DNA of 64,000 nt, taken from positions 152,044 to 216,043 of the IMG/VR virus record IMGVR_UViG_3300032236_001859; one strand, written 5' to 3'. The number at the start of each line of letters is the position of its first letter. Within the stretch, counting starts at the first letter, position 1. A model generated the notes under the pieces. It was not told the DNA's origin, made no database searches, and saw nothing but the letters and a program-made list of their open reading frames with translations. Below, in pieces: positions 1 to 64,000 of the stretch. Both the position numbers and the translations under genes were made by a program. Origin of the DNA: a virus.

Positions 1-47
1 ACGGAGCCCCCACGGATGACACCTGGTGATCCTGGGTTGGAATCCAT
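1..47 (-). CDS. Partial CDS, 5' end only
   Basis: An ATG at 47-45 follows the stop of the 242-aa gene by one base and has a GAGGT ribosome-binding sequence inside the end of that gene. The frame stays open to the window edge and reads MDSNPGSPGVIRGG. The tight spacing matches the rest of the operon. Too little is visible to say more. Confidence 0.45.
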   Translation of the reverse strand, partial: MDSNPGSPGVIRGGS

Positions 48-48
48 T

Positions 49-777
49 TCAGTACCTCATCGAGGGTTTGGAGGCATGACGCTTGGCAAGCACGGATGAC
101 AGAATCTTGTTGGTGTTCTGGGATCTCAGTTGATCCGCACGACGCTCCAGCAACCGCTTCTCCACCATGATGCGTTCAATGTCCTCATCGGTTTCGTCTT
201 CACCGAAGATATGACCCATGGTGGTCCCCGCGGTGCCGTAGACCCCAGAGGATACCCCGGCGACCCCCTTGATGGGTGCCGTGATTAAACCTGGATCAAC
301 AAGAAACGACGCGGCTTCTTTGACATGCCCGGTCTTACAGAACCCGGGGTGATCGATGAGCCCAGAGGCCCGGGCACCCTCGAGGTAGCCCAGCTGAACC
401 GCATTGCGGACATCCCGCTCAATTGCGAGTTTGATGAGTTCTGCCGGCGTCATTTTAGCGGCCTCCGTTCCAGTCTTCATGTTGAGGAGAGTACCCAATC
501 CGGCACCAAGAGTCTTCATCGTCGAAGCCGTGGAATCGCTGACCCCGAGCCACTTCGCTGCGATGGCGCCGATGCCGAGACCAACCCCGGCACCAATTGC
601 ACCCTGCATGACCTGAGTTGGAGTCACCCATGGTTTCGATGCCGGCTGCTGGGCAGCGGCGCGATCAATGATCTCAATGCTCTTGACCTTATCCCAAAGA
701 TTCAACGAGGGATCTGTGAACACCCTGTCCTTGGCGTCGCTCACCGCGATCATCGCTGCTGCGGATTCCATGGTCAT
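49..777 (-). CDS. Unknown 242-aa protein with glycine-rich hydrophobic segments
   Basis: Not recognised. The start MTMES lies just after the TAG of the 1891-aa gene. Residues about 58-75 are rich in Gly/Ala with G-x-G spacing, as in packed membrane helices, and 170-191 is a second Gly-rich stretch. The C-terminal 50 residues are charged and probably helical (E-D-E-T-D-E-D-I-E-R then Arg-rich). It belongs to the portal-linked block and shares its style (Gly/Ala membrane-like segments plus charged tails) with the 431-aa and 1891-aa proteins, so a virion-internal or ejected protein is a reasonable inference, not shown. Confidence 0.7.
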   Translation of the reverse strand: MTMESAAAMIAVSDAKDRVFTDPSLNLWDKVKSIEIIDRAAAQQPASKPWVTPTQVMQGAIGAGVGLGIGAIAAKWLGVSDSTASTMKTLGAGLGTLLNMKTGTEAAKMTPAELIKLAIERDVRNAVQLGYLEGARASGLIDHPGFCKTGHVKEAASFLVDPGLITAPIKGVAGVSSGVYGTAGTTMGHIFGEDETDEDIERIMVEKRLLERRADQLRSQNTNKILSSVLAKRHASKPSMRY

Positions 778-779
778 GG

Positions 780-3700
780 CTACATCCCCATCTTTGAGCT
801 GGCCAGGTTTTTGGCGAGACCAATACTATCACCCCAGTTCGGCTCCGGTTTCCCGATGCGACCCCCCGTCATGCCTGAGATCATCATCTCGAATTGGTTG
901 TCGTTGAGATCCTTGAAAGCGGGATCCGCGGCTTGAACACGGGACTTCACGAAACTGGGGAGATAGTCATGTGCCATCTTGAGGTTGCCGAAGAACTTTG
1001 CGTTATCTGGGGCTTGCATCCACTGCTGCCATTTGCCTTCATTACTTGACGCGGCACGCATGGCTCCGAGTCTCTGGCTGACCACCTTGGCGCGGTAGTC
1101 ATCCATCTTCTTGGGATCCTTCTGGATCTCGGCGAGGAGGTTGGGGTCCTTCGGCGGCGGGATCTCGCCACCAGCGTTGTTCAGGGACTGATAGCGCTGG
1201 TAGGCGCCATAGGCACCACCACCGAGGACCAGGGCTCCCATGATGGCGCCGGCTTTGCCGCCCATGAGCATGAGCCCAAGCCCCACAGGGATCGCGGCGA
1301 GATCGAGGTTGTACTTCTGCGCCCAGTCCATGCCCTCTTGAGCCTTGGCCTTGGCTTGATCCCACACCGAGGGTTCTTCCTTCTTCACGGCATCAGGATT
1401 GTTTGGAGTCGTCTTCGCTGGTTCCGTGGTCTGTGCTGTCTGTGTGCGTTGCTTCGCCGCATTCGACTTCGCAACGGCGTCTGCCTTTTCCTGTTGAGTC
1501 AACGCAGGAGTCCCCGTGTTGCTCTCAGGGCCTGGAGGAGGGGTCTGTGGGGGTGTTTGTGGGGGTGTCTTAATGGAGTTCGTGTACGTCTTCGCCATGT
1601 CGCCTATGCCGGGGGTCTTCTGTGCCGGTGCTGGTGCTGGTGGCTGATCTGGATTCCCAATCAGATTATTAGCCCAATTCATGACACCTGTAACCGCAGG
1701 CTTGGCACCCTCTGTCAGGGCCTCGCCCATGGCAGCTGCGGCGAGTTTGCAGCCACGTGACCAAATGGCATCGGCACCGATCTTGTTCTGACCGGAAGCA
1801 GGGGGCATCGTCTTGGCAAGAGGTTTCACGGGCTGAATCTCCGTCGGCTTGACATTAGCGGGTTCTTTGGGAAGGGGAACCTCTGGAGTCTTCGCCGGGG
1901 TTGCACCTTTGGTCAGGTTTTTCTGATGGGCTTCATAGGCCTGCATGGCCTTGGCACGATCCCCGCCGGCCTGTGCCAGCCAATACTCGGGGTGGTAACT
2001 TTGTTGTGAGGGATCCCCTGGGGCCACCATGGGAGCCACGTTGCCTCGGAAAGTCTCAGGGAACAGGCCACGATACTTCGCGGGGTTACCCTGGATATGC
2101 GAGACGACATCCTCACGTGTCACCGGGCGTGCGGCATCGCCTTCCCCAATGAATCGAGTCGGGAGTCCGTTGTCGCCAATGATGTAATCCGGGGTGGGTT
2201 CAAATGGATTCGCTGGAGCCCCTGCCTTGGCTTGATGCTGACGCCAGTAAGCCTCCATGTTTTTATATGTGTCGGGGGACTTCGCTGCCCAGTGCTCGGG
2301 GTGCGCGGTTTGGTACCTCGAGATCCCGGAGAGATAGAGCCCTGGGTTGGTAAGTGGAGATTCGACTTGATACCCGCGACGTATGGCCTCTGGGCTCACC
2401 TGGGTGACCCGACCAGTGGTCTTATTGAAAGTCCACGCCGGGGTGTTGTCAGCACGAGGATCCCACTTCGAGGAATCAAACCCGTACTCCTGTGCCTTGA
2501 AGCCCTGAGGGGGCTCCTGGTCGCCGGCGAGATCATGGGCGTTACCCTTGGTGTCGACGTAATACCTTCCCTGTGCAGTCGGGGGTTCAACTTTGTCGAA
2601 CCCATACTTTTCACCCAGTTCCTGCAAGAGTTTCTGGGTCTGCGCGGGGTTCACGAAAGTGTTGTCTTTGAATCTCTCGATCATCCCGGGGCCACCACCG
2701 AGGTGATGACCACCCTGAGAACGCACGTCTTGGTTCAGCGTGTACAAGGAGGCATTGGCTCGTGTCAGCGGTGCCAGGATCTCTTTTGCAGCGTTCTCGG
2801 GGAGTCTTGATACCTTGGTGTTAAAGATGAGTTCAGCGTTGGGATCCTTGGGATCCACGTTGAGACGCTGATACGCCGCTGCCTTCGCGGCTTCTCGGCG
2901 ATCCTCGAGAACGATACGCTGATTCTTCAGGGAGTCGTTTCCAGTGGAATCGAAACCGTACCGAGAGTTCGTGGGATCCCCTGGACCCCCATAGGTCTTG
3001 CCGCCCCATGAATACTTTTCACTGGCGCGATCGCTTCCCCTGTACTCGATGAGGAGATCCCCGAGCCCATTCTTCTTGAGATCATCGATGATCTCCTGCT
3101 TCCGGATCTCGCCACGCTGAAGCATCTTTGGCTTCATGACATCCGTGTAATCCGTGGTCTTCACCCGAGCTTTCGCCATGATCTGTTCGGGGCTCAGCCC
3201 AGTGGTCTCCGTGACCATCTTCGTGATCTCCGGGGATCCCAGCTCCTGGGTGTCCTGGGGGCGCAACAGGGTGCCCAGGATGCCCTGGACCCCTTTGTGA
3301 ATCGCATGCGGGGAGTTCTGGGAGATATCGAAGCGCGGCTTCTCCCCGAACCCCATCCCAGTTGAGAACTCATTGATCTGTTGAGTCGCCGGGGCGAGAG
3401 TTGTTGATACCTGGGATAACGCTGATTTGAGTTCCTCGTGGGACTTCGCGGATTCCATCGAATTGACAATGGAGTCAGTTTGGGATTTCCAGTAATCCTG
3501 GGCTCTCTGAGAAAGCTGGTCCTTGTACTCCGAGGGGAGATGTTGGTACAGCGGGCTAGTATCCAGGGCATCACGAACCGTGGTCCCCACGCGTTCATGG
3601 GTCGCCGCCACAGAGGTCCTCGCGATATCCCTGAGATCGCGATCCCCGAGGACATTAAAGAGCCCCTTGAGCTGGCCTGCAGATTTGTTCTGGCGATCCC

Positions 3701-6455
3701 ATGTGGCGACATCGACTCCCGGAGGTGCATTGCCCTTTGGTTTCGATGTGCCGATTACCGTGGAGATCAGGGAATCAAATGGATTCCCCTCCCCCTTTTC
3801 CAAACTGTCGACATCGATGACACCTGCTTTGAAAGGTTCGGCTTTCTCCTTCATGATGTTAAACGCGCGATCACCAATTGTACTCGCCAACATCAATCTG
3901 AGGTCCGGTGGTAATCCGGCGAATATCGGGTTGTCTTTAACGGTACCATTCGCGAACTCGATTGCGCCCTGCATGAGCTTGGCGTCGACCAGCATCTCGG
4001 CACCTTTTTTGTAACCGGCACCAACTGCGTTCAGCTTGCTTTCATCGCCACCTTGGTTGATGTATGCCGCCTTGCCCTGCCGAACCGCGAAGGCCTGGAG
4101 GGGGCTCAGGGTGGTCCCCCAGAACCCCATACCTTTGCCACCATTAGCGAACGTGTTCTGGGCGACCTCGGCGATCTTGGAGTCATCGTATGACGAGGAC
4201 CCCGAAAGCATGCCGTAGCCCCATCTCCCGATATCCATCGTAGACGAGACGCCCTCCATGATGATCGCACCGGCTGCGGTGTTCACGCTCAGAGCACGAA
4301 CCCCCTTGAGGACTGAACCCAGTTTAACAGCTGCGGAGGCCCCTGTGGCCGCAGGCGCCCCGCCTGGGGTTGACGTGAGCACCCTGGCAGTGGACTTCAT
4401 GCGATCGAGAACACTACCATATGCCTTGGATGCCGCTGCACCGGGATCTGCTACTGTTTTGGCAACACTGCTGCCGGCACGGGCTAGGGCACCACCAGCG
4501 GCCTTTGTGGCCTCAACGGGGTGGGCTACCGAGCTATAGATTTTACTGACTACCTTCAGTGGACTCGCCCCAGGTGGGGTCTGGGCCTGGACAGCGTTCT
4601 GTGTCGCCTTGTCGAGCCCCCGCCACCAGAGTTGCTGGGCACCAAAGTGCGCGGAGGTATCAATGGTCTGCTCCCCGATCTGGAGAGCCGAGCTCTTTAT
4701 CCAATCAGCAACCGGGATGTCTTTGTTTGTGGGGTTGTTCCACCTGTTATAGCAGGCACCGCCGACGCCGGCCAAAGTGGCCATGATGGGGAGCCCGGCG
4801 ATGCTGCCATGCCGGGACATCAGCGCTGATGCCATGAGTCCCGTGTTCTGCGCCGTGTTTCCGAAGTTGTTGTGGTCCCTGAGTTCCCGGTAGAGGTCCG
4901 ACCCCGGTTGGATCTTCTGATCCAGAATGGAGTTCACCCTGGCCTGGGCGGCATCCACGGGTAACCCACGGACTTCTTGGAGTGCGTCTTGGATCTCTCG
5001 AAAATGGTTGTGATAGTTGATTACATTGGGATCACTCCCCACGATCTTCGCACCCTTTTTGTCGATGCGATTCGTGTTGAGATCCTGCGGCATAAAAGGA
5101 GCCGCCGCAGGAGTGCATGACCCAAGTTTCGGTAAGAACAATTCAACGGGGACGTCAAGCCAGTTCGATAGCGACGACGCGGTTTCCGCAGCAGGACGCG
5201 TCCCCGTGCTCACCATGTCGTAGTGGTCACGGACCCTTCGCAGGATATGATCGGCTTCGAGTCCCGCACGGATCCCGGATTCATTCTTAACACGGGTGAA
5301 AACGGATCTCGCGGCATCAACTGCTCGCTCCAGGAACTCTGGGCTCTTCTCGCTCCATTGCTTGATCTCAGCGGGGTTCTCAGGGATCCCCATCTTCAGG
5401 AACTCTGTGGCCATGGCATGCGCGGGATTCAAGGGATCCCCAGCAGCAGCCTTCATACCCGTGACGACATCCGCGATGAATCCAGCGCGAAGACTGGAAC
5501 CGAGCTCACGGGATTCCGGGGAGTCCGGGTTCTCGACAAACGCGGCTAAGGCGGCCTCAGGGTTGATACCCTTCTTCGCGGTATCGACTCGATACGCCTT
5601 CAGGGCCTCGGCGAGATTGGAGGGCTTCCCGGTCCTCTCGGATTCCAGGATCGCAGCATTCGCTGAGGTCAGGAGATCGGGTTTGCCATCCTCTGAGTTC
5701 AAGAGAACAGGGAGTCCAGTTTTCTTGTGGGCGTGGTAGCCCACGGCGAGATCGATGATGTCATGGGAAGCCTTATCCGCGGAGGCCTTGTTCCAGAGAT
5801 CCCCGGTGGCCCCGGTTTCGGCCTGCCATGATCTAATGATTTTATCCGTGGGGGCCCCTGCTGCCCTCCCATTTGCCCAGGCCTGTGCGGCGAAATAACG
5901 CTTGGCCATCCAGTCCTTGGCAGCGGCATCCGGGTTGGGTCCATCCAGTTTTGGGGGTGGTGCCCATCGGGAATCAAACTTGAAGTCGCCATCTTTGGCT
6001 TCGGCATCAGACGACAGCATGTCCACGTATTGATCTCGGACCCCTGGAGACAACGTCTTCGGGATCGAGGTGAGCTCAGGGGCCATCGTGGCGGCGCCAG
6101 CGTTGACCTGTTTGGTGAGCTCCTTCGAGGGAGTCTTTCCACCCGCAATGGTATCAACGAGATCGCTGACCCCAGGGATTCGCATGGCACCAATTGAGGT
6201 CAGGGCTTCGCGGGCCTTATCGGGGTAGTTCTTGATCCAGAGATACCCCGCGGCACCGAGACCACCGATGGCTGCCAACCAGATCCAGGAGTCAGACTTC
6301 TCGTCATCCTCGTCGTCATCAGGGGCCCGTGAATGCGCGGCGAGTTTGCGTGTCTTCCCATGCCCAAAGAAATTGGGGGTGTTGTTGCGGAGTTCCTCAA
6401 TGGGAAAATGAGCACGTCTGGCTTTGACGTGCTTGATTTCCTTCTTGGGCTTCAT
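780..6455 (-). CDS. Giant 1891-aa probable virion protein with terminal membrane segments
   Basis: Largest gene in the window, overlapping the portal stop by 4 bases (ATGA). Residues 45-54 are a DDDEDDE acidic patch followed by a hydrophobic helix at about 56-74 (WIWLAAIGGLGAAGYLW). A second hydrophobic region lies at about 1718-1752, and a Pro/Thr/Gln-rich linker with PPQTPP repeats lies near 1640-1660. The long middle is Ala/Lys/Glu-rich and mostly helical in look. I see no RNA-polymerase, peptidase or lysozyme motif. Its size, membrane segments and place directly after the portal suggest a tape-measure-like or internal ejection protein. This rests on context only. Confidence 0.8.
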   Translation of the reverse strand: MKPKKEIKHVKARRAHFPIEELRNNTPNFFGHGKTRKLAAHSRAPDDDEDDEKSDSWIWLAAIGGLGAAGYLWIKNYPDKAREALTSIGAMRIPGVSDLVDTIAGGKTPSKELTKQVNAGAATMAPELTSIPKTLSPGVRDQYVDMLSSDAEAKDGDFKFDSRWAPPPKLDGPNPDAAAKDWMAKRYFAAQAWANGRAAGAPTDKIIRSWQAETGATGDLWNKASADKASHDIIDLAVGYHAHKKTGLPVLLNSEDGKPDLLTSANAAILESERTGKPSNLAEALKAYRVDTAKKGINPEAALAAFVENPDSPESRELGSSLRAGFIADVVTGMKAAAGDPLNPAHAMATEFLKMGIPENPAEIKQWSEKSPEFLERAVDAARSVFTRVKNESGIRAGLEADHILRRVRDHYDMVSTGTRPAAETASSLSNWLDVPVELFLPKLGSCTPAAAPFMPQDLNTNRIDKKGAKIVGSDPNVINYHNHFREIQDALQEVRGLPVDAAQARVNSILDQKIQPGSDLYRELRDHNNFGNTAQNTGLMASALMSRHGSIAGLPIMATLAGVGGACYNRWNNPTNKDIPVADWIKSSALQIGEQTIDTSAHFGAQQLWWRGLDKATQNAVQAQTPPGASPLKVVSKIYSSVAHPVEATKAAGGALARAGSSVAKTVADPGAAASKAYGSVLDRMKSTARVLTSTPGGAPAATGASAAVKLGSVLKGVRALSVNTAAGAIIMEGVSSTMDIGRWGYGMLSGSSSYDDSKIAEVAQNTFANGGKGMGFWGTTLSPLQAFAVRQGKAAYINQGGDESKLNAVGAGYKKGAEMLVDAKLMQGAIEFANGTVKDNPIFAGLPPDLRLMLASTIGDRAFNIMKEKAEPFKAGVIDVDSLEKGEGNPFDSLISTVIGTSKPKGNAPPGVDVATWDRQNKSAGQLKGLFNVLGDRDLRDIARTSVAATHERVGTTVRDALDTSPLYQHLPSEYKDQLSQRAQDYWKSQTDSIVNSMESAKSHEELKSALSQVSTTLAPATQQINEFSTGMGFGEKPRFDISQNSPHAIHKGVQGILGTLLRPQDTQELGSPEITKMVTETTGLSPEQIMAKARVKTTDYTDVMKPKMLQRGEIRKQEIIDDLKKNGLGDLLIEYRGSDRASEKYSWGGKTYGGPGDPTNSRYGFDSTGNDSLKNQRIVLEDRREAAKAAAYQRLNVDPKDPNAELIFNTKVSRLPENAAKEILAPLTRANASLYTLNQDVRSQGGHHLGGGPGMIERFKDNTFVNPAQTQKLLQELGEKYGFDKVEPPTAQGRYYVDTKGNAHDLAGDQEPPQGFKAQEYGFDSSKWDPRADNTPAWTFNKTTGRVTQVSPEAIRRGYQVESPLTNPGLYLSGISRYQTAHPEHWAAKSPDTYKNMEAYWRQHQAKAGAPANPFEPTPDYIIGDNGLPTRFIGEGDAARPVTREDVVSHIQGNPAKYRGLFPETFRGNVAPMVAPGDPSQQSYHPEYWLAQAGGDRAKAMQAYEAHQKNLTKGATPAKTPEVPLPKEPANVKPTEIQPVKPLAKTMPPASGQNKIGADAIWSRGCKLAAAAMGEALTEGAKPAVTGVMNWANNLIGNPDQPPAPAPAQKTPGIGDMAKTYTNSIKTPPQTPPQTPPPGPESNTGTPALTQQEKADAVAKSNAAKQRTQTAQTTEPAKTTPNNPDAVKKEEPSVWDQAKAKAQEGMDWAQKYNLDLAAIPVGLGLMLMGGKAGAIMGALVLGGGAYGAYQRYQSLNNAGGEIPPPKDPNLLAEIQKDPKKMDDYRAKVVSQRLGAMRAASSNEGKWQQWMQAPDNAKFFGNLKMAHDYLPSFVKSRVQAADPAFKDLNDNQFEMMISGMTGGRIGKPEPNWGDSIGLAKNLASSKMGM

Positions 6456-8332
6456 TGTGGGGCTCCGCCGCCACCGGGTGGCTGGCCTCCCTGACCACCT
6501 TGGAGAATCATCTGCTGGCCCTGTGATGACGCCTGCTGACGGACTTCATCCAGTTTGGCCTTGACGAGGCCGTGGAGATCTTTGTTGCCCTCGCGAAGAG
6601 CCTTGAGTTGTTGTTTGCGGTCGTACTCGGGCATCCCGGCGAGTTGCCCCGCGATCTGCTCGGCTTGGGCAGCCATGCCTCCAAGCGTGCTGGCATTGGC
6701 ACCGCCGCCTGCGGGGATCCCACCCATTGGAGCACCGCCCATTGGGGTTCCCGGTGGAGGTGGTGCACCGGCACCGCCGCCTTGCTGCTGGGCGGCCTGC
6801 TGTTGTTGCAGCATCCCCGACGGGCTCTGGGCTCCGGCGAGGGCGCTGACAGCACCCATCTCCTGATCCTTGGCTGCCTTGTCGTCCTGCTCTTTCTGGA
6901 GTTCCTGGATGAACTCTTGGTGCTTGAAGACCTTTCGGGCTTCATCACCGGCGAGGACCCCAAGGGGTTCCAGGGCAGTCTGGGGACTGATCTGATTAGC
7001 AGCCATGAGCTGCATGAGGATATTCTTGCGTTCCTGGTCATCCGCGATGGTACTGCGTTGGATGCGGACATCGGTTTCCTCGAGACCAAAGTTACGTGCC
7101 GCAACTTTAACGATCCATTGTAGGATCGAGGTGTACATCGCGGGTACCGCTGACCACGCGGATTCAAATAGCCGCAGGGCCATCGGAGCCGCCTGGGCAG
7201 TCAGAGTCATCTGGTGGTACTCAAGCGGAACATTGCACTGATTCAGGGATTCCTGTTGACGAAACTTTAACTTATCCGCGGGGAGGAGATCCTTGCCTTC
7301 ACCACCCAGGAACTGGTAGTTCACGGGGTATGGGGCGGTGTGATACGACATGGGTTCGGCACGATGGGCATTGATGATGCGATTCATGCCGCCAACAAAG
7401 TTATCCATGCCATGTTGGATCATGGGGTCGTTCTGGTTCGCCATCGCCGGCGAAATCAAACGGAGACCCAAGGTGTAATCGGAAGCAATGGCTTGGTCGG
7501 CACGGTTCAGGATCTGCTGCAACCAGAATGTCCGGAAGTTGGAGATCGAGGCGGGTACACCCCAGCCGCGAGTCCGCATCCCTGAGATCACGGGTTCGTC
7601 GACGTGATAGATCATGTCTTCGTCGAAGAGGAGACGCCCATTGACGGCAACGGCTTCGAGGACCTCGATGGGGGTGTCATCAATGAAGATGCGCGCCTTC
7701 GACATGATGTCTTGACGGAAATCGTTGGGGATCCGCCACCAGATATTCTTACGTTGCGACCAAAAGTTCTGGGCGATCTCGATCTCAAAGGGGGAGTAGC
7801 GGAGGACACGGATCCGAGAGATATCGGGGTCCTTGCGATCCCGGAGCACGAAGTCCTGAGTGTTCCCACACTGGGGGCATGGCTTCTTGCGAAGCCAGCG
7901 GACCCCTCGCTGAGAAGTCAAATCAATGGTGTAGTCGACATGCTTGATGGGCTGCTCGAAGTAACAATGCGGGCAGGACAGATTCCGTTTGAATGGTAAG
8001 TAGATCGATAGGAATACGTTGCCGTAGCACAGGAAGTCGGACCCCGCGGCTTTGAGTTCTCTCTGATAATTGAGGTGCTTCTGGAAGAGATCCTTGAACT
8101 CGGACTCCTCGTTCTCGGATAGCGCCGGGAATTGAACACTGGTGATGAAGTGGGCGATCACACGTCCAAAAGCGGAACGATAGTTGCCATCGGTGAGCCA
8201 GAGGTACTGGGCCCACCACATGATGAGCTCATGGTTGGTGGGCATCACCGTGGAGGCATAGTCGAGCCAGGGGACATGGAGCTGACGAACGGCTTGGCCG
8301 CGATCCCCACCATTGACATTGAGATTTGCCAT
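6452..8332 (-). CDS. Portal protein with inserted zinc ribbon
   Basis: 626 aa. The middle and C-terminal half look like a phage portal: a long helical stem region, then SLNQCNVPLEYHQMTL and a following helix with LRLFESAW, and a Gln/Gly/Pro-rich tail (QQQQAAQQQGGG, 530-626) as in many large portals. The portal forms the dodecameric DNA channel at one capsid vertex. An insert at about 118-160 carries two CxxC pairs, C120/C123 and C152/C155, which would form a zinc ribbon; most portals lack this. It starts after a 65-aa gene and is coupled to the 1891-aa gene. The assignment is by sequence character, not by alignment. Confidence 0.72.
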   Translation of the reverse strand: MANLNVNGGDRGQAVRQLHVPWLDYASTVMPTNHELIMWWAQYLWLTDGNYRSAFGRVIAHFITSVQFPALSENEESEFKDLFQKHLNYQRELKAAGSDFLCYGNVFLSIYLPFKRNLSCPHCYFEQPIKHVDYTIDLTSQRGVRWLRKKPCPQCGNTQDFVLRDRKDPDISRIRVLRYSPFEIEIAQNFWSQRKNIWWRIPNDFRQDIMSKARIFIDDTPIEVLEAVAVNGRLLFDEDMIYHVDEPVISGMRTRGWGVPASISNFRTFWLQQILNRADQAIASDYTLGLRLISPAMANQNDPMIQHGMDNFVGGMNRIINAHRAEPMSYHTAPYPVNYQFLGGEGKDLLPADKLKFRQQESLNQCNVPLEYHQMTLTAQAAPMALRLFESAWSAVPAMYTSILQWIVKVAARNFGLEETDVRIQRSTIADDQERKNILMQLMAANQISPQTALEPLGVLAGDEARKVFKHQEFIQELQKEQDDKAAKDQEMGAVSALAGAQSPSGMLQQQQAAQQQGGGAGAPPPPGTPMGGAPMGGIPAGGGANASTLGGMAAQAEQIAGQLAGMPEYDRKQQLKALREGNKDLHGLVKAKLDEVRQQASSQGQQMILQGGQGGQPPGGGGAPQ

Positions 8333-8344
8333 GGAGTCAGAACC

Positions 8345-8542
8345 TTATCGTGGGCTCGGGTGATAATCGTGTAACAGTGTGGCCTGAGCACACAGGCGCT
8401 GGATGTTCTCGGCGGCGACCTCATCACTTATCCCGACAACGGCGAAAACACGGGAGTTCATGCGAATCGCGGTCTCGGCTCCGGCGTCTTCAGCGATCGC
8501 GGCGAGCACGGGCTCCGTAAAGGCGTCAGCGCAGTGTGGCAT
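8345..8542 (-). CDS. Small unknown protein, 65 aa
   Basis: Fills the space between the 293-aa gene and the portal. I chose the ATG at 8542 (MPHCADAFTE); an in-frame TTG four codons upstream is the alternative. The middle reads FAVVGISDEVAAENI, a possible small alpha/beta fold. Not recognised. Confidence 0.5.
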   Translation of the reverse strand: MPHCADAFTEPVLAAIAEDAGAETAIRMNSRVFAVVGISDEVAAENIQRLCAQATLLHDYHPSPR

Positions 8543-8605
8543 AGGAATCCCCAATTCAGGTAGCAGCGGTGTCCCAGCGTACCCCGAGGGGCAAACCGGA
8601 CAAGA

Positions 8606-9487
8606 CTACTGGGCGTCAGGAACGATGACGAAAACAAAGTACAGCTTGTTGTCCTTCTCCGCTGACCACCCCCCGTAAATACACTGATACGAGTTCGCAT
8701 CGATCTGGAGCTGCAAGGGGGCCTTGGCCCCCGCGGGGTTGGGTTCGTAGATGGTCTCGGCGTCGGCATCATAGATCAAAATGATGATGCTGGGGCTCAG
8801 GATGATGTCGTCGACCTGGGAGCGCACCTTGCTGCCATCCGCGGGCATGAAGACGACACGACGACGTGGGGGCTTCGGTGGGGGGACGTGAACCGCTGGG
8901 GCCACGGGGGCCGCACGGGGAACCCGCTCAGCCATCACTGGGGCTTCTTCAGCTGTCTTAACCGTAGGAGGCTTGGCACGGACTTCAGCAGCACCATCTA
9001 CAGTCACTGACTTCATCGAGTTAATTCTCTGACCACCCGATGCGGTACCATCTGATGCGAATACCTTCGGCTTGAAACCTTCGGGATCAGCGGGGATCCC
9101 AAACTTATCAACATCAGCATTGGACTGAATCAGAATTGGTCGCTCGGAGAGCCCGAGGTCACGCGAGGACATCACTGCACCCTTGCCACGTTTCGCGGGG
9201 CCGTCCCCACGCTGGACTTCGACGGCACGGGGCTTCATGACCACGGTGGCCCCATCGGGGAGGCCATCCTGGTTAGCGGCGAGGAGAACCTCCTGTGCGG
9301 TGCCCTGGGGATTCGGGGACTGCAGGGTCACGATACCATCGGCATCAGCGCTCTCGGCCACCGATGGTGTCGAGGCCTGGCGATGATCGATGTGCTGGTC
9401 GAGATGGTACTCGACTCGCTCCAGGGGTTCTCGTGTGGTGGGTTGTGGGCTCAGGGAGTCCACGACACCGTCAAATTCTCCAGGCAT
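8606..9487 (-). CDS. Unknown 293-aa protein
   Basis: Not recognised. The ATG is preceded by AAGGAATAACTC, a good ribosome-binding site. The N-terminal 230 residues are low-complexity and probably unstructured, ending in a Pro/Ala stretch (VPPPKPPRRR). The last 70 residues look folded: IILSPSIIILIYDADAE, then QLQIDANSYQCIYGGW and LYFVFVIVPD, several beta strands. It sits between the methyltransferase-like gene and the portal, so a minor head or neck protein is possible. Confidence 0.72.
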   Translation of the reverse strand: MPGEFDGVVDSLSPQPTTREPLERVEYHLDQHIDHRQASTPSVAESADADGIVTLQSPNPQGTAQEVLLAANQDGLPDGATVVMKPRAVEVQRGDGPAKRGKGAVMSSRDLGLSERPILIQSNADVDKFGIPADPEGFKPKVFASDGTASGGQRINSMKSVTVDGAAEVRAKPPTVKTAEEAPVMAERVPRAAPVAPAVHVPPPKPPRRRVVFMPADGSKVRSQVDDIILSPSIIILIYDADAETIYEPNPAGAKAPLQLQIDANSYQCIYGGWSAEKDNKLYFVFVIVPDAQ

Positions 9488-9521
9488 GAGTTATTCCTTA
9501 TGCTGGAAGTCTCGACGGGGT

Positions 9522-10385
9522 TCACTGAGCGTCAAGCCCTGCGACATAGGCGTCCAGCTCGGGACCTGAGATATCAGTTTGTAACACACGATCCCAGAGC
9601 ACACGTACTCCATGGAGATTCCGCTGCGCCGCCGGGGTTTCCCCCTCGATGTCGGCATGTGGGATAAGGGAGTCGAGGAGCTCTGGGTTTGTCTCCTGCG
9701 TCGAGACTATCCAGTTGTGATTTCCTGCAGTGTTGGTATCAAAGGGATGCAGCAAGGTGTAATCGGCGAAGAACAGACTGCGAGGTGCGACCCCCGCGGT
9801 GCCGAGATCCTGAAGCAAAGTCTTCATGGGATCAATGTTGGGGCGCCCAATGATGTTGATCCAAATGTTCGGGGTAATCGCTGCGCATGCCTTGAAGAAG
9901 TCGACTTGATCTCCGGTGATCAGTGATTTACCATCATAGGCATCGTGAAGAATAAAGTCGTAGTGGTACCTATCACGTGGGCACCTCGCGATAAGGGGAA
10001 TCAAGGCGAGGGCGTCCGCGGTGAAAACACGGAGCCGGCCGGATTCAATGGCGGCGTTGACCTCAGGGAACCCTTGCTTGCACAGGTGTACCGCGACAGG
10101 ATCGATCTCGATGACGTCGAGGCGAACCCCGGGGAAATTGGCGAGTACCGCGATGGCGCCGGCACCACTACCCAGGCCGACCATGAGCCCCCTGCCATTG
10201 TGGTTCATTACCGCTGCGGCCAGCCATCCCGCGGTGTACGGAGACGCCGAGACCACCCCAGGCCCCCCGTGTTCAGATGGGGGCTCCAGAAATGAGGCGC
10301 CCTGGACCTGCCCATTGATTCGGAGCTGCCGGGCACCATGGACGTCGACGACATCGACGACTCCGAACATGCCCTGAGCCATCAT
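9522..10385 (-). CDS. Spermidine-synthase-fold SAM-dependent protein
   Basis: 287 aa. Residues 69-76 (VGLGSGAG) form the Gly-rich nucleotide loop, 91-96 (VIEIDP) the acidic strand that binds the ribose, and 143-152 (DFILHDAYDG) the strand-4 motif seen in spermidine synthases and related aminopropyl- or methyltransferases. The N-terminus (FGVVDVVDVHGARQLRING) fits the beta domain of that fold. The start overlaps the 431-aa gene stop by ATGA. Substrate unknown. Phage copies are uncommon within structural blocks; it could modify host polyamines, DNA or a virion protein, none of which is shown here. Confidence 0.7.
   Translation of the reverse strand: MMAQGMFGVVDVVDVHGARQLRINGQVQGASFLEPPSEHGGPGVVSASPYTAGWLAAAVMNHNGRGLMVGLGSGAGAIAVLANFPGVRLDVIEIDPVAVHLCKQGFPEVNAAIESGRLRVFTADALALIPLIARCPRDRYHYDFILHDAYDGKSLITGDQVDFFKACAAITPNIWINIIGRPNIDPMKTLLQDLGTAGVAPRSLFFADYTLLHPFDTNTAGNHNWIVSTQETNPELLDSLIPHADIEGETPAAQRNLHGVRVLWDRVLQTDISGPELDAYVAGLDAQ
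9691..9707. repeat. GTCTC/GAGAC inverted-repeat element, copy A
   Basis: Seventeen bases, GTCTC-CTGCGTC-GAGAC, inside the methyltransferase-like gene, where the minus strand encodes IVSTQET. It differs by one base from the copy at 45993 and, in reverse complement, from those at 40249 and 54861. The reading frame differs between copies. Confidence 0.55.
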
Positions 10386-11677
10386 GCCGGCTGGAGTTCG
10401 GGATGAGAGTGATCTGCAGGGGCATATCGTATGCGTGGCCCTGCACTGCGTGGTGCGCGTGGAGCCCGCGTAGGCGCTGGTGCTTCGTCTTCGTCAGACA
10501 TCGACTTGTACAACAAATAGCCAAGCCCGAGTACGGCGGCACCCCCCGCGCTGTACTTCAGAATCTTCACGGCCTCTGGGGATGTGACGAAATCAGTTAC
10601 CTTCTTGAAGGATTTGGAAATATCGTCGACCGACTTCGCAGTGTCTTTTACGCCGGAACCCAAGTTGGTTACCGCGTCGGATGCCTTGTCAGCAGAGCTG
10701 GTAACTTTAGACACTGAACTATCGATATTCTTCAAAGTGGACCCAGCGTCCTGAGTCAAACTCTGGACACCTCCGAGGGCACCAGTCAATGCCTTCATCG
10801 CCGGAGTGGTTTCATTGGCAGCATTAGCCACAGCACCCGCGCCCTGTTCAACTGACTTCGCAGCACCAGCAGCGGATTGCCCGACCTCGTCCACATTCTT
10901 ACGAAGAGACTTGACCCCCTCGGAGACATCCTGGCCGACCTGCTTAACTGTGCCAGTAGACGTATTGACTACATCCCGAACACCTTGATCAACTGCCGAA
11001 AGTAGACCTGGCTTTCCATCTTTGTCTTGTAGTTTCTCTTTTGTTGTCCCTGCGATGTCGTTCGCCTTGCCTAGTAAACCGGCACCATAACTTGCAGCCT
11101 CTACGCCTGCGGCAGCAGCACCTAACCCTAGTTTTTGCTTGACGACATCATTTATCCACGTGTCCTGGCGGGCACGTGATGCCAGAGGCGACAAGACTGC
11201 GTGGGCAAGCTCTGGGTCTGCAGAGGAAACAGTTTCAACCCTATTAGTGGTGGGGGAGTGAAAACTGAACTCATGTGCACCTGTCTGTGGGTTTAACTTC
11301 CACAGTGGAGATCTTGATAAATCCATTTTGCCCTCAGCGGCATCTCGGAGATGCCGTTGCGCCAACCCAAAATCCTTACCACTCATCCCATGGCGAGTTG
11401 ACTTGGTAGCCAGGGATCCCCCAAGGATCCCTGCTATTCCGGCTTCACTCCCGGCCCCGATTGGATCCTGCCCCGCAGCAGTAGCGCCTGCGTAGGTTGC
11501 ACCGGCTACAGGTAACCCCACTAACAGCGGCGCCGGGGTCCTCCCCACCAATGCACGTGCACCGGTAAGTGCAGGTGATACCCCTGATGACAGCGCATCC
11601 ATTGCTCCGATGAGCCCCCTGCGATCTGCGGCTACCTTTTTAGTCAGATAAAAAAGCATGATCTGAGCTGGACTCAT
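10382..11677 (-). CDS. 431-aa membrane-anchored coiled-coil protein
   Basis: Not recognised. The N-terminus has Gly/Ala hydrophobic stretches (LLVGLPVAGATYAGATAAG and a GIAGILGG segment). Residues about 200-360 are a long heptad-like, Ser/Val/Asp-rich helical region. A hydrophobic helix at about 374-391 (AGGAAVLGLGYLLYK) is followed by SMSDEDE and a Pro/Arg tail. The hydrophobic-helix-plus-acidic-tail ending recurs in the proteins at 24050 and 45155. It overlaps both neighbours by ATGA. A virion-internal protein entering the host envelope is a guess from this architecture. Confidence 0.75.
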   Translation of the reverse strand: MSPAQIMLFYLTKKVAADRRGLIGAMDALSSGVSPALTGARALVGRTPAPLLVGLPVAGATYAGATAAGQDPIGAGSEAGIAGILGGSLATKSTRHGMSGKDFGLAQRHLRDAAEGKMDLSRSPLWKLNPQTGAHEFSFHSPTTNRVETVSSADPELAHAVLSPLASRARQDTWINDVVKQKLGLGAAAAGVEAASYGAGLLGKANDIAGTTKEKLQDKDGKPGLLSAVDQGVRDVVNTSTGTVKQVGQDVSEGVKSLRKNVDEVGQSAAGAAKSVEQGAGAVANAANETTPAMKALTGALGGVQSLTQDAGSTLKNIDSSVSKVTSSADKASDAVTNLGSGVKDTAKSVDDISKSFKKVTDFVTSPEAVKILKYSAGGAAVLGLGYLLYKSMSDEDEAPAPTRAPRAPRSAGPRIRYAPADHSHPELQPA

Positions 11678-13761
11678 GACTGGGACTCCTGTGGAGGCAT
11701 CGGTGCAGTCTGTGCGACTTCTTCTGGGTTCTGGATCTCCGGGGTCTCAGGCTTCGCCGCCTTCGACTTCCGGATCGCACGATGGATCACACGTGCCCTG
11801 GCACGATCAAGATTACGGAATGGCTTATTGATGGCTAGACCCATGGATCCGTAGACCTGTTTGAGGACTTGGTCATGGGGGAGCCACTCACCGGGGAAAT
11901 CCGCGGGTGCCTCGCCTTCACCGAGATGAAAGGCGTAGTCGTAGCCGTGGTACCCAGGCTCCGCGACACCCTCATCAGGAAGAACGCGGACGTTGGATGA
12001 GTAAGGTGCAGGGGCCCCCTTACCCTCGGTGGGGAAATGAAACCGACGGTTGCTGTCACGTCGGACCAATACTTTACCTTCGGGATCCAAATAGACGTAC
12101 TCGGTCTTAGGAAGCAGCGCGGCAGCATCTGCCTGCTTCTTCAATGGCATCTCGGTGTGCGTGGCCAGTACGTCATCTCCGACCCCGCCTGTGAAAAACT
12201 CGGTCTCATCAAAGTAGGTGACCCCTGCGGCTTCAGCGGCACCCTCGTCATCGGGGGAGTTACCAACCATGCAGATCACGGGATCCAGAGAGAACGCTTC
12301 TTCGGCGTATTCGATCATCGCTGGAGACGGCTTCCGGCCGGCGTCGTCTTCATCGGTACAGAACACGATGTCGTCGATCTCGGGGAGGAGCTCAAGGGTT
12401 TCATCATTGAAGTCGAGGACATCGGGGAGCGTGTTCGTCCCCATGACACTGCGGTTGGTTACCCCAACGATGCGGACCCCTGCAGCCTTAAACTTCTTGA
12501 GGAGTTCTTTGACCCCTGGTTTGATCTTCTGGGTGGCCTCGAGGCCGGCGTCGTCATCCCATTCGGCGACAACGGTACCATCGAGGTCAACGAGGAGTCC
12601 TGGTGCCGACTCAGGCGTCTTGTCCTGGAACTTATGGGTTCTCATGGACCCCGAGATCTCCGCGGCATGCTTCTCGGCGAGATTGTTGGTGTGCTTGGCC
12701 ATCGTGAAGTCCCCGTTGGTTGGGGAATCCCCGCTGCGGAGGACAACCAGAACTCTGCCATCCGGGAATCTCCGGACTTCATCGAAGTAGTGGCCATGGG
12801 CGGCCTCGAGATCCTGGAGCGCCTTCACGAAGACCTTGGGGTCCTTGGGGGCATAGATGCGACGAAGACTGTTACGGTACAGTGCCCAGCCGTGATGCTG
12901 CCGGGGCACACTGGCGAGTTTCTTACCCTTGAGCTCGGGATCCTTCTTCGCCATGTCCCTGGCGGCCTCGACGAGTTCGAGGCGGACCTCGTTGGCTCTC
13001 TTGGCCCAGTCGTTCTTAGCAATGAGTTCTTTGAGCCTGGTAATCAGCGTAGCAAAGGGGATCACATCGAAATCCTCCCGATCCGGGTGTGTGGTCCCCA
13101 GTTTGCCGTCATGGACCCCAGTGAAGAAATATGTGCGTTCGCCATCGAATGCGGAGTCATCCCAGAAGTCGTTGACCCCACTTGGCCAAATCGATTCTAC
13201 GATCTCACGAGTCTCCGGAGAAATGATCTTGAGATCGGCTTCCTCGATGGCTTCCCGGATCGCGGCGAGTAACGGGGGTTCGCCGTCATCGATGCCGCCA
13301 CCGGGGAACAGGATGTAGTCGCCCTTGTCGATGCCGACGACGCCATCCTTATCGAAGGCGATGAGTTCGGATCTCGGTCGCAGGAGTTGCGATGGGGAAC
13401 CCTCGTGCTTATCGGGAGTGGGTTCGTTCTCAGCGGCTTTCTTGCCGAGACCCCTGGCGAAGCTGTGATCCCTGCGTTGTTTCGCCAAGGCGGCCTCATC
13501 AGGTTCGACATCCTTGGGTTTCGCCGGCAGCATCTTCTTCGCGTTGGTCCACACCTTCTCCGCAGGAGATGGGAGGTCGTGGTCCTCTGAGGTCCCCCTG
13601 CAGTCGCCACCACTGAACAGTTCAAGAAAGGTTTTGCCCTCGACCATGTGGGCATTGGTTGCCTTGACAGGATTCCCACCCGTTGGCGTCGCCACAGGTG
13701 TGTTGGTCACGGGGCGATCACTACCCCGCCCCGGAGATGGAATCTTGGTCTCCGCTCGCAT
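11674..13761 (-). CDS. NUDIX hydrolase - HAD phosphatase fusion protein
   Basis: 695 aa. A NUDIX box spans about 155-176: GGIDDGE, seven residues, then REAIEEADL; the usual glycine near the end of the box is Asp. A HAD phosphatase follows: DLDGT at 392-396 (motif I, nucleophile and acid-base Asp), TN at 435-436 (motif II), K477 in RKPSP (motif III) and GNSPDD at 500-505 (motif IV). Between them lies an unassigned domain (285-375) and after them another (about 548-655, with RRFHFPTEGKG). GGAGG-type ribosome-binding site in the upstream gene end; TGATG junction. NUDIX enzymes cleave nucleoside diphosphate derivatives and HAD enzymes of this type remove phosphates, so sequential action on one nucleotide or sugar nucleotide is possible. 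Confidence 0.85.
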   Translation of the reverse strand: MRAETKIPSPGRGSDRPVTNTPVATPTGGNPVKATNAHMVEGKTFLELFSGGDCRGTSEDHDLPSPAEKVWTNAKKMLPAKPKDVEPDEAALAKQRRDHSFARGLGKKAAENEPTPDKHEGSPSQLLRPRSELIAFDKDGVVGIDKGDYILFPGGGIDDGEPPLLAAIREAIEEADLKIISPETREIVESIWPSGVNDFWDDSAFDGERTYFFTGVHDGKLGTTHPDREDFDVIPFATLITRLKELIAKNDWAKRANEVRLELVEAARDMAKKDPELKGKKLASVPRQHHGWALYRNSLRRIYAPKDPKVFVKALQDLEAAHGHYFDEVRRFPDGRVLVVLRSGDSPTNGDFTMAKHTNNLAEKHAAEISGSMRTHKFQDKTPESAPGLLVDLDGTVVAEWDDDAGLEATQKIKPGVKELLKKFKAAGVRIVGVTNRSVMGTNTLPDVLDFNDETLELLPEIDDIVFCTDEDDAGRKPSPAMIEYAEEAFSLDPVICMVGNSPDDEGAAEAAGVTYFDETEFFTGGVGDDVLATHTEMPLKKQADAAALLPKTEYVYLDPEGKVLVRRDSNRRFHFPTEGKGAPAPYSSNVRVLPDEGVAEPGYHGYDYAFHLGEGEAPADFPGEWLPHDQVLKQVYGSMGLAINKPFRNLDRARARVIHRAIRKSKAAKPETPEIQNPEEVAQTAPMPPQESQS

Positions 13762-14483
13762 CAGATACCTCCGAGATACCGGATCGCATAGGCTCCGAGT
13801 CTGCGGAGTTCAACTGCTGTCTTGGGAAGATTGGGGCCCATGCCATAGCTGGCACCAGTGGACTGGGTTGGCGGGCTACCGGGCTGACCACTGGCCGTGG
13901 ATGTCATGGGCTGCGCCTGGGCGACACCCCCGGTGCCCGTGCCGGGGTTGGATCCCGGGATGCCACCGACTTGACCACCAGGTGGGATAATGGTCTTTGA
14001 GCGATGCTGGGGGTCCACGGCGAGATCACCAGGGCCCTGGTTCTGTTGAACCCCTATGGCACCCGGTGCGGGTCGTGCGCTCACATTGGGAGTCGACGAG
14101 GCCCGGTTGGGGGGTTGTGGGACACCGCCAGCAACCGCCTTCTTCTCCAACTTCTCAGATTCCGTGTAATACCTGGGATTCTTGGCGAGATGATCGATCG
14201 AGAGTTCTTTCCGGGCCTCAAGATTGGGAGTGTGTTCACCCTCTTCCTTGATCCCCTTGGCGAGTTCCTTGACACTCAGCTTGCCATGCGGGGGTGTCGT
14301 GCCCCCAAGGATGGCAGCTGCATGCTTGCCGATGCCGAGCTCCCAGGACTCCTTCTTCCAGTTCTTGTGGTCACGCTTCTGCTTCGCGGCGGTTGCGTAA
14401 AACACGCGTTCGGCCTTTTCCTTACTGCCGTAGGTGTCTTCCATGGAGTTCAGAACTTTCTTGGCATCACCGACAATAGGCAT
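13761..14483 (-). CDS. Unknown 240-aa protein with an N-terminal YG-x-YA motif
   Basis: The first 35 residues (KVLNSMEDTYGSKEKAERVF then YATAAKQKR) resemble a short helical motif common in phage and environmental viral proteins of unknown role. The rest is Pro/Gly/Gln-rich and likely disordered. AGGAGCCCAAG precedes the ATG. It sits in the block ahead of the NUDIX-HAD gene. A small structural or scaffold role would fit, without direct evidence. Confidence 0.7.
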   Translation of the reverse strand: MPIVGDAKKVLNSMEDTYGSKEKAERVFYATAAKQKRDHKNWKKESWELGIGKHAAAILGGTTPPHGKLSVKELAKGIKEEGEHTPNLEARKELSIDHLAKNPRYYTESEKLEKKAVAGGVPQPPNRASSTPNVSARPAPGAIGVQQNQGPGDLAVDPQHRSKTIIPPGGQVGGIPGSNPGTGTGGVAQAQPMTSTASGQPGSPPTQSTGASYGMGPNLPKTAVELRRLGAYAIRYLGGI

Positions 14484-14514
14484 CTTGGGCTCCTGCGTGG
14501 ACCACGCGATGAGA

Positions 14515-14925
14515 TCACATCATAACGGACAAAATGCTGAGGACACTGCCGGGGATCGCATTGACGTCGAGTTTGAGATCCTCTTCAGTCAACTTGGTGA
14601 TCGCGACTTCAGTCTCGATGTCCAAGATGGTTTCACGTTCCGCGTTGTACTCAGCCACTTTTTCCTGGGGGATCATTTTGTCAGTGGTGCCCTCTTTGGG
14701 CACCGCGTACTGACGGATTACAGCATCGATAGACTTCTCGACGACTTCGGCGAGGGGGCGTAAGACACTCAGGTTCTTGCCAATCTTGAAACGAGTCGAA
14801 CCCGAGAACTCATAGTTCTTCAGGTAGACTTGAGTTTTACCCTCAACGGTAATAGGGGTCGGGACTCCATCGAGAGCAGTCAGGGCCTGACGGAGTTCGA
14901 CGACTGCACGGTTGGTAAGTTTCAT
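14515..14925 (-). CDS. Unknown 136-aa helical phage protein
   Basis: Starts MKLTNRAVVELRQAL with GAGGATCCCGGT upstream. It is mostly helical and reminiscent in length and layout of the small tail-region proteins grouped as DUF1617-like (N-terminal KLTN, a middle FKIGKNLS..L segment, C-terminal acidic helix). That link is a weak pattern match. The 90-base gap upstream holds a short GC hairpin (GCGAG-CTCA-CTCGC) just before the ribosome-binding site. Confidence 0.7.
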   Translation of the reverse strand: MKLTNRAVVELRQALTALDGVPTPITVEGKTQVYLKNYEFSGSTRFKIGKNLSVLRPLAEVVEKSIDAVIRQYAVPKEGTTDKMIPQEKVAEYNAERETILDIETEVAITKLTEEDLKLDVNAIPGSVLSILSVMM

Positions 14926-15015
14926 ACCGGGATCCTCTTTTCACGCGAGTGAGCTCGCGATCTGGGTGGGTGTTTAAGGCGCAGCAGGATTATGTCGCCG
15001 TGTTGATATGGGCAA

Positions 15016-15600
15016 CTAGCCCGTGGGGGCCATGAGGGCCATAAGAGCGTTGGCGAGCCTGTTGGCTTCGGTTTCGAGACGCGAGGCCTCTCCCTCGGCG
15101 ACACGTAGGGCCTCCTCGGCAGCGGCGTGCTCGGGGTCATCGGGTAGACTCTCGAAGACGCTGGTGAGTCGAACGACTTCCGCGGCAGCGGCACGGGAAG
15201 CCTCCGAAGCCGCCTTGAGGGCCTCCGCGGTATTCGCGAGGTCAGCCTTACGGGTCTCGCTGATATCACGGAGTTCCTGCATGTGGCGGGCCAGGCTGTA
15301 GATGTGGGTATGAATGGCCCCCACAGTTGTCATCCCAATGATTGAGTCATCGATCAGACTTCTCAACTTCACGGGCTCATTGGGATCCGTGGGGACATGC
15401 ACCAGTGGGGGGTAGTGGTTGCCAAGTGACTTCTCGACATACTCCCCTTTGACGAGGACCAAGGCGACTTCTTCTTCGTGCATCGTCGCACTAGGCACTC
15501 CATCAACTGGGTTGCTATTATTGTTATGCCAGACCCGTCGGCGTGGCACCCCGGGCTCAGTGTTCGGGGCATAGTTGGGTACCTGATATGATGCTGGCAT
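15016..15600 (-). CDS. Unknown 194-aa protein with C-terminal coiled coil
   Basis: The N-terminal 60 residues are extended (PRRRVWHNNNSNPVDG, then a valine-rich strand EEVALVLVKGEYV). Residues about 100-190 are an Ala/Glu/Arg-rich coiled coil. It lies directly after the 1800-aa fibre gene, so a fibre-associated connector or trimerising protein is plausible. No family recognised. Ribosome-binding site GGAAGTGAGC. Confidence 0.7.
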   Translation of the reverse strand: MPASYQVPNYAPNTEPGVPRRRVWHNNNSNPVDGVPSATMHEEEVALVLVKGEYVEKSLGNHYPPLVHVPTDPNEPVKLRSLIDDSIIGMTTVGAIHTHIYSLARHMQELRDISETRKADLANTAEALKAASEASRAAAAEVVRLTSVFESLPDDPEHAAAEEALRVAEGEASRLETEANRLANALMALMAPTG

Positions 15601-15625
15601 GGTATGCTCACTTCCTGTGTTCGGC

Positions 15626-18600
15626 TCATTGTGCAGTCAGGGTGACGTCGTTGCCGTCGCCCCCAACATACGAAATCGTGAAGTTCCGTACAGTGCCTGT
15701 GCTGGCAACGGTGGCTCCTTCGGGGAGCCCGTTGAATACGCCAGTTACTGGTCCCGCGGATTGTCTGTCAATGATCGTGAAGACCTTTCCGACCGCAGGG
15801 GAGTACCCCAACCGAATCGAAAGTGTGGCATTGTTGAGAACAACGCCATCTCCGGTACTCGGGATCACGAGCTGATCATACTGGGTGCCCGCGGCATCCC
15901 CGTTGAGATCCAGGATCACCGTGGCGCCTGAGTTATTCAGATTCAAAGACTTCATGCTGAGTGCTGCAGTGGCCACGGGAGTCCCAGGACTCATGGTCCC
16001 AGAGGTCACGGTGACCACGGAGTTGAGGACCCCGGAACCCCCCAGCGTGGTCCCAGCACCAACATTGAATGCTGCGAAGTCTGGCCTCACGCCTTCATCG
16101 TTGTCATTGTGGTTATACAGTAGAGTGCCCTCGACAAGGCTCCACGTAAATGATCCCCTTGCGGAAGTCCCATCGGTATGCGTGTAATCGGCCTCCGCGA
16201 TGACCAGTGTACCCGCACCAACCTTGATCAGAGTCGTGGCTCCAGTTCTCTTGCGAACCATGGTCAGACAACTCTGACCACCTGAGTCTCCCCATGTCGG
16301 GCAGAAGATGACCTCACGGGTTTCCGTACTCCCCAACACCATGGTATCCCCGGCGTGGCGAACAAACATCTTGAGGACCTGATTGTCGGTGTCTGCATTG
16401 GCGTGGATGTTGATGTCACCACCAAACATTCCTGCCAGGGTTTGTCCCGCTGCGTATTTCGGTGACCCCAGGAGCGTGGCCAAGTTGCTGCCTGATCCGG
16501 CATCGCTGGATGCCCCGAGGACACCACCGATCTGCTTGTTCAATGTGGGGTCCGCGGTACCCAGTGATCCAATGAGGAAACTCTTGCCCTCTGGGATCTG
16601 ATACGTGGTCCCTGCCCCTGAAGTCGCCGTGAGCAGGAACCCAAAATGTGCGGTGTGGTCAACTGTATCCGTGGCACGATGGACTGCGGAGATATACCCG
16701 GGACCCACGGCACCGGGGAGGAAGCTGTTGACTCCTGAGAAACGGATGAACCCAAGGGCGCCTTGCGTGGCTGTACCCACTGGGAGCACTGTGGGGTAGA
16801 CGCCGAAAAGACCAAGGGTCAGACCCCCGTATCCATTGACCAGATTTTGCTTTAGACTGGAAGTCCCATAGTTCGACGCTGCTGTGCCTCCAAAAGGAGC
16901 AGTTGGAATCCCTGACATCGAGTACGTGCCAGATAACACGAGTTCTGTGATCGCGTTATCACCTGTGGCGTAGCCTTGAAATATCACACTACTGCTACCG
17001 ACAAACATGCCTGATAGCGTTGCGCGGGTTCCACCTGATGTACTAAGCCCAGGTCCGAGACTCCAAACCGTGAGACCAAGTGGCCCAAGCAGTGAGAAAT
17101 TATTGGGATACACGGAATCGGAAATCGACGCAGTATCCAGTAAGAGATTTCCCCCCTTACCTCCAGTGACAATGGGGCCGGTCCCCGCGGATGCCCCTTT
17201 TGCCAAGCGAAGATTGATAGCCCCAGCCTGTGCCCCAGACTCCTGTAGGGCGAATCCACCACTCCACGCAGAGTTATCCCCACTAAGAATCAACAGGCTG
17301 TAGTCACCACCTTGACCATAAGAATTGACGTGTCTTATGGAACCTGCTCCACTTATGGTACCAGATAGTTCCACTCTTCCAGTCATATTAACTGGATTAA
17401 CTGCTAAGGGGCCGTGGAGCGTTACGCTGCCCTGTATTACTGCACCGGTTCCCGCAGAGTTGGGTGTTCCGATATACCCCCCTGCAGCACCGACAACGAT
17501 ATTCGTATTGGAATAAATATCCAGTGCATGGCTGAAAAAGAGCACACCTCCCATTAGATAGATTGTGCGGGGGGCAGTGAGACCCCCAAGACTACCACTG
17601 GCGCCTGCCGTCAAGGTTCCAGCAAGAATGTAAATATCCCCTATGGCGTTATTCGCGTTACTTAGGGTAACCGTGTTAGCCAAAAACTTAGTAAATGCGT
17701 AGCCGCCCGTGATCTGTGACGCGATGATAAAACTGTTCTGATGACTCCCCACTATTAGATCCAGTCCGTTGCCTGTTGTAAGTGCTCCGCCCGTGATGGC
17801 TACAACCCCGTTAATCGTACTAGCGATCATGCCACTGGTCACTGTCAAAGTTTTTCCAGTAGCGATTGTTATAGTCCCACTGCCCAGTGTGACTCGAAGA
17901 GAATTGATGGCGACATCATTAGCGATAGTCCCAGTAAGTGTTCCTGCTTTGATGTTTTGGCCTGCGGCCCATAGCGAGCAATCGTTTTGAGACGTGTAGG
18001 CCGGGGGTCCGAAGGTGCCCGATGCCGCGGCGATATAATCACCACCATCAACTCCAGGTACGAAGCCTTGGGTGGCCCCTATCAATAGGGCATTACCTCC
18101 GGCGCCTGAAACACTGCTGCCACCTGCAGTAGTGGGTGCGTTCGTAAAAGAAGGGATAAACCCCGTATTCGTGAATTGGTTGACAACCCCACCAACTGCG
18201 CGAGTGTACCCAGCACCCCCTGCGGTTCCTGTAAATGCCAGATTGACTGATGATGCCTTTATGTTGCTTGAACTAATTGAACTAATCCCGGCCTGGATCG
18301 AAAGACTGTATAGGGTCTGGGAATGCGTGTATGCCCCGGCATCTGGGTAGGGGATGTTGAATGTGCCCCCGCCAGTGGTGCCCCCTAGAATCAGACGCGC
18401 CGATGGATTGATACGATTCGTGACGTTCCTATTGCTCGCCTCGTTATTGGGTATTGTCTCACCACAGTTCAGGGTGCCAGACCCCATGACCGTGATTGGA
18501 AGATTAGCGACTGTTATTCGCCCATAGTTAGCAGCTGTCCCAGGTAACCCTACAGTGGCCCCCAGGTTTATGAGTAGACTGGAAGTCCCTGTTAGGTCTC

Positions 18601-21028
18601 CTTGACTGGCGACACCATTGTTGGTTAAGAATAGGGTGGGGCCAGACACCGAACTGCCCATCAGTGAGTTCGTGGCGACACCTCGAACCACGGTGACCCC
18701 TGAGTAGTCCTGCGAGGCTGCGATGGCGAGAGCCCCAACTGCGGCCATAGCTGAAGTGGGTATCACTGCTCCAGTGGCGACATCTAACGGATTCGCCCCT
18801 GTGAGTGCGTTGACTCCTGAAAGCAACATCGCACCGCCGTTCAGGGAGAAAGGGGGTGCAAACTTGTAACCAACGGTGCTGTTATATGGCGTTATCGACC
18901 CCGCAAAGGTGATAGTGGTATTGTTCGCGGTCGCCATGAATCCAAGACGAACATCCTTATTGAGGCCGGCTGCACTGAGATCAATGTTACCTGTCTTGTT
19001 ATCCAGTGCTAGGATTGATTCAGTCTGTGTCGTGAATCTTGCCAGAACGGCAGCAGTGAATAAAGCATTGCTACCAAACCCGAAAACAATTCCAGCTGGA
19101 ACCGTAATTGGATTTGGGGTAGCCGTGTTCCCACCTGTATTGGAGCCATCTGAGCCCATCGCTGCCAGGGAGTCGAATCGAAAGGCACCCCGACTGGATG
19201 TATCCAGTATGAATCCAGCATCAAATGCGATGTTGGATCCCGCGAGTGCAAAGCGATTAAAATTAGCAGAAACCCCGACACGTAGGACCAGGGGTCCTGC
19301 ACCTCCGACATCCTTGGAGATCGCACCACTGAATATCGTTTCAGAGTTCTGAGATGTATAGCTGCCAAGGGCACCACCTTTGATGCCTATAACAAGTGGA
19401 TCAGTGATTGTAGCAGCACCACTCCGGCTGGCCTGATCGCGGATTCCACCCCCATTGATGAGAACACTGCCGCCTCCAAACATGCGGCCTGAAAGTGCAT
19501 TAGTTAATCCGGTTACCCCGAAAACACCTGAGCTCAGGGTAATCCCGCCTGTGTACCCCGTTGCCGTGTACGCTGCATGGACCTCAGCAGAGGGGGACAT
19601 CGCCACTGTGATGGCCTGTGCGGAGGCCCCTATGGTCCCCAGGTTACCCGCACCCCCACTTGGATACAGTCCGTTGAGCCCCCCATTACCGGATCCCGCG
19701 ATGACAAGATTGGCATTGAGAGTGAGCCCCCCTGTGTACGTGAATGCCCCACCACCGGTCTGATTAAATGCTAGGGTGCGTGGACTCCCATTGATGGAGC
19801 TCAGAGTTGTCGCACTTACGGTGGCGCTTACACCCTGACTACTGCTGCCACCAAACGCCATGGTGCCAGTTAGGGCTGGATACGGGCGCCCAAGTGCCAT
19901 CCCATTACCAGGACTAAAAAATAAGGCACCTGCACTTGGCAGTGACAGACTCGCGACTCCAATGAAATCACCACTTAGAGTGCTTGTTAGACCAGCTAGA
20001 CTGTTGAATGCCCAAGATGCCCCAGTCTGTGCACCGCGAATACCAATGGTCCCGCCCGCATTGATCGTGATACTATTGGTAAGTATTAACGATGGATTGC
20101 TGGCGTTCAGTGATCCCCCGTAATTGACAACATAAGCACCGCTACCCATCGCGGTCTGAGTGTTTGCAGCGAGGTTACCACCAACATTGTTACCCGAGAA
20201 CGTGATACCGTCACCTACGGTAATCGCGCCTGTGTTCGTTGCGGCGTCAACTGTGGAGCCCTGAGTAACGGTTCCGGGGCCACGGTATGTGATCACGTTA
20301 CTACCCCACTGCATCGTGGCATCAAAGGCGACGTTGCTGAGGGCTGTTATGATCACAGGGGCCACAATGGACTGACCGGCTGCGAATGCTAAGGAGCCCG
20401 CCGGGGAGATGTCACCAAGGGTGCATGAGCCTTCAATGCGAATTGTTGCCGTGAATGTACGACCGTTGTTATCCCCCATGCTGAGGCGGCCATTCTTAAT
20501 AGTGATAACCCCTGTACCAAATGAATTAGCATTCGTGGAGAACACCCAAGCAGTGTTCCCATCGATGATGAGTCCTCCGCTACCAACACTGGAGGCACTT
20601 GTGATCGACCATGGCCCCGATTTTACGGTGAGAGTGTTTGTAAAGCGTAGTGCGGTACCCATGGAAACCGCGCCTGCTGTGCTGTTGTCCCACTGTGCCC
20701 CTGGCGCGATTTGTAGATTACCTGATGCAAAGGTGAGTGTGCCATTGCGTACCAATAGATTACGGACTGTCTGGAGGCCATTCACGGTTACCGTATAGGA
20801 TCCAGTTGCATTGCTCCCCGCAGCGAACACGGCATCACTTCCCTGGATCCATGCCCGTGTGGCCAGGAGACCCGCGGGATCCGTGGTCCAATAACTATTG
20901 GTCCCCCATGTCCCCGTCGCAGTCGTCGAGTTCGTGGCGCCGACACTGGTACCATTGGCATCCCAATACAGCGTAATCGGTGCGTACCTGTAGGAGGGGT
21001 AACAGATATTACCGGAGCCGATTGACAT
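15626..21028 (-). CDS. 1800-aa autotransporter-like beta-helix fibre/adhesin
   Basis: Begins with a WDANGT-type segment and WIQGSDAVFAAGSNATG, as in the N-terminus of autotransporter passenger domains. Repeated Gly/Thr/Ser/Asn-rich strands follow, including LSGTISGAGSIRHVN and LILSGDNSAWSGGF, which fit autotransporter-associated beta-strand repeats. The C-terminus has the passenger ending (LDLNGDAAGTQYDQLVIP, then KVFTIIDRQ and YVGGDGNDVTLTAQ). There is no beta-barrel translocator and no signal peptide, which suits a virion protein rather than a secreted one. It stands just after the 1006-aa fibre gene. Likely function: receptor-binding fibre or virion surface adhesin. Confidence 0.8.
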   Translation of the reverse strand: MSIGSGNICYPSYRYAPITLYWDANGTSVGATNSTTATGTWGTNSYWTTDPAGLLATRAWIQGSDAVFAAGSNATGSYTVTVNGLQTVRNLLVRNGTLTFASGNLQIAPGAQWDNSTAGAVSMGTALRFTNTLTVKSGPWSITSASSVGSGGLIIDGNTAWVFSTNANSFGTGVITIKNGRLSMGDNNGRTFTATIRIEGSCTLGDISPAGSLAFAAGQSIVAPVIITALSNVAFDATMQWGSNVITYRGPGTVTQGSTVDAATNTGAITVGDGITFSGNNVGGNLAANTQTAMGSGAYVVNYGGSLNASNPSLILTNSITINAGGTIGIRGAQTGASWAFNSLAGLTSTLSGDFIGVASLSLPSAGALFFSPGNGMALGRPYPALTGTMAFGGSSSQGVSATVSATTLSSINGSPRTLAFNQTGGGAFTYTGGLTLNANLVIAGSGNGGLNGLYPSGGAGNLGTIGASAQAITVAMSPSAEVHAAYTATGYTGGITLSSGVFGVTGLTNALSGRMFGGGSVLINGGGIRDQASRSGAATITDPLVIGIKGGALGSYTSQNSETIFSGAISKDVGGAGPLVLRVGVSANFNRFALAGSNIAFDAGFILDTSSRGAFRFDSLAAMGSDGSNTGGNTATPNPITVPAGIVFGFGSNALFTAAVLARFTTQTESILALDNKTGNIDLSAAGLNKDVRLGFMATANNTTITFAGSITPYNSTVGYKFAPPFSLNGGAMLLSGVNALTGANPLDVATGAVIPTSAMAAVGALAIAASQDYSGVTVVRGVATNSLMGSSVSGPTLFLTNNGVASQGDLTGTSSLLINLGATVGLPGTAANYGRITVANLPITVMGSGTLNCGETIPNNEASNRNVTNRINPSARLILGGTTGGGTFNIPYPDAGAYTHSQTLYSLSIQAGISSISSSNIKASSVNLAFTGTAGGAGYTRAVGGVVNQFTNTGFIPSFTNAPTTAGGSSVSGAGGNALLIGATQGFVPGVDGGDYIAAASGTFGPPAYTSQNDCSLWAAGQNIKAGTLTGTIANDVAINSLRVTLGSGTITIATGKTLTVTSGMIASTINGVVAITGGALTTGNGLDLIVGSHQNSFIIASQITGGYAFTKFLANTVTLSNANNAIGDIYILAGTLTAGASGSLGGLTAPRTIYLMGGVLFFSHALDIYSNTNIVVGAAGGYIGTPNSAGTGAVIQGSVTLHGPLAVNPVNMTGRVELSGTISGAGSIRHVNSYGQGGDYSLLILSGDNSAWSGGFALQESGAQAGAINLRLAKGASAGTGPIVTGGKGGNLLLDTASISDSVYPNNFSLLGPLGLTVWSLGPGLSTSGGTRATLSGMFVGSSSVIFQGYATGDNAITELVLSGTYSMSGIPTAPFGGTAASNYGTSSLKQNLVNGYGGLTLGLFGVYPTVLPVGTATQGALGFIRFSGVNSFLPGAVGPGYISAVHRATDTVDHTAHFGFLLTATSGAGTTYQIPEGKSFLIGSLGTADPTLNKQIGGVLGASSDAGSGSNLATLLGSPKYAAGQTLAGMFGGDINIHANADTDNQVLKMFVRHAGDTMVLGSTETREVIFCPTWGDSGGQSCLTMVRKRTGATTLIKVGAGTLVIAEADYTHTDGTSARGSFTWSLVEGTLLYNHNDNDEGVRPDFAAFNVGAGTTLGGSGVLNSVVTVTSGTMSPGTPVATAALSMKSLNLNNSGATVILDLNGDAAGTQYDQLVIPSTGDGVVLNNATLSIRLGYSPAVGKVFTIIDRQSAGPVTGVFNGLPEGATVASTGTVRNFTISYVGGDGNDVTLTAQ

Positions 21029-21029
21029 A

Positions 21030-24000
21030 TCAGGGCACCTTGGCGTTCAGCGACATCGGGATGGCATCCCAGGTGACGCCGCCATCGAGGGTAGTCATCC
21101 CAATGATGTCGACCCCGGAAGCCGTGAGCACAGCGGCGATACCGCCGGACCAACGTGTATTCGCTGGGAAGTTGAAAGTCTGGGAACCCCCGTTGGTGAT
21201 GTGGAGGACAACCGTCTTGGAAACCCCCGATGCCGGGAGGTTCGAGAACGCCAGGGTCACCGCTCCGGTAACCGTCATGGTGATCCGCGTCGCGGTGAGA
21301 CAGTTAATCGTGATTGTCCCAGCACCCGTGTTACCAATTGCATTCACGGGTTCGTTTACGTTTTTGATAATGAGTGTGCCGCCAACGGAGACGTCTCCGC
21401 CGGCGTATATGGAGCCCAGGAGACCCATGCCACCCGCTGATGTAATGGACCCCGTCAATGTGCTCACCGATGCGGCCGCCGACGTGACTATTAAGGCGCC
21501 TGCCCCTGGGGACGCCGAAAACGCACCACCGATTTGAAGACCACCATCACCCCAGATACGAACCTTCTCAGTGGTCAAGATGGTGCCGGGGGTTGTTGTC
21601 CAGAGGCCGATGCGGGTGCCCTGTGCGGCGTCTGTCCAGTTCTCAGCAGTGAAGATCGAGACGAACCCACGCGCCGCAGATGAGTAACCCGTGGCCCCGT
21701 AACCCCACGCTGAGAGGTTGGTGATTTCATCGCCAGCCTGGAGTGCACTGGGTGCGGTCAGGGTACCCCGACATGCGCGTCCCGCGAATACCGCGTAACC
21801 GCCGCCGATGCCCATGGCGACATCGGCGAGAACACGGGTGACCCCTGCGTTACCATTACCATTGATGACCTGTGCGATTGTACCCGCAGGGGCCGCTGGT
21901 GCCGTGATCCCTGTAGCCAAGACTTTGAGGCCACCAAGGGTGCCCACACCCCCAGCAGTGAGTGCGCCACCGACGTTGAGAGCACCGCCGATGCCGACAC
22001 CACCGGTGACCACAAGGGCGCCATTGGCCGCAGTGGTCGATACCGTGGTATCCCCGAAGCGGACGAGACCCAGACCAGTCTGAATCGCGTAATTGGTTTG
22101 ACCGAAAGTGATGTCCTCGAGGAGGAGCCCATAGGCCGTGGTCAGGGTTCCCGCGGAACCCCCGAGGGATCCATAGAACAATGCCGCAGTGGTACAGGTA
22201 CCCCCCGCGGTGTCCATGTAGAACTCGGAGTCGATGCCATAGAACCCACTAAGGGTCCCCGCCGTCGTCGATACCGTGAGATCCGCACGATACCCGTAAA
22301 TGACTCCGAAGTTATATCCCCCGTACAGACGCTGGGAAACCGTGTCGCCCATGTATCGCCCATTACGGGATACCGTGGGGGTAATGTTGACTTCAAGGTA
22401 GCGTGCCGTGCGGTCCACGGTGGCATTAGGGGCATATGAGATGACTTGCTTGATGCCACCGACCATGTTGAGCGCGGAGACCCCAGTGGCCCCCACGGCA
22501 ACCGAGGTATCCCCAAGGGTGACCAAACCGGTACCCGTGTAGATCGCATAGTTCGTGGTGGCCCCAGTGATACTGGGGAGATAGAGCCCGTATCCTGTGG
22601 TGATGGTGCCCGCGGTGTACGACCAGTTGCCTCTGAACAACGATGCGGCACCAACTGTGGACCCCGCACAGTTGAATGATAACGAGGTCCGGTACCCAAT
22701 AATCGAGTTGACTGTGCCTGCTGTCTTCGTGTCAGTCAGCGTGGTGTTCTCACCCACTGCGATACTGAAGTCCTCGGCTCCCGTGAGTGCAATGGAGTGG
22801 TACTGACTATAGAACGCCCCAATCGAGGAACTCAAGGGGTTCAGGGTCACACTGTCATAGATACCGTAGACGGTCCCCGTGAGATGCCCCAGGGTGCCAT
22901 ACAGGGTACGAATGCTGCCAGTAAGATTCAGGGCACCTGGAGTCGTGCTATCCGTGGTCGCCGTGCTCGTCGAGTTCAGGGTGCCCGCAGCAAAGATGTC
23001 TCCACCGGCGCCGATACCCCCGGCGACCTTCAGCGCACCGGTGACCGCGCTAATTGACGCCGTCGTATTCGCAATGGTGAGACCACCAGTGGCCAGTGTG
23101 CTATTGTATGAGAAATTGGTGGATCCCGTGAGGATGCCGTCACCACCTCCAAACCCGACGAGACCTGTGGCCAGCGCTGCCGTGATCGTGCAACTGAGAA
23201 CCCCAAGTGCGGAGAGGTTGAGCCCAGTCCCGATCGAGATCTCTTCAATCGCACCGGGATCCGCGGAGAACCTGCCAAGGACTCGGGCTGTATTCATGGT
23301 GAGCCCAGAAGACCCCACGGCCCCATTGAGGGCACCATCAGTGATCCCATAACCACTCAGGGTGGTGGGGAGATCCGAACCAATGTGATTCCAGCTCAAC
23401 GAGGGAATATCGGTTTCGACTAGAGCTCGGAACGCAGGGACTGCAGAGGATCCCAGGGGATCACTGGGCCCCGCGAAGACAAGACCCGGGGACTGAACCG
23501 CCCATTCCGCGCTGAGATCCCCTAACGTGGTCACCGGGGAGAACGTGATGCTGAACTCAGGTGGCAACACGAGTCCAACGGAGGTCACCGTACCGGTACC
23601 CAGGATGGGCGCCCATGCCGAACCCGTGTAGTGGACATAGGAATGCGTGGCGCGGTTGAAGACAAAAACGCCTTCAGCTGCTGGGGTGAACACCCAGGCG
23701 CCGTCACGATATGCGGCTAAAGCATTGGGATGCCCGAACCAGGCCCCCGTGGGGAGTGTGCCCGTGATCCAGCGCTGTTCTGCACTCGGGGACCCTGGGG
23801 GTGTATTTGTGATGGCTTGAACGGGGCCACCCCAGAACCCATCAGCGATTCTGCGATCGACGACCTGACGTGTGGTCAAATGGGCATCTGCGGTAGCCGC
23901 GATACCCGCGATATTGGCTACGAAGGGGTGGAGACCGTCGGTGGTGACAACGTCAGTCTCCAGCGTGCTCGTCGCGATAGGATTTGTTGCGGAGACTCGA

Positions 24001-24050
24001 CGCAGCTGCCTGCCGTCAAAGAATACCGGCTTCTGAGGAGTGCTTGGCAT
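21030..24050 (-). CDS. 1006-aa tail fibre / surface protein with DUF2793-like domain
   Basis: Residues about 76-148 (PGSPSAEQRWITGTLPTGAW, then FTPAAEGVFVFNRATHSYVH and YTGSAWAP) match the small DUF2793 module found near the N-terminus of phage fibre proteins. After it comes SWNHIGSDLPTTLSGYGITD, a fibre motif, and then long Gly/Thr/Ala repeats such as VTGGVGIGGALNVGGALTAG that recur several times (about 340, 700, 890) and suggest a triple beta-helix. The C-terminus is a strand-rich head. It overlaps the 156-aa gene by TAATG and abuts the 1800-aa gene. Confidence 0.82.
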   Translation of the reverse strand: MPSTPQKPVFFDGRQLRRVSATNPIATSTLETDVVTTDGLHPFVANIAGIAATADAHLTTRQVVDRRIADGFWGGPVQAITNTPPGSPSAEQRWITGTLPTGAWFGHPNALAAYRDGAWVFTPAAEGVFVFNRATHSYVHYTGSAWAPILGTGTVTSVGLVLPPEFSITFSPVTTLGDLSAEWAVQSPGLVFAGPSDPLGSSAVPAFRALVETDIPSLSWNHIGSDLPTTLSGYGITDGALNGAVGSSGLTMNTARVLGRFSADPGAIEEISIGTGLNLSALGVLSCTITAALATGLVGFGGGDGILTGSTNFSYNSTLATGGLTIANTTASISAVTGALKVAGGIGAGGDIFAAGTLNSTSTATTDSTTPGALNLTGSIRTLYGTLGHLTGTVYGIYDSVTLNPLSSSIGAFYSQYHSIALTGAEDFSIAVGENTTLTDTKTAGTVNSIIGYRTSLSFNCAGSTVGAASLFRGNWSYTAGTITTGYGLYLPSITGATTNYAIYTGTGLVTLGDTSVAVGATGVSALNMVGGIKQVISYAPNATVDRTARYLEVNITPTVSRNGRYMGDTVSQRLYGGYNFGVIYGYRADLTVSTTAGTLSGFYGIDSEFYMDTAGGTCTTAALFYGSLGGSAGTLTTAYGLLLEDITFGQTNYAIQTGLGLVRFGDTTVSTTAANGALVVTGGVGIGGALNVGGALTAGGVGTLGGLKVLATGITAPAAPAGTIAQVINGNGNAGVTRVLADVAMGIGGGYAVFAGRACRGTLTAPSALQAGDEITNLSAWGYGATGYSSAARGFVSIFTAENWTDAAQGTRIGLWTTTPGTILTTEKVRIWGDGGLQIGGAFSASPGAGALIVTSAAASVSTLTGSITSAGGMGLLGSIYAGGDVSVGGTLIIKNVNEPVNAIGNTGAGTITINCLTATRITMTVTGAVTLAFSNLPASGVSKTVVLHITNGGSQTFNFPANTRWSGGIAAVLTASGVDIIGMTTLDGGVTWDAIPMSLNAKVP

Positions 24051-24520
24051 TATTCGTCCTCACTGCTGTCTCGGCTCAGGAACTTGTTAAGAAGATATGC
24101 GGAGCCCAGGCCAAGGCCGGCGCCAGCTGCGGTGCCCCCTGCGGCGATCCCAGTGGTCTCCATGGGGGTGCCTTCGCCATAACGAGCATGCCGTCTCGCG
24201 AGTTCACCACCGAGGCCGGCGCCGAGTTCAGTACCTGCACCACCGAGAACCCCCGTGATCGCACCCTTCATGGTATCCCGAAGTCTGTCACCCTTCTTCG
24301 CAGTCAGGTACTTGTAGGCACCGAGGCCGAGGCCACCGATGAGAGCACCCTTCCATGGCATCCCCATGCCCAGGGATTCCGCGAGACCGACACCTGGTGT
24401 CGGGTTGGGGGTCGGGAGATCATAAACTGGTACGGGTGGGCGAGGTGGTTGTGCCAGCAGTGGAGTCGCCTCTGCGGCGACTTTAACAAGACTGGTGGCC
24501 AGGAAGACGTCAAGTGTCAT
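24050..24520 (-). CDS. 156-aa glycine-rich membrane-like protein with acidic tail
   Basis: Not recognised. Gly-rich hydrophobic runs at about 56-67 (GALIGGLGLGAY), 86-100 and 122-148 (GIAAGGTAAGAGLGLGSAYL) with a KFLSRDSSEDE tail. The ending resembles those of the 431-aa (10382) and 193-aa (45155) proteins. It precedes the large fibre genes and is coupled to them by overlapping stop and start codons. Confidence 0.65.
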   Translation of the reverse strand: MTLDVFLATSLVKVAAEATPLLAQPPRPPVPVYDLPTPNPTPGVGLAESLGMGMPWKGALIGGLGLGAYKYLTAKKGDRLRDTMKGAITGVLGGAGTELGAGLGGELARRHARYGEGTPMETTGIAAGGTAAGAGLGLGSAYLLNKFLSRDSSEDE

Positions 24521-25275
24521 AGTATGACCGCCATGCTGAAGTCGACGAGGGCACTGGTCTCAGTCAGCGCTCTGCACAGGGGAACCGCGACTTCCGCGGC
24601 GACCCCAACAGCATCTGGGTTGAGAACCCAACGCCCCGAGATATTGGAGAGATAGTAAACACGGTTCGGGATCAATGCGGAGACCCCGGTGAGATAACTG
24701 ACCTCGCCTGATGTCAACTCGATGACATGCCCAGGAAGGATAACACCGAAGTCATCTACTGGGGGATTCGGGGCTCCGGGGACCGTGGAACTCAGGAGCC
24801 CCAGGGGTTCATAGAGACCGCCGGCGATGGAACCCGCACCAGCGGTGGCTAACCCAACTTTACCTGTGCTTGATGTCCGCATCGCGGAACCCTTGCGCAG
24901 CGCGATTGAAGCCGGGATGCCAGTGAACTGGGATCCCGCACTACTTCCACTTCCACCGGTATAGTTGTAGGTGACACCCCCGGTGTGATACCGCAGGGAT
25001 ACCACACCACCGTTGTCCAGGATCCAGAAGTCGCCTTCTTGAGGAGACGCGGGATCACTGAGGAACCGTGGGATAACCATGCGGCCGTCACCACGAACCC
25101 CGTGCTTGACTATGCCTTGGTTTTCCCATTGATCCAACATGGAGGCATCGGGAACCACGGTCTCCGTGTTCACTGATGCCGCGGGGCCCACGCCGGGGCG
25201 CAGAATCCTGCGCTCCCCATTGCCGGGGTTATTGACTGAGCGAATGTTCCCCATGTGCGCAGCGTAAGGCTTCAA
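24517..25275 (-). CDS. Unknown 252-aa probable virion protein
   Basis: Rich in short beta strands and Gly/Ser (GGVTYNYTGGSGSSAGSQFT), with a C-terminal half that looks like a capsid- or fibre-decoration fold (VILPGHVIELTSGEVSYLTG, then PNRVYYLSNISGRWVLNPDA). The start is uncertain: TTG at 25275 or ATG at 25254; neither has a clear ribosome-binding site, and an in-frame TAG lies just upstream. The 50-base gap before it carries an 18-bp perfect palindrome. Confidence 0.65.
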   Translation of the reverse strand: MKPYAAHMGNIRSVNNPGNGERRILRPGVGPAASVNTETVVPDASMLDQWENQGIVKHGVRGDGRMVIPRFLSDPASPQEGDFWILDNGGVVSLRYHTGGVTYNYTGGSGSSAGSQFTGIPASIALRKGSAMRTSSTGKVGLATAGAGSIAGGLYEPLGLLSSTVPGAPNPPVDDFGVILPGHVIELTSGEVSYLTGVSALIPNRVYYLSNISGRWVLNPDAVGVAAEVAVPLCRALTETSALVDFSMAVIL

Positions 25276-25309
25276 GTCGACGAGGAAAGCCTATGCCCGC
25301 GCCCTGAAC

Positions 25310-25327
25310 AGTCTCGACGTCGAGACT
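25310..25327. promoter_or_regulatory. Perfect 18-bp palindrome, candidate operator
   Basis: AGTCTCGACGTCGAGACT reads the same on both strands. It overlaps the stop codon of the XRE regulator and lies 35 bp upstream of the first possible start of the 252-aa gene. It is related to the GTCTC/GAGAC elements at 9691, 40246, 45993 and 54858. A binding site for the neighbouring XRE protein is an inference. Confidence 0.45.
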
Positions 25328-25571
25328 ATCCGGGGTCTTCAACTGAAATCGCTGACAGGGGATCCGGAGACAGGGCCTCCATCGACCATCCCGTGAGCCC
25401 CGACATCTTACGCAGTAAATCGATCGTGGGGGTCCGACGACTCGACTCGATGAGGCTGAGGTAGGAATCACTGACCCCAAGAGCGGCGGCCATGCGGTCC
25501 TGGGCCAGACCACATTCGAGGCGGGCCTGCTTCCAGGCCTCTCCGAGATTACGGGGCTGTGGCTTGTTCAT
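25326..25571 (-). CDS. XRE/Cro-type HTH transcriptional regulator
   Basis: 81 aa. Residues about 10-62 form the five-helix lambda-repressor-like DNA-binding domain: EAWKQARLECGLAQDRMAAA, then LGVSDSYLSLIESSRRTP with the recognition helix near 34-42. There is no dimerisation or sensor domain, so it is a Cro-size protein. It overlaps the 259-aa gene by ATGA. It is the best candidate in the window for a protein binding the palindromic sites. The host or phage target is unknown. Confidence 0.88.
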   Translation of the reverse strand: MNKPQPRNLGEAWKQARLECGLAQDRMAAALGVSDSYLSLIESSRRTPTIDLLRKMSGLTGWSMEALSPDPLSAISVEDPG

Positions 25572-26347
25572 TGGAGCTTTCCTGACGCGAAGTCACGAAT
25601 GACCTGCTTCGCCATGGGTAAGAAGTTCTGTACTGGGGTGCCCTCGGCGATGTCCACTATGGCCGCGGCGAGTTGAATCAGGCTGGGGGACTTCAGCACC
25701 TGTGGTTCCCATGGTGTCATCACCTGTGGGGCCGTGAACTCAGTGGGTGCCGGGGGGAGATGATCGCCGACCTGGGGGAACGCAGGGGTCTGTACCAGGG
25801 GTACCGCGCTCAGGGGTTGGTTGGTGTTGGCCTGCCCTGGGGTGAACGCAGCACTGGCCCTGCAGGGATCAGTCACGCTGGGGCCAGGTGAAGTCATACC
25901 GTGGGCCACGCCTTGACCACCATCGACACTGTGGGCTTGTTCCGGGGGATTCATGAAGCCATGCTTATTGGTCCCCGCGGCTTCAGCGGCTGCCAGGGTC
26001 TCCGCAACCGTGGGGGCCGCCATGGGCGGTTTCGCCACGTTCTGGTGTGCTGGGCTCACCTGGACCACGGACTCCCCTGCAGCGGCGTGTACCGCGGCCT
26101 GGATCTCGGCAACACGGTTGGGGTTGGCTTCCAGTGTGGTCTCAGGTGTGAAGTCAGGACCGTAGGCATTGGTGAGCATGCAGTCCCTGCGCTCCCCCAC
26201 GATGCCAGGGATCCAGCGCCTGGCCTGCCCAAACATTGGGATACCCTTGGTGCACTTCATGACCACCAGCATCCCAAAGGGATCAATGGCGGCATGTGTG
26301 CACCCCGGAAAGTATCGTTCGAGTTGTTCCCAGTTATAGGATGACAT
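25568..26347 (-). CDS. Unknown 259-aa protein, folded N-terminus and disordered middle
   Basis: The N-terminal 70 residues look like a small compact domain (NWEQLERYFPGCTHAAIDPF, then MLVVMKCTKGIP). Residues 90-215 are Pro/Ala/Thr/Gln-rich and probably disordered. The last 45 residues are helical. It is first in a unit: a terminator at 26409-26440 and an upstream conserved element at 26361-26394 precede it, and GAGGG stands near the ATG. Not recognised. Confidence 0.7.
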   Translation of the reverse strand: MSSYNWEQLERYFPGCTHAAIDPFGMLVVMKCTKGIPMFGQARRWIPGIVGERRDCMLTNAYGPDFTPETTLEANPNRVAEIQAAVHAAAGESVVQVSPAHQNVAKPPMAAPTVAETLAAAEAAGTNKHGFMNPPEQAHSVDGGQGVAHGMTSPGPSVTDPCRASAAFTPGQANTNQPLSAVPLVQTPAFPQVGDHLPPAPTEFTAPQVMTPWEPQVLKSPSLIQLAAAIVDIAEGTPVQNFLPMAKQVIRDFASGKLQ

Positions 26348-26360
26348 TGCATGCCCTCAT

Positions 26361-26394
26361 GGCGTACAGCCTATGAGGGTTGACTCTCTGTAAA
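26361..26394 (-). promoter_or_regulatory. Conserved upstream element, copy 1
   Basis: The minus strand reads TTTACAGAGAGTCAA then CCCTCATAGGCTGTACGCC. The 15-bp core is an imperfect inverted repeat (TTTAC/GTCAA). The core ends 33 bp before the ATG of the 259-aa gene and lies downstream of the terminator of the previous unit. Five further copies occur upstream of other genes in the same orientation. Promoter or operator is inferred. Confidence 0.6.
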
Positions 26395-26408
26395 GAGACG
26401 AAACGCAT

Positions 26409-26440
26409 CGAGGTCACGTCCCCTAGGAGACGTGACCTCG
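26409..26440 (-). terminator. Hairpin terminator candidate after the 159-aa gene
   Basis: Perfect 12-bp arms, CGAGGTCACGTC and GACGTGACCTCG, with an 8-base loop, 21 bp after the stop of the 159-aa gene. On the minus strand it is followed by ATGCGTTTCG, only a weak T-run. Its position between a stop codon and an upstream element supports termination. Confidence 0.55.
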
Positions 26441-26460
26441 GTTCATGCACTCACCTGAGT

Positions 26461-26940
26461 TCAGGGAATGAAGGCGATGGCTTCGACGGCGACATCCCAA
26501 CCCACGGTTTCCGCGGCGGCGCCGGTAACCTTGAGCTTGAGGACGTTGGTGTCGTTGAGCAAGGCAACCACGTAGGCGGCTTCACCGATGTGGTCAACCG
26601 CAGTGGGGGAGCCGGATTCCAGCAGGGTAACAGTGGCGCCGACGACCTTGACGAGGTAACGACGGATCTCAGCGGCGACTTTGGCGCCGTCGGATTTACG
26701 GGCCACAGCTTTGACTTCGATCAAGCTGACGCTGCCATCGGCGAAGATGCCAACGGGGAGGCGTTGGTCACCGTTCTGGAAGAGCTCGGTGGCCGTGGCA
26801 TTGGTGGTGGTGCCGAGGAAGTTGAATTTCTCAACATTGCGGTTTTCCAGGGAGCGCTTGGTCTTGGCGCGGCCTGTACTGCGTTCGCGGGAATCCACGG
26901 GAAGGCGGAGAGCGCCGGCTTCATTGATACCTTTGGTCAT
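26461..26940 (-). CDS. Unknown 159-aa protein, possible virion decoration protein
   Basis: Strong ribosome-binding site CTAGGAGATTTCCC. It is a single-gene unit between two terminator-like hairpins, as expected for a highly expressed protein. The N-terminus is basic (SRERSTGRAKTKRSLENRN); the rest is strand-rich (LPVGIFADGSVSLIEVKAVA, then AAYVVALLNDTNVLKLKVTG), a beta-sandwich look. No family recognised. A capsid decoration or fibre-repeat type fold is possible. Confidence 0.75.
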   Translation of the reverse strand: MTKGINEAGALRLPVDSRERSTGRAKTKRSLENRNVEKFNFLGTTTNATATELFQNGDQRLPVGIFADGSVSLIEVKAVARKSDGAKVAAEIRRYLVKVVGATVTLLESGSPTAVDHIGEAAYVVALLNDTNVLKLKVTGAAAETVGWDVAVEAIAFIP

Positions 26941-27032
26941 GGGAAATCTCCTAGAAGAGTTGACGGGGACGTCGGTGAAGCCCCCAGCGTAAGCGAGATA
27001 TCAAGTTGTGGAAGAGGTCATGGTGTCGCCAA

Positions 27033-27063
27033 TAAAAAGGGCTCCCAGGTTTCCCTGGGAGCC
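27033..27063 (-). terminator. Intrinsic terminator downstream of the ribonucleotide reductase
   Basis: On the minus strand GGCTCCCAGG, loop GAAA, CCTGGGAGCC, then CTTTTTATT. Ten-bp perfect GC-rich stem, tetraloop and T-run: a textbook rho-independent terminator. It ends the reductase unit. Confidence 0.92.
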
Positions 27064-27075
27064 ACCTCGGCACTG

Positions 27076-27174
27076 TTAAGCGCCACACCAATCATCTTCG
27101 TCGTCTGTTGAATCACCCACCCCTGAGGATTTCAGACGACTCTGAGAATCTACCAGGGGTTGGGAATCCGCCAA
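27076..27174 (-). CDS. Possible 32-aa acidic peptide
   Basis: Open frame between the reductase stop and its terminator. From a TTG at 27174 it reads LADSQPLVDSQSRLKSSG and ends DSTDDEDDWCGA. GGAGG precedes the TTG but only two bases away, which is too close, so the start is doubtful. Length and acidic end are protein-like; chance is not excluded. Confidence 0.25.
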   Translation of the reverse strand: MADSQPLVDSQSRLKSSGVGDSTDDEDDWCGA

Positions 27175-27183
27175 GGCCTCCGA

Positions 27184-30100
27184 TCAGGCGTGCTGTAAGG
27201 TGCAGGCTCCACCGGCACATGCCATCTCGGGTTGCGCCCCCTTGGTACCATCGGTTTCCTCAACCATCAGGGAGTAATCGACATCGCGCCAGTTCCGGGA
27301 TAGACGTTCCCAGAGATGGAGATTGTTGACTTCCTTGAGGCAATACGTCATCCGCTTCAGAGCAGCGACACGATCTGCATCGGGGGTAGATGTGGTCAGC
27401 AACGCTGGGTACTGGAAGTAATTTGTGGCGAACTGTACGGCCCTGCGGACCCAATCCTTCTTGAGTTCGTGGACATGCTCGTAGGCCTCACGGATGGCAT
27501 CGGGTAGCGCGTTGGGATCCGCGGGATACGGAACTCCGTTGGCAAGAATCGAGGCTTCACCGAGCCCCATCACGGTATCGCATGCCAACCAGAGGTTGTT
27601 ACCGAAGGCGTGGAGCCCATCGACGATGAGACCAGATGCAAAGAAGGCACCGCGGCCATAGCGCTCCAGGATTTCACTCTCGGTACGGACCTCACAGAAC
27701 GGGGCCTGGGGATAATCGAGATCCCCTGAGGTCCCCAGGATACTGACTCCCGTGAAGGACTCCCGGTGCTCGTAGATGTAACGTGCGGCGTCTTCCTCTT
27801 GGTTCTGACGAATCGTGATCGTGTTGGAGACATTGTGGTGCAGCCAGGGCTTCACAGCACGCTCGGGCACACTGCCAGCTGCAACCCAGTTGTCCTGGGT
27901 GAGCTTGACGTACTCGAGCTGCTTGAGCCCATTGACCTCACGCCGCGTCAGGGCTTCATCGGAGGCCTCGATGCAGAACGTGATCACCGCGGTGTTCCCG
28001 TTGGGTTCCCACACCGAGCGTTCAACGGCATCGGGGTTGTGAACCTTGAAGTATTGGAAGGGGGCCTCGTTGACGTTGGCCTGGGCTCTGCGGAAGTACC
28101 GCTTGGCGTGTTGAGCATGGATCCCACTCGATGTCCCGAGAAGGCATGACGTTGATCCCGCGGGTTTAACACAGGTCGCCCGTGCCGTGGGCCGGATACC
28201 CAGCCGGGGTGCCAGATCAGCGTTGACATCGAGGATGAGCTTGGCGAGGTCACGCTGCCGCTGGGGATCAAAGGACTGCGAGGGGTTGTCCATCATCCCA
28301 GTCATGGAGACCCCGAGGAGGGCCTCACGTTTCGCGATACACTCGCTGACATTACCGAGGTAGTCGAACTTGGTATAGCCGGCCTGGAGAGTGCCCAGGA
28401 TCGCCGCTGCGGTGCACGCACGTCCCCAGTCCTTATCGGTACGGCAGGCCTTGGCGTTGACTTCACAGAGATTACAAAAGCTCCACCCTGAGATCTCTAC
28501 GTTTGCATATTCAACGACTTCTACGGAATGTTCCCCGTTGATCTCATCGAGATCTTTGTAGGAAATCGCTGGGTACATCCCGGTCTCCACGCAGTTCGAG
28601 ACACTATGACCTCCTGTCCAGTAAGTGTGACTCTCATTGTCAACTGTGATATCATACACCTCCATATCACCAAGCGAAGTAACTGATCGAATAGCATAGG
28701 TATCCTGCGTGCGCCCTGAAATCCGTATGTCGCATGCAGCTGATAAGCGAGATACCTTGCTAGAGTGGATAAACCCTATCAGTTTTGCGAACTTACAACG
28801 GTCGACGCTGATATTGATGTCGTAGCTTTCTTTGCACTCATACACCCCATTACTAAACTCGACGTCGTGCGCCCTGTTAGTAGTGAAATAGCTGCGAATA
28901 CCGAGAGATGACAACGCAGTCTGTACATCATCTCGCAAACCAGGGCTACACGTCTTCAGCGTAACTCTATTAGCAACGACACTTCCATTTGCAGAGTACA
29001 GCCCACGTAAAACAGAACACAGGATATCCTGCCCAGATTGTAAAAACCGCTGTGGGATCCTACGCGATGGGATGGTTGGCATGTCTTCTTGGGTGAGCAA
29101 CGAGAAGTCTTGAACTTTGAACAGCCTGGTGCTCCCACCGTAACCCTCCCTGGATACCCATGGCATACAGTTGAAAATCTCCTGATCGCCCGCACCTATG
29201 TTGAGGAGTAGACCTCCCCCAGCCTTGTGCCACGTGCCATCGCCAAGCAACAACCCAACCATAATGTTTGCATCGTTATGCACAGGGGCTTCGCCGACAT
29301 CCGCTGTAAGCACGTCTATAGATTCTGCCAACCCAACCTCGACCTTCTCCCCATGCTGCTCCACCCGATGATTAGCCGTACCTACAAATACACCTGCAGA
29401 CGTGCGGTATTCCGATACCGGCTTTATTCCAGTGCTCCATTTCCTCAAAACACGAGTCCAGCCCTCGCGGCTCCAAATCACGCTACCTACATCGATATCT
29501 GCAAAAGTGCGCAAACCATCGGGGGTAAGAACAGTAGCACAGGCGGGTTGACAGGGGTTCACCATGAGCTCGGAGCTATCCGACCACACGAACCCGGGCT
29601 CCCCGTACTGGCGGCGTGCCAGCATGAAGATGTCATGGAAGGCTTCCCAAGTAGTCTCACCCCGGATCAACATCGCCGAGTTATTAGAACGCGCCCGCTG
29701 GGGGTTGTCCTGCATCCAGTTCCCAGTCTTCGCGTTCATCATTTCGGGGTCATCAACACTGAACAAGCAAATCGTGGCGCTACGACGAACCCCACCGGCG
29801 AGGACGGCATCCGAGGCGTGCATGATGATGTCGTAGACATCGATGGGGCGGAGGTGGCAGTCTTCACCATGGCACCGGGTCAACGCGGTATCAAGGACCC
29901 CACGAATCTTTTCCAGGGATGCCGAGAGAGGCCCAGGCCCTGGAGCCTTGCCTGCACCCGTGCTCAGACTCGAGCCCTGGTTACGGATGCGCGAGTAATC
30001 AAAGCTGACATGGCTGCCGACATAATCGGAGAAGAACCCGGGGTGCTGGAAGGACACCTTGGCATCATTGCCTGGTGCGGTTTCTTCGGCGAACTCTTGC

Positions 30101-30594
30101 ATCCCGACACCCAGGCATCCATAGGAGGCCAGGAGAACACCGAGGGCATCAGCCCAGCCTTCAACACTGTCGGCAACCGTGAACACCTTGATCTGGTGTT
30201 TATCCACCGCGATTAACTTGGGCAGCTTGGCGACGTGGTGGCGTTGCACCGAGAACCCGGTGCCGCAACCACAGAGCAGAAGATATAGGCATTCCTGGAA
30301 GAACCGGGGGCGATCCGCATAGGATCCCGAACAATTGAACGCTCTGGCCTCTTTCCTCAAGATAGGGGAACCACCGAATTGAAGTGCTCTCTGGGAGCCC
30401 AGGACCAGGCCATCTTTCATGGCTTCCAGACAGAAACTCAACTCGGCTTCGATATCAAACCCTTTATATTTCGTGCGGTGCATTTCGATGACGCGTTCAA
30501 AACTCTCACTTGGTATTTCGCGTCGATTCAGTTCAGGTAAAAATCGTCCATAAGACGCCGCGAACTTGTATGCTGCTAGTGATTGCGTGGTCAT
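27184..30594 (-). CDS. nrdJ: Class II (B12-dependent) ribonucleotide reductase with intein
   Basis: Reduces ribonucleotides to deoxyribonucleotides for phage DNA synthesis. The precursor is about 1136 aa; after removal of the 320-aa intein the enzyme is 816 aa, near the monomeric class II type. Visible motifs: ARAFNCSGSY (N-terminal redox Cys), LLLCGCGTGFSVQ, AVLAGGVRRSATI, the active-site NPC split by the intein (NP|intein|CVETGM), GSTSCLLGTSSGIHAQHAKR, and a C-terminal CAGGAC redox pair. There is no NrdB subunit gene nearby, in line with class II. I preferred the ATG at 30594, preceded by GGAGTGTTAT, over the one four codons upstream. An upstream element at 30627-30669 and a terminator at 27033 frame it as its own unit. 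Confidence 0.9.
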   Translation of the reverse strand: MTTQSLAAYKFAASYGRFLPELNRREIPSESFERVIEMHRTKYKGFDIEAELSFCLEAMKDGLVLGSQRALQFGGSPILRKEARAFNCSGSYADRPRFFQECLYLLLCGCGTGFSVQRHHVAKLPKLIAVDKHQIKVFTVADSVEGWADALGVLLASYGCLGVGMQEFAEETAPGNDAKVSFQHPGFFSDYVGSHVSFDYSRIRNQGSSLSTGAGKAPGPGPLSASLEKIRGVLDTALTRCHGEDCHLRPIDVYDIIMHASDAVLAGGVRRSATICLFSVDDPEMMNAKTGNWMQDNPQRARSNNSAMLIRGETTWEAFHDIFMLARRQYGEPGFVWSDSSELMVNPCQPACATVLTPDGLRTFADIDVGSVIWSREGWTRVLRKWSTGIKPVSEYRTSAGVFVGTANHRVEQHGEKVEVGLAESIDVLTADVGEAPVHNDANIMVGLLLGDGTWHKAGGGLLLNIGAGDQEIFNCMPWVSREGYGGSTRLFKVQDFSLLTQEDMPTIPSRRIPQRFLQSGQDILCSVLRGLYSANGSVVANRVTLKTCSPGLRDDVQTALSSLGIRSYFTTNRAHDVEFSNGVYECKESYDINISVDRCKFAKLIGFIHSSKVSRLSAACDIRISGRTQDTYAIRSVTSLGDMEVYDITVDNESHTYWTGGHSVSNCVETGMYPAISYKDLDEINGEHSVEVVEYANVEISGWSFCNLCEVNAKACRTDKDWGRACTAAAILGTLQAGYTKFDYLGNVSECIAKREALLGVSMTGMMDNPSQSFDPQRQRDLAKLILDVNADLAPRLGIRPTARATCVKPAGSTSCLLGTSSGIHAQHAKRYFRRAQANVNEAPFQYFKVHNPDAVERSVWEPNGNTAVITFCIEASDEALTRREVNGLKQLEYVKLTQDNWVAAGSVPERAVKPWLHHNVSNTITIRQNQEEDAARYIYEHRESFTGVSILGTSGDLDYPQAPFCEVRTESEILERYGRGAFFASGLIVDGLHAFGNNLWLACDTVMGLGEASILANGVPYPADPNALPDAIREAYEHVHELKKDWVRRAVQFATNYFQYPALLTTSTPDADRVAALKRMTYCLKEVNNLHLWERLSRNWRDVDYSLMVEETDGTKGAQPEMACAGGACTLQHA
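28594..29553 (-). other. Intein with LAGLIDADG endonuclease domain, inserted in the reductase
   Basis: 320 aa in frame, from C1 (CQPACATVLTPDG, block A) to N320 (TGGHSVSN, block G), followed by the extein Cys. Block B is TANH at 59-62, block F VYDITVDNESHTYW at 299-312. The residue before the last Asn is Ser, not His, an accepted variant. Two LAGLIDADG-type helices, MVGLLLGDG near 98-106 and VLRGLYSANG at 181-190, suggest a homing endonuclease, perhaps active. It disrupts the NPC active-site motif, so the reductase depends on splicing. The region is visibly AT-richer than the exteins, a sign of later arrival. Confidence 0.9.
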
Positions 30595-30626
30595 ATAACA
30601 CTCCATGTAGTCGTTGGTTTTTGTGT

Positions 30627-30669
30627 CACAGGGGTTACATCCTGTGGGGGTTTACTCTCAGTCAAGTCC
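30627..30669 (-). promoter_or_regulatory. Conserved upstream element, copy 2
   Basis: The minus strand reads GGACTTGACTGAGAGTAAAC then CCCCCACAGGATGTAACC. Core at 30651-30665. A hairpin CACAGG-8-CCTGTG (30627-30646) follows immediately. It lies upstream of the reductase and downstream of the 94-aa gene stop. Confidence 0.62.
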
Positions 30670-30681
30670 GTTGGTGTCCGC

Positions 30682-30966
30682 CTAGGTGCGACGCCGGGTG
30701 GGTTGAGTTGCCGCGCGTTCTGTTTCCAGAATGGCTACGCGTGTTTTCAAGTCTTCCACTGAATTGAGCAGATCAACACAGAGATCAAGGAAGGGTGCAG
30801 TCTCCTTGAGTTTCTTTTTAATCGGAGTAGACGTCGACGGTGCACCCGGAGCCCGGGTTGCCGGAGTCTTCCTGGCACCGACGCCGCTACTGGCGACCAT
30901 GCGATCGGTGTGTGGTTTGTACTCCGTGGGCTTCCGCCGCGGAGTCTGACTAATCTTTTTTTTCAT
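30682..30966 (-). CDS. Small basic protein with C-terminal coiled coil, 94 aa
   Basis: The N-terminal half is Lys/Arg/Pro/Thr-rich and disordered (MKKKISQTPRRKPTEYKP). A leucine-spaced helix at about 55-85 (FLDLCVDLLNSVEDLKTRVA) can form a coiled coil. A nucleic-acid-binding or assembly role would suit the charge. Not recognised. It is last in the fibre unit. Confidence 0.6.
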   Translation of the reverse strand: MKKKISQTPRRKPTEYKPHTDRMVASSGVGARKTPATRAPGAPSTSTPIKKKLKETAPFLDLCVDLLNSVEDLKTRVAILETERAATQPTRRRT

Positions 30967-30969
30967 TGA

Positions 30970-31164
30970 TCACCCGACGGCGGCCAGCGCAGCAGTAAAG
31001 GCTACTCGCGGGAATCTCACCGTGGCGGCATCGAGGCCTCGAAAGCGCACATTCACAAAGTTGGAATCGTCTGCGGGGGCGTACCAAGTGATCTTAGTTA
31101 GATCATAGGCGGGGCCGTTGGCCCCATTGGGATACCAGATTTGTGGGGATGTGACAAGCGCCAT
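30970..31164 (-). CDS. 64-aa single-module protein related to the fibre C-terminus
   Basis: AAGGTAATTAT precedes the ATG. The chain is one module: GPAYDLTKITWY, then NVRFRGLDAATVRF and VAFTAALAAV. The same pattern (G-x-Y-D/N-L, W, a V-x-F strand, then an AF-x-x-A helix) occurs in the 64-aa protein at 31237 and twice at the C-terminus of the 1122-aa fibre. No known family. Confidence 0.65.
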   Translation of the reverse strand: MALVTSPQIWYPNGANGPAYDLTKITWYAPADDSNFVNVRFRGLDAATVRFPRVAFTAALAAVG

Positions 31165-31236
31165 ATAATTACCTTGATATTATCGGGGTCAAAGATGGCT
31201 GGATTCTGGCAGGGCTTCCCGGGGTGCAAGTCGGGC

Positions 31237-31431
31237 TCAGAACCCTGACCCCGCAGCGGCATCCCTTGCCGCTGCCCAGGCCACGGCATCAAAGGTGACC
31301 AGGACATTTGGTTGTGAGGCAAATCTGACTACGACTTTGTCGGTGCCATACGGCATCCACATAATGGCTTCTCGCACGTTATACGTGGAACCACCGACAA
31401 CAGGGGTAAAGAAATTATCTGTGAAAGCCAT
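31237..31431 (-). CDS. 64-aa single-module protein, paralogue of its neighbour
   Basis: Begins MAFTDNFFTPVVGGSTYNVR, then EAIMWMPYGTDKVVVRF and VTFDAVAWAAARDAA. Same module as the 30970 protein and the fibre C-terminus. Its ATG overlaps the TAA of the 1122-aa fibre gene (TAATG), so the two are translated together. The 72-base gap after it holds no gene I can support. Confidence 0.65.
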   Translation of the reverse strand: MAFTDNFFTPVVGGSTYNVREAIMWMPYGTDKVVVRFASQPNVLVTFDAVAWAAARDAAAGSGF

Positions 31432-34400
31432 TATGACCTCGACTTCGACGCCTGCATGGCGGTCTCAAAGGCGTTGAGATCAAACCCGACGTTGACATCT
31501 GCGGCATCGGCGAAGCGAACCAGCGCAGGGGTACTCCGGTTCCATGTCGCCACCCAATCCAAGTTATAGTACACGCTACCACCACCGGGATTCCACCAGG
31601 GCATCCCAGATGGCAGCGCGGCCAGGAAAGTTGCACGCGCAATACGAATAGGCGGATTCACTGCACACTGGGGGTCTTCCGCCATCGCAGAGGACGCCAT
31701 CCAGACATCAACATAACCCAGGGCGGGGTAGTCGACATAGCGCTGAACAAAGATAACATTGAGTGTGGTCTGCCCCACGATTAGATCTGGCAACGCCGCA
31801 GCGATCGCTGGGCTTCCAAGTAAAGTAGGGCTACTTGATCTCGAGAAATCCCATTGGGTCAAGAAAGCGCTGCGACTCAGCGTTATAGGCGAATATGGGC
31901 TTCCGAAGAAAATCGCAGTAATGGTTTGTGTGTCATCTTTGAACGAGACAACCCAACGGAGATCATAGACGGCACCACCACTGGTCTGGAGTTCGTGTGG
32001 GCTCCCAAAGATCACGTTGTGGTTGTCGCCTTTGTCCTTGATGCCACTACGCGCATACACCGGGCTACCCGTGCTTGCATCACACCAGGCCACACCGAGT
32101 GAAGAATTACCCTTGATATAACTACTCGAGCTCGCACCAGACCTACTTACCAGATTCCACACACTCGCAGGCTGGAGATCTACACCTTCAATCTTGATCT
32201 GCCCGCCCCGCAAGGTGGCCCCTGCGAGATGCAGCAGTGCCGCCGATGTCAGGGTGAGCGCACCGTAGGCGTCGAGAACCCCGGCATTGAGGTCCACACT
32301 GGATCCCGCAAGCGCCGTGAAGGCCCCCGTGGTCAAGACGACATCATTGTATAGATCGAGAATCGTGCCGGCGCCAGAAACCAGAATGGAAGGGAATGCA
32401 GCGGGGAGCCCGCCGCTGACTTGAAACTGCTGGCGGACCCCACCAGTGAAATCAACTCTGGGGACCCCATTGGAGACCACGGTGACGTTAGCCCCAATTA
32501 CGAGCTTCCCAGTGAACTTTGCTAGGGATACGCCTACACCAGTGTTGGGTGCAGCCGCGATGCCCCAGCGAGTTGTGCCCCCGGTACGCCCCAGGGTGAC
32601 ATCGCCATAAGTGATATCGACGACATCCGCGTTTCCGACTGGGTAATCAAATAAGTAATCGCTACCAGCTCCGGCGACATACGTGTACGTGAAACTGGAG
32701 ATATTGGCGACGACTCCTCCACGTGCCTGGATCTGAATGACTTTGTTGCCTGATGTCCGCTTGGCAATGAGACCTGCGATATTCACGGTGCCGGGACCAA
32801 CGAACTGACAGTCAAGGTTCGCTGCGGAACCCGTGGATTCAACGGTGAGTCCACCTGCTAAGTTGACGCTCCCATTAAACGTGAGTCTGCATAGATTTGT
32901 CCATATACCCTTGAGAGTCATGGGCGCCGTGAAGACGTGGCCAGAAGGCACGGAATAAAGCGTGTTTCCGCTGGGCCCCTCTCGGAACTCAATTGGGCAC
33001 GTGAACACAACTGCAGTGGGTGCCGGCAACGGAGTCGACTTCAGGGTGTCAAGGATCAATGTGGATGCCCCGGCTATCGTACTCGAATCACCCGATATTA
33101 ACGTGGGATAGCTCGAGCCTCCACCGAGTAATCGTAGATTACCTGAGGCCAGCGTGAGTGTGACATTGGTACCCAAGGTAATACTAAGAAGATTCGTACC
33201 GGGGCCTGCCACTGTGATGGTCATCAGCTTCTCGGTACCGCCCATATTTAACACTGTGGAGTAGTTACATACCAACCGAGATGGGATCTTTTGAGAATCC
33301 GTAGCACTGAAGACTACTGTGGCCCCCACACAATCCACAGTCAGGATACCACCCCAGCTATTACTGACATCGGTCGCAGTAAACTTGGAAAGATCAAACG
33401 TGTAGTTGTCTCTGCGTAGTGTGACGTTCTGACTGGCGAGATTCAGGGTCAACCCAGTTTCAACAACCGTAAGTGTGAATGCCCAGACGAGCGCAGAATC
33501 AACGCGGAGACCGAGAACCTTGGAGCCCAGGGTGAGGTCTCCGGTACCGGTAGGGGAATCGCCGCCGATGGCGAAGTAGTGGTTTGTGTTCAGACCGCTG
33601 GCCGTGAGCCCACCAGCAAACGTGTTGGCCCCGGTGACATGGAATCCATTGGCGGTAGCCAATGTGTTCGCAGTGGGCTGGGATACGCAAGACAGCCCTG
33701 CGGAGTACCCGATCTCGCTGCCAATGATGCCCGACAAGTTGACCCGGCATCCCGCACTGATCGACATGATTCTGAACGTGCGAGTCCCCGCACCATTGAG
33801 CAGAGTTGTCGCACCGGTGAAATTCACCGTGCTCTGACCATTGACGTAGAGGTCAACTGTACCCCCGACTTCAATGGCACCACTGAACGTGAAATTCGTA
33901 TTGACCCCAGCCGGCATCGAGAGCGTGGAGGTCGTGTTCCCGATACCCAGGGCCATATTGGTGGCAAAGGTTCGAGTGGTCCCCGCAGTGATATACCAGT
34001 TGAAATAGGAGCCCTCGTAGAGGGACATCTTTCCGGTTCCAAATGAATGTGTGGTCGTCGCCCCGGAATAACTCAGAGAGAGCTGGACCCCTGCTGCGAC
34101 TATCGTGTTCCGGTGAGCCGGGAACGTCGTCGAGCTCGAATGGGTGTAGGTACCACCGTTGACATAGATGTCGTAGTTTCCAGTGACACTGCCTGTCGTG
34201 GTCAAGAACCCCGAACTCGTATTATCGATCGTAAAGTTTGTCTTGAGACGTAGCGGCGCCGAGATCGTAACAGTGTTTGAACCCGAGACCTGGTAGTAGC
34301 GTGAGATCGAGAGGTTACCCCCATTCGATGTCGCCAGGGTCTTCCCACCACTGGAGTCACTGGTGATAGTCAGGATCGTGGTATCCGCGTAAAACGTGAA

Positions 34401-34799
34401 TACCTTGGTACCCGAGTTGGTGATATGAAGAGTGGTAATGACTTGTTCTGCGAAATTATAGGTCGCCGTGGATTCGATGACCCAGCGCCCCGTGGCACCA
34501 TTTAAGGTCATCTCGTTGGAGAGCGCCAGCGCGGTGACCCCTGAAGCCATGACAGCGAAATCAAATGTGGCCAGACTGAGGGTGCCCGTGTAGCCCGTGA
34601 ACACAGCGGTATTCACGGTGAGGTTCGCACTCAACGTGCACGCCGCGTTGTGACCAGTACCACTGCCATCAAAACGGATGTCGTCGGCGGCTAGAGACCC
34701 CGCGGCAGCCGCAGTGGTCCCCCCGATGTCCGTGGTGTAGTTCTGACGCTTATTCGCGTCGGAGTCACCGACTTTGTTGTGCCAGTAAAGAGTGGCCAT
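31431..34799 (-). CDS. 1122-aa beta-helical fibre protein with C-terminal repeated module
   Basis: Begins ATLYWHNKVGDSDANK, a start similar to the 1800-aa fibre (LYWD/H segment), then long Thr/Ser/Gly/Asn-rich strands (LTVNTAVFTGYTGTLSLATF, VTISAPLRLKTNFTIDNTSS) typical of a right-handed beta-helix. The last 210 residues change character and hold two or three copies of a 50-residue module (GGAVYDLRWVVSF..., GGSVYYNLDWVATW...) that also exists as separate 64-aa proteins. GAGG upstream of the ATG. Likely a tail fibre or surface adhesin. Confidence 0.78.
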   Translation of the reverse strand: MATLYWHNKVGDSDANKRQNYTTDIGGTTAAAAGSLAADDIRFDGSGTGHNAACTLSANLTVNTAVFTGYTGTLSLATFDFAVMASGVTALALSNEMTLNGATGRWVIESTATYNFAEQVITTLHITNSGTKVFTFYADTTILTITSDSSGGKTLATSNGGNLSISRYYQVSGSNTVTISAPLRLKTNFTIDNTSSGFLTTTGSVTGNYDIYVNGGTYTHSSSTTFPAHRNTIVAAGVQLSLSYSGATTTHSFGTGKMSLYEGSYFNWYITAGTTRTFATNMALGIGNTTSTLSMPAGVNTNFTFSGAIEVGGTVDLYVNGQSTVNFTGATTLLNGAGTRTFRIMSISAGCRVNLSGIIGSEIGYSAGLSCVSQPTANTLATANGFHVTGANTFAGGLTASGLNTNHYFAIGGDSPTGTGDLTLGSKVLGLRVDSALVWAFTLTVVETGLTLNLASQNVTLRRDNYTFDLSKFTATDVSNSWGGILTVDCVGATVVFSATDSQKIPSRLVCNYSTVLNMGGTEKLMTITVAGPGTNLLSITLGTNVTLTLASGNLRLLGGGSSYPTLISGDSSTIAGASTLILDTLKSTPLPAPTAVVFTCPIEFREGPSGNTLYSVPSGHVFTAPMTLKGIWTNLCRLTFNGSVNLAGGLTVESTGSAANLDCQFVGPGTVNIAGLIAKRTSGNKVIQIQARGGVVANISSFTYTYVAGAGSDYLFDYPVGNADVVDITYGDVTLGRTGGTTRWGIAAAPNTGVGVSLAKFTGKLVIGANVTVVSNGVPRVDFTGGVRQQFQVSGGLPAAFPSILVSGAGTILDLYNDVVLTTGAFTALAGSSVDLNAGVLDAYGALTLTSAALLHLAGATLRGGQIKIEGVDLQPASVWNLVSRSGASSSSYIKGNSSLGVAWCDASTGSPVYARSGIKDKGDNHNVIFGSPHELQTSGGAVYDLRWVVSFKDDTQTITAIFFGSPYSPITLSRSAFLTQWDFSRSSSPTLLGSPAIAAALPDLIVGQTTLNVIFVQRYVDYPALGYVDVWMASSAMAEDPQCAVNPPIRIARATFLAALPSGMPWWNPGGGSVYYNLDWVATWNRSTPALVRFADAADVNVGFDLNAFETAMQASKSRS

Positions 34800-34809
34800 T
34801 GTGCTGGCC

Positions 34810-35436
34810 TCAGAACTTGATCAGACCGGTATGGTACCCGTAGGACTTCGAGGTGTAGTCTCCAAAGCAGCAGAGATGGAAGGCGGTGAGACTATCGAGG
34901 GCATCGGTCCAATCCGACTTCAGCCGCCCGGTTACATCCTCGGTGCCCCCAGATGGAATGCTTTGGATCCAGGACAACAACTTGATGTTGATCTCGGAGC
35001 TCAGGTAATAGGCGTCCTGGCTCAAGGTGACCACTGCGCGTGCAATGGAAAGGGCTTGGGAATTGATCTCATTGGCTGGTGTTGAATTACCGGCATCCAT
35101 CCAAACCGCGCATGTCGTGGCTACTGCTGACTTCGAGGTCTTGGGATCCACTGCTGCAATGGTGGGTGCGGAATCATTGTTGACGGAATAGAGACGCCAG
35201 AGATCGGTGCCCAACTTGTACCATTGATCCACGGTGCGGCCGTCGCCACGCCAGTTCTCATAACGCGCCGGGCGCACCCCAGGGGCGACACCAAGCGCGG
35301 GAGTCATGTCGGCAAGCCAGACATCACGGAATACTCGCCCGATCTGGGCAAGCTCTTTCTGCAAGCGTAGGATATTGCGCGTGGTGTCCTGAATGCGGGA
35401 TTCGGTTTCGCGTACCCGTGTTTCGATGATTGACAT
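34810..35436 (-). CDS. Unknown 208-aa protein upstream of a fibre gene
   Basis: N-terminal coiled coil (SIIETRVRETESRIQDTTRN, ILRLQKELAQIGRVF) then a mixed domain with DQWYKLGTDLWRLYSV and ALDSLTAFHLCCFGDYTSKS. GATAGGAGCGC ribosome-binding site. The coiled-coil start and place before the 1122-aa fibre suggest a fibre connector or baseplate-type protein. No family recognised. Confidence 0.7.
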   Translation of the reverse strand: MSIIETRVRETESRIQDTTRNILRLQKELAQIGRVFRDVWLADMTPALGVAPGVRPARYENWRGDGRTVDQWYKLGTDLWRLYSVNNDSAPTIAAVDPKTSKSAVATTCAVWMDAGNSTPANEINSQALSIARAVVTLSQDAYYLSSEINIKLLSWIQSIPSGGTEDVTGRLKSDWTDALDSLTAFHLCCFGDYTSKSYGYHTGLIKF

Positions 35437-35492
35437 AATTGCGCTCCTATCGAGTCGAGAGCTTATGACCCCCTGGGCTTCAGCAAGGCCGC

Positions 35493-35945
35493 CTACTTGG
35501 TCAGCGCGGTGTCCACGAGGGCATCCATCAGGGAATCCCAGTCGGGGTACTTGATCAGGCTGGGTTCAATGCTGGGGCCTCCAGCGGTCAATGAGGACGC
35601 GGGATCCAGGGAGGCCATGAGATCGAGGCGGACACCCCTGACGTACTCGGCGAGGAAATCGTATTTGTCGACGAGCTCGGCTTCGGCCTGGGCGAGTTCC
35701 CCGACGGCATACCAGGCGTGTCTGGCGTAACCCAGCCTGGCCTCGACGAGGAGGGCGCGTGCACTGCCGACGTGCTTGCGCGCACAGTCCAGGCATGTCG
35801 GCCTATTGGCGAGCTCAGACTTGATCTGCTCGATTCCAGCATCGAAGTCGACGGGGGCTGGCTTGACGCCGAACTCGACCTCCATGGTACGCGTGCGAAG
35901 CAGTGGGGTCGAGTCCTTGGTGGTGTCTGGATCGGTTTGCGACAT
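35493..35945 (-). CDS. Unknown 150-aa protein with CxxC-KH motif
   Basis: The motif CLDCARKHVGSARALLVEA at about 51-69 is a Cys pair followed by Lys-His and a helix, seen in small phage proteins of unknown role. The rest is helical (YARHAWYAVGELAQAEAELV). CTAGGAGCCCACCC precedes the ATG. It follows the glycan-modification genes in the same transcription unit; a link to them is only positional. Confidence 0.65.
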   Translation of the reverse strand: MSQTDPDTTKDSTPLLRTRTMEVEFGVKPAPVDFDAGIEQIKSELANRPTCLDCARKHVGSARALLVEARLGYARHAWYAVGELAQAEAELVDKYDFLAEYVRGVRLDLMASLDPASSLTAGGPSIEPSLIKYPDWDSLMDALVDTALTK

Positions 35946-35955
35946 GGGTGGGCTC

Positions 35956-37452
35956 CTAGAATTGTTTCATGCGTGGATTCCTGGCGTGGCAAGCCTTGCA
36001 CACCAGCGGCAACCCTTGGAGGCCGATGGCATCGTAGCCCCCTCTGGCAACCCTCGTCTTATTCACTCGCCAATTCGACAGGATGTCTGCCGGGGTATCC
36101 CTAAGGACATTCCCGGCCTGTATGGTGTTCTTGAAGTCCGCACAGCAATGAATCACGGTGCCATCGTTTCGGACGATTAACTCGTGGTCCTGCCGATGAC
36201 AGATCCCGAAGTCACCTGGACCCACGTTATCGGGGAGATCCTTGTGCTCGCGCCTGAGATCCAACCCAGACTCCCGGATCACGATGTGCGAATAGGTTTT
36301 CCTTAACTCCCGTGCCGCAGCGGCGTCCTCATGTGAGTACGCGCTCCAAACGACCTCATCGAAGTCGGCTAGATAACTTGCCTTCTCTGGATCCCTGGGT
36401 ATCAGCTTACCATTGGTCCACAAGTTGAACTTAACTGGTAGCATGCGTTGCTTAATTTTACCAATGGTCTCCAGTACCTTGTCTAATTCTAACAGGGGTT
36501 CGTTATAGAAGTGAAAGGCGATGTGCCCCCGGAACCCCTGGGTGACCATGTAGGCAGCGAACTCCACAATGCTCTCAGGGGTCAACGCAGTGGCCTGGGG
36601 GTCACGTGGGATCTCATTGATGGGACACCGGGAATGAACCCCTGCGAGATTGCAAGTAGTCCCGACCTCAAAGCACAGGTATCTGATCTCCGCGGGGCTC
36701 CAGAGCTGCCAGCGCCGCCCATTGATCGGTGGCTCGATGACCACTGGTGGCGGAACAGGAAGGAGGTCAACACGGGGGTCATGTTTGATCAAGGGTTCCT
36801 GGGGATGCCACCACATGACCTCTGACCACGTACGCCCAATCGTGGATCTCAGGGTCCCCTGCGCCGCGATGTGCTTGCGGACCCCATAGAACCTATGGGT
36901 ACGGTGGAATCCCCTGAGAACTTGATCTGGACTCCTCGCATTCCGCGTCATCTCGATGTAGATCTCAGCCAACTTGGACACCTTGTAGAGGATGCAATGC
37001 GTTCTCACGGCACCACGGACCACGACGAGGTCGTCAGTGAGCGCTGCAGGTGGTACCTGGTGCTCACCACCACAGTAGAGCCCATAGGCGTCTGAGGGAA
37101 CCCTGGGGAGTACATCTGACAGTACGGTGAGGAAATCCGGGGAGAACACACAGTCATCCTCAATGAGCAGCGCCCACTTGGCATCAGACATCATCATGGA
37201 CTCATACGCCATGAGGTGGCTGACATAGCACCCGAAGTCCCCTGGGCGATTGAACCATTCAGGCGGCAACTTCGGCCGCATCAAGGATTGGTCAAAACCG
37301 TAGAAGGGGGGAAGCCAGTCAGATGGGATGACTGCCTTGTCGGCTTCACGACGGAAAACCTCGAGCCGATCTGGGGTACGCCGCAGCGTCAGGACGCCTC
37401 GCCAACCCACCGCTTGTGTCAAGTAATCCAGGGAACGCTCTGGTGCAGACAT
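35956..37452 (-). CDS. GT25 glycosyltransferase fused to a radical-SAM/SPASM domain
   Basis: 498 aa. Residues about 18-225 match family 25 glycosyltransferases: GVLTLRRTPDRLEVF, GDFGCYVSHLMAYESM at 72-87 and the catalytic-type acidic motif LLIEDDCVF at 97-104. Residues about 255-490 look like a radical-SAM enzyme with a SPASM tail: FEVGTTCNLAGVHSRCP, FHFYNEPLLELDKV (the GEP-type motif), NLWTNGKLIP, then CxxDHELIVRNDGTVIHCC, GNVLRD, and a final CKAC. The usual CxxxCxxC is replaced by C268 and C277 eight residues apart, with C261 just before. GAGGTAACCCCGTG precedes the ATG. It probably acts on a glycan or glycopeptide; the substrate is unknown. Confidence 0.8.
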   Translation of the reverse strand: MSAPERSLDYLTQAVGWRGVLTLRRTPDRLEVFRREADKAVIPSDWLPPFYGFDQSLMRPKLPPEWFNRPGDFGCYVSHLMAYESMMMSDAKWALLIEDDCVFSPDFLTVLSDVLPRVPSDAYGLYCGGEHQVPPAALTDDLVVVRGAVRTHCILYKVSKLAEIYIEMTRNARSPDQVLRGFHRTHRFYGVRKHIAAQGTLRSTIGRTWSEVMWWHPQEPLIKHDPRVDLLPVPPPVVIEPPINGRRWQLWSPAEIRYLCFEVGTTCNLAGVHSRCPINEIPRDPQATALTPESIVEFAAYMVTQGFRGHIAFHFYNEPLLELDKVLETIGKIKQRMLPVKFNLWTNGKLIPRDPEKASYLADFDEVVWSAYSHEDAAAARELRKTYSHIVIRESGLDLRREHKDLPDNVGPGDFGICHRQDHELIVRNDGTVIHCCADFKNTIQAGNVLRDTPADILSNWRVNKTRVARGGYDAIGLQGLPLVCKACHARNPRMKQF

Positions 37453-37459
37453 CACGGGG

Positions 37460-39889
37460 TTACCTCGTCATGAAAGTGTAGGGGCCGACACCATCCCGGA
37501 AGTCCCAGGCCGAGCCGACCAGTGTCATCGTTGGCGGTGTCTTGGGGTCTCCTGCCTCGCGAGCCTTCGCCGCGGGATCAAAGTACCACCAGGGGAGTTC
37601 GACGAAATCTTTGGCGCGGATGTTTCCTGAGAGCACGGAGTCCAGGGCTAGATCAACGGTCTCCTTGGCTTTGATCCTGGCCTTGCAGGAGTCAGCCCAG
37701 GCCTCGATGGTAACTGAGCCATAGGCTGCACCGACAACCCTGGATCGAACCTTACCATCGAAGTCCTTGAATCCAAAGGCACCAGCACCAATGGCGCAGA
37801 GTGCACTGGGGTCACGTATGACTTCGACGTCGGCATCGATGCAGAGGCCCCCGACGCCCATGCGGAGTGCTGCTGGCTTCGCGATCTCGTTGAGGACATC
37901 GTGTGGCAACTCGGCGACAGTGACGCCTAGATCGTCTTCATAAAAACTGGTGACCATCGTGGCGGTCTCCGGGGTGTCCTGCCACAGGTTGACATCCCAG
38001 CCCAGGGACTCCAGCAACTCGATGTTCTTGGCAACCGTGGCGGCGACTTCACCCTCGATCTTGGTGCCGATGGCCATGATGTGGATAATCTTGGGGATCG
38101 TGGCCTCATCTGCAGTCGGGGGATCCAGGGGCTCTAAATCGAAGCCCTCGAGATCGGAGAACCCCCCGGCCTGTTTGAGCAGCCTGAGGTACAAGCGTTC
38201 CTGTGGGGTATAGGTGCCCGTGGCGGGTTCCCCCCAGTACCGAATACGCTTGGGTTCAATCTTGGGTGCGATGTGGGTGTCGATGCCTGTGGTCACAATG
38301 GTATCAGCCCAAGTGCGAGCCCATCGAATGGCCTCGGCTCCAGTGGATAGCCCCCAGGTCTCGTGGACCACCGGGGGTTGCAGGCGACGCTTGGCGTAGG
38401 CGGGATCCCAGACATCTGGCTTGTTCGCACTGATGTGGCGCAGCCGTGAGAGCACCTCGGCGTAGCGGGCACCCTGCGCGGGGTTCTCGAGCACCCTGGG
38501 TTGGATGAGGACGACTCTCCAGGGCTTCAGCATGGCCAGACCGATCTCGAGGTCTTCCAGGGCGCGGGGATGCTGAGGGTTCAGTACCCAGTAGTCGGTG
38601 CGGTCCCCGACGGGGTAGCCATCGAGGCGTGGGAAGTTGATTCGGATGACGACGTCATCGGATCGCATGCCGTCATCCCGCCAGCCCTCACCTGCATTGG
38701 CAGTGGATCCATTGCCAACAATGAATGCACGTCGGCTACCATCATGCTTGTCGGTGTCTATCTTGAGGGGGCGTGTGGTCGCCGGGATATTCCAGGCCCC
38801 ATTACGAGGCGGGATCCCCGCGGCGGCCAGCGCTTTGTCCTCGAGTTCGACGAGGCGTTCAGTGGACTTCCCAGCGGGGGCGACTGCGAGCTCAGCGGTA
38901 TAGGCGTCCCAGGCCGCCTTGACCTCGGCGATACCGAGACCAGCGGAGTAGCCCCAGGCGAGATCCCGCAAAGAATCTGTTAGTATAGGGGGTGCTATTC
39001 GAGGTTGTGTGGGCTTCGCGGGCTCCTTGAAGTGGCCATCATAGAGCCCAGCCGAGGACTCCCTGGGGTTCACCTTGGAGTCATTGGTGGCCTGGGCCCG
39101 GGCATCGATGAAGGACTTATAGGGGAACGCGGTGAGCCCAGAGATCTGGGTGGTATTGAATACCTCGAATCCATGGTGAAGGAACTCGACCTGGAGCTGG
39201 GTGAACAATCCATTGAGGTACTCGAAGAGTGTGTTGTTCTTGTCGGCGACTGTGGCATCGACGACCTGATCATGGTTGTACGCCTTCTTGGGATCCATCT
39301 TGAAGTCAGCACCGATGAGGTAGACCCTCTTGAACCCCAGGATGTAGAGGATCCGCATCGCGGCGACCATGGTGCTCCGACCACCCCTGCGGTGATCATC
39401 GCCTTCCTGGCCCCAGTTGATGGTATCCTCATGTAACCAGGTCTTGGCATCAAACTTGTCATTGCGCCGGATGAACCAGGTGTTCGGGCAATCCTTGGGG
39501 GTCCGCACGGGGTGGTCCCGTAACGGCATGTCCTGATAGGCCAGAGGATAGAACTTCTGGATACCGGGATCCAGCCAGATCGAGTTCAGGAAGCGATGGG
39601 GTTCATCGAGGCCACACCAGAGCTGGGGACGCCAGCCCTGGGCAGCATTGTTGACCGCCATCGTGATGATCCCAGGCGTCGTTGAGAGCGCTTTGAGATC
39701 AATGGCACCTGCGCTGGGGCCGCCACAGACCAAGAATGCAGTGGCGCCAGCGTAGGCGTGTCCCAACCAGGCGTTCTCCATCTGTGATGTAAAGAACACG
39801 GCGGGCTGGGAACGCAGGATGCGCCCAGCCCGGGCTTCAGTTGCCGTGATGATGTTGAAGGCATCGTGACGCCCGGGGTGGGTGGTCAT
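37460..39889 (-). CDS. Three-domain glycosyltransferase: MAF-like, GT29-like, GT32-like
   Basis: 809 aa. Residues about 50-250 resemble the 6-hydroxymethylpterin/MAF (DUF115-type) fold: FLVCGGPSAG at 52-61 and GGRSTMVAAMRILYILGFKR followed by LIGADF. Residues about 387-570 resemble sialyltransferase-like family 29: FIVGNGSTANAGEGW with DDVVIRINF (L-type motif) and STGAEAIRWARTWADTIVTT (S-type motif). Residues about 598-800 resemble family 32: IPKIIHIMAIG and AALRMGVGGLCIDADVEVI, with the DxD at 685-687. GGAGTTAAGC ribosome-binding site. It probably builds a short glycan, on the phage particle or on a host surface, which the sequence does not settle. Confidence 0.75.
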   Translation of the reverse strand: MTTHPGRHDAFNIITATEARAGRILRSQPAVFFTSQMENAWLGHAYAGATAFLVCGGPSAGAIDLKALSTTPGIITMAVNNAAQGWRPQLWCGLDEPHRFLNSIWLDPGIQKFYPLAYQDMPLRDHPVRTPKDCPNTWFIRRNDKFDAKTWLHEDTINWGQEGDDHRRGGRSTMVAAMRILYILGFKRVYLIGADFKMDPKKAYNHDQVVDATVADKNNTLFEYLNGLFTQLQVEFLHHGFEVFNTTQISGLTAFPYKSFIDARAQATNDSKVNPRESSAGLYDGHFKEPAKPTQPRIAPPILTDSLRDLAWGYSAGLGIAEVKAAWDAYTAELAVAPAGKSTERLVELEDKALAAAGIPPRNGAWNIPATTRPLKIDTDKHDGSRRAFIVGNGSTANAGEGWRDDGMRSDDVVIRINFPRLDGYPVGDRTDYWVLNPQHPRALEDLEIGLAMLKPWRVVLIQPRVLENPAQGARYAEVLSRLRHISANKPDVWDPAYAKRRLQPPVVHETWGLSTGAEAIRWARTWADTIVTTGIDTHIAPKIEPKRIRYWGEPATGTYTPQERLYLRLLKQAGGFSDLEGFDLEPLDPPTADEATIPKIIHIMAIGTKIEGEVAATVAKNIELLESLGWDVNLWQDTPETATMVTSFYEDDLGVTVAELPHDVLNEIAKPAALRMGVGGLCIDADVEVIRDPSALCAIGAGAFGFKDFDGKVRSRVVGAAYGSVTIEAWADSCKARIKAKETVDLALDSVLSGNIRAKDFVELPWWYFDPAAKAREAGDPKTPPTMTLVGSAWDFRDGVGPYTFMTR

Positions 39890-39891
39890 GC

Positions 39892-40203
39892 TTAACTCCT
39901 GCGAGTCTTTTTCTTCTTGGCGTGCTCACGACGAGCCCGCGCCTTGATGATACCGCTGCGCTCCCTGAGGAGCTTGAGCTGACGGTTCTGCTCAGCGGTA
40001 CGTGCGGCGACAATGCGTTGCCGGCGCAGTGCCCTGGCCTTCTCCAGGGCTTCATCGCGGCTGCCGGGGTGATCCCCTGTGGCCTTCTCATAGGCCATGC
40101 GTTCCTCGGGGGTCAGGATCCCAGGTGTGGCCTCGGGCTTCTCAGGGGTACCGACCACAGATGCCGTCGCGGCATCAATGACTGCTTTGAGATCAGTGCT
40201 CAT
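39892..40203 (-). CDS. Small basic helical protein, 103 aa
   Basis: The C-terminal 60 residues are Arg/Lys-rich and helical, ending KARARREHAKKKKTRRS, which suggests nucleic-acid or polyanion binding. The start overlaps the 199-aa gene by ATGA. Not recognised. Confidence 0.65.
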   Translation of the reverse strand: MSTDLKAVIDAATASVVGTPEKPEATPGILTPEERMAYEKATGDHPGSRDEALEKARALRRQRIVAARTAEQNRQLKLLRERSGIIKARARREHAKKKKTRRS

Positions 40204-40799
40204 GCCTTCCCTTTCTTCTTCGCCTTGGACTTGGACTTGGACTTCACAGTCTCGACGCTGGAGACTGTCTTGACCTTGGCCTTCAAGGTGCCGCCAGGTG
40301 TGGCCTTTTTCTTCAACACCTTTTTACCCAACTCGGCCTCGCGTGCCTGGAGAGCTGCGATCAACTGGCGTGGGGCAGCAAGAAAGTTGGGGTCATTTAG
40401 ACTCGTAAATGTGTACCCAGCCTCTTTCAGCTTCTCAGATGCAACACGGAATACACGGAAATCCCCCACAACCGCAACATCGATGTCACGTGACAGGCCA
40501 TCACCTGCCTTAACGGTGCGCCACGCTGAAGCCGGGAGAGTACGCGCGCGACGAATGATGGGGTCCCCTTCTTTCACCTCGGGTGCACCGCGTGTACCAA
40601 CTACCACCGGACCCTCACCAGGGATCAGGTACAGAAGGCGAGACTTGGCCTTCTGGAAGACATCCCCAAGACTGTTGGGTGCATTCATATGGGTGATCTC
40701 AAGATTGGCTATCCCCATGACGATGCTGAATAGAGCGTCGATCTCTTTCAGGCGCTCGAAGTTGGCATTGGGGTTGCAGGATTTGGAACATTTCGACAT
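40200..40799 (-). CDS. Unknown 199-aa protein, possible nucleotidyltransferase-like
   Basis: I placed the start at MSKCSKSCNPN because GAGGAGACTAT precedes it and the conserved element lies upstream. The middle, DGLSRDIDVAVVGDFRVFRV with a YTF strand, has a G-L-S-R-D-I-D-V-x-V shape like the GS-x-x-D-x-D core of nucleotidyltransferases, but the match is weak. The tail is Lys/Ser-rich (KSKSKSKAKKKGK). It leads a unit that continues into the glycan genes. Confidence 0.65.
   Translation of the reverse strand: MSKCSKSCNPNANFERLKEIDALFSIVMGIANLEITHMNAPNSLGDVFQKAKSRLLYLIPGEGPVVVGTRGAPEVKEGDPIIRRARTLPASAWRTVKAGDGLSRDIDVAVVGDFRVFRVASEKLKEAGYTFTSLNDPNFLAAPRQLIAALQAREAELGKKVLKKKATPGGTLKAKVKTVSSVETVKSKSKSKAKKKGKA
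40246..40268. repeat. GTCTC/GAGAC inverted-repeat element, copy B
   Basis: ACAGTCTC-GACGCTG-GAGACTGT: perfect 8-bp arms around 7 bases, inside the 3' part of the 199-aa gene (encoding TVSSVETV). 22 of 23 bases match the copy at 54858-54880, which is read in another frame. Confidence 0.6.
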
Positions 40800-40810
40800 A
40801 TAGTCTCCTC

Positions 40811-40849
40811 TGGGCGTTAGCCCATGTGGGTGGGTTGACTCACAGTAAA
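40811..40849 (-). promoter_or_regulatory. Conserved upstream element, copy 3
   Basis: Core at 40835-40849 reads TTTACTGTGAGTCAA on the minus strand, then CCCACCCACATGGGCTAACG. A short hairpin TGGGC-TAAC-GCCCA follows. A second, interrupted version (TTGACACC...GAGAGTCA) lies just upstream at 40853-40872. The core ends 36 bp before the chosen ATG. Confidence 0.62.
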
Positions 40850-40867
40850 CCATGACTCTCAGCGGTG

Positions 40868-41131
40868 TCAAGTCGGATGGGTGTCTGGGATGTCAGCGAT
40901 GGAGGCCTGAGTCCGCGTGATACCGCCAGTGGCCACAACAAACAAGTTCTGGACATATTCAGTGGATGCGCGCTCCTTGAACTCCTGTGGGGTGATCCCT
41001 GAGGTCAACGCGATCTGCAAGATGGTGCTTCGCAATGCAGCGGCGGCCTGAAGCAGCTCAGTCGAGTTGTTGATCACGTTCTGAATCTCTACGGGGAGCT
41101 TGGGTGCCGCGGGTAGTGGTGTGTAATCCAT
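40868..41131 (-). CDS. Small helical protein, 87 aa
   Basis: Start MDYTPLPAAPKLPVEIQN, preceded by AAGGATACCACC; longer in-frame versions run through the upstream glycosyltransferase gene and are not credible. Mostly helical (NVINNSTELLQAAAALRSTI). Not recognised. Confidence 0.65.
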   Translation of the reverse strand: MDYTPLPAAPKLPVEIQNVINNSTELLQAAAALRSTILQIALTSGITPQEFKERASTEYVQNLFVVATGGITRTQASIADIPDTHPT

Positions 41132-41141
41132 GGTGGTATCC

Positions 41142-42881
41142 TTAATCGATGGGTTTGAGGTTGAAGCGCTGGAGGACACCCCCAATGCTTGTGGTACGTG
41201 GAACTCTAAGAGCCCAGTACCCGGCGAGAAGGCGCTCCCTGTACCGCAGGGGCTGCACGGCGAGTGGGCACCGCCCCAAGGCCACCACGGGCACCCCAAT
41301 CATGGCGGCTTCGACAAGGGAGGTCGAATTGATGCCGACGACGACTTCACTGATACGCGCGGCTTCATAGAAGTCTTTGATGGTGTCGCGGTTCTCGATG
41401 GTGGCCCGTGCGGACTTCCAGGGTCTCTGGGATCCCGACTTGGGGTGGGGGCGGACCACGATGTCATGGCTGGGATACATCGCGGAGACATGTTCAATAA
41501 ACTCGCCCATGTTGCGGTAAGGGCAATGATACAAGATCTGGGAGTCGTTCTCGATCTGGAGGGGTACGAGGACGCGTCCCTTCTTGGGTTCCAGAGGATA
41601 CTTGGTACGGAGTTCGACAACACCCTCACGGTACGCCTTGAGGTCGGCGTCACCAACCCAGCCCAGTGGTCGCATCAGCATGGAGTCCCCAGCGAAGCCA
41701 TCGAGGTCAACGAGGAATGTTGTCGCCTGGGGGGCCACACCCCACTCGAAGAAGGCATAGGGGATCTTCATGGCCTCACAGAGCGCCTTGGCGTTGCGAC
41801 CATTGTGCTGGGCCCCATTCCAGATGACCACAAACGAGGCCCGCTTGAGATCACCGGCGACCTTGAAGAACTCGGTGTCGATGCCGATGAAGGCGTAGGG
41901 GCGCCCCAGGGACTCCGCCCAGCGCTTCACGAAGCCCTGACACTCACTCCCATTCCACCCGATATAAACAATGGCGCCGTCGTCGGCACGCCTGCCGGGG
42001 GCCTCCTCGGGCTCACAGTCGCCCTGGGGGACCTCGTGGAGGGTTTCCTTGCCCGGCCAGGGATCCATGGGGGCCAAGACGGCATCGGAGGCGCGGACCT
42101 CGTAGCCCAGGGTGGCCCGGGCATACGCCGAGGTGAGTTCGCGCGCAATCCGCTCAGTCCACTTCGAGGCATCGACATCAGCCTGAGTATCCCGGGCATG
42201 GAGAACGGCGATCCCGGCGTGGTGGAGGTAGAACCGCTGCGGTGCCATCCATGGACTCAGGGGTTCCTCGGTGATCCCCGTGGTCTGCCTGCCGAGTTCC
42301 CTGTTGAGATGATTGACCTGGAAGGGGAACTCGGCGAGAACACGCTGGGCAAAGATGACATCATGGTTGCGCATGACGCCCTGGGGATACGTGATATTGG
42401 CATCGACGATGGGGGCCCTGCGGAAGAATGCGGCGTTATACCTGAGAGGAAACTTGCCCTCTAGGGATTGCCGGGTTACCGTGTAGTCACCCCAGGACAC
42501 CGCGTTGCGAGCCACGGCTTCATTAGCCTTGAGTTCATGAGTCCACAGCACGATGTCGGGGTTCTTCTCGGCCTCCTGTTCGAGGACGGCGACACGGACT
42601 TCTTCGGAGAAATCCCTGTCACCGTGCACCAAGATGAAGTCAGCACTTGAGCGTGCGATGAGGAAGTTGAGGGCGGCGCCGGCACCAATACGGTGAGAAC
42701 TCGTGAAGACTTCAATTCGGGAGTCGATCCCGCGCTCCTCCTCGATGAGCTCAGTGGTCTGCGCTGTGGCGGCATCACTGAACACCAAGACGCGGTTGAC
42801 CCCGCGAATCTTGAGTATGTTCTGGAGAGTGGCCTCGATGTGGGGGTTGTCATGTGTAACCAAGACGATGTCAGTGGTCAT
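41142..42881 (-). CDS. Two-domain glycosyltransferase: GT2-like plus KpsC/capsule-synthesis-like
   Basis: 579 aa. The N-terminal 250 residues look like a family 2 (GT-A) enzyme: IVLVTHDNPHIEATLQNIL start and FILVHGDRDF at 82-91 in the place of the DxD motif. The C-terminal half has LVPLQIENDSQI, IVVRPHPKSG and VVGINSTSLVEAAMIGVPVV, the pattern of the capsule-synthesis (KpsC/LipB-type) GT-B fold that carries Kdo or related sugars. Coupled to the 281-aa gene by ATGA. Third multidomain glycosyltransferase in the region. Confidence 0.75.
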   Translation of the reverse strand: MTTDIVLVTHDNPHIEATLQNILKIRGVNRVLVFSDAATAQTTELIEEERGIDSRIEVFTSSHRIGAGAALNFLIARSSADFILVHGDRDFSEEVRVAVLEQEAEKNPDIVLWTHELKANEAVARNAVSWGDYTVTRQSLEGKFPLRYNAAFFRRAPIVDANITYPQGVMRNHDVIFAQRVLAEFPFQVNHLNRELGRQTTGITEEPLSPWMAPQRFYLHHAGIAVLHARDTQADVDASKWTERIARELTSAYARATLGYEVRASDAVLAPMDPWPGKETLHEVPQGDCEPEEAPGRRADDGAIVYIGWNGSECQGFVKRWAESLGRPYAFIGIDTEFFKVAGDLKRASFVVIWNGAQHNGRNAKALCEAMKIPYAFFEWGVAPQATTFLVDLDGFAGDSMLMRPLGWVGDADLKAYREGVVELRTKYPLEPKKGRVLVPLQIENDSQILYHCPYRNMGEFIEHVSAMYPSHDIVVRPHPKSGSQRPWKSARATIENRDTIKDFYEAARISEVVVGINSTSLVEAAMIGVPVVALGRCPLAVQPLRYRERLLAGYWALRVPRTTSIGGVLQRFNLKPID

Positions 42882-43723
42882 ACCAGACCTCCGACGCCGT
42901 AGTCGACCACAGCAAAGTTGATCTCTCCTCGTGGCGCCGTGGTATCGATGCCGACACCGTGCCAGATCTCAGTGGTGACCTCGAAGGTGCCCTTGTCACC
43001 CAAGGTGATCCGTGGCCACACCGCATCAGCGATGACGACGTGGTGGCCACAGGAGGCCCCACGAAGAATGCAGGTCTTATGTGGCAACGCGGAGGCCTTG
43101 GGAGCCCCGACGACAACCCTGACGCCGGCTTCACGTGCCAGTAAAGGATTCGCGGACAGCCGGGCCTTCACGGCAGCGCTGATCATCCAGGCCTCGGGGT
43201 ACACGATGAGATCACATGCCGACTTCATCACCGAGGTGACTTGCTCACCAGGCTTACTCGCATCGAGGAGCGTGGCGCGGGAGATCACGGATTCGAGGAC
43301 CCCGAGCACCCTGGTGTCCACTGCGAAGGCCAGGGGGGTCAAGCACTCCCGGGTGTACCAGTCCCAGAACGATTCCCCCGTTTTCAGGAGATCAGCGATC
43401 GATGACTTCGCGGTCACCGGGGTACGCAGGATCGCAAACTTTACATCTCCCTTTACACCTGGCTCGACAACATTGGCGACCAAGACATCCTTGGGGTTCG
43501 CACTGAAGTGGGCCCTAGCAGCGTCGACATTGGCTGCGGGGGCCTCGAGGGCGACCCCGAAGACCTCGGCGAGGCTGCGACGACTCGGCGGCCACCACTT
43601 CATCGTGGTCGCCACGTTCTCCAACCACTCCAGGGTCCACACCCCAAGGATGGCATTGAAGGCCACGGGATCCGAGTTCACGGAGTCGAGAAGACCAGCG
43701 GGGGCACCAGTGAATGGGGTCAT
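42878..43723 (-). CDS. Unknown 281-aa protein, possible virion protein
   Basis: Not recognised. Mixed alpha/beta; the C-terminal half is strand-rich with VRVVVGAPKASALPHKTCIL, then VIADAVWPRITLGDKGTFEV and a final INFAVVDYGVGG. The general layout (N-terminal helices, long central helix, strand-rich end with G-x-x-x-x-V-V) is not unlike a coat protein, but I see no decisive HK97 motif. It follows the 455-aa gene and is coupled both ways by ATGA. Confidence 0.65.
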   Translation of the reverse strand: MTPFTGAPAGLLDSVNSDPVAFNAILGVWTLEWLENVATTMKWWPPSRRSLAEVFGVALEAPAANVDAARAHFSANPKDVLVANVVEPGVKGDVKFAILRTPVTAKSSIADLLKTGESFWDWYTRECLTPLAFAVDTRVLGVLESVISRATLLDASKPGEQVTSVMKSACDLIVYPEAWMISAAVKARLSANPLLAREAGVRVVVGAPKASALPHKTCILRGASCGHHVVIADAVWPRITLGDKGTFEVTTEIWHGVGIDTTAPRGEINFAVVDYGVGGLV

Positions 43724-45087
43724 GCGTTCCTCGTCAAACGGAGGCCATGGAAGACGTCAGCGAAATCGATGACGCAGGTGTAACTCAGGGTGACCTCGAG
43801 GATCCCAGACTTCGCCAGCTTGGTCTTCTCAGCCTTGGCAGCCTTGAGTTCTTTTTCCTCGGCGCATGCCTTGAGCACGGCTTCATCGAGTTCCCGTGCC
43901 TTGGCGTCATGTGCCCTGGTGACCTCCTCGGCGAACTCGGGGAGCACGGGTTCCCGTGGGGCCTTCAGGTAATCCTCGAGGGCCTGCTTGGCTGCAGCCA
44001 CAGCTATCACTGCGGTGCCATGTGCCCTCGCGGCTTCATCGGCGGCAATCCTGCCGATGTCCTTGAGACGGATGCCATAGGCCCAATGGTCTTCCTTGAA
44101 GACGCCCCCAGGCTTCTTGAACACTGCGATACCATGCGGAAGTGGCGTAGGATCCTCAACGGCGACCTGGGCTGCCTTCAGGGATTCAATGATCTCCCCG
44201 TTGGCGAGCCCAATGGCCGCGTACATCTTGGAGTCAATGAGCACGGATTCATTGTCTTGAGTCATCGCGACGAGGACGTCATCTGCTGGCTTCACGGCAT
44301 CCTTGAAGGCAATGTGGCCATCCAATGCGATGTCGAGGTAATCCGCTATACCCCTGCAGAGATGGGTAGCAAACCAGTGCCGGAATGTGACACCTTGCTC
44401 CGCGATCTCGCCGAGGTCGACGACAGCCTTGACCACGAAGATCTTAGCGTTGCCTGATGTTTCAGCGATGCCCTCGTGACCATCAATAAAATCGTGTCGT
44501 AACTTAGAAAGTTCTGTAAGAATCTCCTCTTGGATCTCTGGTTTCCAGATACGTTGGAGGCAGGAGTTCTCAAGCATCCACCATGCCGCGAACTCTCTGC
44601 AGGTCTTGAACCCCATGAGGGCGTCTTCGAGAACACTGGCGTAGAATGCAGCATTGAGCTCCCGTGCCCTCTCGGGGCCAGGACTCGCGAGTTCTACTGG
44701 GGGCACATATCGTGGGGGCGCCGAGAGCGAGTCGATGTGGGCACCAATAGCCTTCCAATCCGGTTTGGCCACGATGCCATCGAGCTCGGGATCCTTGACG
44801 TAATCCACTGTGTTAAAGGAGATATGACCATTCGCATTCCGCTTTATCAGGATCTTGCCTGCACTGGCGCGTGCCGCTGCAATGGCCTGCCTGAGTTCCA
44901 TGGTCATCGGGAGACCATCGGGTAGCGAGGCGGGGTCAACGATCTGACCTTTATCGATGACGTGGAGCCCTTTGGCCGCGATATGATTCTGCCGCCACTG
45001 CCCCAGGATCTCATTCCGTTTGTGAGCAAACGAGGACCCTAAATTGATCTCGAATCCGCCTGAGACCATGTCGCCTTCACGCAGCAT
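43720..45087 (-). CDS. Unknown 455-aa protein leading a unit
   Basis: Not recognised. AGGAGCGTTT precedes the ATG and a conserved upstream element ends 41 bp before it. Segments include CREFAAWWMLENSCLQRIW near 180 and a helical Ala/Lys/Glu-rich region at about 370-430, then SGILEVTLSYTCVIDFADVF as terminal strands. There are no membrane segments. It heads the unit that runs into the 281-aa protein and the two-domain glycosyltransferase. Confidence 0.7.
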   Translation of the reverse strand: MLREGDMVSGGFEINLGSSFAHKRNEILGQWRQNHIAAKGLHVIDKGQIVDPASLPDGLPMTMELRQAIAAARASAGKILIKRNANGHISFNTVDYVKDPELDGIVAKPDWKAIGAHIDSLSAPPRYVPPVELASPGPERARELNAAFYASVLEDALMGFKTCREFAAWWMLENSCLQRIWKPEIQEEILTELSKLRHDFIDGHEGIAETSGNAKIFVVKAVVDLGEIAEQGVTFRHWFATHLCRGIADYLDIALDGHIAFKDAVKPADDVLVAMTQDNESVLIDSKMYAAIGLANGEIIESLKAAQVAVEDPTPLPHGIAVFKKPGGVFKEDHWAYGIRLKDIGRIAADEAARAHGTAVIAVAAAKQALEDYLKAPREPVLPEFAEEVTRAHDAKARELDEAVLKACAEEKELKAAKAEKTKLAKSGILEVTLSYTCVIDFADVFHGLRLTRNA

Positions 45088-45127
45088 AAACGCTCCTGGT
45101 TGGGGTGTGCCCTTACTGTGACCAGGG

Positions 45128-45146
45128 TTTACTGTGCGTCAAGTCT
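45128..45146 (-). promoter_or_regulatory. Conserved upstream element, copy 4
   Basis: The minus strand reads GACTTGACGCACAGTAAACC; core 45128-45142. It lies between the 193-aa gene and the 455-aa gene, 41 bp from the latter's ATG, and is followed by CTGGT...ACCAG, a possible stem. Confidence 0.62.
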
Positions 45147-45154
45147 GCTGGGGG

Positions 45155-45736
45155 TCAGCCTTCTTCGCTGTCGTCTTCCTCGGACTTATCACTCCCCATT
45201 GTCTTGTATAACAAGGCAGCGAGTAGGGCAGCGGCGCCGCCACCAAGGGCAATCTTGTCCCAGGGGAGGCCTTGGTCTGGCTTCGGCTTCCCGAGAACCC
45301 CGGAAGCCCCGGATAACGCGAGATCACGGACACCACGATAGGGGGCACCAGCCCAGGACTTGGCGTCGGGATCCTTGGGATCCCCTGATAACGCATCGGC
45401 GGTGGCCTGGGTGGCCTTGAGTGCTGGTGTCGCCGCGACACCAGCTGCGGTGCCGATGAGTGCATTCTTGGTCGCCGTGGTCTCTTTCGCAGGCGGGCTC
45501 ACCGGTGGTTTGGTGACTTGCCGGTTGGCATGCCAGCGCTTCGCTGCACTACCCAGGTTCAGGGCACCTTGGGTGCCCAGGGCAGTCATCGCCGCTGAAT
45601 TGGCTTCATCGTTGGAGGCCCCGCCGATTTGGTTGGCGGTGTAGGCGATACCCGCGGGAGCCACGGTACGCAGCGCGGTGTTACCCGTGCGCTGCAGGTC
45701 GGCTTGATTCCACCACTTCTTCACTGGGTTTTGCAT
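45155..45736 (-). CDS. 193-aa protein with C-terminal membrane helix and acidic tail
   Basis: Start MQNPVKKWWNQ chosen for its AGGAGAACACGGC ribosome-binding site. The gene overlaps the end of the HTH gene by 56 bp in another frame. Gly/Ala-rich middle (ALIGTAAGVAATPALKATQA). A hydrophobic helix at about 162-180 (IALGGGAAALLAALLYKTM) ends in GSDKSEEDDSEEG. The ending matches those at 10382 and 24050. Not recognised; probably a virion or envelope-associated protein. Confidence 0.68.
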   Translation of the reverse strand: MQNPVKKWWNQADLQRTGNTALRTVAPAGIAYTANQIGGASNDEANSAAMTALGTQGALNLGSAAKRWHANRQVTKPPVSPPAKETTATKNALIGTAAGVAATPALKATQATADALSGDPKDPDAKSWAGAPYRGVRDLALSGASGVLGKPKPDQGLPWDKIALGGGAAALLAALLYKTMGSDKSEEDDSEEG

Positions 45737-46370
45737 GCCGTGTTCTCCTGCTCCTGAGTCGACGACCATCTGGTCTGTAGAATCTCAGGATATGGTAGAC
45801 ACGCGCCGAGGATAGCCCCGAGGCCTGGGCGACCTTCCTGAGGCTCTTGAGATCCACGTAGAGGGTGTGGACCACCTTGATGTCATCGGCTTCACCGGGG
45901 AGCAGCGCCGGCCTCTTCAGCCCGAACTTCCGGGCGACATAGAAGATCGTTGAGGGTGCCTTGCCCAACTTATCAGCGATGTCCGACAAACGGTCTCCAG
46001 CGTCGAGACGTTCTTGGATCCACTTCAGGATGCCGGGGTCCATGGCACGCTTGGTGAACGCGTACTTGGCATGATACCCTGGGCCATGTTTGTAGTAGGC
46101 TGCACGAACACTGGTGAGCTTGTGCGCTGTTCTCACCGAGATGAGCTCGAGGTTCTGAGTCTTCGCGAACTCCGCAGCCCAGTCCTCTGGGGACATCGGC
46201 TGGGGTCTCGGCCGCTTCGGCTTCATAGGCTTCGATCTCTTGAGCTCACCAGGCAGGGGGCCTGGCTTCGAGAGATCGATGAAACCCTGGGGGAGCCCGG
46301 GGGCAGTGGTCACCGGGGCGTACAGGACCTTGTTGCCCTGTGGGCTCGGCTTACTGAGATCAATGGGCAT
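45681..46370 (-). CDS. DNA-binding protein with two helix-turn-helix segments
   Basis: 229 aa from MPIDLSKPSPQGN; the region upstream of this ATG is shared with the 98-aa gene. A first HTH, resolvase/Sigma-70-region-4 like, spans DRLSDIADKLGKAPSTIFYV then ARKFGLKRP; a second, SLRKVAQASGLSSARVYHIL, follows 35 residues later. The N-terminal 70 residues are basic and Pro-rich. It probably binds DNA as a regulator or packaging factor. The two motifs are seen directly; the role is inferred. Confidence 0.72.
   Translation of the reverse strand: MPIDLSKPSPQGNKVLYAPVTTAPGLPQGFIDLSKPGPLPGELKRSKPMKPKRPRPQPMSPEDWAAEFAKTQNLELISVRTAHKLTSVRAAYYKHGPGYHAKYAFTKRAMDPGILKWIQERLDAGDRLSDIADKLGKAPSTIFYVARKFGLKRPALLPGEADDIKVVHTLYVDLKSLRKVAQASGLSSARVYHILRFYRPDGRRLRSRRTRHAKPSEEVVESSRPAAHG
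45993..46009. repeat. GTCTC/GAGAC inverted-repeat element, copy C
   Basis: GTCTC-CAGCGTC-GAGAC on the plus strand, inside the HTH gene just before its first HTH (encoding RLDAGDR). It is the reverse complement of the 17-bp core at 40249 and 54861. Confidence 0.58.
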
Positions 46371-46371
46371 C

Positions 46372-46668
46372 TCACCACTTCCCCAGGGGGCACTTGGATT
46401 CAGGGGGTGCTGTGATCTTGGAGACAAACCCATTTGCCTTGGCGCAGCGGCGGGCACGCACTGGGGCGGCAACCGGTGAGGATTCCACGCAGTCCGAACA
46501 TTTGGCGAGGCGGATCAAGATGGTGCCCTGATCGGAGTGACCAGGCCTGGGCGGCACCGGTGCCTGGGGCTGCGGTGCCGCCACCGAGCTCACCGCGATG
46601 ACAGCCTTGGTGATTGGACCGGGGCTAGATGTGCTCTGACCCCAAGGGGGCGGTGTTGTCGCTGGCAT
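46372..46668 (-). CDS. Small Cys-containing, probably zinc-binding protein, 98 aa
   Basis: Start MPATTPPPWG; the stop overlaps the next gene's start region. Pro-rich first half, then LIRLAKCSDC, RRCAKANGF and a final KCPLGKW give four Cys in a C-x2-C...C...C layout that could bind zinc. Overlaps the 125-aa gene end by 44 bp. Not recognised. Confidence 0.55.
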   Translation of the reverse strand: MPATTPPPWGQSTSSPGPITKAVIAVSSVAAPQPQAPVPPRPGHSDQGTILIRLAKCSDCVESSPVAAPVRARRCAKANGFVSKITAPPESKCPLGKW

Positions 46669-47002
46669 TGGATTGACCTCTGAGTGGGAGTTGAATCTTC
46701 TGAGCATGTACCTGGGCTGGGTCTGGCTTCAGTCCCTGTGCTAGGGCGGCACCAAATGCCTCATCCAGGGTTGGTAATGGTTTTGATTTCACAGCATTCT
46801 CAGATGCCTTCTCGAGATGCCGGGCGTAGTCCTCGGTGACCTCGATGGCCTTGAGCATGGGATACGTCGCACTGAGATCTCGACCAGCCTTGATGCCGTC
46901 CCCAATGGCCTGCCTGGCCAGGATCAGGAGCATCTGGAACTCCTTGTAGGTCGGAGCACGTGGCGTGGGCATATTGAGGATAGCGGGAGGAGGTGGGATC
47001 AT
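46625..47002 (-). CDS. Unknown 125-aa helical protein leading a unit
   Basis: The conserved upstream element ends only about 20 bp before the first ATG, and no clear ribosome-binding site is visible in that leader; MPTPRAPTYKEF, ten codons in, is an alternative start. The helical core YKEFQMLLILARQAIGDGIK and the following AYPMLKAIEVTEDYARHLE-type helices are followed by a disordered tail. Not recognised. Confidence 0.6.
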   Translation of the reverse strand: MIPPPPAILNMPTPRAPTYKEFQMLLILARQAIGDGIKAGRDLSATYPMLKAIEVTEDYARHLEKASENAVKSKPLPTLDEAFGAALAQGLKPDPAQVHAQKIQLPLRGQSNASDNTAPLGSEHI

Positions 47003-47003
47003 G

Positions 47004-47040
47004 GGCGTAAGGATGTCAGGGTTTACTGGGGGTCAAGTCG
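47004..47040 (-). promoter_or_regulatory. Conserved upstream element, copy 5
   Basis: The minus strand reads GACTTGACCCCCAGTAAACC then CTGACATCCTTACGCCC, running straight into the ATG. Core 47022-47036. The TTACGCCC downstream box matches those of copies 1 and 3. Confidence 0.62.
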
Positions 47041-47049
47041 GACCACCGC

Positions 47050-48048
47050 CTACAGCGGGGTTATCGAACCCGTGAGACCATCTGCGCTGACAATACACCT
47101 GTATTGGCGTGAGACGCTGCCAGATGGTGGATTCGGAACATTGTAAACCGCTAGGATGTTGCCCTGCGATCCCACCATGACGTCAGCTGAGTACGCAGGT
47201 GGACTGCGCCCACTAATGTGGCTTGTCGCCACCGTTATCGTGACATCTATGGCTATGCCGGGGCGTGTCACTGTATAGCCCACATAACCGTAATGCCGGG
47301 CCAGCGGGCCATTGGCAGCGCTTGGGCACGAGGACCCCACGACATCAAGACCAGTGATCACCTTAGTCGCGGAGTCACAACTAACACTGGACTGGACAGC
47401 GGGGACACGCCCACATCCAGACTCCAGAATCCATGGGGTACCATTGCCGATGTCGTACCTGATCTGCACGGTACCTGGGGTAACCACAAACCTCGTGAAA
47501 AACCTACCATCAACTGTGCGAGTAGTCGATACAGTTAAAGGTGCACCACCATATCCCCACACGCTAAGCGCAGCAGTGGATATCGCCCAGACTTCAACAT
47601 TGTCGCCGGGGCTGGCGTAGAAATTCTGTTCCCATGACGTCCCTGACTTAGTGAACGCCAGAGTACAGGCCTCAATACATTGTGTCGTGAAATCCCACGC
47701 AGTACCCGAGCCGCCCTCACAATTGGGGATCACGATGACACGAATCACTGTGGATCCCCCGGGGACATAGGCGTCCTTGACGAGACCGGTGACCCCAACA
47801 CATCCAGTATCAAAGAGCACGGTTCCCGAGATACCAGATACATCCGGAGAGCATGGCCCCACCGGGTTAGAGGTGACAACCACCCGGTCCTTCTGGGTGT
47901 ACGTGTTAATTGTAAACCGAATGATAGTTCCCGCTGGTGGTGCTGGATAATCCTGGCAGAACCCGGCGTCACCCCCTGACGAGTCCAAGAGGAGATCACA
48001 GATGTTCCCCCCTTTGCAACACGTACATGTCGAGGGCCACTTGATCAT
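47050..48048 (-). CDS. Cys-rich strand-rich probable virion surface protein, 332 aa
   Basis: Start MIKWPSTCTCCKGG overlaps the 682-aa stop by ATGA. The N-terminus has a CTCCKGGNIC cluster; about ten more Cys are spread through Thr/Val/Ser-rich strands (TVIRVIVIPNCEGGSGTAWD, GYVGYTVTRPGIAIDVTITV), a beta-sandwich or Ig-like look. Disulfide or metal stabilisation outside the cell is plausible. It follows the 682-aa protein in the same unit, so a tail or fibre component is likely. No family recognised. Confidence 0.72.
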   Translation of the reverse strand: MIKWPSTCTCCKGGNICDLLLDSSGGDAGFCQDYPAPPAGTIIRFTINTYTQKDRVVVTSNPVGPCSPDVSGISGTVLFDTGCVGVTGLVKDAYVPGGSTVIRVIVIPNCEGGSGTAWDFTTQCIEACTLAFTKSGTSWEQNFYASPGDNVEVWAISTAALSVWGYGGAPLTVSTTRTVDGRFFTRFVVTPGTVQIRYDIGNGTPWILESGCGRVPAVQSSVSCDSATKVITGLDVVGSSCPSAANGPLARHYGYVGYTVTRPGIAIDVTITVATSHISGRSPPAYSADVMVGSQGNILAVYNVPNPPSGSVSRQYRCIVSADGLTGSITPL

Positions 48049-50093
48049 GCGTACATCTCCGAGCACAGCACGATGATCTTCTTCACGGAGTCATCGCTGG
48101 AGTCGCAGATCTCGATCTCGCGGAACTTCAGGGGGAGCGAGGCCTCAGCATTGGCGTTGGCATTCAAGATGGCGGTGAGGTCATCGTGATTCAGGATCAG
48201 GGCGTCATCAAAGCTGGCCCCGGAGTCCGTGGTGTATCTCCAGGCCCAGTCATGTGCCTGGTACTCCTGGGCGATATCCCAGACCACCTTGCGGTATCGT
48301 TTGTCGTAGTCTCCGACCCCAGCGGGAGAATGCGATCCAAACTCGGGGCACGTGTACCACTTCATCACTGTGGTGTAGCCGTCCTGGACATTGACGAGGC
48401 CACCAATCATGGTGTTCCCGGGACCGAAATCGTTGCCCTTACTCACCGGGGTCCACGACAAACAGAAGTCCTGGAGTTCAGCGAAGTCGTAGGCATCCCC
48501 GATGCGGGCGTCGTCATCGTAATCCATGTAGAATACGAGCTGCCCAGGCCGGGTCGGCGCCGTGAAGTCGAGTTCAGGGATCGTGGTCTGATCAGGGTTC
48601 CCCGCGATGACGAGGTCGAGGCGCTTCATCACGAAGGCACGGCGTTCATAAAGCTCAGAGGTAAACCAGGCCATGACATCCCAGGCCTCGGGGGCCTGCC
48701 CAAGTGGGGCCTCAGGTGCGGTGCCCTGTTCCCCCGTGGGGAGATCCGCGGGATCCGGCATCACCGAGGGGCGATCACGGAATCTGAGTAATGCGGTGGC
48801 ATTGGTGGGGTCATTGTAGTAGAACCAATCGAATGCGATCTCGGCGAGATTGAAGGCTTCAGGGGATACCCCGGAGTCGACACCGTACCGCCAGGCCATG
48901 GCGTGCTCCACGGTGGGCTCCACCATCGCGCACCACCCCTTGGTGTAGTGGCGGAAGATGGGGCGTGTCATCACGGCGTTACCGGGTTGCTCCGAGGTCC
49001 ACATCCCTGGGCTGTGATCATCGGTGGGACCAGCCTCATAGTTCGCCGCGGGGTCCACGAAGTAAGTGGTGTGATCCTTGAGGGGGTGTGATGCCGGGTT
49101 GATCCAGAAGCGACCAGAGACCACCACGGCGACGTTGCCATCGGCTTCCTGGTCCGACCACAGGGCAACCCCGACTTCCTGCTGGGGATCCCTGACATTG
49201 ACGTTGGCAAACGTGGAGGCATCACAGCTCGCGAGTTCCCATATCGCGGGGACCACATCGGTCCTCCGCGTCATAATCGAGGGTTGCACGATATGGGCTG
49301 GGTTCTCCACATTGTTCACTGAACCCGGCTTCAACCTCAGGATCTTGGCATCAGGAGAACCCGAGGGTTTGATCGCCCAGACCGCGGTGTGATTCGTGGA
49401 TCCCGAGTCGACGTGGTGAATCATGGCGACCACTGGACTCCAGACCTGGAGGGGCGGCGCATGGTAATCATTCCAGCCATCGACGATAACGGGGTCACCC
49501 TCTGGGAAGTCAGTACCATCAGGAGTGAAGGCATCGGGGTAATAGCCCAGGGGCACCCGGGTCCCATCGGTTTCCTCACCCTTGTCGCCATACATGGAAC
49601 CATCGGGGGCAATGAAGGCGAGGCGTGCGTATCGCCCAGGGAAGACAACCCCAGGGCCAGCCTTGTTGGCCACCGCGAAGCTCTGATCGGGGACCACGGC
49701 TCCCGCACCACCACCGCCTAAGCCTAGGACAACTGCGTTAAATGTCGCCGAGGTGGGGATCTCCACACAGGTCACCCCAGTGTAATCCCTGTATAACCTG
49801 ATAACCAGAGAACCGGGTTCCCGGGCATGCGTGGGATCGATCTCATAGGTGCGCCGGCCTTCACCATCGACGCCTACGACGACATCCAGGGTTCCAAAGA
49901 AATAGATCGCGGCGGCATACCAGGGCATCGGGGAGCCCGTGGAGGACGTCACATGTGCGGGGATCCGGGTTGCCGTGAACTCCCCGCTGAGGACCTCGAG
50001 CTCGACCTCACATGGGGGATCGATGCCCACAGGGCTGGGGGCCACGGAATCACGAATCTTACCGGTGAGCCGGCCCAGGTAGACATCAGCCAT
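48045..50093 (-). CDS. Unknown 682-aa probable virion structural protein
   Basis: Not recognised. The N-terminal 140 residues resemble a baseplate or tail-protein beta domain (CEVELEVLSGEFTATRIPAH) with a glycine loop VLGLGGGGAGAVVPD near 128. The rest is Trp/Tyr/Asp-rich with many short strands (WSPVVAMIHHVDSGSTNHTA). GAGG precedes the ATG. Its large folded, aromatic-rich chain beside the Cys-rich protein suggests a tail tip or baseplate part. Confidence 0.7.
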   Translation of the reverse strand: MADVYLGRLTGKIRDSVAPSPVGIDPPCEVELEVLSGEFTATRIPAHVTSSTGSPMPWYAAAIYFFGTLDVVVGVDGEGRRTYEIDPTHAREPGSLVIRLYRDYTGVTCVEIPTSATFNAVVLGLGGGGAGAVVPDQSFAVANKAGPGVVFPGRYARLAFIAPDGSMYGDKGEETDGTRVPLGYYPDAFTPDGTDFPEGDPVIVDGWNDYHAPPLQVWSPVVAMIHHVDSGSTNHTAVWAIKPSGSPDAKILRLKPGSVNNVENPAHIVQPSIMTRRTDVVPAIWELASCDASTFANVNVRDPQQEVGVALWSDQEADGNVAVVVSGRFWINPASHPLKDHTTYFVDPAANYEAGPTDDHSPGMWTSEQPGNAVMTRPIFRHYTKGWCAMVEPTVEHAMAWRYGVDSGVSPEAFNLAEIAFDWFYYNDPTNATALLRFRDRPSVMPDPADLPTGEQGTAPEAPLGQAPEAWDVMAWFTSELYERRAFVMKRLDLVIAGNPDQTTIPELDFTAPTRPGQLVFYMDYDDDARIGDAYDFAELQDFCLSWTPVSKGNDFGPGNTMIGGLVNVQDGYTTVMKWYTCPEFGSHSPAGVGDYDKRYRKVVWDIAQEYQAHDWAWRYTTDSGASFDDALILNHDDLTAILNANANAEASLPLKFREIEICDSSDDSVKKIIVLCSEMYA

Positions 50094-50111
50094 GTGAACC
50101 TCGTGGGGGCA

Positions 50112-51005
50112 TCATGGCGTTGTCTGCGTTGGGGACAACTCGGCGAGGGCAGCGCGGACCTCATCGCCATCCAGTGTAATCTTAATCGTGATGAGATCCT
50201 GGATCCCCGCGATGACATGGTAATCCCCGGTATCGGGGTCAGCCTGAATCCCCATTGGGAATACAACCTGTGCCAACTTCCGGTTCGGAAACGACTCTGG
50301 AGTCAGCTTTGTATTCTCAAATATCGCGGAGTTGTCGATGAACATGGGGGCATGGACCCCACCTGCGTTGTCCACAAACCCTAACCAGGCCTCGTAGACG
50401 AACCCACGGTAGTCAACCATGGTTGTGGTATGAAACGCGGCCAGAGACCAGTGCTCATTGAGCCTAACAGGTACGGAGCCCCCGCGAAGATCGATCTCCA
50501 GGGGTTCAGCGAGACGCACGATGAGATCGGGGTGCTCCCATGTCATGACCTCACGCCTCCCCGGGTGGTAGATGATAACCCTCTCATGAGGTATCAAGTT
50601 CTTGTGGCTGACACCTTCGGGGCGTGGGATCTCCTGAATCCTGCCTATACGTGCCCCCAAGAGATCCAGGGGGGCATAGCGCTGCCCCCAGATCACGTTG
50701 CCACGGGGACCCCGGCGAGTCGCATACGCCCAGATCACGGAGAGGCCATGCTCAGGGTGAATGAATGGTCTGAAGTCATGGGGGCCCATGCCGCCGGCTT
50801 CACCGAGATCGATGACCTTGGGGATCTCGTAGGGTCCGAGGTGACGAGGATGCACCCTGGCGAGGACGAACCCACGAGGTCCGAGCTCGGGGCGCACACG
50901 TGCGGTGACAACACCGGTGCATTCGCCGACCTCGAGGAATCCCATGTTGTACTCGCAGACCCCAGAACGAATCCGCGTCCACCGAGTAGGATTGATGATC
51001 TTCAT
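50112..51005 (-). CDS. Possible five-bladed beta-propeller (GH130-like), 297 aa
   Basis: The pattern DFRPFIHPEHGLSVIWAYAT, SHKNLIPHERVIIYHPG, NEHWSLAAFHTTTMVDYRGF and QVVFPMGIQADPDTGDYHVI repeats the blade signatures of GH130-type propellers (KNW-P-F followed by a Y-x-x-P strand, and the VVFPxG ending). I do not see the catalytic Asp set clearly, so it may be a binding propeller. It lies with virion surface proteins, where glycan binding or cleavage would fit. Confidence 0.5.
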   Translation of the reverse strand: MKIINPTRWTRIRSGVCEYNMGFLEVGECTGVVTARVRPELGPRGFVLARVHPRHLGPYEIPKVIDLGEAGGMGPHDFRPFIHPEHGLSVIWAYATRRGPRGNVIWGQRYAPLDLLGARIGRIQEIPRPEGVSHKNLIPHERVIIYHPGRREVMTWEHPDLIVRLAEPLEIDLRGGSVPVRLNEHWSLAAFHTTTMVDYRGFVYEAWLGFVDNAGGVHAPMFIDNSAIFENTKLTPESFPNRKLAQVVFPMGIQADPDTGDYHVIAGIQDLITIKITLDGDEVRAALAELSPTQTTP

Positions 51006-51011
51006 GGCGGC

Positions 51012-51200
51012 CTACAGCGGGGTGCCATCAGCGTTGAGGATCTCCATGGCGACGACCACGTAGGAGACGCCATCATGGAACCTGGTGGTGAGTAGGCAAT
51101 CATTGACCACGTAGTCCTCTATGACCGTTATCTTCACTGGTAAGGGGACATGGGTGCTGAAGTCCTGCTGGGTGGACAGGAGAGTGAGCTTGGTCTTCAT
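51012..51200 (-). CDS. Small strand-rich protein, 62 aa
   Basis: MKTKLTLLSTQQDFSTHVPL then VKITVIEDYVVNDCLLTTRF and YVVVAMEILN. The start overlaps the stop of the 42-aa gene (ATGA). Not recognised; a possible small virion or chaperone-like beta protein. Confidence 0.6.
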   Translation of the reverse strand: MKTKLTLLSTQQDFSTHVPLPVKITVIEDYVVNDCLLTTRFHDGVSYVVVAMEILNADGTPL

Positions 51201-51325
51201 GGGTCATCCTTGGGTGGCACGTAAGTCATCCAGTCCCGGTACTTGTCACAGCAGGACTTCAGGGCATCTCGCAGTTTGTAGGCGAGGTCGCGGAAGTAGG
51301 CGAGGGCGTCGCAGATGTTGAACAT
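51197..51325 (-). CDS. Small 42-aa protein nested over the end of the zinc-ribbon gene
   Basis: Reads MFNICDALAYFRDLAYKLRD, then ALKSCCDKYRDWMTYVPPKDDP. A strong ribosome-binding site, AAGGAGAAATC, precedes the ATG and the stop overlaps the 62-aa gene by ATGA, both hallmarks of real genes here. It overlaps the 3' end of the 106-aa gene by 67 bp in another frame. Amphipathic helix rich in aromatic and Cys residues; function unknown. Confidence 0.65.
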   Translation of the reverse strand: MFNICDALAYFRDLAYKLRDALKSCCDKYRDWMTYVPPKDDP

Positions 51326-51579
51326 GATTTCTCCTTGGCGTATTTCTTATGGAGGCAGACAAGAGAGATAGCGAGTGCTGCCAGCGCCAGGGACAGGCTG
51401 GCAAGGGCGAGCCCCCTGGCGATCTCAGCGTTCGTATTGAACCAGTGCCCCTTGATCCCCTCGATCTCGAACCAGTGATCGCGACGCCCACAGCGCTGGC
51501 ACTCCCTGTACTTGAGGCGGCATGTCGTGGGTTGGAAGACAACCCAGTCATGACGGCCGAAGAAGCATTTGAGATTCAT
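51259..51579 (-). CDS. Zinc-ribbon plus membrane-helix protein, 106 aa
   Basis: MNLKCFFGRHDW start with C5, C20, YRECQRCGR (C27/C30), then one hydrophobic helix at about 57-77 (LALASLSLALAALAISLVCL) and a Ser/Thr/Pro tail. The N-terminal pattern C-x-G-H-x-W ... CxRCGR is common in small phage proteins. The 106-aa protein at 52021 has the same layout. Role unknown; a membrane-tethered metal-binding protein is inferred. Confidence 0.65.
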   Translation of the reverse strand: MNLKCFFGRHDWVVFQPTTCRLKYRECQRCGRRDHWFEIEGIKGHWFNTNAEIARGLALASLSLALAALAISLVCLHKKYAKEKSCSTSATPSPTSATSPTNCEMP

Positions 51580-51722
51580 TTTGGCACCTCATCAGTGACC
51601 ACATAACCGATGTGCAGGCGTCCCGTGAGCACCCATCGGGGGACACAGATCAAGGCCTGGTACAGGCGCACCCACAAGGGGCGGTTATCCACCAGGAAGA
51701 ATGGGAAGGTTTTAATTGGCAT
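51576..51722 (-). CDS. Small hydrophobic protein, 48 aa
   Basis: MPIKTFPFFLVDNRPLWVRL then YQALICVPRWVLTGRL. GGGGTAACC lies upstream; overlaps the zinc-ribbon gene start by 4 bp. It may associate with membranes. Not recognised. Confidence 0.55.
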   Translation of the reverse strand: MPIKTFPFFLVDNRPLWVRLYQALICVPRWVLTGRLHIGYVVTDEVPK

Positions 51723-51724
51723 GG

Positions 51725-52024
51725 TTACCCCACGAGGTATTCGATGGCGTCCCTGGCGGCTTGTGGCCCCCAGAGGACGAGGTGAAAGAATCCGAAGCCC
51801 AGGGCTCCAGTGCAGGCCAGTGCGGCGCCGAGGTGCCACAGCGGCGCCAGGATGATCTCAGCGGTGGTCGTCGTATTGATGTAGTCCTCGTGGCAAGGTG
51901 GCCCCGTGAAGATCATGAGGCTACGACCACAGGCCACGGCGAAGAAGGCGAGGACAAGCATGGGCCACATCAGGGCGCCCAATATGAACCGTGTGATCCC
52001 CAGGATGAGTTGGTGAGTCGTCAT
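51725..52024 (-). CDS. Two-helix membrane protein, 99 aa
   Basis: Start MTTHQLILGIT overlaps the next gene's stop by ATGA. A hydrophobic segment at about 5-33 (FILGALMWPMLVLAFFAVAC) and one at 55-85 (LAPLWHLGAALACTGALGFG) predict two membrane spans. Could take part in lysis or superinfection exclusion, with no motif to decide. Confidence 0.6.
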   Translation of the reverse strand: MTTHQLILGITRFILGALMWPMLVLAFFAVACGRSLMIFTGPPCHEDYINTTTTAEIILAPLWHLGAALACTGALGFGFFHLVLWGPQAARDAIEYLVG

Positions 52025-52341
52025 GGCTTCTCTGCCTGCACTGGTTGAGGTTTCGGGGTACTCAAGCACAGGATAGGGGCGATGCAGAGGAAGGCGAAGA
52101 AGGCCAACACGAACACCAGGATCATGATGACCTTCCAGGTCGGGGTCTCATAGCCGACATCACGCCAGCAGCCCAGCTCGGAGCCCCCGTACCCTGGTAA
52201 CCAGGACTGGACACGACCACAGCGCGTGCACACCCGGATAGGGGGATCATATGGCGCCCCGTGGAAGGGAAAACTATCCGCTGCGGTGCGTGGGCGTGAC
52301 TGCTCCCATTTGTGGATGCCGAGGCAACAGAGTAGGCTCAT
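52021..52341 (-). CDS. Zinc-ribbon plus membrane-helix protein, 106 aa (second copy)
   Basis: MSLLCCLGIHKWEQ, then VCTRCGR at 37-43 and a hydrophobic helix IMILVFVLAFFAFLCIAPIL near 72-92. Same layout and length as the protein at 51259, so the two are probably duplicates that have diverged. Overlaps both neighbours by 4 bp. Confidence 0.65.
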   Translation of the reverse strand: MSLLCCLGIHKWEQSRPRTAADSFPFHGAPYDPPIRVCTRCGRVQSWLPGYGGSELGCWRDVGYETPTWKVIMILVFVLAFFAFLCIAPILCLSTPKPQPVQAEKP

Positions 52342-52988
52342 CCCTGGACTCCTTCTGAGGCTTCACGATTCACGAGTTCGGCATTGGAGACCATGGGGAA
52401 CCCTGGGATCACGCTACGACGGCGGGTCACCGCGATGACTTGCCAGGCCACGTTTTCCTCGTTGTTGTAGTCCACCATGATGTAGAGGTGATCTACGGCG
52501 AGGCAGCACCCGATCTCTCTCCAGAACGCATCGATATCTGGAAACATGTCATCAAGTGGAAGCATGTAGGCTTGGGCACGGTTGTTTTCGGTGAGCTGAC
52601 AAAACTCGGATCGTGCCTTTAGGTAGACATTGCTGAAGAAGACCTGCTTGTCCTTGAGGTCGCCTACCAGGAATGGCAACACGACATTCCGGATGTGCTC
52701 GGCGAAACATTGACCGGGGTCCCTGCGCACCTGAATCATGGATGTCGCCGGCGTGAACGCGAATCGCTCCCTCTCCAATAGCAGCGCTTTGTTACGCATG
52801 GCCACCCAGGTGTCCACCAAGGTCTTCTTGTCAGGCGCATGCCGAGTAAATGCCATCTCGAGGGCGTGAAGTTTATGGCAGGAATTGATCGCACCCTCGA
52901 AGCCGAGGTAGCCGCCTCCGCCGTGCCCGGGGTCTGGTCTGTGATCATCGAGGACATTCTTGATGGCAATGTAGAGGTCTGGGGTCAT
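52338..52988 (-). CDS. Paralogous family member 1, 216 aa
   Basis: Start MTPDLYIAIKNVLDDH. One of four tandem relatives (52338, 52985, 53758, 54162) sharing an N-terminal helix-loop-helix: a helix ending N-V-L, a Gly/Pro/Tyr loop, then a helix with L-H-A-L. The C-terminal half ends in a strand pair (HLYIMVDYNNEENVAWQVIA) matched in members 2 and 4. No known family. Confidence 0.68.
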   Translation of the reverse strand: MTPDLYIAIKNVLDDHRPDPGHGGGGYLGFEGAINSCHKLHALEMAFTRHAPDKKTLVDTWVAMRNKALLLERERFAFTPATSMIQVRRDPGQCFAEHIRNVVLPFLVGDLKDKQVFFSNVYLKARSEFCQLTENNRAQAYMLPLDDMFPDIDAFWREIGCCLAVDHLYIMVDYNNEENVAWQVIAVTRRRSVIPGFPMVSNAELVNREASEGVQG

Positions 52989-53761
52989 TTGATATCTCCT
53001 TGGGTGGGGTTGGTGTGTGTCTCGGCGTCTGGGCGTATCCATGAGGAAACCCGACGCACGGTTTCAGGGCTGAAGTTGACCTCGACTTCCGCGGGGGCTT
53101 CACCGTTGATGGTTTGGCAACTCACGTGCACGGGGCGGGTGACAACGGGCACATCCCCGTTAGGGCTAGGGTTTCCGAGATCAGGGGCGACAACGATGCG
53201 CTGAGTGTTCTCAATGACGAGAACGAGGCACCACTGCAGCATCATGGGATTCCTGGGGTCCACAAAGAGAACAGCTTGACGAAGCCTGGTCGGGTACCCA
53301 AGCCTTCCCACCGCAGCGGCGATCTCGGGGGCACACATGGCTACCATCCGGCGTGACATCTCACTGGGGTCATTGGAATCCCAGGGATCCCTGGTGTTCC
53401 AGGTGTCCTTGGCGTAGACCTCAGAGCGCAGTGCACGCGTGAATGGTCTCCCGAGCCCAGAGTAATCCATGCAGAAGGCGTCTACACATGTCCTGATATT
53501 GTGGGGGTTATCGAATGCGGCCTGAGGCATCTCAACAGTGAAATCCTGGAGATCCATGCCAGTATCCTTGAACTCCTTGACGATCCACGCCGACAGGGCC
53601 TCACGGGAAGACCCCAGGTGGTGCCGGTAGGCGTCATGGAGATCGACGAGGAGCCCAACCATGTTGGCGGCCCTGAGCTCTGGGGCCGGGTACACATAGT
53701 TGCCGTGGCTCTTGTGGGCGTTGAGGATGGCTTCGATGGAATCACGGAGGCGGGTACTCAT
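52985..53761 (-). CDS. Paralogous family member 2, 258 aa
   Basis: MSTRLRDSIEAILNAHKSHG, then NYVYPAPELRAANMVGLLVD and LHDAYRHHL. It shares the N-terminal helical unit with its neighbours and, near residue 175, VLFVDPRNPMMLQWCLVLVI, corresponding to LLRDPKKNMVVMVTA in member 4. The longest member. Function unknown. Confidence 0.7.
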   Translation of the reverse strand: MSTRLRDSIEAILNAHKSHGNYVYPAPELRAANMVGLLVDLHDAYRHHLGSSREALSAWIVKEFKDTGMDLQDFTVEMPQAAFDNPHNIRTCVDAFCMDYSGLGRPFTRALRSEVYAKDTWNTRDPWDSNDPSEMSRRMVAMCAPEIAAAVGRLGYPTRLRQAVLFVDPRNPMMLQWCLVLVIENTQRIVVAPDLGNPSPNGDVPVVTRPVHVSCQTINGEAPAEVEVNFSPETVRRVSSWIRPDAETHTNPTQGDIK

Positions 53762-54165
53762 GACTTCGCCTTCCTTTGCTCACGTAGCGCAAAAATAATG
53801 GAATCAAAGTAACCCTTGTTGTTGGCGATGTCCTCGGCCTCAGCCTCTGCGGCTTCCTCGAGACGTGCGAGTAGAACGCGGGTGTCTTCACCACATAGGA
53901 CCTGCTGGGGGCCATGCGAGGTGTCGTTGACCACGAAGCCGGCCAATAAGGCGCTTGACGCCGAGATTAGCGCCTGAAATGTAGGCGTGGTATCTGCGAG
54001 AAGGATGGCTAAATTTACGGCGGTATCCAGGCCATGCAGCCTCGCACATGACTCCGAACCATCCAAGACTTGACCCGGGGCGTCATAGGGCTCCGGGGGC
54101 ATCGTATAGTTCGAGATGACTAAGCTAACTGCCTTGAGCAGGGTTAGGCGGGTATCTAAACTCAT
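53758..54165 (-). CDS. Paralogous family member 3, short form, 135 aa
   Basis: MSLDTRLTLLKAVSLVISNY, then QVLDGSESCARLHGLDTAVN. It has the N-terminal unit of the family (compare MLSGAESMGVMRDLRDLHDA in member 4) but lacks the C-terminal strands, ending instead in an acidic helix. A truncated duplicate that kept its own reading frame and ATGA coupling. Confidence 0.65.
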   Translation of the reverse strand: MSLDTRLTLLKAVSLVISNYTMPPEPYDAPGQVLDGSESCARLHGLDTAVNLAILLADTTPTFQALISASSALLAGFVVNDTSHGPQQVLCGEDTRVLLARLEEAAEAEAEDIANNKGYFDSIIFALREQRKAKS

Positions 54166-54848
54166 GACTTCTCCTTCAGCTCTGGTTTGCTGCGTTGTTT
54201 CCTCTTGGATTTCGACTTCACCCACTTCGCGGTGACCATGACTACCATGTTCTTCTTGGGATCCCTGAGCAACATGATCTCATTGAGCACGGGGCGGAAC
54301 CCAGGGGCATGGAGTTCACTGAAATACTTGGCGAACCCGGGGAGTGCATAGCTGAGTAAGGCCTGATCCACGTTGGTCTGCGTGAACACGTGATTCGGGG
54401 ATGCCACTAGGTGTCGGGACTCGTAGAGCGGGGAACGCCACACCGTGCAGTCGACATCAACTAGCTCGGTCTGCAGAGCCTTGGCGTCGGCGAGGACATC
54501 CTTGACGACGATGTCAGACCACACCGTGTTCTTATAGGCCAGGCAGCTGATGTGCTGGGCAAGCAAGTATTTCCCGTAGTCGACGACCTCCTTGGAGGTC
54601 AGCGTCTTCGTGGGCTTCCTGGCCTCCCACTTCGCCCTCATGGCATCATGGAGATCTCGGAGATCACGCATGACCCCCATGGATTCCGCCCCTGACAGCA
54701 TCTGCTGGGGGGCCAAGCAGCCCCCGGGAGTCGGGTAGGCCTGGAGTACCGCGGCGACGGCATCGAGGAGATCCCCGGTACACCCCAGGATGTCGTCATC
54801 ACCGGGGGTCAAGGGCGGAGTCGTCGTCATCTTCGGTGAGGAGGTCAT
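54162..54848 (-). CDS. Paralogous family member 4, 228 aa
   Basis: Contains CLAPQQMLSGAESMGVMRDL then RDLHDAMRAKW, the family N-terminal unit, and the strand motif IMLLRDPKKNMVVMVTAKWV before a Lys/Arg/Ser tail. It is the first of the four to be transcribed. Overlaps the 112-aa gene by 50 bp. Confidence 0.7.
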   Translation of the reverse strand: MTSSPKMTTTPPLTPGDDDILGCTGDLLDAVAAVLQAYPTPGGCLAPQQMLSGAESMGVMRDLRDLHDAMRAKWEARKPTKTLTSKEVVDYGKYLLAQHISCLAYKNTVWSDIVVKDVLADAKALQTELVDVDCTVWRSPLYESRHLVASPNHVFTQTNVDQALLSYALPGFAKYFSELHAPGFRPVLNEIMLLRDPKKNMVVMVTAKWVKSKSKRKQRSKPELKEKS

Positions 54849-55137
54849 CGGGATCCCACTGTCTCGACGCTGGAGACTGTTGATGAGTTGAAGGCCTCAG
54901 AGGGGTCACCGTCTTGGGATCCCCCTTGGGCTCGGGGACATAGGCCTTGTGATGCCCCGAGGATATGATGAGTTTTCCGCTCTTGGTCCGCGCATCGTGC
55001 ACTGTAACCTGCGCTGGTAAAGGTTCGCCTACCCAGTCGTCGAAGAGCCAGTTGAAAGCCTTGGTGTCCTCTAACCCCAACTTGATCGGGGGAGGCAACG
55101 GGGTCTTGCGCTTGCGGACCACGTACCGTATCGCCAT
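54799..55137 (-). CDS. Unknown 112-aa basic-to-acidic protein
   Basis: Likely MAIRYVVRKRKTPLPPPIKL, although no good ribosome-binding site precedes it and MPSVFRVG 28 codons upstream is possible. Contains NWLFDDWVGEPLPAQVTVHD and a disordered tail ending in DDLLTEDDDDS. It carries copy D of the GTCTC/GAGAC element in a frame that encodes QSPASRQ. Not recognised. Confidence 0.55.
   Translation of the reverse strand: MAIRYVVRKRKTPLPPPIKLGLEDTKAFNWLFDDWVGEPLPAQVTVHDARTKSGKLIISSGHHKAYVPEPKGDPKTVTPLRPSTHQQSPASRQWDPDDLLTEDDDDSALDPR
54858..54880. repeat. GTCTC/GAGAC inverted-repeat element, copy D
   Basis: ACTGTCTC-GACGCTG-GAGACTGT, 22 of 23 bases identical to 40246-40268, inside the 112-aa gene and read in a different frame there. 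Confidence 0.6.
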
Positions 55138-55257
55138 GGCCGCAACTATGGCTGCACGGGAGCACCAACAAGGCCTCGCCTGGATTACTTGAGGTGAACC
55201 CACGCGGAAAACGCTGGGCATTCTGTATTCGTGAATTTAGAATGGCAAACTTGATTC

Positions 55258-56073
55258 TCACGATTTAGTCTCCACGGGGAGGAAGGTATCGGGCTTGGAG
55301 CCCGGGATCACCTTGGAGTAATCCACTGGGGAATGCCCGGCTTCCTTGCTCCCCCATGCCGCCTTCACCGTCCAGGTATCCGTGGCGACATCGTACTGGA
55401 TCGCAGAGAACACAGCCTTCTTCGCGTACTCCCGGATCGTGCGACCATCAGGACGCCACTTAAAGCTCATCCCTGGGTTATCCTTGAGGTAGGCGCGCTC
55501 CATGGCCACGATGTCCAGGGTACACACGGGGACTCCCATGCGCACCAAGTGCTTGTAGATCACGAGTTCCCTGAACCGGAACTCGGTAAACGTGCGAGGA
55601 GAACTTCGACCTGGAGTCGTATGCACCCTGGCTTCCTCGACCATGAGATGCTTCATGGCCTCCCGCTTCTTGAGACGGTGGACATGGAGGCGCTTCCCTG
55701 GGATGACGTCCACACAGGGGATCTCGACGTGACGGAGGTTGGTATCAATGTTCTCATATCTCTCATAGGTCAGGATAACGCCGACACCACGGAGCCCAGC
55801 GAGATCCTTGACGGCGACATGAGTCCATCCCCTCTTGGGGAAGGCGACATAGACGAGATCATAGACACCCATGCGGACATGCTTCTCGGCCTGGGCGAGT
55901 ACGCCGAGATTCGCGGTGGCCTTGACCTCGATACCGATGAGATCCCCCTGAGGGTTCACCGCGGTGATATCACAGAGCCCACCGAGCTCGGGGTACACGG
56001 TCCAACCCTGGGCGACGAGCTCCCGGGAAACTGTAACAGCGACGCGTTCCTCAGGTGGTATCTTGGTGATCAT
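55258..56073 (-). CDS. PD-(D/E)XK nuclease-like protein, 271 aa
   Basis: N-terminal 110 residues: RELVAQGWTVYPELGGLCDI (E29, D35), then IGIEVKATANLGVLAQAEK (E49 and K51) and YDLVYVAFPKRGW. The E...D-x(13)-E-x-K order fits the core of PD-(D/E)XK nucleases such as MmcB- or restriction-like enzymes. The C-terminal 130 residues have a winged-helix-like look (IYKHLVRMGVPVCTLDIVAM). It heads a unit after a terminator and a conserved upstream element, 142 bp from the ATG. Possible roles: DNA repair, recombination or host DNA degradation. Confidence 0.68.
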   Translation of the reverse strand: MITKIPPEERVAVTVSRELVAQGWTVYPELGGLCDITAVNPQGDLIGIEVKATANLGVLAQAEKHVRMGVYDLVYVAFPKRGWTHVAVKDLAGLRGVGVILTYERYENIDTNLRHVEIPCVDVIPGKRLHVHRLKKREAMKHLMVEEARVHTTPGRSSPRTFTEFRFRELVIYKHLVRMGVPVCTLDIVAMERAYLKDNPGMSFKWRPDGRTIREYAKKAVFSAIQYDVATDTWTVKAAWGSKEAGHSPVDYSKVIPGSKPDTFLPVETKS

Positions 56074-56209
56074 GTCATCTCTTTCGATTCAAGATTCGTA
56101 GGTCTGTGTGACCCCACTCCAAATAGGGGGTCTTCCGCGTTGTCAGAAATCACTGTAAAACATATAGGAATACACCCGATCCATAAAATCATTTTGGCGA
56201 GTATTATGC

Positions 56210-56232
56210 TGTGGTTTACTCAGAGTAATCCC
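56210..56232 (-). promoter_or_regulatory. Conserved upstream element, copy 6
   Basis: The minus strand reads GATTACTCTGAGTAAACCAC, then AGCATAATACTCGCC; core 56215-56229. CATAAT, close to a bacterial -10 box, follows 9 bp after the core. It sits between the terminator at 56271 and the nuclease-like gene. Confidence 0.55.
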
Positions 56233-56270
56233 CGTCTACGGAATGCAAGGGGCCTGGATGACCCATAGCT

Positions 56271-56315
56271 AAAGAAAAAGAACAGCCCCGATCCCCTCGC
56301 GGAGACCAGGGCTGT
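56271..56315 (-). terminator. Intrinsic terminator of the right-hand operon
   Basis: On the minus strand ACAGCCCTGGTCTCC, loop GCGA, GGGGATCGGGGCTGT, then TCTTTTTCTTTAGC: a 15-bp stem with a few G-T pairs and a T-run, 32 bp after the stop of the acetyltransferase gene. Confidence 0.92.
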
Positions 56316-56346
56316 CCTGTATTGTCCTATGCTGTCATACCGAACA

Positions 56347-57279
56347 CTAAGTCTTGAGACCTTGAACCCCTGATGACTCCTGCCCTGCCAGGGGGACCTC
56401 CTTGCAATCCCCCTCGGCCTGGGACTTCTTGAGGGTGTCCACGATGACATTGATACGTGCCGCCTTCAGCTTCTGAATAGTGCCCTTGGGGAGATCAAGC
56501 CGAGCCTCGACGTTCTCAGAGAGCGTGATCCCGGGGTCTTCGCCCTCAAAGACCTTTAAGAGTACTTCACTGATCATTCGGAAATCGGGTTCAGATCTGC
56601 ACGTGCTCACCGCGAGAGTCCTGACATCCTTGTCCCAGGGATGCAGACGTGGTGGCTTCACGGGATCCAGGTGGCCTGGAGACTTACCTCCAAACATGGC
56701 GCCTGAGGTATACCTGGGGGTCAGGGACATCATGCAGGATGCCACATGGAATCTGCGGAATCCAAAGTCTTCATAGAACTCGTACATGCGGTCCCTGGCG
56801 AGATCTGTGGTCTCCAATGGATTCGAGCATAACCATACCCAGTTGGGACCTATCTGGTTCAGAACAAAACCCAGCAGCTTCCTGCCGATACCATTGTGGC
56901 GAACCCCAGTTTCCACGTAGAGGACATGGACGTAGTGGAAGGCCTCGTTGCATGCCACGGCGAGGTGCGCGGACAAACAGCGGTGAACCCCGTCACCAAG
57001 TGGGCACCCCGCGGACTTCTCGACGTCACCTAGATTCGGCCTATTGAGCCGGATGATATCGCAGATCGCGAGGTCCCCATAGCAGTACCGCTTGACCTCA
57101 TGGGTATCCGTGGTGGACAAGACATCGATCCTAAACCCCGGTGGCTTCTCCTTGGGACCCCCGGATACCCCAAGCCTGGGCTTCTCATGCAAGACATCGA
57201 CGACATCAACGGGGATATCAAATAGAGTCAAGACTCTATTTGATGCGTCTTTCGTGCAAACAACGGTGTCATCTCTCAT
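56347..57279 (-). CDS. GNAT-family N-acetyltransferase, 310 aa
   Basis: Residues 117-140, VHVLYVETGVRHNGIGRKLL, are GNAT motif A with the acetyl-CoA pyrophosphate loop RHNGIG at 127-132; MYEFYEDFGFRRFHVA near 165-180 is motif B. The C-terminal 120 residues are extra and helical. GNAT enzymes move an acetyl group from acetyl-CoA to an amine; the substrate here is unknown and could be a host protein or an antibiotic-like compound. Last gene before the terminator. Its first codons contain a perfect 12-bp inverted repeat (57217-57244). Confidence 0.82.
   Translation of the reverse strand: MRDDTVVCTKDASNRVLTLFDIPVDVVDVLHEKPRLGVSGGPKEKPPGFRIDVLSTTDTHEVKRYCYGDLAICDIIRLNRPNLGDVEKSAGCPLGDGVHRCLSAHLAVACNEAFHYVHVLYVETGVRHNGIGRKLLGFVLNQIGPNWVWLCSNPLETTDLARDRMYEFYEDFGFRRFHVASCMMSLTPRYTSGAMFGGKSPGHLDPVKPPRLHPWDKDVRTLAVSTCRSEPDFRMISEVLLKVFEGEDPGITLSENVEARLDLPKGTIQKLKAARINVIVDTLKKSQAEGDCKEVPLAGQESSGVQGLKT
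57217..57244. repeat. Perfect inverted repeat, 12-bp arms, in the acetyltransferase start
   Basis: ATCAAATAGAGT-CAAG-ACTCTATTTGAT, 12-22 codons into the gene (encoding SNRVLTLFDI). It would fold as an AT-rich hairpin in the mRNA near the start or serve as a protein-binding site. Confidence 0.6.
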
Positions 57280-57761
57280 GTGTTCTCCTTACTGTTATCC
57301 TGGTTGGTGCGTGGAAACTCCCAGCGCCCGTTCTTAATGGCATCCTTGACGAACTCTTTGGCAGATCGCTTGGGGGGCCCCTCACTATCCGGTGGTAAGA
57401 TTATAGGGAACTCGCTTGGGATAGAGAGCTCCCTCAGCAGAGGTTTGAGATCGGCGTGATTAATCGCGGTCTGGAATGCCTCACGCGCCATGTCGTCGTC
57501 AAATGATTCCTGGAATGGGATATCAAGGCGACCCCCGGGGGGATCGCAGGGCACCCCGGTAACCTTGATGGTGCCGCCATCAACGCGCTCCGCGGGTGCC
57601 CAGTGCTCCATGGGCTTCACTGGACTGGGTCCAGTGTGGACCACGGCGATGTTCACCCAGAGCTGGATGTGCCCGCATCTCGAGCACTGCGTTGTCATGG
57701 TATCAGAGTCCTCCCCGGTTTTGAGGAAGATGGAGTTCTCGCATTTCGTGCAGAGGTTCAT
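57276..57761 (-). CDS. Zinc-ribbon protein, 161 aa
   Basis: MNLCTKCENSIF, then TTQCSRCGHIQLW, gives CxxC-x18-CxxC, a zinc ribbon at 4-29. The rest is strand-poor and charged (ESFDDDMAREAFQTAINHAD). It overlaps the next gene by ATGA. The ribbon suggests nucleic-acid or protein contact. Not assigned to a family. Confidence 0.65.
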   Translation of the reverse strand: MNLCTKCENSIFLKTGEDSDTMTTQCSRCGHIQLWVNIAVVHTGPSPVKPMEHWAPAERVDGGTIKVTGVPCDPPGGRLDIPFQESFDDDMAREAFQTAINHADLKPLLRELSIPSEFPIILPPDSEGPPKRSAKEFVKDAIKNGRWEFPRTNQDNSKENT

Positions 57762-58054
57762 CCTGTGGTCCCCCCATCGATGCGTTCGAGGACCTGGGTG
57801 CGATGCCATCCACTGGGCATATTGTCGGCAAGCCATTGGAGATCTTCGGGCATCATTTCATCCAAGGAGTACACGATGACCCTGAAGGGTTCGTGGTTGT
57901 ATATCTTGGCCATGAGAGCCCTGAACTCAGGCATCGCCCTGAGGGCCTCGAGCATGGGGTTCCTGAAGACTGTCCGGCTCACATAGCTCAGGAAGTAGTC
58001 TTGATCGTATTGGACCTTGTTGGCCTTGTAGGCCTCAACTAATGGGTGACTCAT
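57758..58054 (-). CDS. YKANK-family protein A, 98 aa
   Basis: MSHPLVEAYKANKVQYDQDY start. Shares HP-x-V-x-AYKANK-x-QYD, a middle of PEFRALM and a DLQWL motif with the protein at 58160. Probably duplicates. Unknown function. Confidence 0.62.
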   Translation of the reverse strand: MSHPLVEAYKANKVQYDQDYFLSYVSRTVFRNPMLEALRAMPEFRALMAKIYNHEPFRVIVYSLDEMMPEDLQWLADNMPSGWHRTQVLERIDGGTTG

Positions 58055-58118
58055 CTGGGGTCTCCTGACTTGTGATCCTCGGGGTACACCCCCAGGGGTG
58101 TGTGTGGGATGTGGTCAT
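58035..58118 (-). CDS. Possible 27-aa peptide
   Basis: MTTSHTHPWGCTPRITSQET with an AAGGAAAGC ribosome-binding site, in the 105-base space between the two YKANK genes and running 20 bp into the next. The space holds no other gene. Doubtful. Confidence 0.25.
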   Translation of the reverse strand: MTTSHTHPWGCTPRITSQETPDESPIS

Positions 58119-58159
58119 AGGGTTGCTTTCCTTGTATGGGGAACTTGAATCCATAGGCT

Positions 58160-58525
58160 TCACTTTGCCTCGGCACCGGGTTGGCATGCCATCTCCACCA
58201 GCCCCCCGTAAGCACTCCAGATCTCCTTGTTACGGAGAATCACAGGTGAGTACGCCGGCGATGTAATCGGGAGATGCTTCTCCAACCACTGGAGATCGTA
58301 GAGATCGAGATCGGGGACCGCGTCTACAATGGCCTTGAAAGGATCCGGGTTCACCTGGGTCTTCATGAGAGCCACGAACTCAGGGGTATCGAGGACCCCG
58401 AGGAGATCCCCACACTGGGATTCCACCGAAGTGGAGCCCCGGATGAAGTTCAGGTAGTTGTCGATGTCGTATTGTGCCTTGTTCGCCTTGTAGGCGGCAA
58501 CCGCGGGGTGATCAGTGACACTCAT
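58160..58525 (-). CDS. YKANK-family protein B, 121 aa
   Basis: MSVTDHPAVAAYKANKAQYD and, later, TPEFVALMKTQVNPDPFKAI then DLYDLQWLEKHLP align with the protein at 57758 through most of its length, with an added C-terminal 30 residues. Start right after the stop of the 84-aa gene. Unknown function. Confidence 0.62.
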   Translation of the reverse strand: MSVTDHPAVAAYKANKAQYDIDNYLNFIRGSTSVESQCGDLLGVLDTPEFVALMKTQVNPDPFKAIVDAVPDLDLYDLQWLEKHLPITSPAYSPVILRNKEIWSAYGGLVEMACQPGAEAK

Positions 58526-58526
58526 A

Positions 58527-58781
58527 TCAGCCCTCCTCATCATCATCTCGGAACTGGCTCACAAAAGCCTCGACCTTCTGGGATAACTCGGCGTGCGCCT
58601 TCTCAAACCGCGCACACCGCTCCAAGGCGATGTCCAGGGCCTCGACTAAGGCATCCTGGGCGGTCTTCGCCTTCATGGACAAGTTTTGTTTACCATTGTC
58701 ATCCCAGAGCCAGAAGCCATCTGTGCATTCCGCGAGAGATAGTGTTGGGGTGAGTTTGGTGTTGGAGATAACTTTGCTCAT
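58527..58781 (-). CDS. Small unknown protein, 84 aa
   Basis: MSKVISNTKLTPTLSLAECT, then GFWLWDDNGKQNLSMKAKTA (strands) and a helix AQDALVEALDIALERCARFE that continues as a coiled coil, ending DDDEEG. Overlaps the next gene by ATGA. Confidence 0.62.
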   Translation of the reverse strand: MSKVISNTKLTPTLSLAECTDGFWLWDDNGKQNLSMKAKTAQDALVEALDIALERCARFEKAHAELSQKVEAFVSQFRDDDEEG

Positions 58782-59260
58782 GTCGGCTCCTTGGGCATCA
58801 AGTGATCAGGTAACTGTTCGTAGTCAGGCCGAAATGCGCTGACGTAACAACGGAGCCCCGCACGGATCAGGGTATCCCCTGAGTACCTGCAGCGCCGTCT
58901 GAGGACCTCATAGGATCGGTAACCATATCGCTTACCACCCACGCAGGTGTACTCGTGCCAGTCGACCCTGCTGCAGTCCCCGGAATCACTGGAAAGCATG
59001 GCGTACCATGTATTCCTGACCACGCGAAAGCCTATCCCGGCTCCCTGTATCAGCTCCAGGGCATACCCGGTATCTCGGCTGGGACGTCTGCTCTCTCCAC
59101 CACGTAAAGCAGTCTTGGCACGCCCACGTTCCGCAGGAGACGCCTGGGATGCCAGGTGGACCTCAATGGCAACATCGAGTTCGTCATCGGTCATCGAGTT
59201 CGTGGGGTGCCCCTGGGTGGGGATCCCCACGGGCTGAAGAGGCCTCGGCTTGGGTTTCAC
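58778..59260 (-). CDS. Unknown basic protein, 160 aa, GTG start
   Basis: I place the start at a GTG (59260) that overlaps the preceding gene's stop as GTGA, with AGGGAAG upstream; ATG at 59194 (MTDDELDVAI) is the alternative. Contains DELDVAIEVHLASQASPAER and a Cys/Arg-rich middle, WHEYTCVGGKRYGYRSYEVL then RRRCRYSG. Not recognised. Confidence 0.55.
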   Translation of the reverse strand: MKPKPRPLQPVGIPTQGHPTNSMTDDELDVAIEVHLASQASPAERGRAKTALRGGESRRPSRDTGYALELIQGAGIGFRVVRNTWYAMLSSDSGDCSRVDWHEYTCVGGKRYGYRSYEVLRRRCRYSGDTLIRAGLRCYVSAFRPDYEQLPDHLMPKEPT

Positions 59261-59778
59261 GACTTCTTCCCTACTAAGTCGCCCATGGCCCCCAGTGAAC
59301 CCTTCCATTTCGACTCAGCGAGGCTAACCGGAAGTGAGGCTACAACCGCGGCTTCCGGTGGTGGTTTCGGGGAAGGTGGTGTAAACGCCGGGGTCCCCAG
59401 CGACACCAAGGTCTCCGCATCGAGTTCGTGGAGGCTGCACCCATAGTAGGTGATCCCGCTATCTAGGAAGACTCCTGGATACGTGAAGGAGACCGCGTCA
59501 CATCTGGCATTCAAAGGGATCAGGTGGTAGCGCTCCGCAGAATACGCGCATAGATAGAGGGTCCCCTTGAGATCAATCCAGAGCTGGCCATGATGGGGCT
59601 GGGGTTGCTCGGCCGCCAAGTCTTTGCAATAGGCGTCATGGGACTCCCGGATTTGTTCGAGATGATACTTCGAGGTCGCCACGCGGTCCCGGAGGGCTTT
59701 GAGATGTGCGACGCGTTCAGCTGGGGTGCCCTGGAATCCACGGTGGACCCCAGGTGATTGGGTAATGGGTTCAGACAT
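59257..59778 (-). CDS. Unknown 173-aa protein
   Basis: N-terminal helix (ERVAHLKALRDRVATSKYHL), then a strand-rich domain (GQLWIDLKGTLYLCAYSAER, SFTYPGVFLDSGITYYGCSL) and a Pro/Ala tail. Not recognised. Part of the dense small-gene operon. Confidence 0.66.
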   Translation of the reverse strand: MSEPITQSPGVHRGFQGTPAERVAHLKALRDRVATSKYHLEQIRESHDAYCKDLAAEQPQPHHGQLWIDLKGTLYLCAYSAERYHLIPLNARCDAVSFTYPGVFLDSGITYYGCSLHELDAETLVSLGTPAFTPPSPKPPPEAAVVASLPVSLAESKWKGSLGAMGDLVGKKS

Positions 59779-59798
59779 AGAATTTCCTTGTTGTTCGG

Positions 59799-61067
59799 TT
59801 ATCTGATGAATCCTTTTTTCACGGCATCGGCAACACTGCCGACCCAGGCGAACTTCTTCCGAATCGATTCGAGAGGTATGACCATCCCCTCGGCTTTTCC
59901 GTGGATGGCGAGATCTGTGGGCTCCAAGGCATGGAGGCCCACCTTGCGGTCCACTATCGAGGTCACCAAGTAGCAGACCCCTCGGGATCTCCAGACCTGG
60001 GAGATCTCGACGTTATCGGGGCCCTGGTTCTCCATACAGGTCTGCATTCGCAACGAAATCTTCTCGAGGGCATCCAAGGTCTCCTCGGCGGCCACCGGGG
60101 AGGGTAGCAGAACCCCGACACGTCTTGCTATCATCTCGATGAGTTCGAGATCACTGGGCAGCTTGGGGAATGGCTTCTCGGGGCCTGGGGTTACCTGGTC
60201 CTCAAGGGTTACCTTGGCTACGCAGTTGGGGTTGCCGACACCAAGACCACGGGTGACCACTACGCCCTCCCATGGTCTCGGGGTTTCATCGACTTGGACA
60301 AATACAGTGCGGACTACCTTGTTACCCTGGGATGGCCATCCCATGGCATCGAAGATACCATCGAAGATGACCCCCGCTGAACTCGTGATCATGATTTCGC
60401 GAGAGTGCTCAAAGTCAGCACCATCAATGCCTGCAGGGGAATCCGTGACCAACCTGAGCTCGAATCTCTTGATTTCCAAATGATACCTGGACTCCCCGAC
60501 CTTCACGGGATACGGGGTACCATCGGCGGCCACCAAGACCAACTTGTATTCCTTGCCCAGCTCCTTGGGGAGCCCTGGTAACGGAACATCTGGCGTCACC
60601 TGAGCAGGGCGTGGCAGTGCTCCGAGTTCAGCGGGCTTCGCGATCTCAGGGAACACCCGCTCCATTAGGGTTTCATTCATGTGCAGTGGTGTCGGTGTAT
60701 GGAGTAACCCGGGGAACAACTTCTCGAGTAGCGCGGCCCCCGGGGTCTCCCCAGGGAAAATGCGACGTACCACGAGTACATTCGAGATAGGGGAATCTGC
60801 GATGATCTCCATACCATACGCCAACTTTTTGTCGGAGTCATCACGTACCACGATGACATCCCCTAATTCAGGTGCACGTGGCCACTTCTTGAGATCTTCG
60901 ATGTAGACCTCAAAAGTATAGTTTTCCGCTAAATCGTCCCATCTGGGATTCCGGAGTGTGGCGTAGGAGACCACATCAGGTACCAGCCAAGCCGAGACTA
61001 CTAAACCGATTTTGCCTTGCTCGAAGAGCACACTGGCCTTGCAAGGCTTGTTTTCATTTTCTGACAT
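59799..61067 (-). CDS. Unknown 422-aa beta-rich protein
   Basis: Start MSENENKPCKASVLF; the ATG six codons upstream is less likely. Made of short valine-rich strands and LPKEL/LPSDL linkers; DVIVVRDDSDKKLAYGMEII and FELRLVTDSPAG look like repeated beta units. No catalytic motif seen. A hairpin GGGC-GTAA-GCCC lies at 61090-61101, just upstream. Confidence 0.66.
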   Translation of the reverse strand: MSENENKPCKASVLFEQGKIGLVVSAWLVPDVVSYATLRNPRWDDLAENYTFEVYIEDLKKWPRAPELGDVIVVRDDSDKKLAYGMEIIADSPISNVLVVRRIFPGETPGAALLEKLFPGLLHTPTPLHMNETLMERVFPEIAKPAELGALPRPAQVTPDVPLPGLPKELGKEYKLVLVAADGTPYPVKVGESRYHLEIKRFELRLVTDSPAGIDGADFEHSREIMITSSAGVIFDGIFDAMGWPSQGNKVVRTVFVQVDETPRPWEGVVVTRGLGVGNPNCVAKVTLEDQVTPGPEKPFPKLPSDLELIEMIARRVGVLLPSPVAAEETLDALEKISLRMQTCMENQGPDNVEISQVWRSRGVCYLVTSIVDRKVGLHALEPTDLAIHGKAEGMVIPLESIRKKFAWVGSVADAVKKGFIR

Positions 61068-61100
61068 CGCATGTTCCTTGTGCAAATACGGGCTTACGCC

Positions 61101-61196
61101 CTAAGTGATATCACCTTGGTAGATGACTTTGATGTTGTCTTTGAGCCACTTCGCGAATACAGGCGCCAGCGGGGTGCCATTTACTGATCTCCTCAT
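61101..61196 (-). CDS. Small 31-aa protein, translationally coupled
   Basis: MRRSVNGTPLAPVFAKWLKD, then NIKVIYQGDIT. The ATG overlaps the stop of the 100-aa gene as ATGA, the common arrangement here, and the chain is protein-like (basic, amphipathic). Too short to assign. Confidence 0.5.
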   Translation of the reverse strand: MRRSVNGTPLAPVFAKWLKDNIKVIYQGDIT

Positions 61197-61495
61197 CGCC
61201 TGTAGTTGGAAAGGCGTTTCCACCCGATCTGAGCGGTGCCCCATCCCTTGGTGCCGCCACCCATTTCAGCGGGGCAGCGCCCGCCGTCGATGATGAGCTC
61301 CTCTTTGAGGTGCTCCTCGGAGATGAACTTGTAGAGCCAGTACCCGGCGTCCCATCGGCGACCCGCGGAACGAATAGCGATGAGATCCCGGACATCTGCG
61401 GGGAGCTCTTTGTAGATATCTTCGAGGCGCCCGTTGGGCACCTCGGCACGCCCGAAGATGGGCGCCTTGATTTTACGTGGTGGTGGGAATGGCAT
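61193..61495 (-). CDS. Small basic protein, 100 aa
   Basis: MPFPPPRKIKAPIFGRAEVP then RDLIAIRSAGRRWDAGYWLY and KGWGTAQIGWKRLSNYRR. Aromatic and Arg-rich; no Cys pairs. A half-site of the conserved upstream element lies at 61518-61532. Not recognised. Confidence 0.6.
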   Translation of the reverse strand: MPFPPPRKIKAPIFGRAEVPNGRLEDIYKELPADVRDLIAIRSAGRRWDAGYWLYKFISEEHLKEELIIDGGRCPAEMGGGTKGWGTAQIGWKRLSNYRR

Positions 61496-61517
61496 ATTTA
61501 GCCTTCTTTCAAATAGG

Positions 61518-61532
61518 TTGACTTTTATTGGG
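61518..61532 (-). promoter_or_regulatory. Degenerate copy of the upstream element
   Basis: The minus strand reads CCCAATAAAAGTCAACC, keeping the AGTCAACC half but not TTKAC. It lies 23 bp before the 100-aa gene start and overlaps the stop of the 286-aa gene. Confidence 0.3.
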
Positions 61533-62385
61533 GGTTGATCCCAAGAGCGAGGATACCTGCGTTCACGATTTCATCCAAGTTGCCAAGTCGCTTGTAACAT
61601 GATTCAAGAGTACGCGAGCCCTGAGGACCGACTACTCGACAAAGCATACCAGTTGCGGTGTCGCGCAGTTGGGAGGATTTTCGGACCCCCTGAGCAGATG
61701 GTAGGCGGACGCAATACACCCCTGTTTTAGTGTCAACCCATATTTCCTTAAAGCCTGCTTTTCGCGACGGCTCCGTTGTGGGGGTGTGCGGTGGCGTCCC
61801 ATCTAGGGGGCGGAGTGAAATAAAACCGGCGTGCAGCGCGGCATGCCGACATATCAGTGTACAGCTTAACAGTTTCTTGTCCTGCAAATGGTGCACCTCC
61901 CTGAATGCGTTGTGCCAATCCCCGCTTTTCAGGTCTTTCTGTGATGCCTGGATTAGATCAGCATCTACTGCTGGGCTGAACTCAGGACCTAAACCTATGC
62001 AGAACTCATAAAGCGCTTTCGCCCCACGTGGGATGAATTTTGACTTCGGCAGTGCGGGGTACACGCGCTCAAGCGCTGTGGTGAAATCGTGGCCTGCCTC
62101 AATCTCCCGCTGAATAGCTGGAATAATTGTGCGCATAACCACGGATCCACAGTGGGGGCGGGAGTACACTGGAAGTATGCGCGGGAACTTTTTGTGAACC
62201 TCCTCAATCTCGCGCTTGCACTCCGCGATTCTTTCGGCTTGTTTTGTGTCCAAGTCCCCCCATTTTCGCATCCTTTCGGGGTGATCCCATGACACACTAC
62301 TAAGTGCTTTTTCTCGCCGGGCACCACGCTTCGTCGCATGTGCCTCTGCGATTTCTTTAATAACTTCCAGTGTAGTTTTTAGCAT
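61525..62385 (-). CDS. Unknown 286-aa protein, AT-richer than its neighbours
   Basis: Not recognised. Helical N-terminal 120 residues (TLEVIKEIAEAHATKRGARR), then CTLICRHAALHAGF and a strand pair FKEIWVDTKTGVYCVRLPSA. Third-position A/T use is visibly higher than in adjacent genes, which suggests separate, later acquisition, perhaps as a selfish or moron gene. No LAGLIDADG, HNH or GIY-YIG motif seen. Confidence 0.7.
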   Translation of the reverse strand: MLKTTLEVIKEIAEAHATKRGARREKALSSVSWDHPERMRKWGDLDTKQAERIAECKREIEEVHKKFPRILPVYSRPHCGSVVMRTIIPAIQREIEAGHDFTTALERVYPALPKSKFIPRGAKALYEFCIGLGPEFSPAVDADLIQASQKDLKSGDWHNAFREVHHLQDKKLLSCTLICRHAALHAGFISLRPLDGTPPHTPTTEPSRKAGFKEIWVDTKTGVYCVRLPSAQGVRKSSQLRDTATGMLCRVVGPQGSRTLESCYKRLGNLDEIVNAGILALGINPQ

Positions 62386-62423
62386 AGTTTTTCGTTTGCC
62401 TCCTTGGGCACGCTGTGATCGGG

Positions 62424-62633
62424 TTAATCGTCGTCGTCAGGTGGGAACTCGGCGTTGAAGAGCTCAATGGCTTCTTTGGGTTCGTAACCGAAATAGAGCT
62501 TGCTCTCCCGGTGACCCCCACGCATCGCAGAGATCCGCAGGGCTCCAGAGTGTGCAATGGTTTCAACGGAGAGGTCGTCCACTACAGTGGACGCGTTCTC
62601 GGGGTTCTTGAGGTAGGGGCCATCCTCTGTCAT
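62424..62633 (-). CDS. Small acidic protein, 69 aa
   Basis: MTEDGPYLKNPENASTVVDD then LRISAMRGGHRESKLYFGYE and an acidic tail PPDDDD. Overlaps the 454-aa gene by ATGA. The tail may help assembly. Not recognised. Confidence 0.62.
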   Translation of the reverse strand: MTEDGPYLKNPENASTVVDDLSVETIAHSGALRISAMRGGHRESKLYFGYEPKEAIELFNAEFPPDDDD

Positions 62634-64000
62634 ACCGCCGCCTTCTTCAGACCAGGTGCGATCTGATCCAGCATTCCCATGAATAAGTGTTCACGTGCCC
62701 AGTCCTTGGGGATCACACGGAAAACGTATGGCGGCTGCAGGCTCAGGAGGTACAGCATGGACATGTCGTCGATGTGCTTGCAGACCACCCAGCGTTCACC
62801 AAAGACTCCCTCCCAGACCTGCCCAACTGCGGGTTCACCGTTTAGCTCGGACAACTTGTTACCGCAGGCGACCACGGTCCCATTTGACTCAAAAATCTTG
62901 GACACGAGTTCGCGACCATACTTCAGTCGTGCATCCAGTTCTTCGGTGAGATCCTTGGTGGCCTGGTCAACCATGGCACCGACGAGATCAACCCCTGCCA
63001 TCGACTTCTCGAGGTCGACCTCAGGGGGTTGCTTGCCATTGGTGAATTTGATGGGTGGTGGGTTCTCGGTTTCATCGATGACCACCATCGAGGAATCATG
63101 ACCACGAAGAACGCCATCCTCGGGGAAGTCGACTCTTACGGGGTCGTACTTTACAAGACACCGCTCTGATACCTGAACAATATGATTCTGGTTCTTGGTG
63201 AGATCCCCCCATATAACGGTCTCGGGGTCCACGGTAGGGGCAACGAAGACGCACCCAATAGAATTGAGATGACTGCCTTCCCGAGCCAGCTTAATGCTCA
63301 TGACTTTTCCAAAGAAGTCATACAGCGGTGATCTATTATCGGAATGCACGACGAGATCACCGAGTTTGAACTTGGACCCCTGGATGTTGGACCACCCCGA
63401 TACCTCGGGGGGTTGTGGATTAGCTGCCTGGAGTCCGGCGGCCTCACCGGGGGTGAGTGCACACTCGAGATTGGATCCAGCCTGTGACATCCGGCTTTCT
63501 TCCTTAGCAGCCGCGGCGTCCTCCATCACCGATATCGCAGGTGCCGGCGTGGTATCCTTGGGCTTCTTGACCACCGCGGTACCCGCCTTGGGGCCGAGGC
63601 GGCGTGACATCGCCATGAGTTCCTTGACCTGGGCGAGATCCTGGATGTCGATCCCAGGACGATCCGCCTTGCGGGTATCCAAGGTGATCTTTAGGCCCTC
63701 AATGGTGGGTGCCCGGGTGCGCTCACCTGACTTACTGAACTTGGTCTTGAACTCTTCAATTACCGCTGGGATCCGAACATTCTCCAGTGAACGCTGAAGG
63801 AGGTATCTCGCCCCCGAGGCGTTCATCACCGAGGTATCCATCATGCGATGTGCAGTGTACGAGAGGGCCTGGATCGTCAGTCTGGTGGTCTTGCTGCCCA
63901 TGGCTTTGACTGCAGCGGGGACATCAATGATGGCCTTGACGGCGTTACCAACGGCACGTGAGCTGCGCTCAGAGTTGCGGTCGTAGTGACGCACGATCTC
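62630..64000 (-). CDS. Unknown protein, 5' end outside the window
   Basis: The frame is open to the right edge (GAG ATC before a GTG at 63994), so the true start is probably beyond it; at least 454 aa are visible. Helical N-terminal 100 residues, then SKFKLGDLVVHSDN and CVFVAPTVDPETVIWGD, an SH3/KOW-like strand set near 200-270, and VGQVWEGVFGERWVVCKH near 385. A role as a nucleic-acid-binding or structural protein is open. Confidence 0.68.
   Translation of the reverse strand, partial: EIVRHYDRNSERSSRAVGNAVKAIIDVPAAVKAMGSKTTRLTIQALSYTAHRMMDTSVMNASGARYLLQRSLENVRIPAVIEEFKTKFSKSGERTRAPTIEGLKITLDTRKADRPGIDIQDLAQVKELMAMSRRLGPKAGTAVVKKPKDTTPAPAISVMEDAAAAKEESRMSQAGSNLECALTPGEAAGLQAANPQPPEVSGWSNIQGSKFKLGDLVVHSDNRSPLYDFFGKVMSIKLAREGSHLNSIGCVFVAPTVDPETVIWGDLTKNQNHIVQVSERCLVKYDPVRVDFPEDGVLRGHDSSMVVIDETENPPPIKFTNGKQPPEVDLEKSMAGVDLVGAMVDQATKDLTEELDARLKYGRELVSKIFESNGTVVACGNKLSELNGEPAVGQVWEGVFGERWVVCKHIDDMSMLYLLSLQPPYVFRVIPKDWAREHLFMGMLDQIAPGLKKAAV

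What the first reader, a model, noticed from the sequence alone, without database searches (positions are those of the whole stretch)
35956..37452. Phage-encoded fusion of a GT25 glycosyltransferase with a radical-SAM/SPASM enzyme
One 498-aa chain joins a glycosyltransferase half (GDFGCYVSH, LLIEDDCVF) to a radical-SAM-like half with SPASM-type Cys (CxxD...HCC...CKAC) and the NEPLL motif. The usual CxxxCxxC is replaced by Cys 268 and 277, eight residues apart, with Cys 261 before. I know of no described phage protein with this pairing. It might modify a sugar and add it, or modify a peptide and glycosylate it.
Basis: partly seen in the sequence, partly recalled or inferred. Interest (0 to 1): 0.78.

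Follow-up and report, generated by a model that had tools for sequence, protein, structure and literature searches.

The report
Phage glycosyltransferase fused to odd radical-SAM enzyme
A large phage carries one protein that joins a sugar-transferring enzyme to a radical-SAM-type enzyme in which one of the three cysteines that normally hold the iron-sulfur cluster is always a histidine, and more than thirty relatives, mostly in viruses, share that histidine and nearly always sit beside or fused to a sugar-transferring enzyme.

Summary
The N-terminal half is a complete GT25 glycosyltransferase (Pfam E 3e-8; fold closest to COLGALT1 and mimivirus R655). The C-terminal half has the radical-SAM + twitch fold of BtrN, the only PDB sequence family matched (profile E 6e-21; Foldseek E 6e-11, TM 0.67/0.70). 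BtrN's four auxiliary-cluster cysteines, the GE motif and the TNG motif are kept. That histidine is present in 34/34 members of a new, mostly viral clade (median pairwise identity 33%), including every member found with the position left free. The nearest outgroups are canonical CX3CX2C. The domain is fused to glycosyltransferases in at least three lineages; most unfused members are immediately next to one, often inside virion-structural gene blocks. The closest relative has rSAM and GT25 as overlapping separate genes. Most likely it is a BtrN-type oxidoreductase with a Cys2His radical-SAM cluster, helping build a modified glycan on the virion or host surface. Cluster ligation, activity and substrate are inferred; a degenerate 'pseudo-SAM' remains possible.

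The parts
35956..37455 (-). Whole gene: GT25-rSAM fusion, 499 aa from GTG 37455 (498 from ATG 37452); GAGG ribosome-binding-like sequence overlaps the end of the upstream gene
36736..37452 (-). GT25 glycosyltransferase half, residues ~2-240
   Evidence: Pfam PF01755 E 3e-8; AF2 pLDDT 78; Foldseek top hits COLGALT1, mimivirus R655
37102..37242 (-). GT25 core GDFGCYVSH...LLIEDD (residues 72-118); all GT25-invariant residues kept
36706..36783 (-). Proline-rich linker (...VDLLPVPPPVVIEPP...), residues ~225-250, low pLDDT
35959..36738 (-). BtrN-like radical-SAM + twitch half, residues ~240-499
   Evidence: AF2 pLDDT 85.7 pTM 0.86; Foldseek BtrN; profile search of PDB finds BtrN only
36625..36654 (-). 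Variant cluster motif C268-x5-H274-x2-C277 (H274 codon 36634-36636)
   Evidence: 34/34 in alignment; 22/22 family hits with the position unconstrained; H aligned to BtrN C20
36496..36507 (-). GE motif YNEP, residues 317-320 (invariant)
36409..36420 (-). W-T-N-G motif, residues 346-349
36145..36201 (-). Twitch auxiliary-cluster ligands C419 and C437 (spacing x17 as in BtrN C169/C187)
35989..36000 (-). Twitch auxiliary-cluster ligands C486-x2-C489 (BtrN LCKNC)
37460..39889 (-). Upstream gene, 809 aa, several weak sugar-enzyme matches (sialyltransferase PHROG, GT29); 7 nt from the fusion gene
41142..42881 (-). GT2 + capsule-synthesis (KpsS-like) protein in the same gene run
   Evidence: Pfam PF00535 E 2.5e-6, PF05159 E 2e-9
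31431..34799 (-). 1122-aa Ser/Thr/Gly-rich, probably surface/fibre-like protein downstream in the same tight run (10, 56, 10 nt gaps); possible glycan acceptor (inference)
   Evidence: no family match

Best explanation
The protein is a two-domain glycan-building enzyme. Shown: an intact GT25 GT-A-fold glycosyltransferase is joined by a Pro-rich linker to a BtrN-type radical-SAM/twitch domain. Shown: in that domain the middle cysteine of the SAM-cluster motif is replaced by an invariant histidine (C-x5-H-x2/3-C), in a monophyletic, mostly viral clade whose members are almost always fused or adjacent to a glycosyltransferase. Inferred: two Cys and the His hold a [4Fe-4S] cluster that binds SAM at its fourth iron, makes the 5'-deoxyadenosyl radical, and abstracts a hydrogen from a sugar (or a glycosylated or to-be-glycosylated side chain). 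Inferred: the electron leaves through the fully Cys-ligated auxiliary cluster, as in BtrN's alcohol-to-ketone oxidation, and the GT25 half transfers the sugar in the same assembly line. Inferred: the product is a modified glycan on the phage particle, or less likely on the host surface.
For: Fold and profile: (BtrN is the only PDB sequence match, E 6e-21, and the top fold match). Clade and His invariance. Separate from canonical outgroups: and the tree (100/98 support, motif columns left out). GT fusions, N- and C-terminal, of GT25, GT7-like and GT2 types plus a weaker GT-A-like domain. Immediate GT neighbours for 14 of 17 scorable unfused members (16 of 17 within two genes) against 17% of other ORFs in the same loci. 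Closest relative has rSAM and GT25 as overlapping genes. Head/packaging neighbours (terminase, portal, head protease, capsid). BtrN oxidises a cyclitol (PMC9012708); SpeY, another fold match, is a twitch dehydrogenase (PDB title). Twitch cluster fully ligated in BtrN: PMC6231123, PMC9012708.
Against: No measurement of a cluster, SAM cleavage or activity. Model coordinates could not be read, so the geometry of C268/H274/C277 was not checked, and AF2 holds no cofactor. Four members have H-x3-C, so the His spacing is not rigid. Pfam Radical_SAM matches only 2 of 34 members weakly, and TIGR04347, named a pseudo-SAM/SPASM family, weakly matches three. GT genes cluster anyway, which inflates adjacency. 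The exact GT25 fusion is seen in one metagenomic genome only.
Confidence: 0.48

Rival explanations
1. Pseudo-radical-SAM: the domain lost SAM-cluster chemistry and keeps only the fold and the auxiliary cluster, serving as a binding or electron-transfer module for the glycosyltransferase. C-x5-H-x2-C then binds a structural metal (for example Zn or a [2Fe-2S]).
For: Canonical CX3CX2C is absent; Radical_SAM Pfam fails for 32 of 34; a named pseudo-SAM/SPASM family exists and weakly matches three members.
Against: The altered motif, the GE motif (YNEP) and the TNG motif are among the most conserved positions at 33% median identity, which loss of SAM chemistry would not predict; the motif differs from canonical by a specific Cys-to-His change with a 2-3 residue insertion, not by drift.
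Confidence: 0.27
2. Protein modification then glycosylation: the rSAM half modifies a side chain of a virion protein and GT25 glycosylates it, analogous to the mimivirus and animal collagen lysyl hydroxylase-glycosyltransferases.
For: GT25 half's closest folds are protein-hydroxylysine galactosyltransferase COLGALT1 and mimivirus R655; many relatives lie among head genes; S/T/G-rich fibre-like neighbour. The peptide-modifying enzymes SkfB and CteB (5WGG) are the next fold matches.
Against: Best match is the small-molecule enzyme BtrN, and no peptide-binding RRE domain was seen; no collagen-like run of five or more GXY units in a minus-strand gene of the window.
Confidence: 0.2
3. Fortuitous fusion or assembly artefact of two independent enzymes that do unrelated work.
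For: The GT25-rSAM fusion itself is seen once; GC content of the halves does not differ from the window, so composition does not test it.
Against: Open frame with Pro-rich linker; nearest relative L009 has the same two families as overlapping adjacent genes; the clade is GT-linked throughout.
Confidence: 0.05

Closest known systems
BtrN (butirosin 2-deoxy-scyllo-inosamine dehydrogenase; PDB 4M7S/4M7T), twitch-type radical SAM
   Same: Whole-domain profile match E 6e-21 and top fold match; C16/C23, four auxiliary Cys (C169, C187 and the two of LCKNC), GE motif, TNG and the Arg152 position all aligned
   Different: BtrN C20 is His here, with 2-3 extra residues in the loop; sequence identity only ~19%; BtrN is not fused to a glycosyltransferase and is not viral
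GT25 glycosyltransferases (COLGALT1, mimivirus R655, LPS GT25; PF01755)
   Same: Above Pfam cut-off, invariant GC..SH..Y..EDD..D kept, same fold
   Different: Fused to a rSAM-like domain; donor and acceptor unknown
HmdB (CX5CX2C non-canonical radical SAM; PMC4389238)
   Same: Same spacing of the three motif positions
   Different: HmdB has Cys in the middle; sequence relationship not tested
SpeY (twitch radical-SAM dehydrogenase, PDB 7WZX) and DesII
   Same: Significant fold matches that act on sugar-like substrates (functions from PDB titles and own knowledge)
   Different: Weaker match than BtrN; their cluster motifs were not compared here
TIGR04347 pseudo-SAM/SPASM and TIGR04321 spiro-SPASM
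   Same: SPASM-like protein families that match some members weakly
   Different: Neither matches the window domain; TIGR04321 does not ring in the phage record
Mycobacteriophage virion glycosylation (Freeman et al. 2023, known here only as cited in PMC10955285)
   Same: Phage glycosyltransferases that decorate virions
   Different: No radical-SAM partner known to me

Membership tests
GT25 (PF01755) | Score above Pfam gathering cut-off | tested here: met
   34.1 vs 24 bits
GT25 (PF01755) | Conserved core GC..SH..Y, EDD and downstream Asp | tested here: met
   All eight invariant columns of 32 aligned GT25s kept
GT25 (PF01755) | GT-A fold of GT25 type | tested here: met
   AF2 pLDDT 78; COLGALT1/R655 top, E 3e-9 to 2e-8
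GT25 (PF01755) | Sugar-transfer activity | not testable with these tools
   needs biochemistry
Radical SAM superfamily (canonical) | CX3CX2C cluster motif | tested here: not met
   C-x5-H-x2/3-C in 34/34
Radical SAM superfamily (canonical) | Partial TIM-barrel rSAM fold | tested here: met
   Foldseek to BtrN, anSME, SkfB, MoaA, viperin
Radical SAM superfamily (canonical) | GE motif for SAM | tested here: met
   Y-N-E-P, E319 invariant
Radical SAM superfamily (canonical) | [4Fe-4S] binding and SAM cleavage | not testable with these tools
   needs anaerobic biochemistry
BtrN-type twitch domain | One auxiliary cluster with four Cys (C-x17-C ... C-x2-C) | tested here: met
   C419, C437, C486, C489 aligned to BtrN; 33-34 of 34
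Full SPASM domain | Seven-Cys motif for two auxiliary clusters | tested here: not met
   Only the first-cluster cysteines are present; motif as given in PMC6231123
HmdB | CX5CX2C | tested here: not met
   middle residue His in all
TIGR04347 pseudo-SAM/SPASM | Match to the curated model | tested here: not met
   window domain not matched at E<=0.1; three relatives matched, best E 2.8e-6

The most novel reading that the evidence does not exclude
A phage-borne clade of active radical-SAM enzymes whose SAM-binding [4Fe-4S] cluster is ligated by two cysteines and one histidine, specialised as the radical partner of glycosyltransferases and used to make unusual oxidised or rearranged glycans on virions. 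To my knowledge, and in the library searched, no radical-SAM enzyme with a histidine ligand to the SAM cluster has been described.
Probability: 0.38. Interest if true: 0.9.

Novelty: new variant of a known kind. Interest (0 to 1): 0.72.

Why it matters
Known radical-SAM motif variants change the spacing but keep cysteines (PMC4389238); the non-Cys ligands listed in PMC6231123 (LipA Ser, BioB Arg, PqqE Asp) are to auxiliary clusters. An invariant His in the SAM-cluster motif of a whole clade would change how radical-SAM enzymes are recognised: Pfam's Radical_SAM model misses 32 of 34. The constant pairing with glycosyltransferases, often in virion gene blocks, suggests radical chemistry in phage glycan decoration, which would be directly testable.

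Tried and rejected
Single-protein scans of viral contigs with the whole protein and with the rSAM half found nothing; the degenerate motif pattern did. An alignment of distant GT25 relatives was too divergent to search with. Joint alignment of GT25 and rSAM rows (A3) misaligned the halves and was not used for folding. C261 as third ligand: rejected, not conserved. C438 as a clade-specific extra ligand: not pursued, since several canonical outgroups also have the CC pair. The N-terminal domain of L022-type fusions has no Pfam or PDB sequence match and no hhalign match to the other GT sets; it is called GT-A-like only because its C-terminal counterpart in L020 has a weak GT2 hit (E 0.07), so it is not counted as a firm GT. 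A homologue of the upstream 809-aa protein in the L009 phage: none found. L143 and L145 pattern hits are not family members. BtrN's structure paper is not held.

Full report
OBSERVATION. The window is the last 64 kb of a 216-kb virus record. The gene lies on the minus strand, 37455/37452 to 35956, 499/498 aa, without internal stops. The upstream 809-aa gene ends 7 nt before the ATG start, and a GAGG sequence overlaps its end. The run from about 31.4 to 45.1 kb is a series of closely spaced minus-strand genes, with one 270-nt gap among the large ORFs.

N-TERMINAL HALF. Pfam GT25 scores 34.1 bits against a cut-off of 24; PHROGs calls the same stretch a glucosyltransferase. Aligned with 31 other viral GT25 proteins, the half keeps all eight invariant columns (G-C, H, Y, E-D-D and a downstream D). 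The AlphaFold2 model (pLDDT 78, with the last 40 residues loose) is closest to human COLGALT1 and mimivirus R655, both GT25. This half is a complete GT25 domain by every test available here.

C-TERMINAL HALF. Pfam sees only the SPASM part. With 34 aligned relatives AlphaFold2 gives pLDDT 85.7 and pTM 0.86. Foldseek's best PDB match is BtrN with AdoMet and substrate (E 5.6e-11, TM 0.67/0.70 over 244 columns); SkfB, CteB, TigE, anSME, SpeY, viperin and DesII follow. A profile search of all PDB sequences returns BtrN alone, E 6e-21, over the whole domain. The two halves do not match each other.

THE CLUSTER MOTIF. In the profile alignment C268 and C277 fall on BtrN C16 and C23, and H274 falls on C20. 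BtrN's SAM-cluster ligands are C16/C20/C23 (PMC9012708). The variant is thus C-x5-H-x2-C, with a two-residue insertion. H274 is His in 34 of 34, at median pairwise identity 33%; the spacing after it is two residues in 30 members and three in four. Because the first scan required His, I repeated it with that position free: all 22 hits that score as family members (61 bits or more) have His. The two other hits are not family members; one has Asn there and the other His. Members found through the YYNE pattern rather than the cluster motif also have it. The GE-motif residue E319, the N of TNG, R401 (aligned to BtrN R152, a substrate-site residue from my own knowledge) and auxiliary cysteines C419, C437 and C486 are invariant; C489 is 33/34. 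BtrN's auxiliary cluster is bound by four cysteines (PMC6231123, PMC9012708), so this is a twitch domain rather than a full SPASM.

EVOLUTION. Among 341 and 294 sampled genomes of the class and phylum of two bacterial carriers, only the carriers themselves had true members; the next-best proteins (E 1e-13 to 1e-23) are twitch/SPASM proteins with canonical CX3CX2C. A maximum-likelihood tree with the motif columns removed separates the His clade from these with support 100/98 and one change of state. The root was placed on that outgroup, so 'derived' rests on the choice.

PARTNERS. The window protein (GT25), L010/L017/L018/L023/L026 (C-terminal GT7-like domain; Pfam GT7C reached in L018 and L023) and L042/L043 (C-terminal GT2) are fused to glycosyltransferases. 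Six more members carry an N-terminal domain, and L020 a C-terminal one, that is GT-A-like by weak evidence only. The firm fusions need at least three independent gains, five with the GT-A-like ones. Of 17 unfused members whose ORF could be scored, 14 have a glycosyltransferase as immediate neighbour and 16 have one within two genes; 17% of other ORFs in the same loci have an immediate one. Pfam independently confirms ten such neighbours as GT2/GT92/GT17 type. The window protein's closest relative, L009 (41-43% identity, joined at 100/97), has the rSAM gene overlapping a separate GT25 gene. The fusion is therefore a welded form of an existing pair.

LOCATION. In L012, L015, L030, L033 and L039 the rSAM-GT genes lie near terminase, portal, head protease or capsid genes. 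In the window the island sits in a gene run with a 1122-aa Ser/Thr/Gly-rich protein of unknown family, and the upstream 809-aa and the GT2-KpsS-like proteins also look like sugar enzymes. This points to glycans on the particle; host-surface modification is not excluded. L041 and L042 sit on bacterial contigs beside or fused to GT2, so the system is not exclusively viral.

MECHANISM. Shown: folds, motif, invariance, partners. Inferred: that Cys2His holds a [4Fe-4S], that SAM is cleaved, that the substrate is a sugar or glycoside, and that the GT uses or receives the product. BtrN's two-electron alcohol oxidation, with the auxiliary cluster as likely electron acceptor (PMC9012708), is the model. 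The main rival is a pseudo-SAM module; conservation of the GE and TNG motifs and of the altered motif argues against it but does not exclude it.

KNOWN OR NEW. The non-canonical radical-SAM motifs reviewed in PMC4389238 are all-cysteine. The non-Cys ligands in PMC6231123 are to auxiliary clusters. None of the paper searches found this family, a His-ligated SAM cluster or a GT-rSAM fusion, in a library that lacks most subscription journals. No NCBIfam, Pfam or PHROG model describes the clade. I file it as a new variant of the BtrN-like twitch radical-SAM kind that fails the canonical-motif membership test.

LIMITS. Model coordinates were not readable, so no distances were measured. Adjacency is inflated because sugar genes cluster, and the local GT profiles were built partly from these same neighbours. 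The fusion itself is from one metagenomic record. Pattern-based scans find only members with recognisable motifs.

Noticed in passing
window 37460-39889 (-): 809-aa protein that looks like a string of sugar-related domains: MptE-like/sialyltransferase-PHROG region (residues ~157-262), GT29-like (~379-439), and by eye a GT32-like C-terminal part; all matches weak.
   Followed up: partly
window 27184-30606 (-): 1140-aa ribonucleotide-reductase-like protein (by reading) interrupted by an intein-like segment with a LAGLIDADG_3 endonuclease domain (Pfam E 2.7e-8, residues 531-611).
   Followed up: partly
window 11674-13761 (-): 695-aa protein combining NUDIX and HAD-hydrolase domains, with a weak phosphoheptose-isomerase PHROG match; may belong to sugar or nucleotide metabolism.
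   Followed up: no
L033 3172-3996: Next to the His-type rSAM gene lies another rSAM-like protein with a canonical-looking CxxxCxxC (CHSRCTTC), so the two types can co-occur.
   Followed up: no
L145 5204-5250 (-): Unrelated 396-aa phage protein carries GYKCNFTGFHPVCP, the same CX5HX2C pattern, outside the family (13 bits); possibly chance.
   Followed up: no
L032 1779-3362: Neighbour of an rSAM member is a methyltransferase-GT2 fusion.
   Followed up: no

What the first reader, a model, noticed from the sequence alone, without database searches (positions are those of the whole stretch)
37460..39889. Three glycosyltransferase-type folds in one 809-aa protein
MAF/DUF115-like, sialyltransferase-like and GT32-like segments are in series. 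The first two types are linked to nonulosonic acids such as sialic or pseudaminic acid. Together with the neighbouring enzymes this could form a phage route to a surface glycan.
Basis: partly seen in the sequence, partly recalled or inferred. Interest (0 to 1): 0.65.

Follow-up and report, generated by a model that had tools for sequence, protein, structure and literature searches.

The report
Phage three-domain glycosyltransferase, middle part degenerate
A large tailed phage makes one long protein out of three sugar-transfer enzyme modules in a row, but the middle one (a relative of sialyltransferases) has lost its two catalytic histidines while still being kept by selection, so it is probably not a three-step enzyme.

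Summary
Window 37460-39889, MINUS strand, is a real 809-aa gene with a good ribosome-binding site, conserved at 94% and 80% identity, in the same domain order, in two related phage records. Residues 31-274 belong to a large phage/prophage DUF115 (MptE-like)/CST-I-like family (leave-out HMM E 7.5e-69). Residues ~380-585 are GT29-like and ~594-809 GT32-like. A second structure model gave confident folds for the first and third domains only; the middle rests on sequence.

All three orthologues lack the GT29 motif-III His (kept in 13/13 other phage GT29s) and the catalytic motif-VS His (12/13). The GT32 domain keeps DxD but not two other conserved elements. Yet the GT29 domain is under strong purifying selection (dN/dS ~0.1). 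NeuB and CMP-sugar synthetase were not found in the three records, although 5 of 7 viral records with intact GT29s have the synthetase. A three-step nonulosonic-acid route is unlikely.

Best reading: a phage glycosyltransferase whose N domain works, with a non-catalytic GT29-like module and a doubtful GT32-like one, in an operon beside fibre genes with an exchangeable cassette. Known kind, new variant.

The parts
37460..39889 (-). 809-aa protein P0001: DUF115/CST-I-like + GT29-like + GT32-like
39896..39900 (-). AGGAG ribosome-binding site, 6 nt before the ATG
   Evidence: read directly
39068..39799 (-). N domain, residues 31-274: phage DUF115/MptE-like, CST-I-like; all invariant residues of the family alignment kept
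   Evidence: leave-out HMM E 7.5e-69; alignment A4; PHROG 4603 24/24 members; MptE-like 23/24 and CST-I 18/24; CstI/CstII by profile E 8e-4; model pLDDT ~90
38753..39019 (-). linker, residues 291-379, poorly conserved
   Evidence: 70% identity to L002
38135..38752 (-). GT29-like domain, residues 380-585
   Evidence: HMM/hhalign; PF00777 matched by 16/16 members of A5; ST3Gal1 by a profile that includes this domain, E 1.7e-10; dN/dS 0.09-0.11. Fold not modelled with confidence
38573..38719 (-). sialylmotif-L-like stretch, residues 391-439 (VGNG...DVVIRIN...VGDRTDYWVLN), kept
   Evidence: alignments A3, A5
38198..38245 (-). site of GT29 motifs III and VS, residues 549-564 (IRYWGEPATGTYTPQE): both conserved histidines absent
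   Evidence: consensus (H/y)-Y-(Y/W/F/h) and H-x4-E from PMC8433944
37463..38110 (-). GT32-like domain, residues 594-809
   Evidence: leave-out HMM; BLASTP to the GT29-GT32 neighbour gene in L003, 53.9 bits vs at most 26.2 in 500 shuffles; model pLDDT ~80 over 601-750; PDB fold matches led by GT-A enzymes incl. Och1
37829..37837 (-). DxD (Asp685-Ala-Asp687), kept
   Evidence: alignment A7
35956..37455 (-). downstream cassette in this phage: GT25 + SPASM, 499 aa; replaced by unrelated genes in the two relatives
39892..40203 (-). 103-aa gene just upstream, 91% identical in L003
40200..40871 (-). 223-aa gene, same operon, 51% identical in L003
41142..42881 (-). GT2 + Capsule_synth protein, 579 aa, same operon
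   Evidence: dN/dS 0.135
35493..35945 (-). 150-aa gene on the far side of the cassette, conserved in L002 and L003 (68-72%)

Best explanation
A soluble glycosyltransferase encoded by a tailed phage with a record of 216 kb. The N-terminal DUF115/CST-I-like domain is the working transferase: it binds a nucleotide-activated sugar supplied by the host and transfers it in the cytoplasm. The GT29-like domain keeps the donor-binding sialylmotif-L pattern but has lost both catalytic histidines, and acts as a non-catalytic module that binds glycan or nucleotide or positions the acceptor. The GT32-like domain keeps DxD and may be weak, altered or inactive. The protein works with the GT2/capsule-type enzyme of the same operon and an exchangeable tailoring enzyme (here GT25+SPASM). 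The most likely target is a late phage protein such as the neighbouring fibre-like proteins, decorated before assembly, as Maf proteins glycosylate flagellin in the cytoplasm. SHOWN: gene, domains, missing residues, purifying selection, cassette exchange. INFERRED: that the N domain is active, that the GT29-like domain is dead as an enzyme, and the target.
For: N domain: keeps every family-invariant residue and has dN/dS 0.11-0.15. GT29: both His missing in 3/3 orthologues, while the first is kept in 13/13 and the second in 12/13 others, yet dN/dS is 0.09-0.11. GT32: DxD kept; IHxVW and D..R not. Recurrent fusion of the same N domain with GT32, GT8-like, GT2, GT9-like and methyltransferase domains points to glycan work. 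Operon and cassette exchange. Fibre/tail setting: PHROG tail-fibre matches at 21030-24050 in the window, a tape-measure gene near the family member in L061, collagen-like and large unnamed genes beside it in L184. Maf precedent: PMC4065374.
Against: No activity data. The CstII catalytic His has no clear counterpart in the N family, and DUF115 also includes a diphosphokinase (MptE, own knowledge). No acceptor identified; most of the large neighbours of family members matched no PHROG. Near-invariant Tyr222 is Phe here, a hint that the N domain may be altered too. The GT29 fold was not modelled with confidence.
Confidence: 0.4

Rival explanations
1. Same enzyme anatomy, but the target is the host envelope: the operon changes the surface glycan of the infected cell to block rival phages (superinfection exclusion).
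For: Glycosyltransferase clusters in jumbo phages are described and interpreted this way, with polymorphic content between close relatives (PMC7824862 section 3.4.10). The operon holds GT2+Capsule_synth and GT25 (LPS-type) domains, and the cassette differs in all three phages.
Against: No sugar-nucleotide synthesis was seen: NTP_transferase and epimerase families are absent from the three records. The genes lie among fibre/tail genes in this phage and in some relatives.
Confidence: 0.3
2. One reading: three active transferases in series, two using nonulosonic acids, forming a phage route to a surface glycan.
For: Three domain types in series confirmed; intact GT29s in other viral records travel with CMP-sugar synthetase and NeuB-type genes (synthetase in 5/7 GT29 records vs 3/42 records with only the N-type family, Fisher p 5e-4, records partly fragments and not independent). 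The host could supply the CMP-sugar.
Against: Both catalytic His missing in all orthologues; GT32 motif losses; no NeuB or CMP-synthetase in this phage record or the relatives.
Confidence: 0.12
3. The N domain is not a transferase but a nucleotide/pterin-type diphosphokinase (MptE sense of DUF115), and the protein serves another pathway.
For: The only direct Pfam match of the N domain in this protein is MptE-like; some BFVD structure neighbours are named MptE-like.
Against: The same family matches CST-I (18/24), the PHROG sialyltransferase family (24/24) and CstI/CstII sequences, and is fused repeatedly to glycosyltransferases.
Confidence: 0.08

Closest known systems
Phage DUF115/MptE-like proteins of uncultured Caudovirales (PHROG 4603; BFVD A0A6J7XC21, A0A6J5PVH5, A0A6J5S274)
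   Same: N domain clearly of this family; fusions of it with GT32 and other domains recur
   Different: A GT29-like domain between the DUF115-like and GT32-like parts was found only in this phage and two relatives
Maf flagellin glycosyltransferases (DUF115)
   Same: Pfam DUF115/MptE-like relation of the N domain (Pfam matches below cut-off)
   Different: No flagellar setting; no nonulosonic-acid synthesis genes in the record; direct comparison with Maf not made
GT42 sialyltransferases CstI/CstII
   Same: Profile of the N family matches them, E 8e-4; Pfam CST-I in 18/24 members
   Different: Remote; catalytic His not identifiable in the family
GT29 sialyltransferases (ST3Gal1, and phage GT29s such as L021, L255)
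   Same: Sialylmotif-L pattern and S-motif STG, homologous over the domain
   Different: Motif III His and motif VS His missing here
GT32 / DxD glycosyltransferases (Och1, PF04488)
   Same: Fold match of the model and DxD
   Different: IHxVW and D..R elements lost; no direct PF04488 hit
Jumbo-phage capsular polysaccharide modification clusters (PMC7824862)
   Same: Operon of polymorphic glycosyltransferases in a large phage
   Different: No sugar-nucleotide synthesis genes seen; genes sit with fibre genes

Membership tests
Phage DUF115/MptE-like (PF01973, PHROG 4603) | Match to family profiles | tested here: met
   HMM of 15 other phage members E 7.5e-69; PHROG 4603 24/24. But PF01973 curated cut-off 34.6 not reached (16-18.5 bits)
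Phage DUF115/MptE-like (PF01973, PHROG 4603) | Family-invariant residues (GPS, NN, RP, GxDF, Y204, N218, N245) | tested here: met
   alignment A4; near-invariant positions that differ: L60A, Y222F
GT42 (CST-I) sialyltransferase | Sequence relation to CstI/CstII | tested here: met
   family profile E 8e-4 to 1.8e-3; Pfam CST-I best 0.0023; weak
GT42 (CST-I) sialyltransferase | Catalytic histidine | tested here: inconclusive
   no conserved His at the aligned place, alignment there uncertain
Maf flagellin glycosyltransferase | Transfer of nonulosonic acid to flagellin | not testable with these tools
   no biochemical data
GT29 sialyltransferase | Homology and sialylmotifs L and S | tested here: met
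GT29 sialyltransferase | Motif III (H/y)-Y-(Y/W/F/h) | tested here: not met
   R-Y-W in 3/3 orthologues, H in 13/13 others
GT29 sialyltransferase | Motif VS H-x4-E, catalytic base | tested here: not met
   T/A/V (or the adjacent Tyr) at the place in 3/3; H in 12/13 others
GT32 (PF04488) | DxD in GGxxxDxD | tested here: met
GT32 (PF04488) | GT-A fold | tested here: met
   model pLDDT ~80 over the core, PDB matches to GT-A enzymes incl. Och1 E 5.7e-4
GT32 (PF04488) | Conserved IHxVW and D..R | tested here: not met
   HIMA/HIMS and NEIAK in 3/3 orthologues
Nonulosonic-acid pathway | NeuB and CMP-sugar synthetase genes | tested here: not met
   absent from G000, G001, G002; records may be incomplete
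Phage three-domain protein of this window | Same domain order in related phages | tested here: met
   L002 and L003

The most novel reading that the evidence does not exclude
A pseudo-sialyltransferase: a GT29-like domain without catalytic histidines, kept by strong purifying selection as a binding or positioning module between two other glycosyltransferase-type domains in one phage protein.
Probability: 0.35. Interest if true: 0.5.

Novelty: new variant of a known kind. Interest (0 to 1): 0.4.

Why it matters
Phages are rich in unannotated glycosyltransferases whose targets are unknown. This case shows that domain lists alone mislead: one module of three has lost its catalytic residues but not its selection. 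It also ties a large, barely annotated phage/prophage DUF115 family (hits mostly in Phycisphaerae and Verrucomicrobia assemblies) to fused glycan enzymes and an exchangeable cassette site, and shows that intact phage GT29s often carry their own CMP-nonulosonate-type genes, which makes donor and target testable.

Tried and rejected
First AlphaFold2 run on the three orthologues alone: useless (pLDDT 29.5). Full-length alignment with GT29-only rows (A6): the GT29 rows slid onto the N domain, so they were left out of the second run, and the GT29-like part stayed unmodelled; in the alignment used (A10) the three GT32-only rows also fell outside the GT32 core. C-part alignment A9 misplaced GT29 tails. 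PDB search with P0001 alone and with the GT29-like or GT32-like part of the orthologues alone: no relative. tblastn of P0001, whole or N part, against GenBank phages: none. Scan for GT29-GT32 relatives in genome contigs: none. Idea that the middle domain is a recognisable duplicate of the N domain: profile comparison 0.3%, rejected. Idea that the GT29-like part is decaying: dN/dS 0.09-0.11, rejected. Idea that the GT25+SPASM neighbour is homologous to the GT-like+radical-SAM gene of L184: no BLASTP similarity. Phosphoheptose-isomerase hint at 11674-13761: the PHROG stretch lies on the HAD domain, so no heptose route is claimed.

Full report
OBSERVATION. The reported interval is one open reading frame on the minus strand, 809 aa, starting at 39889 and ending at 37460, with AGGAG six bases before the ATG. 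The window is the last 64 kb of a 216,043-base viral record. Two further viral records carry full-length orthologues, L002 (80%) and L003 (94%), with the same domain order. Nothing was found in GenBank phages, even for the N part alone at E up to 10.

DOMAIN 1 (residues 31-274). Direct Pfam evidence is weak (MptE-like 16.1 bits, cut-off 34.6). A DNA pattern scan brought 72 viral loci with a related motif. An HMM of 15 diverse members, excluding the orthologues, hits P0001 at E 7.5e-69. In a 24-row alignment that includes the orthologues (A4), 23/24 members match MptE-like (best 5.3e-7), 18/24 match CST-I, 24/24 match PHROG 4603 'alpha-2,3-sialyltransferase' (best 1.4e-12), and the profile reaches GT42 CstI/CstII sequences of the PDB at E 8e-4. 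A second AlphaFold2 run with 40 rows models this domain at about 90 pLDDT. Genome hits lie mostly in Phycisphaerae and Verrucomicrobia assemblies, often several per genome, a weak hint to the host range of the family.

DOMAIN 2 (residues ~380-585). PF00777 is sub-threshold here (13.5 bits) and in L002 (20.3 bits; cut-off 23). A profile of this domain from two orthologues with three other proteins (A3, 5 rows) reaches porcine ST3Gal1 over nearly its full length at E 1.7e-10 and CstII at 2.7e-6. A profile of 12 other phage GT29-like sequences, excluding the orthologues, hits P0001 at E 1.5e-6 and L002 at 2.9e-10 (search space 24,736), hhalign 98.2% against ~0% for the reversed control; all 16 members of A5 match PF00777. 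The profile of the orthologues alone finds nothing in the PDB. The fold of this part is not confidently modelled.

LOST RESIDUES. GT29 motif III is (H/y)-Y-(Y/W/F/h) and motif VS is H-x4-E, whose His is the catalytic base (PMC8433944, PMC10225777). In the 13 other sequences the first His is present in 13 and the second in 12 (one has Met). In all three orthologues of P0001 the motif reads R-Y-W and the VS stretch G-[TAV]-Y-T-P-Q-E, with no His. The sialylmotif-L pattern and the STG of motif S are kept.

DOMAIN 3 (residues ~594-809). No direct PF04488 hit. The region 385-729 aligns with a neighbouring GT29-GT32 gene in L003 (26% identity, 53.9 bits against a maximum of 26.2 in 500 shuffles), whose GT32 part matches PF04488 at E 2.6e-9. 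An HMM from four other proteins hits P0001 at 4.8e-6 for a space of 2e7. The model is about 80 pLDDT over the core and its PDB matches are led by DxD GT-A glycosyltransferases, including Och1 (E 5.7e-4) and the PBCV-1 capsid glycosylation enzyme (E 4e-3). DxD (685-687) and the terminal DGVxP(F/Y) are kept; the IHxVW tryptophan and the D..R pair are replaced (HIMA, EIAK). The protein ends just after DGVGPYTF.

SELECTION AND MOSAICISM. dN/dS against L003 and L002 is 0.11 and 0.14 (N domain), 0.09 and 0.11 (GT29), 0.21 and 0.29 (GT32). So the GT29-like part is not decaying. Fourfold-site divergence between the window and L002 copies is 25% in the N domain and 51% in GT29 (permutation p 5e-5): the segments have different histories, suggesting exchange within the gene.

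SURROUNDINGS. The genes around it form a close-packed minus-strand series. Directly downstream lies a cassette: GT25+SPASM here, GT29+GT32 with a further C-terminal part in L003, a protein with a Methyltransf_24-like part in L002, with no mutual BLASTP similarity at E 1e-3 and homologous flanking genes. Upstream is a GT2+Capsule_synth protein. The window also holds a tail-fibre-like gene (PHROG matches at 21030-24050). Family members in other phages lie near a tape-measure gene (L061) and beside collagen-like and large unnamed genes (L184), most of which had no PHROG match.

FUSIONS. The same N domain is fused elsewhere to GT32+GT9-like+Methyltransf_24 (L096), GT32+Methyltransf_24 (L150), GT32 (L100), GT8-like (L184) and GT2 (L215) by Pfam (L100 and L184 partners below cut-off), and by reading to a methyltransferase in L078. 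Viral predicted structures also hold long MptE-like and DxD proteins of uncultured Caudovirales. The kind is therefore known; the GT29-like domain in between was seen only in these three phages.

NONULOSONIC ACIDS. NeuB, CMP-sugar synthetase, NTP_transferase and epimerase families are absent from the three records (controls ring). Of seven viral records with a GT29 keeping both His, five have a CMP-sugar synthetase and four of those five a NeuB-family gene; among 42 records with only the N-type family three have a CMP-sugar synthetase (Fisher p 5e-4; records are partly fragments and not independent).

CONCLUSION. Anatomy confirmed; route not supported. The best reading is a phage glycosyltransferase with one likely active domain, a non-catalytic GT29-like module and a doubtful GT32-like module, acting on a late phage product or, second, on the host envelope.

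Noticed in passing
window 35956-37455; L003 4377-6296; L002 12452-14929: Three mutually unrelated glycan/tailoring genes occupy the same slot between conserved flanking genes in three related phages: an exchange hot spot.
   Followed up: partly
window 35956-37455; L184 5632-7020: GT25 fused to SPASM here; in another phage a gene beside a DUF115-GT8 protein matches radical SAM families after an N-terminal part that looks like a glycosyltransferase. No BLASTP similarity between the two.
   Followed up: partly
window 27184-30606; L002 20335-22440; L003 8370-10922: By reading, ribonucleotide reductase carries an intein-like insert at one site here, at another site in L002, and none in L003.
   Followed up: no
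L021 (G008) 30-47 kb of its contig; also G050, G051, G053: Viral records with intact GT29 carry CMP-sugar synthetase and NeuB-family genes, in several cases within a few kb of the GT29.
   Followed up: partly
L095 6001-7599, L097 6001-7608: DUF115-like domain followed by a C-terminal part that looks like a 2-oxoglutarate dioxygenase; no Pfam match obtained.
   Followed up: no
window 11674-13761: 695-aa protein with NUDIX and HAD domains next to a gene with weak tail/tape-measure matches.
   Followed up: no
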